Source: an uncultured Actinomycetes bacterium (GTDB taxonomy: Bacteria; Actinomycetota; Actinomycetes; Mycobacteriales; Mycobacteriaceae). Taken from it: 24,102 nt of DNA. Position numbers and translations under genes: made by a program. The DNA is taken from positions 1-24,102 of the forward strand of contig CAIWCQ010000209.1 in assembly GCA_903911165.1 (NCBI GenBank), given 5' to 3'. The notes under the pieces are model-generated. The model saw only the letters and a list, made by a program, of their open reading frames with translations. It searched no databases and was not told where the DNA came from. Positions 1-24,102 of the stretch are shown here, in pieces (position 1 is the first letter of the stretch; the number at the start of each line of letters is the position of its first letter).

Positions 1-1
1 C

Positions 2-1876
2 CGGCTGATGCTGTCCGGCGAGGTCGGCTACTTCAAGGGCGCGATGCAACTCACCCATCCGGCCTTCCTGGTTTTGAACTCCACCAGGGGGCGCACCGTC
101 GGTACCAAATCGCTGAAGGCGATCGCCCAGACCGGCGCCGGCGACGAATTCTCGCTGTCGCTGTTCGAGCGAGACTTCTTCCCGATCTATCCGGCCAGCG
201 CGAAGCTACAGAGCTGGGACATCTACGCCTGCGTTCGTCAGGTCCTCGACGTCCTCGACCCCATCGCGGAACCAGTTCCGGAAGCCTTTGTCCAACAACG
301 CGATCTGCTGTCAGAGGATGCCGCGCTGCGGGCGATTCACCTCACCGAGAGCGAGGCCGAACGTCAGCGCGCCAGGGAAAGGCTCACCTTCGACGAGGCG
401 GTGGGTATGCAGTGGGCGCTGGCGCAGCGTCGCCACGGTGTGCTCGCGGCATCCGGGCCGTCGGCGCCGCCCCGATCCGACGGGCTGTTCGCGGCGATGT
501 CGGCACGCCTGCCGTTTGAACTGACTGGCGGTCAGATCAGCGTGCTTGACGTCATCTCCTCGGAGATGTCTGCCACCAAGCCGATGAATCGGCTCCTTCA
601 AGGCGAGGTTGGATCCGGTAAGACCATCGTGTCGGTGCTTGCCATGTTGCAGATGGTGGACGCCGGCTTTCAGTGCGCGCTGCTGGCGCCGACCGAAGTC
701 CTTGCCGCCCAGCATGCCCGCTCCATTCGTGACGTTCTGGGTCCGCTGGGGTTGGCGGGTCAACTCGGCGGGGAGGACGGCGCGACCCGGGTTGCCCTGC
801 TGACGGGATCGATGACGGCCGCGCATAAGCGGCAGGTACGTGACGAGGTGACGACCGGCCAGGCCGGCATTGTGATCGGCACCCACGCACTGCTGTCGGA
901 TTCCGTCGAATTCTCCCTACTCGGACTGGTTGTGGTTGACGAACAACATCGGTTCGGTGTCGAGCAGCGAGATCGTCTGCGTGCCAAGGCTTCCCAGGGT
1001 CTGACACCGCATCTTCTGGTGATGACCGCAACCCCGATACCGCGTACCGTCGCGCTCACCGTGTTCGGCGACCTGGAGACCTCGACCCTGCGGGAATTGC
1101 CTCGGGGCCGCCAGGAGATCGCCACGAACACCATCTTCGCGAGTCAGAAGCCGCAGTGGCTCACGCGAGCCTGGCAGCGAGTCGCCGAGGAGGTCGCTGC
1201 CGGACGGCAGGCGTACGTCGTTGCCTCCCGCATCGACGAGAGCGATACGTCCGGCGACGACGAACACCAGTACGCGCCGATTTCGGTCACGACACTTTAT
1301 GAGCAACTGAATCGAGAGGAACTGTCCGGACTACGGCTAGGCCTCATGCACGGACGACTACCGGCCGAGGAGAGGGACGCGGTTATGGCGGCTTTCCGGG
1401 CCGGGGAGGTAGACGTTCTGGTCTGCACCACGGTGATCGAAGTGGGGGTTGACGTGCCGAACGCCACCGTGATGGTGGTGATGGATGCCGACCGGTTCGG
1501 CATCAGCCAATTGCACCAGCTGCGCGGTCGTATCGGGCGCGGGACGCACCCGAGTCTGTGCCTGCTAGTGACCCGATCACCCGAAACGTCCAAGGCCGGA
1601 GATCGACTTAAGGCAGTGGCCGCGACCCTGGACGGCTTTGTTCTCGCCGATCTGGACCTGGCCGAGCGGCGGGAGGGAGATGTGTTGGGGCTCAACCAGT
1701 CCGGGCGAGCGGGAACGCTGCGCTTGCTGTCCCTCGCCGAGCATCTTGACGTAATCCTCGCGGCGCGTGAGCTATGTGAGTCGGTGTATGCCGTCGACCG
1801 CAACCACGCCGGAATGACCACCCTGGCCGGGCAGTTCACCGGTGCCGATCGCATCGAATACCTGGATAAGGCATGA
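2..1876 (+). CDS. recG: ATP-dependent DNA helicase RecG (5' end outside window)
   Basis: RecG remodels stalled replication forks and branch-migrates Holliday junctions in the cytoplasm. The frame is open from base 2, so the gene begins upstream; about 622 residues are visible against a usual 690-740, so roughly the first 100 residues of the wedge region are missing. Counting from the ATG at 8, the rest of the wedge/OB domain comes first (about 1-90). Walker A GEVGSGKT is at 199-206 and the DEQH box (DEQHRFGVEQR) at 311. The MTATPIPRT motif follows, then the second RecA lobe with QLRGRIGRG, and the RecG-type C-terminus. The stop (1874-1876) overlaps the next gene's ATG as ATGA, suggesting translational coupling. 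The ATG at 8 is internal, not the true start. The Walker A and DEQH pattern distinguishes RecG from UvrB or Mfd. Confidence 0.97.
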   Translation, partial: RLMLSGEVGYFKGAMQLTHPAFLVLNSTRGRTVGTKSLKAIAQTGAGDEFSLSLFERDFFPIYPASAKLQSWDIYACVRQVLDVLDPIAEPVPEAFVQQRDLLSEDAALRAIHLTESEAERQRARERLTFDEAVGMQWALAQRRHGVLAASGPSAPPRSDGLFAAMSARLPFELTGGQISVLDVISSEMSATKPMNRLLQGEVGSGKTIVSVLAMLQMVDAGFQCALLAPTEVLAAQHARSIRDVLGPLGLAGQLGGEDGATRVALLTGSMTAAHKRQVRDEVTTGQAGIVIGTHALLSDSVEFSLLGLVVVDEQHRFGVEQRDRLRAKASQGLTPHLLVMTATPIPRTVALTVFGDLETSTLRELPRGRQEIATNTIFASQKPQWLTRAWQRVAEEVAAGRQAYVVASRIDESDTSGDDEHQYAPISVTTLYEQLNREELSGLRLGLMHGRLPAEERDAVMAAFRAGEVDVLVCTTVIEVGVDVPNATVMVVMDADRFGISQLHQLRGRIGRGTHPSLCLLVTRSPETSKAGDRLKAVAATLDGFVLADLDLAERREGDVLGLNQSGRAGTLRLLSLAEHLDVILAARELCESVYAVDRNHAGMTTLAGQFTGADRIEYLDKA

Positions 1877-2574
1877 GGCGCGTGCCGCTGGTGTGGCTGG
1901 CCGCATTCGCGGTGGTCGCCATCCTGGTCGCCGTGCAGGTGGTCTCGGCGAAGCGTTCGGATCCGGCGAGGCACACCGGGGCGCCGACGGTGTTGTCCGG
2001 CACTGACGTGCTGGCCGGGGTCGCGGTCGTCCCGACGCGGGTTCGCGGTGAGGACTACCGCCGGGCGGCTTTCGGCGATGCCTGGGATGACGACAACGAT
2101 GCTTTGGGCGGACGCAACGGTTGCGACACCCGCAATGACATCCTTAACCGCGACCTCGAGGACAAGATCTACGTCGCCACCAAGCGTTGTCCGCAGGCCG
2201 TCGCCGGCGGAACCCTGCGCGACCCCTACACCAACGCCACCATCGCCTTCGTCCGGGGAAACCGGGTGGGGGCCTCGGTGCAGATCGATCATCTGGTGCC
2301 CCTGGCGTTCGCCTGGGACATGGGCGCGCGGGACTGGACTGAGCGGATGCGGATCCGTTTCGCCAATGACCCCGCCAATCTGCTGGCGGTGGCCGGCGGG
2401 GCGAACCAGGACAAGGGAGATCAGCCGCCGGGTGCCTGGATGCCGCCCAACTCCGCGTTCTGGTGCCAGTACGCGGTGGCGTTCACCGCAGTGGTGCGCG
2501 GGTACGGCTTACCGGTGGACGCGGCCTCTGCGCGGCGGTTGCGCGACGCGTCGTCGGACTGTCCAGTCGGGTGA
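1873..2574 (+). CDS. Membrane-anchored or secreted HNH family protein (Rv2972c-like, DUF1524/GmrSD C-terminal type)
   Basis: The protein has 233 residues. A hydrophobic segment at about 5-24 follows two arginines, so it is exported and either anchored or cleaved; no lipobox Cys is seen. The conserved core includes RNGCDTRNDIL (81-91) and the catalytic-type IDHLVPLAFAWD with D139-H140. It continues with NLLAV (169-173) and NQDKGDQPPGAWMPP (from 178), the HNH/beta-beta-alpha-metal arrangement of actinobacterial DUF1524-like proteins. By family it should be a metal-dependent nuclease acting outside the membrane; the substrate is unknown. It corresponds to Rv2972c, next to recG in M. tuberculosis. 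It starts inside the recG stop (ATGA) and converges with the reductase gene; its stop lies in the first copy of an 18-bp tandem repeat. The family call is firm, nuclease activity is inferred. Confidence 0.88.
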   Translation: MRRVPLVWLAAFAVVAILVAVQVVSAKRSDPARHTGAPTVLSGTDVLAGVAVVPTRVRGEDYRRAAFGDAWDDDNDALGGRNGCDTRNDILNRDLEDKIYVATKRCPQAVAGGTLRDPYTNATIAFVRGNRVGASVQIDHLVPLAFAWDMGARDWTERMRIRFANDPANLLAVAGGANQDKGDQPPGAWMPPNSAFWCQYAVAFTAVVRGYGLPVDAASARRLRDASSDCPVG

Positions 2575-2598
2575 GTCAGGCCAGTCGGGTGAGTCAGG
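2563..2598. repeat. Two perfect 18-bp tandem copies across converging gene ends
   Basis: CCAGTCGGGTGAGTCAGG occurs at 2563-2580 and again at 2581-2598. Copy 1 carries the stop of the HNH gene (TGA 2572-2574); copy 2 carries the stop of the opposite-strand reductase gene (TCA on the plus strand, 2594-2596). One unit contains both signals, so before duplication the two stops would have been 1 bp apart. Confidence 0.97.
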
Positions 2599-3421
2599 CG
2601 TTCGGGTCGGGCCGGAATCGGCTGCCGTCGTCGAGTTCGCTGATGGCCTCCATCTCGGCCGGGGACAGTTCGAAGTCGAAGACGTCGATGTTCGCGGCGA
2701 TCCGGTCCGGATCGGATGCAGAGTGGACCACCACGTTGCCCAGTTGAATGCTCCACCGAATCAGCACCTGCTCCGCGGATTTACCGTGGGCGTTGGCGGC
2801 ACTGGAGATCGCCGGGTGCGCCGAAATACGCGCTTCCGCTGACGGAATGGCGGCAATGGTGGTGATCGAACGCTCGGCGTGAAAGGCCCGCAGCACAGCC
2901 TGATTCAGCAGCGGATGCAGTTCGATCTGGTTGACCGTTGGTGTGGAGAAGCTCAGGTCGGTCACGTCGGTCAGCTGCTCGGGGTTGAAGTTGGCGACGC
3001 CGATGGACCTGGCGTCGCCGACCTCCCGAGATTTCAGCAAACCTGCCCAGGCGTCGACGTATCGGCCGTCCTGGTCGATCGGCCAGTCGACCAGGAAGAG
3101 GTCGACGTAGTCCAGTCCGAGTTGGGCGAGACTGGTCCGGCAGGCGTCCTGCGCGGACTGGAACCCCTGATCTGAGCCAAGCAACTTGGCGGCGATATAG
3201 ATCTCGCCGCGCGGGATCGAAGACCCGGCGATAGCCCGACCAACGGCTTCGGCGTTGCTCGCCGTCGAACCGGTGTCGATCAGGCTGTAGCCGACGGCCA
3301 GCGCGGCAGTGACCGCGGCCTCGGCCTGCTCGGGAGGCAACTCGGCGACGCTGAGCCCCACCACCGGAATGGCGTGGTCGTCGCTGAGCGCGAGGGTGGG
3401 GATCCCCGCCATCGGCGCCAT
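2594..3421 (-). CDS. Aldo/keto reductase-fold protein lacking catalytic Tyr and His (Rv2971-like; probable pseudoenzyme)
   Basis: The protein has 275 residues from the ATG at 3421-3419, which has AGGCAGGTG just upstream; this start matches the N-terminus of Rv2971. AKRs reduce carbonyls with NADPH using an Asp-Tyr-Lys-His tetrad. Here Asp49 (LIDT) and Lys79 (AAKLL) remain. The Tyr position, in the segment LIDTGSTASNAEAVG, is Ala54. The His position, in DLFLVDWP, is Asp112 where relatives have LIHWP. The nicotinamide-contact Ser of IGVSN is Ala (IGVAN), and the aromatic segment before the NPxV region is changed to IPSAEA. The frame is uninterrupted and barrel landmarks such as NQIELHPLLNQ and AEQVLIRWSIQLGN are kept, so this looks like a maintained protein rather than decay. 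It is convergent with the HNH gene and divergent from lipN. From memory, some rapid growers have two AKR genes here; this may be the divergent paralogue. Confidence 0.9.
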   Translation of the reverse strand: MAPMAGIPTLALSDDHAIPVVGLSVAELPPEQAEAAVTAALAVGYSLIDTGSTASNAEAVGRAIAGSSIPRGEIYIAAKLLGSDQGFQSAQDACRTSLAQLGLDYVDLFLVDWPIDQDGRYVDAWAGLLKSREVGDARSIGVANFNPEQLTDVTDLSFSTPTVNQIELHPLLNQAVLRAFHAERSITTIAAIPSAEARISAHPAISSAANAHGKSAEQVLIRWSIQLGNVVVHSASDPDRIAANIDVFDFELSPAEMEAISELDDGSRFRPDPNA

Positions 3422-3693
3422 GTCACCTGCCTGAGTGTCGAGGTTTTCCGTCGGAACGCGGACCACCGGCGTTGGCTCCGGATAGTACCGAGCCGAATAG
3501 TACTCAGCGGAGCGGTCCGGAGCGGATCGCACCCGGCTGCAACGGCGCGTCGGCCGGCGCTGACGTCACCGTGTTGGCCTGCGGTGCCGCACCGCGACGG
3601 GGGTGGAACGCCCGCGAGGTCGGAAGTGCCGGGGGCGTAAGCTCCCGCGAGGTTGGACGCGCGGCGTCGCCGAGCGTGAACGAGGAGGCAGCC
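3422..3693. promoter_or_regulatory. Divergent intergenic region between the AKR-like gene and lipN
   Basis: This 272-bp region should hold the promoters of both divergent genes. Two direct repeats are visible. ATAGTAC lies at 3482-3488 and 3497-3503 (15 bp apart). CCCGCGAGGTCGGA at 3611-3624 recurs with one mismatch at 3644-3657, 33 bp or three helical turns apart, close upstream of lipN. A TGACGTCA palindrome is at 3561-3568. I see no convincing -35/-10 pair. The repeats are candidate operator sites by position only. Confidence 0.4.
3682..3688 (+). promoter_or_regulatory. Ribosome binding site fixing the lipN start
   Basis: GAGGAGG ends 5 bp before the ATG at 3694. The reading frame is open further upstream to an ATG at 3472, but only 3694 has a Shine-Dalgarno and gives a family-typical N-terminus. 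Confidence 0.85.
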
Positions 3694-4794
3694 ATGTCAG
3701 CACGCGCGGGTGGCGCGCCCAAACGCCGGGCCGTCAAAGAGCGGGCCCTGATCGTGGGTAACCGGTTGGGCGTCAAGCTGATTCCACGCCTTCCGGTCGG
3801 CGTCAAGCGGATGCTCTCCGGAGGCCGGGCCATCACCATCGACGGCAATACCCTGGACCCCTCCCTGCAGATGATGCTGGCCGCCCAACGCTCGCTGGGC
3901 GTGGTCAGCCTGGTGGCCGCCGATGACGTCGCCGCGACCCGCGCCGCTAATCGCGAACTCACCCGCACCCTGGACGAGCCAGATGTGCGCGTCGGCGGCA
4001 TCCGGTCGGTGTCGATCCCGGGCCCGGGCGGTGTGATCCCGGGCCGGCACTATCGGCCCGCCAGCGGTGGCGCACCCGCGCCGCTGGTGGTCTTCTATCA
4101 CGGCGGCGGATTCGTGTTCGGCGACCTCGATACCCATGACGCGGCATGCCGGCTGATCTGTCGTGACGCGGGCGTGCACGTGCTCGCGGTGGATTACCGA
4201 CTGGCGCCCGAACACAAGGCACCGGCCGCCGCCGACGACGCCTACGCGGCCTACCGCTGGGCCCGGGAGCACGCCGGCGAGTTGGGGGCGGATCCGCGCC
4301 GGGTCGCGGTGGCCGGCGACAGTGCCGGCGGTTGTCTGGCCGCAGTGGTCACCCGGCAGGCCCGCGATGCCGGCGACCCACTGCCGTCGCTGCAGTGGCT
4401 GATCTATCCCGTCACCGACTGGCGCGGGCTCGCCCGTTCCCGTTCGCTGCTCGGTGACGGGTTTCTGCTGACCAAGCCCGACATGGACTGGTTTCGGGAA
4501 ATGTACGTCGACGGGTCAGGTTTGGACGTCACCGATCCGAGGGTTTCGCCGTTGCTGGCCGAGGATTTTTCCGGGCTGTCTCCGGCACTGATAGTCACCG
4601 GCGGATTCGATCCGTTGCGCGACGAGGGCGAGGAGTACGCAGTCAAACTCCGGGACGCCGGGGTCGCCGTCGACCATCGGCGAATGAACTCGATGATCCA
4701 CGCCTTTCTGAACCTCAACGTGCTCGGCGGCGGGGTCTCCCGGGCCAACGCGGAAATGATCTCGGCGCTGCGGGCACACCTGGTCCACGACTGA
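3694..4794 (+). CDS. lipN: Hormone-sensitive-lipase family esterase LipN
   Basis: This 366-residue serine esterase of the HSL family hydrolyses short- to medium-chain acyl esters. The oxyanion motif HGGG is at 136-139 (YHGGGFVFGDLDTHD). The nucleophile is Ser210 in GDSAGG, the acid Asp306 in GGFDPLRDEG, and the base His336 in MIHAFL, so the triad is complete. The N-terminal region (VKLIPRLPVGVKRML) is typical of mycobacterial LipN cap domains. Position and length agree with Rv2970c. It has its own strong ribosome site and is divergent from the AKR-like gene, so it probably has its own promoter in the 272-bp gap. Its last codons enter the first copy of a 12-13 bp tandem repeat, and the TGA stop is within that copy. 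No signal peptide is seen. Confidence 0.95.
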   Translation: MSARAGGAPKRRAVKERALIVGNRLGVKLIPRLPVGVKRMLSGGRAITIDGNTLDPSLQMMLAAQRSLGVVSLVAADDVAATRAANRELTRTLDEPDVRVGGIRSVSIPGPGGVIPGRHYRPASGGAPAPLVVFYHGGGFVFGDLDTHDAACRLICRDAGVHVLAVDYRLAPEHKAPAAADDAYAAYRWAREHAGELGADPRRVAVAGDSAGGCLAAVVTRQARDAGDPLPSLQWLIYPVTDWRGLARSRSLLGDGFLLTKPDMDWFREMYVDGSGLDVTDPRVSPLLAEDFSGLSPALIVTGGFDPLRDEGEEYAVKLRDAGVAVDHRRMNSMIHAFLNLNVLGGGVSRANAEMISALRAHLVHD

Positions 4795-4871
4795 GATCCA
4801 CGACTGAGATCCACGACTGGGTCTACGACTGGGTCTACGACTGGGTCTACGACTGGGGGTCTACGACTGGG
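4784..4871. repeat. Seven-copy 12-13 bp tandem repeat at the lipN 3' end
   Basis: The unit is TCYACGACTGGG, with a TGAGA ending in the first two copies. Copies start at 4784, 4797, 4810, 4822, 4834, 4846 and 4860; two extra G bases separate the last two. Copy 1 contains the lipN stop (TGA 4792-4794). The tract could vary in copy number without changing the protein. It is not a CRISPR, because the copies abut without spacers, and no hairpin terminator is obvious. Confidence 0.96.
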
Positions 4872-4895
4872 TCGAATCCGCGGCGGTCCCGCCGG

Positions 4896-4901
4896 TAGGA
4901 T
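4896..4901 (+). promoter_or_regulatory. Candidate -10 element for the dsbA-like/VKOR operon
   Basis: TAGGAT in the context CGCCGGTAGGAT fits the mycobacterial SigA TANNNT pattern. The same 12-base context recurs almost unchanged before DUF177 and smc. It would give a leader of about 70 nt before the GTG at 4979. No clear -35 is seen. Confidence 0.45.
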
Positions 4902-4978
4902 GTTGGACAGTACGCGCTACCACCAGAAGCACGCAGCAGGAAAACCCGCGTCATCGATAGCAAGGATGCAACCGACCC

Positions 4979-5758
4979 GTGGCCACCAGCAAAAAAAGCA
5001 CACCCCGCTACGACCTGAAAGCCCAGGACCGCAAGCGTGACCTCGCCGTCCGCCTCGGTCTGACGGCGCTCGTCGTTGTCTTTGCCGTTGGGTTGGTGCT
5101 CTACATCGTGATGGGCAGTGACAAGAAGGGCGCCGACGACGCACAGGCGGTGCGGATCACGTCCGGCACGCTGATCAAGAAGGATGGCACCGACGAGCCC
5201 AAAGCGGTGCTGTCAATTTACGAGGACTTCCAGTGCCCGCACTGCCGGGACTTCGCGAAGGAATTCGGCCCGGCGATCAACAAGATCACCGAGAGCGGCG
5301 CCGCGGCAGTCGACTACAACATGGTCTCGATCCTTAATGCGACCAACAAGGGGTATTCGATGCGTGCGGCTAATGCCGCCTACTGCGTAGGCGACGAGAA
5401 CAAGGAAGCGTTCGTGCGCTTCCACTCGGCGCTGTTTGCCCAGCAGCCCATCGAGGGCTCCGGCAGCGGGCCCGACAACGCCGCCCTGATCGAGACCGCG
5501 CGGCAGGCAGGTGTGAGCGGAACCGTCGCCGAATGCATCAATAGCGGCAAGTACGACGACATGGTCAAGGGCCTGGCCGCGGCCTCGAAAATCACCGCCA
5601 CCCCGACCATCCGGCTCAATGGTCAGGACATCAGCCCGGCCACGCCCGAGGAACTGACCGCGAAAGTCGTCCAGATCGTCGGTCCGGTGCCGGCACTGGC
5701 GCCGACGCCGCCCGGTCCCGCGCCGGCGTCACCGGCCCCGGCGGTGCCCCAGCAGTGA
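4979..5758 (+). CDS. Membrane-anchored DsbA-like thiol-disulfide oxidoreductase (Rv2969c-like)
   Basis: The protein has 259 residues from a GTG start. A cytoplasmic basic segment (1-25) precedes one membrane helix at about 26-44, then an extracytoplasmic thioredoxin-fold domain. The active-site pair is C86-P-H-C89 in YEDFQCPHC and the cis-proline is P209 (TATPT). C136 and C186 likely form the second disulfide known in Rv2969c. The tail from about 236 is Pro/Ala rich (PTPPGPAPASPAPAVP). By family it introduces disulfides into exported proteins and is reoxidised by the adjacent VKOR. The VKOR GTG overlaps its stop as GTGA, so the pair is translationally coupled. The start is supported by similarity to the Rv2969c N-terminus (RFDLKA versus RYDLKA); the ribosome site is weak (AAGGA, 13 bp away). 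Confidence 0.93.
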   Translation: MATSKKSTPRYDLKAQDRKRDLAVRLGLTALVVVFAVGLVLYIVMGSDKKGADDAQAVRITSGTLIKKDGTDEPKAVLSIYEDFQCPHCRDFAKEFGPAINKITESGAAAVDYNMVSILNATNKGYSMRAANAAYCVGDENKEAFVRFHSALFAQQPIEGSGSGPDNAALIETARQAGVSGTVAECINSGKYDDMVKGLAAASKITATPTIRLNGQDISPATPEELTAKVVQIVGPVPALAPTPPGPAPASPAPAVPQQ

Positions 5759-6387
5759 GCCTGACCACCGCCGAGCCCGTCGCGCGCGGACCTGCCGACG
5801 CGCCGGCCGACAACGGGGTTGCGGTCGGACGCCCCGGCGCGTGGTGGATCCTCATCGCGGGCGTGATCGGGCTGACGGCCTCGGCAACCCTCTTGATCGA
5901 GAAGATCGAGATGCTCAAAAACCCGGCTTACGTGCCCAGTTGCAGCATCAACCCGGTGCTGTCCTGTGGTTCGGTGATGGTGCGGCCGGAGGCTTCGGCA
6001 TTCGGTTTCCCCAACCCGCTGATCGGCGTCGTCTCGTTCACGCTGGTGGTGGTGACCGGTGTGCTGACCGTCGCGCGAGTCGGCCTACCGCGCTGGTACT
6101 GGGTTGGGCTGACCGTGGGTGCCGGGCTGGGCGTGGTGTTCACTCACTGGCTGATCTTCGAAAGCCTCTATCGCATCGGCGCGCTCTGCCCGTACTGCAT
6201 GGTGGTCTGGTCGGTGATCGTGCCACTGTTCGCGGTGGTCGCCCCGATCGCGCTCCGTCCGCTGGCCGCCAACCCGGTGGCCCGGTTCCTCTACCACTGG
6301 CGCTGGCCCCTGGTCGTGCTGTGGTTCACCGCGGTCGCCCTGGCGATCCTGGCCCGGTTCTGGGACTACTGGTCCACCCTGATCTAG
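5755..6387 (+). CDS. Vitamin K epoxide reductase (VKOR) family disulfide-generating protein
   Basis: This 210-residue integral membrane protein starts at a GTG overlapping the previous stop. About five membrane helices lie near 29-48, 90-108, 116-134, 146-165 and 183-203. All four VKOR cysteines are present: loop pair C63 and C71 (CSINPVLSC) and active-site C145-P-Y-C148 (LCPYCMV). By family it passes electrons from DsbA-like proteins to menaquinone and is the mycobacterial counterpart of DsbB. It corresponds to Rv2968c and is paired with its partner as in M. tuberculosis. In M. tuberculosis the next gene is pyruvate carboxylase (pca); here rsmD follows after 66 bp instead. Confidence 0.95.
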   Translation: MSLTTAEPVARGPADAPADNGVAVGRPGAWWILIAGVIGLTASATLLIEKIEMLKNPAYVPSCSINPVLSCGSVMVRPEASAFGFPNPLIGVVSFTLVVVTGVLTVARVGLPRWYWVGLTVGAGLGVVFTHWLIFESLYRIGALCPYCMVVWSVIVPLFAVVAPIALRPLAANPVARFLYHWRWPLVVLWFTAVALAILARFWDYWSTLI

Positions 6388-6453
6388 TGATTCACCCCGG
6401 TCTGGTCGTCCGCTGTTGTCTGGTTGTCGGACCCGGTCTGGGCGGGTGAGCAT

Positions 6454-7044
6454 TTGACCCGGATCGTCGCCGGCGAGGCACGGGGCCGACGGCTGGCCGT
6501 TCCGCCGCGTGGAACCAGGCCGACCACCGATCGGGTGCGCGAAGCCCTGTTCAACGTGCTGGCGGTCCGCCGCGACTACGACGGACTGCGGGTACTCGAC
6601 CTGTATGCCGGGTCCGGCGCACTCGGGCTTGAGGCGCTGTCGCGCGGGGCGGCCTCGGTGCTATTCGTCGACAGCGACCGCCGCGCCGCCGAAGTTATCG
6701 GCCGCAATATCACCGCGGTCGGACTCCCCGGTGCGACGGTGCGCCGAGGGGCGGTGGCGACGGTACTGGCGGCCGGCGCCCCGTCGCCGATGGATCTGGT
6801 ACTCGCCGACCCGCCCTATGAGGTGCCGGCAGCCGAGGTGGAGCAGATCCTGGCCGACCTTTGCCGCAATGGCTGGGTCGATGCGGGCAGCATCGTGGTG
6901 GTGGAACGAGCGGCATCATCGCCACCGCTGAACTGGCCAGACGGCTGGATCGGGTGGCCATCGCGACGCTACGGCGACACCCGTTTGGACGTGGCCGAAG
7001 TCGGCGCCGAAACGAACTCCGGGTCTGATCCGGGTGCCTGCTAG
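6454..7044 (+). CDS. rsmD: 16S rRNA (guanine966-N2)-methyltransferase RsmD
   Basis: The protein has 196 residues from TTG at 6454, with GGGTGAG (6444-6450) upstream. This gives the N-terminus [14 protein letters not shown], matching RsmD proteins including Rv2966c. An in-frame TTG at 6424 would add ten unconserved residues. RsmD is a SAM-dependent methyltransferase modifying G966 of 16S rRNA. Visible features are the substrate segment [18 protein letters not shown], the SAM motif [18 protein letters not shown] (from about 49), and the catalytic DPPY at 119-122. It ends 11 bp before coaD, the common rsmD-coaD pairing. Expression may come from upstream or from the 66-bp gap, which shows no clear promoter but a repeated CCCGGTCTGG (6396 and 6432). 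Confidence 0.95.
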
Positions 7045-7047
7045 CGT
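7042..7047 (+). promoter_or_regulatory. Possible -10 element for near-leaderless coaD transcription
   Basis: TAGCGT begins with the rsmD stop codon and ends 8 bp before the coaD ATG. It fits TANNNT, and the spacing would give an almost leaderless mRNA, a common arrangement in mycobacteria. No Shine-Dalgarno is seen before coaD, which fits. Confidence 0.3.
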
Positions 7048-7055
7048 CAACGTCC

Positions 7056-7535
7056 ATGAGCGGCGCCGTGTGCCCCGGATCATTCGACCCGGTGACCCTG
7101 GGGCACATCGACGTGTTCGAACGGGCGGCCGCGCAGTTCGACGAGGTCATCGTCGCCGTGCTGGTGAATCCCAACAAAGCGGGCCTGTTTGACGTCGAGG
7201 AACGGATCGCGATGATCGCCGAGGCCTGCGTGCATCTGCCGAACCTGCGCGCCGAAGCCGGGCGGGGCCTGGTGGTCGACCTGGTGAAGGCCCGCGGGTT
7301 CACCGCGATCGTCAAAGGCCTACGCAGCGGCACCGACTTCGACTACGAGGTGCAGATGGCCCAGATGAACAAGCACATCTCCGGCGTGGACACCTTCTTC
7401 GTGGCCACCGCGCCGGAATTCTCATTCGTGTCGTCCTCGCTGGCCAAAGAGGTGGCCGGTTACGGCGGGGACGTTTCAGCGCTGCTGCCGGAATCGGTGA
7501 ACCGGCGTTTGCAGGCGAGGCTCGCCGGGCGCTGA
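7056..7535 (+). CDS. coaD: Phosphopantetheine adenylyltransferase CoaD
   Basis: This 159-residue protein is the usual length for CoaD, the penultimate enzyme of coenzyme A synthesis (4'-phosphopantetheine + ATP to dephospho-CoA + PPi). The nucleotidyltransferase motif [13 protein letters not shown] is at 8-20 with catalytic His17. [12 protein letters not shown] and the C-terminal [11 protein letters not shown] complete the signature. It follows rsmD by 11 bp. In M. tuberculosis a long region including the phthiocerol dimycocerosate and phenolic glycolipid genes separates coaD from the next gene here; in this window only 104 bp intervene. Confidence 0.98.
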
Positions 7536-7626
7536 GGGAGGTTTCGCCAACTCGTGGGCGACACACCGCATCGCCACCGCAGTCACAGGCGTAACACCAG
7601 GCACACTGGTCACTACCAACAAGCCT

Positions 7627-7632
7627 GGAGGG
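7627..7632 (+). promoter_or_regulatory. Ribosome binding site of sepIVA
   Basis: GGAGGG lies 7 bp before the GTG at 7640 and supports that GTG as the start. The preceding 7536-7626 gap probably holds the promoter, but no clear -35/-10 pair is visible. Confidence 0.75.
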
Positions 7633-7639
7633 TGGCGCC

Positions 7640-8377
7640 GTGTACCGAGTATTTGAAGCGCTCGATGAGCTGAGCGCGATTGTCGAAGAGGCCCGCGGTG
7701 TGCCAATGACCGCCGGCTGCGTCGTCCCCCGCGGGGACGTGCTGGAACTGGTCGATGACATCAAGGACGCGATCCCCGGTGAACTCGACGACGCCCAGGA
7801 TGTGCTGGATGCGCGTGACTCGCTGCTCAACGAGGCCAAGGAGCACGCGGACTCCACCGTGACCGGCGCCAACGCCGAAGCAGAGTCCCTACTCAGCCAC
7901 GCGCGCGCGGAGGCGGACCGGGTGCTCTCCGACGCGAAATCCCAGGCCGACCGGATGGTGACTGAATCACGCGCCCACAGTGAGCGCATGGTGGGCGAGG
8001 CCCGCGAAGAGGCTTCCCGGCTGGCGACCACAGCCAAGCGCGACTACGAGGCGGCCACCAGTCGGGCTAAGGCCGAGGCCGACCGTCTCGTCGAGAGCGG
8101 CAACATCTCCTACGAGAACGCCGTCCAGGAAGGCATCAAGGAGCAGCAGCGGATGGTGTCTCAGACCGAGGTGGTTCAGGCCGCTCACGGCGAGTCCACT
8201 CGGCTCATCGATGCCGCCCACGCCGAGGCCGACCGGCTTCGGGGCGAGTGCGATATCTACGTCGACAACAAGCTGGCCCAGTTCGAGGATTACCTCAACG
8301 GCACCCTGCGCTCGGTCAGCCGCGGACGGCATCAACTGCGCACGGCGGCCGGCACCCACGACTACGTGCAGCACTGA
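7640..8377 (+). CDS. sepIVA: SepIVA, DivIVA-domain septation protein
   Basis: The protein has 245 residues from GTG (MYRVFEALDELSAIVEEARG). It closely resembles Rv2927c throughout, including VVPRGDVLELVDDIKDAIPG and the C-terminus GRGRHQLRTAAGTHDY. The body from about 50 to 215 is Ala/Glu/Arg-rich heptad-type coiled coil with repeated AEADR blocks and no membrane segment. In mycobacteria SepIVA localises to the septum and subpolar region and is needed for division; it probably polymerises on the membrane. It has its own ribosome site. Three 22-bp tandem repeats follow the stop by 6 bp. It is distinct from Wag31, which begins with a different conserved N-terminus. Confidence 0.95.
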   Translation: MYRVFEALDELSAIVEEARGVPMTAGCVVPRGDVLELVDDIKDAIPGELDDAQDVLDARDSLLNEAKEHADSTVTGANAEAESLLSHARAEADRVLSDAKSQADRMVTESRAHSERMVGEAREEASRLATTAKRDYEAATSRAKAEADRLVESGNISYENAVQEGIKEQQRMVSQTEVVQAAHGESTRLIDAAHAEADRLRGECDIYVDNKLAQFEDYLNGTLRSVSRGRHQLRTAAGTHDYVQH

Positions 8378-8383
8378 CTTAAG

Positions 8384-8448
8384 TCTTTTAGAGAACCGGG
8401 CGGAATCTTTTAGCGAACCGGGCGGAATCTTTTAGCGAACCGGGCGGC
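8384..8448. repeat. Three tandem copies of a 22-bp unit downstream of sepIVA
   Basis: Copies start at 8384, 8406 and 8428. Each has the core TCTTTTAG then GAACCGGGCGG; copy 1 has one A/C difference and copy 3 diverges at its last base. The tract starts 6 bp after the sepIVA stop and fills most of the gap before the DUF177 promoter. It lacks the inverted symmetry expected of a terminator. Confidence 0.95.
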
Positions 8449-8482
8449 CTGACCGCGAGGTTCGGGGCTCCGACAGCGCCGA

Positions 8483-8488
8483 TAGGAT
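8483..8488 (+). promoter_or_regulatory. -10 element for leaderless DUF177 transcript
   Basis: TAGGAT (context CGCCGATAGGAT) ends 6 bp before the ATG at 8495, so transcription would start at or within a base of the start codon. No Shine-Dalgarno is present. This is the standard arrangement of leaderless mycobacterial genes. Confidence 0.6.
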
Positions 8489-8494
8489 CGCAGC

Positions 8495-9094
8495 ATGTCG
8501 ACGCGTCGAAGATCAGGACCGCATCCTGATCTGAGTTCGCCACTGGTGTTCGACATATCGCGGCTGGGTCGGCGTCCGGGCTCCATGCTGACCGTCAGCC
8601 AGACCGTGCCCAGTCCGCTGCGCATCGGGTTGGATCTCATCGCGATCGAACCCGATGCGGAGATGGATCTCGATCTTCGGTTCGAGTCGGTGTCGGAGGG
8701 CGTGCTGGTCTCCGGCACCGTGCACGCACCGACCCGTGGTGAGTGTTCGCGATGCCTGGGACCGATCACCGATGAGGTCGAGATCGCGCTCACCGAGTTG
8801 TTCGCCTACCCCGACAGCGTCACCGAGTCCACGACGGAATCCGACGAAGTCGGCCGCGTGATCGACGAGACCGTTGATCTCGCACAGCCGATCGTCGACG
8901 CCGTTGGTTTGGCGCTACCTTTCGTCGCGCTGTGCGCCGAGGACTGCCCCGGGCTGTGTTCGCACTGCGGGGTGGCTCTGGCCACCGCCGAAGCCGGCCA
9001 CAGCCACGAGATCATCGACCCGCGCTGGGCCAAACTCGCCGATCTGCGTTCCCTCGACCCGGATGGGACCGATCCGGACGGAACGCCGTCGTGA
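8495..9094 (+). CDS. DUF177 (YceD family) protein, Rv2926c-like
   Basis: The protein has 199 residues. DUF177/YceD proteins are linked to 23S rRNA accumulation and ribosome assembly in bacteria and plastids; the exact role in mycobacteria is unknown. Conserved landmarks are the N-terminal [12 protein letters not shown] and the C84-x2-C87 pair ([10 protein letters not shown]). A second cluster has C147, C151, C155 and C158 ([12 protein letters not shown]); with the first pair this suggests metal binding. The C-terminus contains a perfect peptide duplication, DPDGT twice (9056-9085), before the stop. The stop overlaps the rnc GTG (GTGA), coupling it to RNase III as in M. tuberculosis. The gene is probably the start of a long operon reaching acyP. 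Confidence 0.93.
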
Positions 9095-9807
9095 CCGCCG
9101 CGCGGGCGGACCTGCTGCGCGCCCTGGGCGTCGACCTGCCGGCCGAGTTGTTGACGCTGGCGCTCACGCACCGCAGCTACGCCTACGAGAACGGCGGTCT
9201 GCCCACCAACGAACGTCTCGAACTGCTCGGTGACGCCGTGTTGGGTCTGGTGATCGTCGAGGAACTGTTCCGGCGCCATCCCGACAACTCCGAAGGGGAT
9301 CTGGCCAAGCTGCGCAACAGCATCGTCAACAGCCACGCACTGGCCGGGGTGGCCCGCGGCCTGACCGGGACGGGTCTCGGCGAGTATGTCCTGCTGGGGC
9401 GTGGCGAGATTCAGACCGGCGGACACGGCAAGTCGTCCATCCTGGCCGACACGGTGGAGTCCCTGATCGGTGCGGTGTACCTGCAACACGGACTGCAGGG
9501 CGCCCAGCAGGTGATCCTGAGCCTGTTCGACGATCTCCTCAACACCGCCCCGACCCTCGGTGCGGCCCTGGAGTGGAAGTCCAGCCTGCAGGAACTCACG
9601 GCGGCCCGCGGTCTCGGGGTGCCCCGGTACGAGGTCACCTCCGAGGGCCCCGATCACGAACGGTGGTACTCGGCAGCGGTCTACGTCGAAGGACGGGTGT
9701 GCGGCCGCGGCGATGGACAGTCCAAGAAGATCGCGGAAACCAACGCCGCCGCGCAGGCCTGGACCGCCCTGGATTCGGTACCGGCGGCCGCAGATCCGGA
9801 TGCCTGA
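9091..9807 (+). CDS. rnc: Ribonuclease III
   Basis: The protein has 238 residues from the GTG that overlaps the DUF177 stop; an open frame extends upstream to 8932, but that part is DUF177 coding. RNase III cuts double-stranded RNA, including rRNA precursors. The signature NERLELLGD is at 40-48 with metal ligands E44 and D48; D120 and E123 ([12 protein letters not shown]) complete the site. A C-terminal double-stranded-RNA-binding domain follows ([13 protein letters not shown] ... [14 protein letters not shown]). Length and N-terminus ([20 protein letters not shown]) match mycobacterial RNase III. The last 8 bases overlap mutM. Confidence 0.97.
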
Positions 9808-10681
9808 GCTTCCTGAAGTCGAGGTGGTGCGGCGGGGCCTGCAGGCGCATATCGCCGGCCGGACGGTTACCGCGGTGCAGGTGCTTCACCCGCGCGCGGT
9901 CCGTCGGCACGAACCCGGCGCCGCAGACCTCGTCGCGCGGTTACGCGGCGCTCGGATCACCGGGACGGACCGGCGCGGAAAGTATCTATGGCTGTCGATC
10001 AGCTCAGACGGGAACGACGATGGTGCCGCGCTGGTGGTGCATCTGGGGATGAGCGGCCAGATGCTGCTTGGTGCGCTCGAACGTACCGAGCACCTGCGGA
10101 TCGCGGTGATGCTCGACGACGGCACCGCGTTGAACTTCGTCGATCAACGCACCTTCGGCGGGTGGCAGCTGGCCGAACTGGTTAGCGTGGACGGCAGCCG
10201 GGTGCCCGAACCCGTGGCGCACATCGCCCGCGACCCCCTGGATCCACGTTTTGACCGCGAGGCCGTCGTTAATGTTATGCGGCGCAAGCATTCTGAGATC
10301 AAACGCCTACTCCTCGACCAGACGGTGGTGTCTGGAATCGGCAACATCTACGCCGACGAGGCGCTCTGGCGGGCCGGGGTCAACGGTGCCCGCATCGCCG
10401 ACAAACTGACCCGTCGGCAACTGGGGGAGTTGCTCGACTCCGCGGCCGAGGTGATGCGCGAGGCACTCGGACAGGGCGGCACATCGTTTGATTCGCTGTA
10501 CGTCAACGTCAACGGTCAATCCGGATATTTCGACCGCTCGCTGAACGTCTACGGCCGCGAAGGCCGCCACTGCCGGCGTTGCGGTGCGGTGATCCGCCGG
10601 GCGAAGTTCATGAACCGCTCGTCTTTCTATTGCCCCGTCTGCCAGACCCTCCCGCGCCAGCCGCGGCCGCGCACACGGTAG
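9800..10681 (+). CDS. mutM: Formamidopyrimidine-DNA glycosylase MutM/Fpg
   Basis: This 293-residue base-excision-repair enzyme removes 8-oxoguanine and formamidopyrimidines and nicks the abasic site. The start [13 protein letters not shown] supplies the catalytic N-terminal Pro (after Met removal) and Glu. Lys61 in RRGKYLWL is the conserved Lys (E. coli Lys57). LGMSGQML and the helix-two-turn-helix region ([17 protein letters not shown]) follow. The C-terminal zinc finger has C258, C261, C278 and C281 (HCRRCG ... FYCPVCQ). The ATG at 9800 overlaps rnc by 8 bp. The gene corresponds to Rv2924c. All catalytic features are intact. Confidence 0.97.
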
Positions 10682-10690
10682 AACAAACCC

Positions 10691-11104
10691 ATGACGGAGC
10701 TTTGGGTGGAACGCACGGGGATCCGCCGCTACACCGGCCGCAGCAGCCGGGGCGCGGAGGTCCTGATCGGTTCGGAGAGCGACGAGGCGGTGTTCACCCC
10801 CGGCGAACTGCTGAAAATCGCGCTGGCCGGCTGCAGCGGACTGAGCAGCGATCAGCCGCTGCGCCGCCGCCTCGGTGACGACTACCGCGCGGTGATCCGG
10901 GTTGCCGGGCCGGCCGACCGCGACGAGGAGCGCTACCCGCGGCTGACTGAGACCCTGGAGATCGATCTGACGGGATTGTCCGACGGGGACAAAGAGCGCC
11001 TGCTGCTGGTGATCAACCGCGCCATCGACGGAGTGTGCACGGTCGGGCGCACGCTCAAGGCGGGCGCGGAGATCTCCTTCGAGGTTGCCGACACTGGGCT
11101 ATGA
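10691..11104 (+). CDS. OsmC/Ohr family peroxiredoxin-like protein (Rv2923c-like)
   Basis: The protein has 137 residues from the ATG at 10691, 9 bp after mutM. OsmC/Ohr proteins reduce organic hydroperoxides with a Cys pair. C48 (LKIALAGCSGLSSD) and C116 (DGVCTVGRTLKAG) are in the expected places. Arg and Glu partners also appear available (R12/R13 and E39). The ribosome site is weak, so translation may depend on coupling to mutM. Its last codons (D-T-G-L-stop) are the source of the 17-bp tandem repeat that follows: the stop TGA (11102-11104) overlaps an ATG at 11101. The substrate is not known. Confidence 0.88.
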   Translation: MTELWVERTGIRRYTGRSSRGAEVLIGSESDEAVFTPGELLKIALAGCSGLSSDQPLRRRLGDDYRAVIRVAGPADRDEERYPRLTETLEIDLTGLSDGDKERLLLVINRAIDGVCTVGRTLKAGAEISFEVADTGL

Positions 11105-11174
11105 CGGACACTGGGCCATGATCGATACTGGGCCATGATCGATACTGGGCCATGATCGATACTGGGCCATGACT
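11093..11174 (+). repeat. 17-bp tandem repeat forming an ATGA mini-ORF relay between the OsmC-like gene and acyP
   Basis: Four full copies of ACTGGGCCATGATCGAT-type sequence begin at 11093, 11110, 11127 and 11144; a partial fifth begins at 11161. Copy 1 holds the OsmC-gene stop and the partial copy holds the acyP ATG. Each unit contains ATGA. The ATGs at 11101, 11118, 11135 and 11152 open six-codon frames (MTDTGP, then MIDTGP three times). Each frame ends in a TGA overlapping the next ATG; the last stop overlaps the acyP start at 11169. The 17-nt period shifts frame by -1 at each step. Confidence 0.97.
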
Positions 11175-11465
11175 GCTCTCGAGCCCGTCCGCCTGACCGC
11201 CTGGGTGCACGGCCACGTCCAAGGCGTGGGTTTCCGTTGGTGGACCCGCTCCCGGGCCCTTGAGCTGGGCCTGGATGGCTATGCGAGCAACCAGCCCGAC
11301 GGCCGGGTGCTGGTGGTCGCCCAGGGGCAGCGGGTGGCCCGCGAAGCACTGCTGGCGCTCCTACGGGGCGGTGGTACGCCCGGTTCGGTGCAGACCGTCA
11401 TCGCCGAGTTCACCTCGCCGGGACAGGACGCGACACCGGTGGAGTCGGGCTTCCGCGAGCGCTGA
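11169..11465 (+). CDS. acyP: Acylphosphatase
   Basis: This 98-residue enzyme hydrolyses carboxyl-phosphate bonds such as those in acetyl phosphate or 1,3-bisphosphoglycerate. The family motif [17 protein letters not shown] supplies catalytic Arg23, and Asn41 is in [11 protein letters not shown]. The start and N-terminus (VRLTAWVHG) match Rv2922A. The start codon lies in the last, partial copy of the 17-bp repeat and has no good Shine-Dalgarno, so translation may depend on ribosomes arriving through the mini-ORF chain or from the OsmC-like gene. smc follows after 26 bp. Confidence 0.95.
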
Positions 11466-11477
11466 GCTCCTCGCCGG

Positions 11478-11483
11478 TAGGCT
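11478..11483 (+). promoter_or_regulatory. Candidate -10 element before smc
   Basis: TAGGCT in the context CGCCGGTAGGCT ends 8 bp before the GTG at 11492, giving a leaderless or nearly leaderless smc mRNA. The context is almost identical to those at 4890-4901 and 8477-8488. Confidence 0.5.
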
Positions 11484-11491
11484 CGCACGAC

Positions 11492-14400
11492 GTGTACCTC
11501 AAGAGTCTGACGCTGAAGGGTTTCAAGTCCTTCGCGTCGCCGACGACTCTGCGTTTCGAACCCGGTATCACCTGCGTGGTCGGGCCGAATGGCTCCGGTA
11601 AGTCCAACGTCGTCGACGCCCTGGCCTGGGTGATGGGCGAGCAGGGCGCCAAGACCCTGCGCGGCGGAAAGATGGAAGACGTCATTTTCGCCGGCACCTC
11701 CTCGCGTGCCCCGCTGGGCCGGGCCGAGGTCACCCTGACCATCGACAACTCCGACGGCCTGCTGCCGATCGACTATTCCGAGGTGTCGATCACCCGAAGG
11801 ATGTTCCGCGACGGCGCCGGCGAGTACGAGATCAACGGCAACAGCTGCCGGCTGATGGACGTCCAGGAACTCCTCAGTGACTCCGGTATCGGCCGGGAAA
11901 TGCACGTCATCGTCGGGCAGGGTCGACTGGCGCAGATCCTCGAGTCGCGTCCGGAGGACCGCCGCGCCTTCATCGAGGAGGCGGCCGGGGTGCTCAAGCA
12001 CCGCAAGCGCAAGGAGAAGGCGCTGCGCAAATTGGACGCCACCGCGGCCAATCTGGCCCGGCTCAGCGACCTGACCACCGAACTGCGCCGTCAACTCAAG
12101 CCGCTGGGCCGGCAGGCCGAGATGGCAAGGCGCGCAGCCACAATCCAGGCCGACCTGCGCGACGCCCGGCTTCGGCTGGCCGCCGATGACCTTCTCATCC
12201 GCCGAGGCGAGTTCGCCGGTGCCGACGACATCGAGACCACGCTGCGACGCGAGCACGACGAAGCCACCGCACGGCTGGCGACGGCATCGGAACAACTCGC
12301 CGCCGGTGAAGCCGCCGTCGCCTCGCTGTCGTCGCGATCCGAGGCCGCACAGCAGACCTGGTTTGGGCTCTCGGCACTGGCCGAGCGGGTCGGCGCCACG
12401 GTGCGTATCGCCTCCGAACGAGAGCAGTACCTGGAGGCGGAGCCAGCTGTGAGCACCGGTCCGGATCCCGATGCGCTCGACGCCGAGGCCGATGAGGTAG
12501 CTGAGCAGGAGCGTGGACTGCTCGCCGAACTTGGCGGTGCCCGATCGGCACTGGAGGCCGCGCGGGTCGAACTCACCGCGAAGGAGAGCGCGGCCACCGA
12601 GGCCGAACGCGCGCATCTGGCCGCTGTGCGGGCCGAGGCAGACCGTCGGGAAGGTCTGGCCCGGCTGACCGGTCAGGTGGAGACCGGCCGTGCCCGGGTC
12701 GAGTCGATCGACGACACCGTGGCACGGCTGACCGCCGCGATCGATGAGGCCGCGGCCCGCACCGAGGCGGCACGGGCCGAGTTTGAGACCATCCAGAGCC
12801 GAATCGGCGAACTCGACCAGGGTGAGGTGGGCCTCGACGAGCACCACGACCGATCGGTGGCCTCGATGCGCGCCGCCGACGAACGGGTGGCGGAACTGCA
12901 GGCCGCCGAACGTTCCGCCGAACGGCAGGTGGCCTCGTTACAGGCCCGGATCGATGCGCTCGCAGTGGGACTCGAACGCCGGGACGGCGCCGCGTGGCTC
13001 CTGGAAAACCGCAGTAGCGCAGGGCTTTTCGGAACCATCGCCACGCTGGTGAAGGTCCGCGCCGGCTTCGAAGCGGCACTGGCCGCGGTACTCGGCGCGG
13101 CGGCCGACGCGGTGGCGGCCGACGACTTTGGTGCAGCTCGGTCGGCGGTGCGCGCCCTCAAGGACGTTGACGGCGGACGCGCTGCCATTGTGTTGGCGGA
13201 CTGGCCGATGCCAGCGGGCCAGGACCTCGGTTCGCTTCCCGATGGTGCCCGCTGGGCCATTGATCTCATCGAGGCGCCGCCGCGACTGCAGGGCGCCATG
13301 ACGGCCATGCTGGCCGGGGTGGCCGTCGTCGACGACATCGGCGCCGCACTGGACCTGGTCTCGGAGCGTCCTGGGCTGCGCGCGGTGACCCGCGACGGCG
13401 ACCTGGTGGGTGCGGGCCGGGTGGACGGCGGCTCCGGCCGCAAGCCCAGCACTCTGGAAATCACCGGCGAAATCGAGAAGGCCCGGACCGAACTCCTCGC
13501 CGCCGAGACCCAGGTCGCCCAGCTTGCCGCGGCGCTGGCGGGCGCCGTTGCCGAGCAAGCCGACCGCAAGGACGCCGCCGAGCAGGCGCTCGCAGCGCTC
13601 AACGAGTCCGACGCCGCAATGTCGGCGATCTACGAGCAACTTGGCCGACTCGGCCAGGAGGTCCGACTGGCCGAGGAGGAGTGGCGCCGGCTGCAGACGC
13701 AGCGCGACGAACTCGAGTCCGGCCGGGTGCAGACAGTCACCGAACTCACCGAACTCGAGGCGCGACTGCGTGCCGCCCAGGAGAGCCAGACCGTCGTCGA
13801 GACGTCGCCGGGGGAACGAAGTCAGATGCAAGCCTTGGCGGAACAGGCTCGCGCATTTGAGGTTGAGGCTCGGCTGGCGGTGCGCACCGCCGAGGAACGC
13901 GCGAATGCCGTTCGCGGACGGGCGGATTCGCTTCGGCGATCGGCGTCGGCGGAGCGCGATACTCGTCTGCGCGCGCAACAGGCCCGCGCCGCGCGTCAGC
14001 ATGCCGCGGAGGTTGCCGCCACGGTTGCCGAGACCGGCCGCCGCGTTGCCGCGCACCTCGTGGTCGTCGTGGGAGCGGCCTCGCGGGTGCGGGACCAGCT
14101 CGCCGCGGAGCGCCTGGAGCGTGCCGCCGCGATGACCGCAGCGCGCGCGGAGGTCGCCGAGCTCAACACCCGCATCAGTGCGTTGACCGAATCCCTGCAC
14201 CGCGACGAGGTCGCCAAGGCCCAGGCCGAGCTGCGCATCGAACAGCTCGAGCAAATGGTGCTCGAGCAGTTCGGCATGGCCGGTGATGATCTCCTCGCCG
14301 AGTACGGCCCGGAGGTGTTGTTGCCACCGACGGAGTTGGAGTTGGCCGAGTACGCCCAGGCCCGCGAGCGCGGCGAAACGGTGACCGCGCCGGTGCCGAT

Positions 14401-15085
14401 GCCGTTCGACCGGCCCACCCAGGAGCGTCGCGCCAAACGCGCCGAACGTGAACTCGCCGAACTCGGCCGGGTGAATCCACTGGCGCTGGAGGAGTTCGCC
14501 GCACTCGAGGAGCGCTACAACTTCCTGTCCACCCAACTCGAGGACGTCAAGGCCGCCCGAAAAGACCTCCTCGACGTGATCGCCGGTGTCGATGAACGGA
14601 TCCTGCAGGTGTTCTCCGAGGCTTATGCCGACGTCGAGCGGGAGTTCTCCAAGGTGTTCGCCACGCTGTTCCCCGGCGGGGAGGGACGGCTGCTGCTGAC
14701 CGATCCCAGTGACATGTTGTCCACCGGTGTCGAGGTAGAGGCCCGCCCGCCGGGCAAGAAGGTCAAACGGCTTTCCCTGCTGTCCGGCGGGGAGAAGTCG
14801 CTGACTGCGGTGGCCATGTTGGTCGCGATCTTCCGGGCGCGTCCCTCACCGTTTTATGTCATGGACGAAGTCGAGGCCGCCCTCGACGAGGCCAACCTGG
14901 GTCGCCTGATCGGATTGTTCGAGCAGTTGCGCACTCAGTCCCAGCTGATCGTGATCACTCACCAGAAGGCGACCATGGAGGTCGCCGACGCGCTGTACGG
15001 GGTGTCGATGCAGGGTGACGGCATCACCGCGGTGATCTCCCAGCGGATGCGCGGGGAGGATCTGGTCGGCAGCGCTAGTCCGTAG
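11492..15085 (+). CDS. smc: Chromosome segregation ATPase SMC
   Basis: The 1197-residue condensin subunit is full length for the family (about 1150-1200). It organises and segregates the chromosome with ScpA and ScpB. The N-terminal head ([17 protein letters not shown]) has Walker A GPNGSGKS near 31-38. The first coiled coil runs to about 490, the hinge spans about 505-660 ([39 protein letters not shown]), and the return coiled coil follows. The C-terminal head carries the LSGGEKS signature at 1097 and Walker B with D1125-E1126 ([12 protein letters not shown]). The start is GTG at 11492, with a TAGGCT -10 just upstream. In M. tuberculosis ftsY follows directly; here two genes intervene. Several long antisense frames in the coiled coils are composition artefacts. 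Confidence 0.98.
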
Positions 15086-15128
15086 CCGCAGTTCTGTGCG
15101 GGGGCCAAATCCTGTCAGACGTTCGTCC

Positions 15129-15134
15129 TATTAT
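15129..15134 (+). promoter_or_regulatory. -10 element of the 13E12-family gene
   Basis: TATTAT lies 7 bp before the ATG at 15142, so the transcript is probably leaderless. Its last T is the first base of the LexA box, so LexA binding would block RNA polymerase. Confidence 0.55.
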
Positions 15135-15153
15135 CGAACACATGTTCGATAAT
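15130..15153. promoter_or_regulatory. LexA binding site (mycobacterial SOS box) over the start of the 13E12-family gene
   Basis: A perfect 24-bp palindrome has 11-bp arms (15130-15140 and 15143-15153) around CA. Its core, TCGAACACATGTTCGA at 15134-15149, fits the mycobacterial SOS box TCGAAC-N4-GTTCGA at every fixed base. It spans the end of the TATTAT -10, the expected transcription start and the ATG. Some M. tuberculosis 13E12-family genes are, as I recall, reported LexA targets. Confidence 0.9.
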
Positions 15154-16671
15154 GAACTCCGCTCGGTGGACGATTCAGCCGTCGTCGCCGCCATCGAGCA
15201 GTGGGCGAGCGCCGAAGCGTCCGCCGCCGCCCGGCGACTCGCCGCCGTCGCGGAGTTGGCCCGCCGCCGCTGCGGCGACGACGACCGTGCCGACTGGGCG
15301 TGCGACTCCTGGGATGCCGCCGCCGCAGAGGTGTCGGCCGCCCTGAGCATCAGCCATGGACGCGCGTCCGGTCAGATGAGGCTCGGGCTCACGCTGGCCC
15401 GCAGGCTGCCGGGGGTAGCGCAGATGTTCTACGACGGTCTGCTGGGCTACCGGGTCGTCTCGGCGATCGCGTGGCGCACCCAGCTGGTCGAGGACGACGA
15501 CGCCCTGGCCATCATCGACGCCGCCCTCGCCGACCACTGCCGCACCTGGGGCCCCCTGTCGGACCACAAGCTGGAACAGGCCATCGACGGACTTGTCGAC
15601 CGATCCGATCCCGGGGCGTTGCGTCGCAGCCGCGCCCGGGCCCGCAGTCGTGACGTTCAGATCGGCGGCCGCGACGACGAATCAGGGACCAGCGCCATGT
15701 GGGGCAGGTTGTTCTCCACTGATGCCGCGATTCTCAAGAAGCGGTTGACCCAGATGGCGTACGGAGTGTGCGACGCCGATCCCCGTACCGTCGACCAGCG
15801 CCGCGCGGACGCCCTCGGCGCACTCGCCGCCGGATCTGACCGGCTGCCGTGCCAGTGCGGTTCACCCGCGTGTGAGGCGGCCGACGGCGCCGGCTCCGCC
15901 GCCGCGATCGTGATCCACGTCCTCACCGAAGCTACTGCGTTGCAGCCCGGCGGTGAAGGTGTTGCGTCGGACCCCAACCTGTCCGGGCGGCCGCAGTCGC
16001 GCCCCTACACCCGCGGGATGAGCGTCCTCGACTATCTGGCCGGAGATCCGGAACCCGAACCGATCTGCCCGCCATCGACCTCAGTGATCGCCGGGGGCGG
16101 GGCCATTCCGGCTCCACTGTTGGCCGAGTTGATCCGCGCCGGCGCCAACGTCCGGCGTCTGCGCCCTCCGTCCGACGACCCCGAGCCGCAGTATCGGCCG
16201 TCCAACGCGCTCGACGAGTTCGTCCGGATGCGCGATCTGACATGTCGTTTTCCCAACTGCGACCAGCCCGCCGAGGCCTGCGATGTGGACCACGCCGTCG
16301 CGTGGCCGATCGGCCCGACGCATGCCTCAGGTCTACGGCTGCTATGCCGGAAACATCATCTCCTGAAAACGTTCTGGACAGGAGAGCGCGGCTGGACTGA
16401 CCAGCAGTTTCCCGATGGGACGATTCGCTGGACCTCACCCACCGGGCGGGTCTACACCACCATTCCGGGCAGCCGGATGTTGTTTCCCGGCTGGGACACC
16501 AGGACCGCCCCCGTGCCGCCGGGACCGCCGACTGACGCATCCCCGGATAGGGCCCAGCGGATGCCGTTACGCCGGCGGACGCGTGCCGCCGAGCAAGTCA
16601 GCCGGGTTAAGCGGGAAAGAGCTCTCAACGATGCCCGCGTAGCCGAGCGAAACAGGCCGCCGCCGTTCTGA
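15142..16671 (+). CDS. 13E12 repeat family protein: DUF222 plus HNH endonuclease domain
   Basis: The protein has 509 residues. The N-terminal two thirds is DUF222 ([34 protein letters not shown] in part; RADALGALA). The C-terminus is a zinc-binding HNH domain: C368 and C373 (CRFPNC), D383-H384 (DVDHAVAWP), C402 and H405-H406 (CRKHH). The usual central Asn (HPSNLK in many relatives) is Gly397 (HASGLR), so it is H-G-H rather than H-N-H. The family is multicopy in mycobacteria, with unknown function and suspected mobility. The start is fixed by the ATG inside the LexA box with a -10 at leaderless spacing, so expression is probably DNA-damage induced. It sits between smc and ftsY, which are adjacent in M. 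tuberculosis, and converges with fni with 8 bp between stops. Confidence 0.9.
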
Positions 16672-16679
16672 ATCCGGGC

Positions 16680-17696
16680 TCAGCCGTTGACTCCGACGCT
16701 GCGTAACTTCTCCAGATCGGCTGCCCCGCACCCGTGCAGACAGACCCGCAGTTCCTCGATGAACCCGCCGAGAGCATCGACCACCGCATCCGTCGACTCC
16801 ATGGCCGGTGCCAGCAGGGGGCGGGCCAGTGCGACCACATCGGCGCCCATCGCCAGAGCTTTGGCCGCATCCACTCCGGATCGGATGCCACCCGAGGCCA
16901 CCAGTGGCATGCCGGGCAGGGTGGCGCGCACCTCCTGCAGTGCCTGCGCGGTCGGTATTCCCCATTCGGCGATCGCCGGATAGCGCACCTCGCCGTAGCG
17001 CACCACCTGTTCCACCCGGGCCCACGAGGTGCCGCCGGCGCCGGCGACGTCGACCGCCGCGATCGGAAGCCCGCGCAACCGCGCGGCGGCGACTGCGCCG
17101 ATACCGTGGCCGACCTCTTTGACCATCACCGGATAGTCCAGTTCTCCTACGAGCCGGCCGAGGGCCTCCAGCGAGCCGCGGAAATCGGTGTCCCCGTCGG
17201 CCTGCATGGCCTCCTGCAGCGGGTTGGTATGCACCGCAACGGCATTGGCTCCGACTCTCGCCAATGCGCTAGCCAGTCGTGGCGTGAGCGACTCGCAGAC
17301 CTGAGCCAGGCCGATGTTCCCGATCAGCAGAATGTCGGGGGCCAGATCGCGGACCTCGAAGCTGGCTGCGGCGGCGTTGCCGGCCGGATCGTCGTCGAGC
17401 ATGATGCGCTGCGACCCCAGCATCATGCCGATGCCGAGTTTCTGGGCCGCGTCGGCCAGGTTGCGGTTGATGGTGCGCGCCAACTCGGCGCCGCCGGTCA
17501 TCGCGCCGATCAACACCGGCGCCGCAAGCGGTGAGCCCAGGAAACGGGTGCTCAGGTCGACGGCGGCCAGGCTGGTCTGGGTCAGCGCGTCATAGGGCAG
17601 CCGGTAGCGCTCGAACCCGGTGGTGACGCCCTGATACTCGACCGGCCCGGTCAGGCAGGCGTCGATGTGGCGAAGCTTGCGGCCCGGCGTCGTCAT
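16680..17696 (-). CDS. fni: Type 2 isopentenyl-diphosphate delta-isomerase
   Basis: This 338-residue FMN- and NAD(P)H-dependent enzyme interconverts IPP and DMAPP for isoprenoids. The start is ATG at 17696-17694, giving [15 protein letters not shown] with the family's RKxxHI N-terminus; the frame stays open upstream but enters ftsY coding. Motifs in order are MTGG (66-69), GSQR (94-97), IGNIG (125-129), HTNPLQE (156-162, Q161/E162 for Mg), KEVGHGIG (193-200), GAGGTSW (219-225) and ASGGIRSG (267-274). All expected residues are present. It is divergent from ftsY (69 bp) and convergent with the 13E12-family gene. Mycobacteria make isoprenoids by the MEP pathway and many use a type 1 isomerase, so this is accessory here; related genes occur in carotenoid loci, but no carotenoid gene is in this window. 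Confidence 0.95.
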
Positions 17697-17765
17697 CGGC
17701 GGCGGCCCGAAGCCGGTTTGCCAGGACTGCGGCGGCCCGACGGTAAACCCTGAAACAATGGTCTC
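17697..17765. promoter_or_regulatory. 69-bp divergent promoter region, fni and ftsY
   Basis: The region must carry promoters for both genes unless ftsY is read from elsewhere. On the plus strand AACAAT (17754-17759) ends 6 bp before the ftsY GTG, the leaderless spacing seen at DUF177, but it lacks the first T of TANNNT. On the minus strand TACCGT fits TANNNT and lies about 44 bp before the fni ATG. Both are weak. Confidence 0.3.
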
Positions 17766-19091
17766 GTGTCCCAGGGTCTCTGGATCGCCATCGCGATCAT
17801 CGCCGTCCTCATCATCGCCGCACTGATCTTCGGATTGGTTCGCTATCGGAGCCGCCAGGTAAGCCTGCTTCCCAGCACCGACACTGCCATCGAGGCTCCC
17901 ACACCCGTCGACCGCTCCGGGGGCTACACCGCCTCCTCCGGCATATCCTTCACACAATCGTCAGGTCCTGCGACGGTTGATCGGCCGCGACTGGATACCT
18001 CCGGTCTACCCGGCGTGGGCGATGACGCGGCCATCCCGCGGGACTCGGTGAAGCGGCCGATCTCGAACGTCGGGCTGCCCGAAACGTCCGACACCCCCTT
18101 GGTCGAGGAGGTCGAGGAGTACCTCGCCGAGACCGCCGCAACCCAGACGGCACCCGAGCTTGACACCATTGCGCCGAGTGCCGGTCGTCTGGAACGCCTG
18201 CGTGGTCGGCTGGCCAAGTCGCAGAACGCATTCGGCCGCAGCATGCTCGGCCTTCTCGGCGGAGGCGATCTCGACGAGGCATCCTGGGAGGAAGTCGAGG
18301 ACACCCTGCTGATCGCCGACCTCGGTCCGGTGACCACCGCATCGGTGATCGAACACCTGCGGGCACAGATGGCCGCGAGCAGTGTGCGCAGCGAAGCCGA
18401 GGCACGTGCGGTGCTGCGCGAGGTGCTCATCGCCGAACTCAACCCGGGGTGGGACCGCTCGATCCGGGCGCTGCCGCACGCCGACAAACCGTCGGTGCTG
18501 CTGGTCGTCGGGGTCAACGGCACCGGCAAGACCACCACGGTAGGCAAGTTGGCGCGGGTCCTGGTGGCCGATGGCCGCCGGGTGGTACTCGGTGCCGCGG
18601 ACACCTTCCGTGCGGCTGCGGCCGACCAGTTGCAGACCTGGGCCGCGCGGGTGGGAGCGGACGTGGTTCGAGGCGCCGAGGGCGCCGATCCGGCTTCGGT
18701 TGCCTTCGATGCCGTGGACCGGGGCATCGAGATCGGCGCTGACGTCGTGGTCATCGATACCGCGGGTCGTCTCCACACCAAGACCGGCCTGATGGATGAA
18801 CTCGGCAAGGTCAAGCGGGTGGTCGACAAGCGCGCCACGGTCGACGAGGTTCTCCTCGTTCTTGACGCCACCATCGGGCAGAACGGGCTGGCTCAGGCTC
18901 GGGTTTTCGCCGACGTCGTCGACATCACCGCCGTAGTTCTGACCAAACTCGATGGAACCGCGAAGGGCGGCATCGTGTTTCGGGTCCAGCAGGAACTCGG
19001 AGTGCCGGTGAAGCTCGTCGGCCTCGGAGAGGGGCCCGATGATCTGGCACCCTTCGAGCCGGCCGCATTCGTCGACGCACTGTTGGGCTGA
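17766..19091 (+). CDS. ftsY: Signal recognition particle receptor FtsY
   Basis: The protein has 441 residues from a GTG. It is the SRP receptor GTPase that docks ribosome-nascent chain-SRP complexes at the membrane. An N-terminal membrane helix (about 3-25, [19 protein letters not shown]) and an acidic/polar linker to about 140 precede the NG domain, the usual actinobacterial layout. GTPase motifs are [10 protein letters not shown] at 249-258, DTAGR at 331-335, and [10 protein letters not shown] at 393-402. [12 protein letters not shown], an SRP-GTPase insertion-box hallmark, is present. In M. tuberculosis it follows smc directly; the insertion here has separated them, so it presumably uses the 69-bp gap as promoter. 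Confidence 0.97.
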
Positions 19092-19121
19092 CCCCATCGG
19101 AGGCGCGATCATGCGGATCGC

Positions 19122-19137
19122 GTAACAGCGGCGAAAC
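19122..19137. promoter_or_regulatory. GlnR box 1 upstream of amt
   Basis: GTAAC at 19122-19126, six bases, then GAAAC at 19133-19137 fits the actinobacterial GlnR consensus GTnAC-N6-GAAAC (mycobacterial AC-N9-AC) exactly. It lies in the 167-bp gap upstream of amt, a typical GlnR target. Confidence 0.75.
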
Positions 19138-19153
19138 TAAGATCCGATATCCG

Positions 19154-19169
19154 TTCACCTCCCGGAAAC
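19154..19169. promoter_or_regulatory. GlnR box 2 upstream of amt
   Basis: TTCAC at 19154-19158, six bases, then GAAAC at 19165-19169 keeps the AC-N9-AC spacing and the full right half-site. It begins 32 bp after box 1, three helical turns, so dimers would sit on the same face. Confidence 0.65.
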
Positions 19170-19242
19170 ACCCGGAGCGGTTTACCGAAACAACCACTGC
19201 GCAATGTTCTGCTTTGAGTCGTCGGTGTTCGACCGCGGCGCG

Positions 19243-19251
19243 AAGGAGGAG
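19243..19251 (+). promoter_or_regulatory. Ribosome binding site deciding the amt start
   Basis: AAGGAGGAG ends 7 bp before the GTG at 19259. An upstream in-frame TTG (19214) would place this site inside the gene and add an unlikely Arg-rich leader, so 19259 is preferred. Confidence 0.85.
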
Positions 19252-19258
19252 ACTGCGA

Positions 19259-23389
<4,131 letters not shown>

Positions 23390-23472
23390 GTGAACAGTTT
23401 GTCGAAGGTGAATGGAGCGTGAACTCACTCCGGCAGTCTCGATTCGTCTGAACGGTCAGTCGAACCGGGTAT

Positions 23473-23478
23473 AGGGTT
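23473..23478 (+). promoter_or_regulatory. Weak -10 candidate for the PHP-domain gene
   Basis: TAGGGT inside GGGTATAGGGTTC fits TANNNT and lies in the 121-bp gap after glnD. A poor -35 (TGAACG-like) is about 17 bp upstream. It would give a leader of roughly 25-30 nt containing GAAGG (23502-23506). Confidence 0.35.
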
Positions 23479-23510
23479 CGGCTGTGGGGACTGTTGGTGC
23501 GAAGGCCCAA

Positions 23511-24102
23511 TGATGGCGAACTCCACTGTTTTCGATCGGGCCGGTGAGTGGCTTCGCTGCGCGCTGCACACGCATTCGACGGTGAGTGACGGCGACCTCC
23601 CACCGCGCGCGGTGGCCCGCCAGTATGCGACGGCGGGTTTTGATGTGCTTGCGCTCACCGACCACTGGCGTCTTGCGACGGTCGAGGACGCCCCCCCGGA
23701 AATCATGATGGTGCCGGCTGCGGAGCTCACCGCGGACCTGGGTCCGGTCGGCTGGACTGTCGATCTTCTCGTGTACGGCATTCACGAGATTCCCGAGGAC
23801 CCGGGGGGTGACCGTCGCAACTGGATGATCAATGCCGAGGAACATTGGGAGCAGCGAACGTTTGCTTCTGTTGAGGCCGGTGCACTGTGGGCTCACGAGC
23901 AGGGCGGTGTCGCGTATCTGGCCCACCCCTACTGGACGGGCGCGGGGTCTCATGCGTTCGATGATGCGCCGCACCTGGCCGGTGTCGAGGTGTTTAACGG
24001 AAGTGCTGAGTGCGAGGGCGGAAGGGGTGACTCTTCGTTGCTGTGGGATGAGGGGCTGCAGCGGGGCCTGCAATTGCACGGTATTGCGACCGATGACTCA
24101 CA
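23511..24102 (+). CDS. PHP-domain metal-dependent phosphoesterase (3' end outside window)
   Basis: The frame starts at ATG 23511 (or ATG 23514, better spaced from GAAGG) and is open to the window end, 197 codons. PHP domains use up to three metals to hydrolyse phosphoesters. The motifs are in order: H20 and H22 with D27 (LHTHSTVSDG), D51-H52 (LALTDHW), E72 (PAAELT), H139 (LAHPYW), and the final visible ATDDS, which normally precedes the last metal-binding His. No polymerase or HisJ features are seen, so it is a stand-alone PHP protein; the substrate is unknown. Codons with third-position T (TTT, GTT, CTT, TCT, TAT) look more common than in neighbours, hinting at a different history. In M. tuberculosis the region after glnD leads to ffh. 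Confidence 0.85.

Follow-up and report, generated by a model that had tools for sequence, protein, structure and literature searches.

A chain of tandemly duplicated stop-start junctions that probably relays ribosomes from an OsmC-like gene to acyP in a mycobacterial genome

Architecture of the OsmC-acyP junction

The window analysed here, a stretch of 24,102 nt from an uncultured member of the Mycobacteriaceae, carries rnc, mutM/fpg, an OsmC-family gene, acyP, and an smc-like gene in this order, the last being presumably smc. A sequence-only reading of this DNA had identified the genes on the two sides of the junction studied here as OsmC-like and acyP, and Pfam matches bear out both identities (Table 1). 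It had also described a 17-bp tandem duplication containing four six-codon mini-ORFs linked by ATGA overlaps, which direct reading and Tandem Repeats Finder both reproduce, with the refinement that the array holds five unit copies, the first of which contains the OsmC-like stop, in addition to the four closed mini-ORFs. With a period of 17, 92% matches, and a score of 133, the array stands at the top of the 23 rows returned for the window. The TGA of the OsmC-family gene (11102-11104) shares bases with the ATG at 11101, and all five junctions in the chain leading from the OsmC-like gene through the mini-ORFs to acyP are ATGA, the stop of each frame overlapping the start of the next. With the array present, the gap between the OsmC-like stop and the acyP start is 64 nt.

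Table 1. Features of the junction in the window and of the other relays found in the same genome
Locus	Feature	Position	Strand	Basis
Window	OsmC-family gene	10691..11104	+	Pfam PF02566, E=4.3e-7
Window	Tandem array, unit 17 bp, 4.9 copies, ATGA in every unit	11089..11172	+	Tandem Repeats Finder
Window	Mini-ORF 1, MTDTGP-stop	11101..11121	+	Direct reading
Window	Mini-ORF 2, MIDTGP-stop	11118..11138	+	Direct reading
Window	Mini-ORF 3, MIDTGP-stop	11135..11155	+	Direct reading
Window	Mini-ORF 4, MIDTGP-stop, TGA overlapping the acyP ATG	11152..11172	+	Direct reading
Window	acyP, acylphosphatase, 98 codons	11169..11465	+	Pfam PF00708, E=7.5e-21
C309 (L119)	ABC ATPase to SUFU-domain gene; 4 mini-ORFs, 17 bp			Pfam
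C505	Endonuclease III to thioredoxin-like gene; 5 mini-ORFs, 14 bp			Pfam
C439	FHA to MerR; 2 mini-ORFs, 20 bp			Pfam
C144	Acyl-CoA dehydrogenase to aminotransferase; 4 mini-ORFs, 17 bp; upstream TAG 3 nt before the first ATG, no overlap			Pfam
C178	3 mini-ORFs in a leader behind a divergent gene			No Pfam match
C86	MurB; 1 mini-ORF; upstream gene not seen			Pfam
C436	2 mini-ORFs; upstream ORF reads on across the array as far as its last start			
C326	Mixed spacing of 19/19/11/18 bp, chain still closing			

The ending of the mini-ORFs, ..DTGP, echoes the C-terminus of the OsmC-like protein, ..ADTGL, and since the mini-ORFs repeat this C-terminus, the unit copies the surroundings of the first gene's stop together with the start of the second. 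The copies carry point differences between them. No Shine-Dalgarno sequence before acyP is evident in the unit by eye, and folding gave no sign of unusual RNA structure (z=-1.35, with 19 of 200 shuffles equally stable). Within acyP itself, a hairpin that resembles a terminator and has a T-rich tail lies at 11213-11229, one such element being found against a shuffle mean of 0.4, which is about what chance would give.

Across the 3.14-Mb, 524-contig assembly, the two-unit pattern matches at the array alone (4 overlapping matches), while the reversed-pattern control matches nowhere. A dispersed repeat family was rejected, all five exact matches to the unit core lying inside the array; allowing up to two mismatches gave 97 matches, compared with 47 in the reversed control, and no further 17-bp array built from the unit. 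The array is not due to chance, given its single site in the genome, the empty control, and the three-copy version in a related organism described below. Two other tandem repeats were observed in the window, a 22-bp unit in 2.9 copies at 8384-8447, between the genes at 7640-8377 and 8546-9094, and a 12-bp unit in 7.3 copies at 4782-4873, running from the 3' end of the gene at 3676-4794 into intergenic space.

Variation among relatives and similar chains in the same genome

The named relatives of this acyP belong mostly to Mycobacterium and its kin. Among the best 80 of 525 candidate acyP loci, taken from named genomes, one (L005) carries the array, in three copies with two MTDTGQ mini-ORFs, next to an acyP that is 81% identical to that of the window. 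The two-unit pattern, a search that a diverged unit would escape, is present in 2 of 396 sampled same-genus genomes, the window genome and G134, the latter of which shares its sequence with L005 and is probably the same assembly. The contig of L005 looks mycobacterial and lies in a public metagenome-assembled genome labelled Bifidobacterium breve, apparently through contamination or mislabelling. The sequence-only reading had proposed comparing the copy number across strains and related species, and it does differ, being five (four mini-ORFs) in the window and three (two mini-ORFs) in L005/G134, which are different organisms; the array is tandem, its copy number varies between genomes, and it is in this sense a variable number tandem repeat.

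The overlap between the OsmC-like gene and acyP is far more widespread than the array. It was found in 64 of the 74 classifiable loci among the best 80 of 525, and measured exactly 4 nt in 21, as judged from the start nearest the stop, a choice that favours overlaps; the six loci left unclassified comprise five lacking the OsmC motif and one lacking a start. Since the overlap is common in relatives, the coupling of the two genes looks older than the array.

Chains of the same kind occur elsewhere in the window's genome. A 17-bp RTGA search returned five arrays, and a wider search with unit lengths of 14, 16, 17, 19, and 20, after which the loci were read and non-repeats such as C1, C77, C192, and C308 were dropped by eye, brought the number of predicted gene starts with a closed relay to at least nine, the window included, and hence at least eight others (Table 1); because few unit lengths were searched, this count is a lower bound. 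The units of these other relays are spaced by 11-20 bp. In five of the nine relays, namely those of the window, C309, C505, C439, and C326, the first copy ends the upstream gene. At C436, presumably a rapZ-like locus, the upstream ORF extends as far as the final start codon, which makes a relay unnecessary there. The Pfam scan of the flanking genes covered all relays except C436 and C326, and at C144 and C505 a simple gene caller chose a later start of the same frame. Six further candidates (C379, C288, C48, C495, C517, and C396) were judged not to be relays. Among these, C379 is a 17-bp chain whose last copy has no gene on the same strand, C48 (16 bp) is the start of a long frame that was judged non-coding, and C517 (19 bp, 1 mod 3) ends in a copy that is in frame with the following gene, yet its chain overshoots; neither C48 nor C517 was counted.

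Short tandem arrays are in general abundant in this genome, with 177 per Mb in 428 kb (contigs L130-L189 and the window), about twice the 87.5 per Mb of G009, a complete same-genus genome of which 400 kb was sampled. Their lengths show no overall frame bias, since among those not divisible by 3, nine are 1 mod 3 and eleven 2 mod 3 in the window's genome, and four and three, respectively, in G009.

Frame bias and the proposed ribosome relay

When L bases around an RTGA overlap are duplicated, the next TGA falls L+1 bases past the first RTG. With L = 2 (mod 3), as for 17, a mini-ORF begun at one copy ends on the start of the next, and every unit becomes a closed mini-ORF in the frame that the upstream gene used for the unit. 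With L = 1 (mod 3), the ORF runs past the next start, and the second is the only one on which it can close. The perfect chain in the window is the arithmetic outcome of one type of duplication.

Whether such lengths are favoured was assessed in 200 genomes of the same order, with the window's own genome left out of the junction counts. Arrays of four RTGA units with a 17-bp period occur in 43 of the 200 genomes, and with a 16-bp period in 38, so that there is no raw excess and the information lies solely in the arrays that join a junction. Those in which a coding frame ends at the first TGA and another begins at the last RTG make up 12 of 49 at 17 bp (in 12 genomes) compared with 1 of 38 at 16 bp (Fisher P=0.005), with P ranging over the identity and length cut-offs from 0.001 to 0.075 with a coding filter and from 0.002 to 0.42 without it, for a test that was devised after the arrays had been seen. 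Restricting the comparison to stop-linked arrays gave P values of 0.004-0.13 when the filter was applied and 0.09-0.71 otherwise. Neither end is significant on its own in the order sample, the start-linked arrays numbering 20/49 and 9/38 (P=0.11) and the stop-linked arrays 18/49 and 9/38 (P=0.25). Besides the own genome, these counts exclude arrays whose units are less than 0.8 identical or have a shorter true period, duplicates, and one contig-edge array per set, as well as one 17-bp site (G543 C3:525633) and three 16-bp sites (G430 C2:1187157, G527 C4:830371, and G531 C1:115257), none of which is a clean repeat by eye; the arrays of G002, G027, and G032 fall outside the order sample and were uncounted.

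In viral contigs, searched for five RTGA units flanked by frames of at least 60 codons with no coding filter, 5 of 97 arrays of 14, 17, or 20 bp were junction-joining compared with 0 of 105 of 13, 16, or 19 bp, among the matches listed (P=0.024); adding 23 and 22 bp weakened the bias to 5/119 and 1/138 (P=0.10), again among the matches listed. Stratified over the order and viral sets, the latter restricted to the matches listed, the test gave P=0.002 with an odds ratio of about 9. Within the window's genome, the length comparison gave 8/11 and 1/4 (P=0.24, not significant), or 2/4 for the latter if C517 is counted. A downstream gene is missing from some 17-bp chains, including C379 in the window's genome and L125 and L244 elsewhere. 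L244 (G437 C12, 63717 onward) consists of 34 exact 17-bp GTGA units right behind a 427-codon open frame, and its last copy starts no long frame.

A bias of junction-joining arrays towards 2 mod 3 would imply purifying selection on the relay and, through it, real reinitiation at the duplicated starts, and we regard the frame counts as moderate evidence of both. The sequence-only reading had proposed that ribosomes are handed over repeatedly through the array, and this gains indirect support from the prevalence of the overlap in relatives and from the preference of junction-joining arrays for a closed-relay length. Published work on reinitiation sets the distances involved. At two E. coli gene pairs, 15 nt from the end of the upstream gene were enough for reinitiation (PMC10666635, accessible text), and the sense codons of each mini-ORF amount to 18 nt, although the published 15 nt were fused to a longer gene, so that a six-codon ORF standing alone would not necessarily suffice. 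Gaps of 38 nt lowered reinitiation by 80-90% or abolished it at three E. coli pairs, according to the same text, while coupling over gaps of 40 nt or more has also been published, mostly weaker (PMC10666635, PMC12548453, accessible portions), so the relay is perhaps unnecessary for some coupling. In mycobacteria, small ORFs coupled by RTGA are over-represented, as the available part of Shell et al. 2015 (PMC4633059) states.

We consider it likely that the array is a tandem duplication of a coupled stop-start junction, made by slippage, and that frame-preserving duplications of this kind are tolerated since the relay survives. A local duplication would have copied the final codons of the OsmC-like gene, its stop, and the start codon of acyP, turning every added unit into a full step of termination and reinitiation. 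A ribosome ending the OsmC-like gene would resume translation at 11101, stop after six codons, and start again, passing through five reinitiations altogether, the final one at acyP; the four mini-ORFs would thus probably hand ribosomes from one gene to the other, bridging the 64-nt gap and keeping acyP coupled, with peptides that are probably irrelevant. The output of acyP would be level or attenuated according to the efficiency of each hand-over. At the scale of the lineage, many short tandem duplications would arise and, over coupled junctions, mainly those of closed-relay length would persist, so that junction relays look like a recurrent product of DNA slippage, kept mainly if the reading frame still works. 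The presence of the same architecture at unrelated junctions of the genome counts in favour of this explanation, and we infer ribosome passage through an array that is tolerated rather than selected for dosage. A bolder version, in which the unit count is a heritable, reversible translational attenuator that fixes how strongly neighbouring genes are expressed relative to each other and the relays form a general frame-gated class of bacterial repeats, with up to nine gene starts here, is speculative and rather unlikely.

The other explanations differ from the tolerated relay in what they ask of the repeat. If ribosomes were lost at each hand-over, the number of units would set the ratio of acyP to OsmC and slippage would make the array a contingency locus, a reading that the four and two mini-ORFs of the two carrier genomes would suit; the sequence-only reading had raised such tuning of acyP as a possibility. 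Losses would compound, and with an assumed 80% per step, simple arithmetic puts the level after five hand-overs at 0.41 of that at a single junction; at the rnc-fpg1 repeat of M. tuberculosis, longer versions go with modestly higher fpg1 mRNA (PMC2734929, accessible text). There is, however, no known reason for acyP to vary, and the arrays at unrelated junctions fit neutral slippage better, which leaves such dosage tuning unlikely. Neutral slippage in its pure form, where any intergenic duplication is tolerated and the chain is mere arithmetic (17 = 2 mod 3) devoid of translational meaning, draws on the fact that a 2 mod 3 duplication over ATGA yields a chain automatically, on the similar raw numbers of genomes with 16- and 17-bp arrays, on the non-significant length comparison in the own genome, and on the several cut-offs at which the frame test loses significance. 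It does not predict the scarcity of junction-joining 16-bp arrays (1/38 compared with 12/49), the length at which a four-copy relay overshoots, and we hold it to be unlikely as well.

A transcriptional role, with a repeated -10-like GATACT or CATGAT giving a leaderless acyP transcript, would fit the GATACT at 11158-11163, 5 nt before the acyP ATG, and the frequency of leaderless transcripts in mycobacteria (PMC4633059, available part), but the related organism carries GACACT in its place, and a scan of 10600-11600 for sigma-70-like promoters, which covers mycobacterial promoters incompletely, found none; we regard this role as very improbable. That the array was created by a fragmented assembly of 524 contigs is hardly credible, since the units differ by point changes, a contig of another assembly has its own three-copy version, and 84 bp is below the common short-read length.

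If the frame bias holds, it would provide an evolutionary readout of termination-reinitiation, in which the genome reports the duplicated starts that ribosomes use. The arrays amount to natural serial-reinitiation constructs of one to five near-identical steps, which would make the efficiency of reinitiation per step directly measurable. They would also give short tandem repeats a further, translational means of altering expression, involving neither promoters nor shifts of a protein's frame.

Relation to MIRUs, coupled small ORFs, and other repeats

Supply et al. reportedly described MIRUs at start codons in 1997. According to the accessible part of a review (PMC12548453), MIRUs are repeats, apparently mobile, that become inserted at start codons and whose internal ORF is coupled to the downstream gene through a 4-nt overlap, owing to which their insertion is probably of little effect on expression; they measure 40-100 bp and lie at 41 scattered places in M. 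tuberculosis H37Rv (PMC2734929, accessible text). The array resembles them in that the ORFs of its units couple to the gene by an RTGA overlap. It differs in its 17-bp unit, in having no dispersed homologous copies in a sequence-pattern search (not a MIRU profile), and in being built from the local junction, other junctions having unrelated units of other lengths. The parallel with MIRUs drawn in the sequence-only reading accordingly stands for the mechanism and fails for family membership; the array works like a mycobacterial MIRU without being one.

The RTGA-coupled small ORFs of mycobacteria (PMC4633059) share with the array a TGA that overlaps the next RTG, but in the available part of that source they stand singly before a gene, whereas here four near-identical copies lie between two genes. 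The mechanism proposed here corresponds to the termination-reinitiation known from overlapping gene pairs (PMC6728339, PMC10666635), and the accessible text of these papers describes no serial relay. A variable tandem repeat next to the same rnc-fpg genes, VNTR3239/ETR-F of M. tuberculosis, lies at another junction (rnc-fpg1) with compound units of 55 and 79 bp, and its length correlates with fpg1 mRNA; the available text (PMC2734929) reports the transcript level and describes no relay. In the window, the rnc-fpg junction (near 9800) has an 8-nt overlap and no repeat, unlike that of M. tuberculosis.

A search by title and the start of the abstract, covering the best matches in a mostly open-access literature, found no paper on tandemly repeated mini-ORF relays. 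The earlier statement that no case with so short a unit had been described is to that extent uncontradicted, although the architecture itself recurs in genomes and is not singular to this locus. Coupling through overlapping stops and starts is already known, and what appears to be new is the tandem 17-bp chain made from the local junction.
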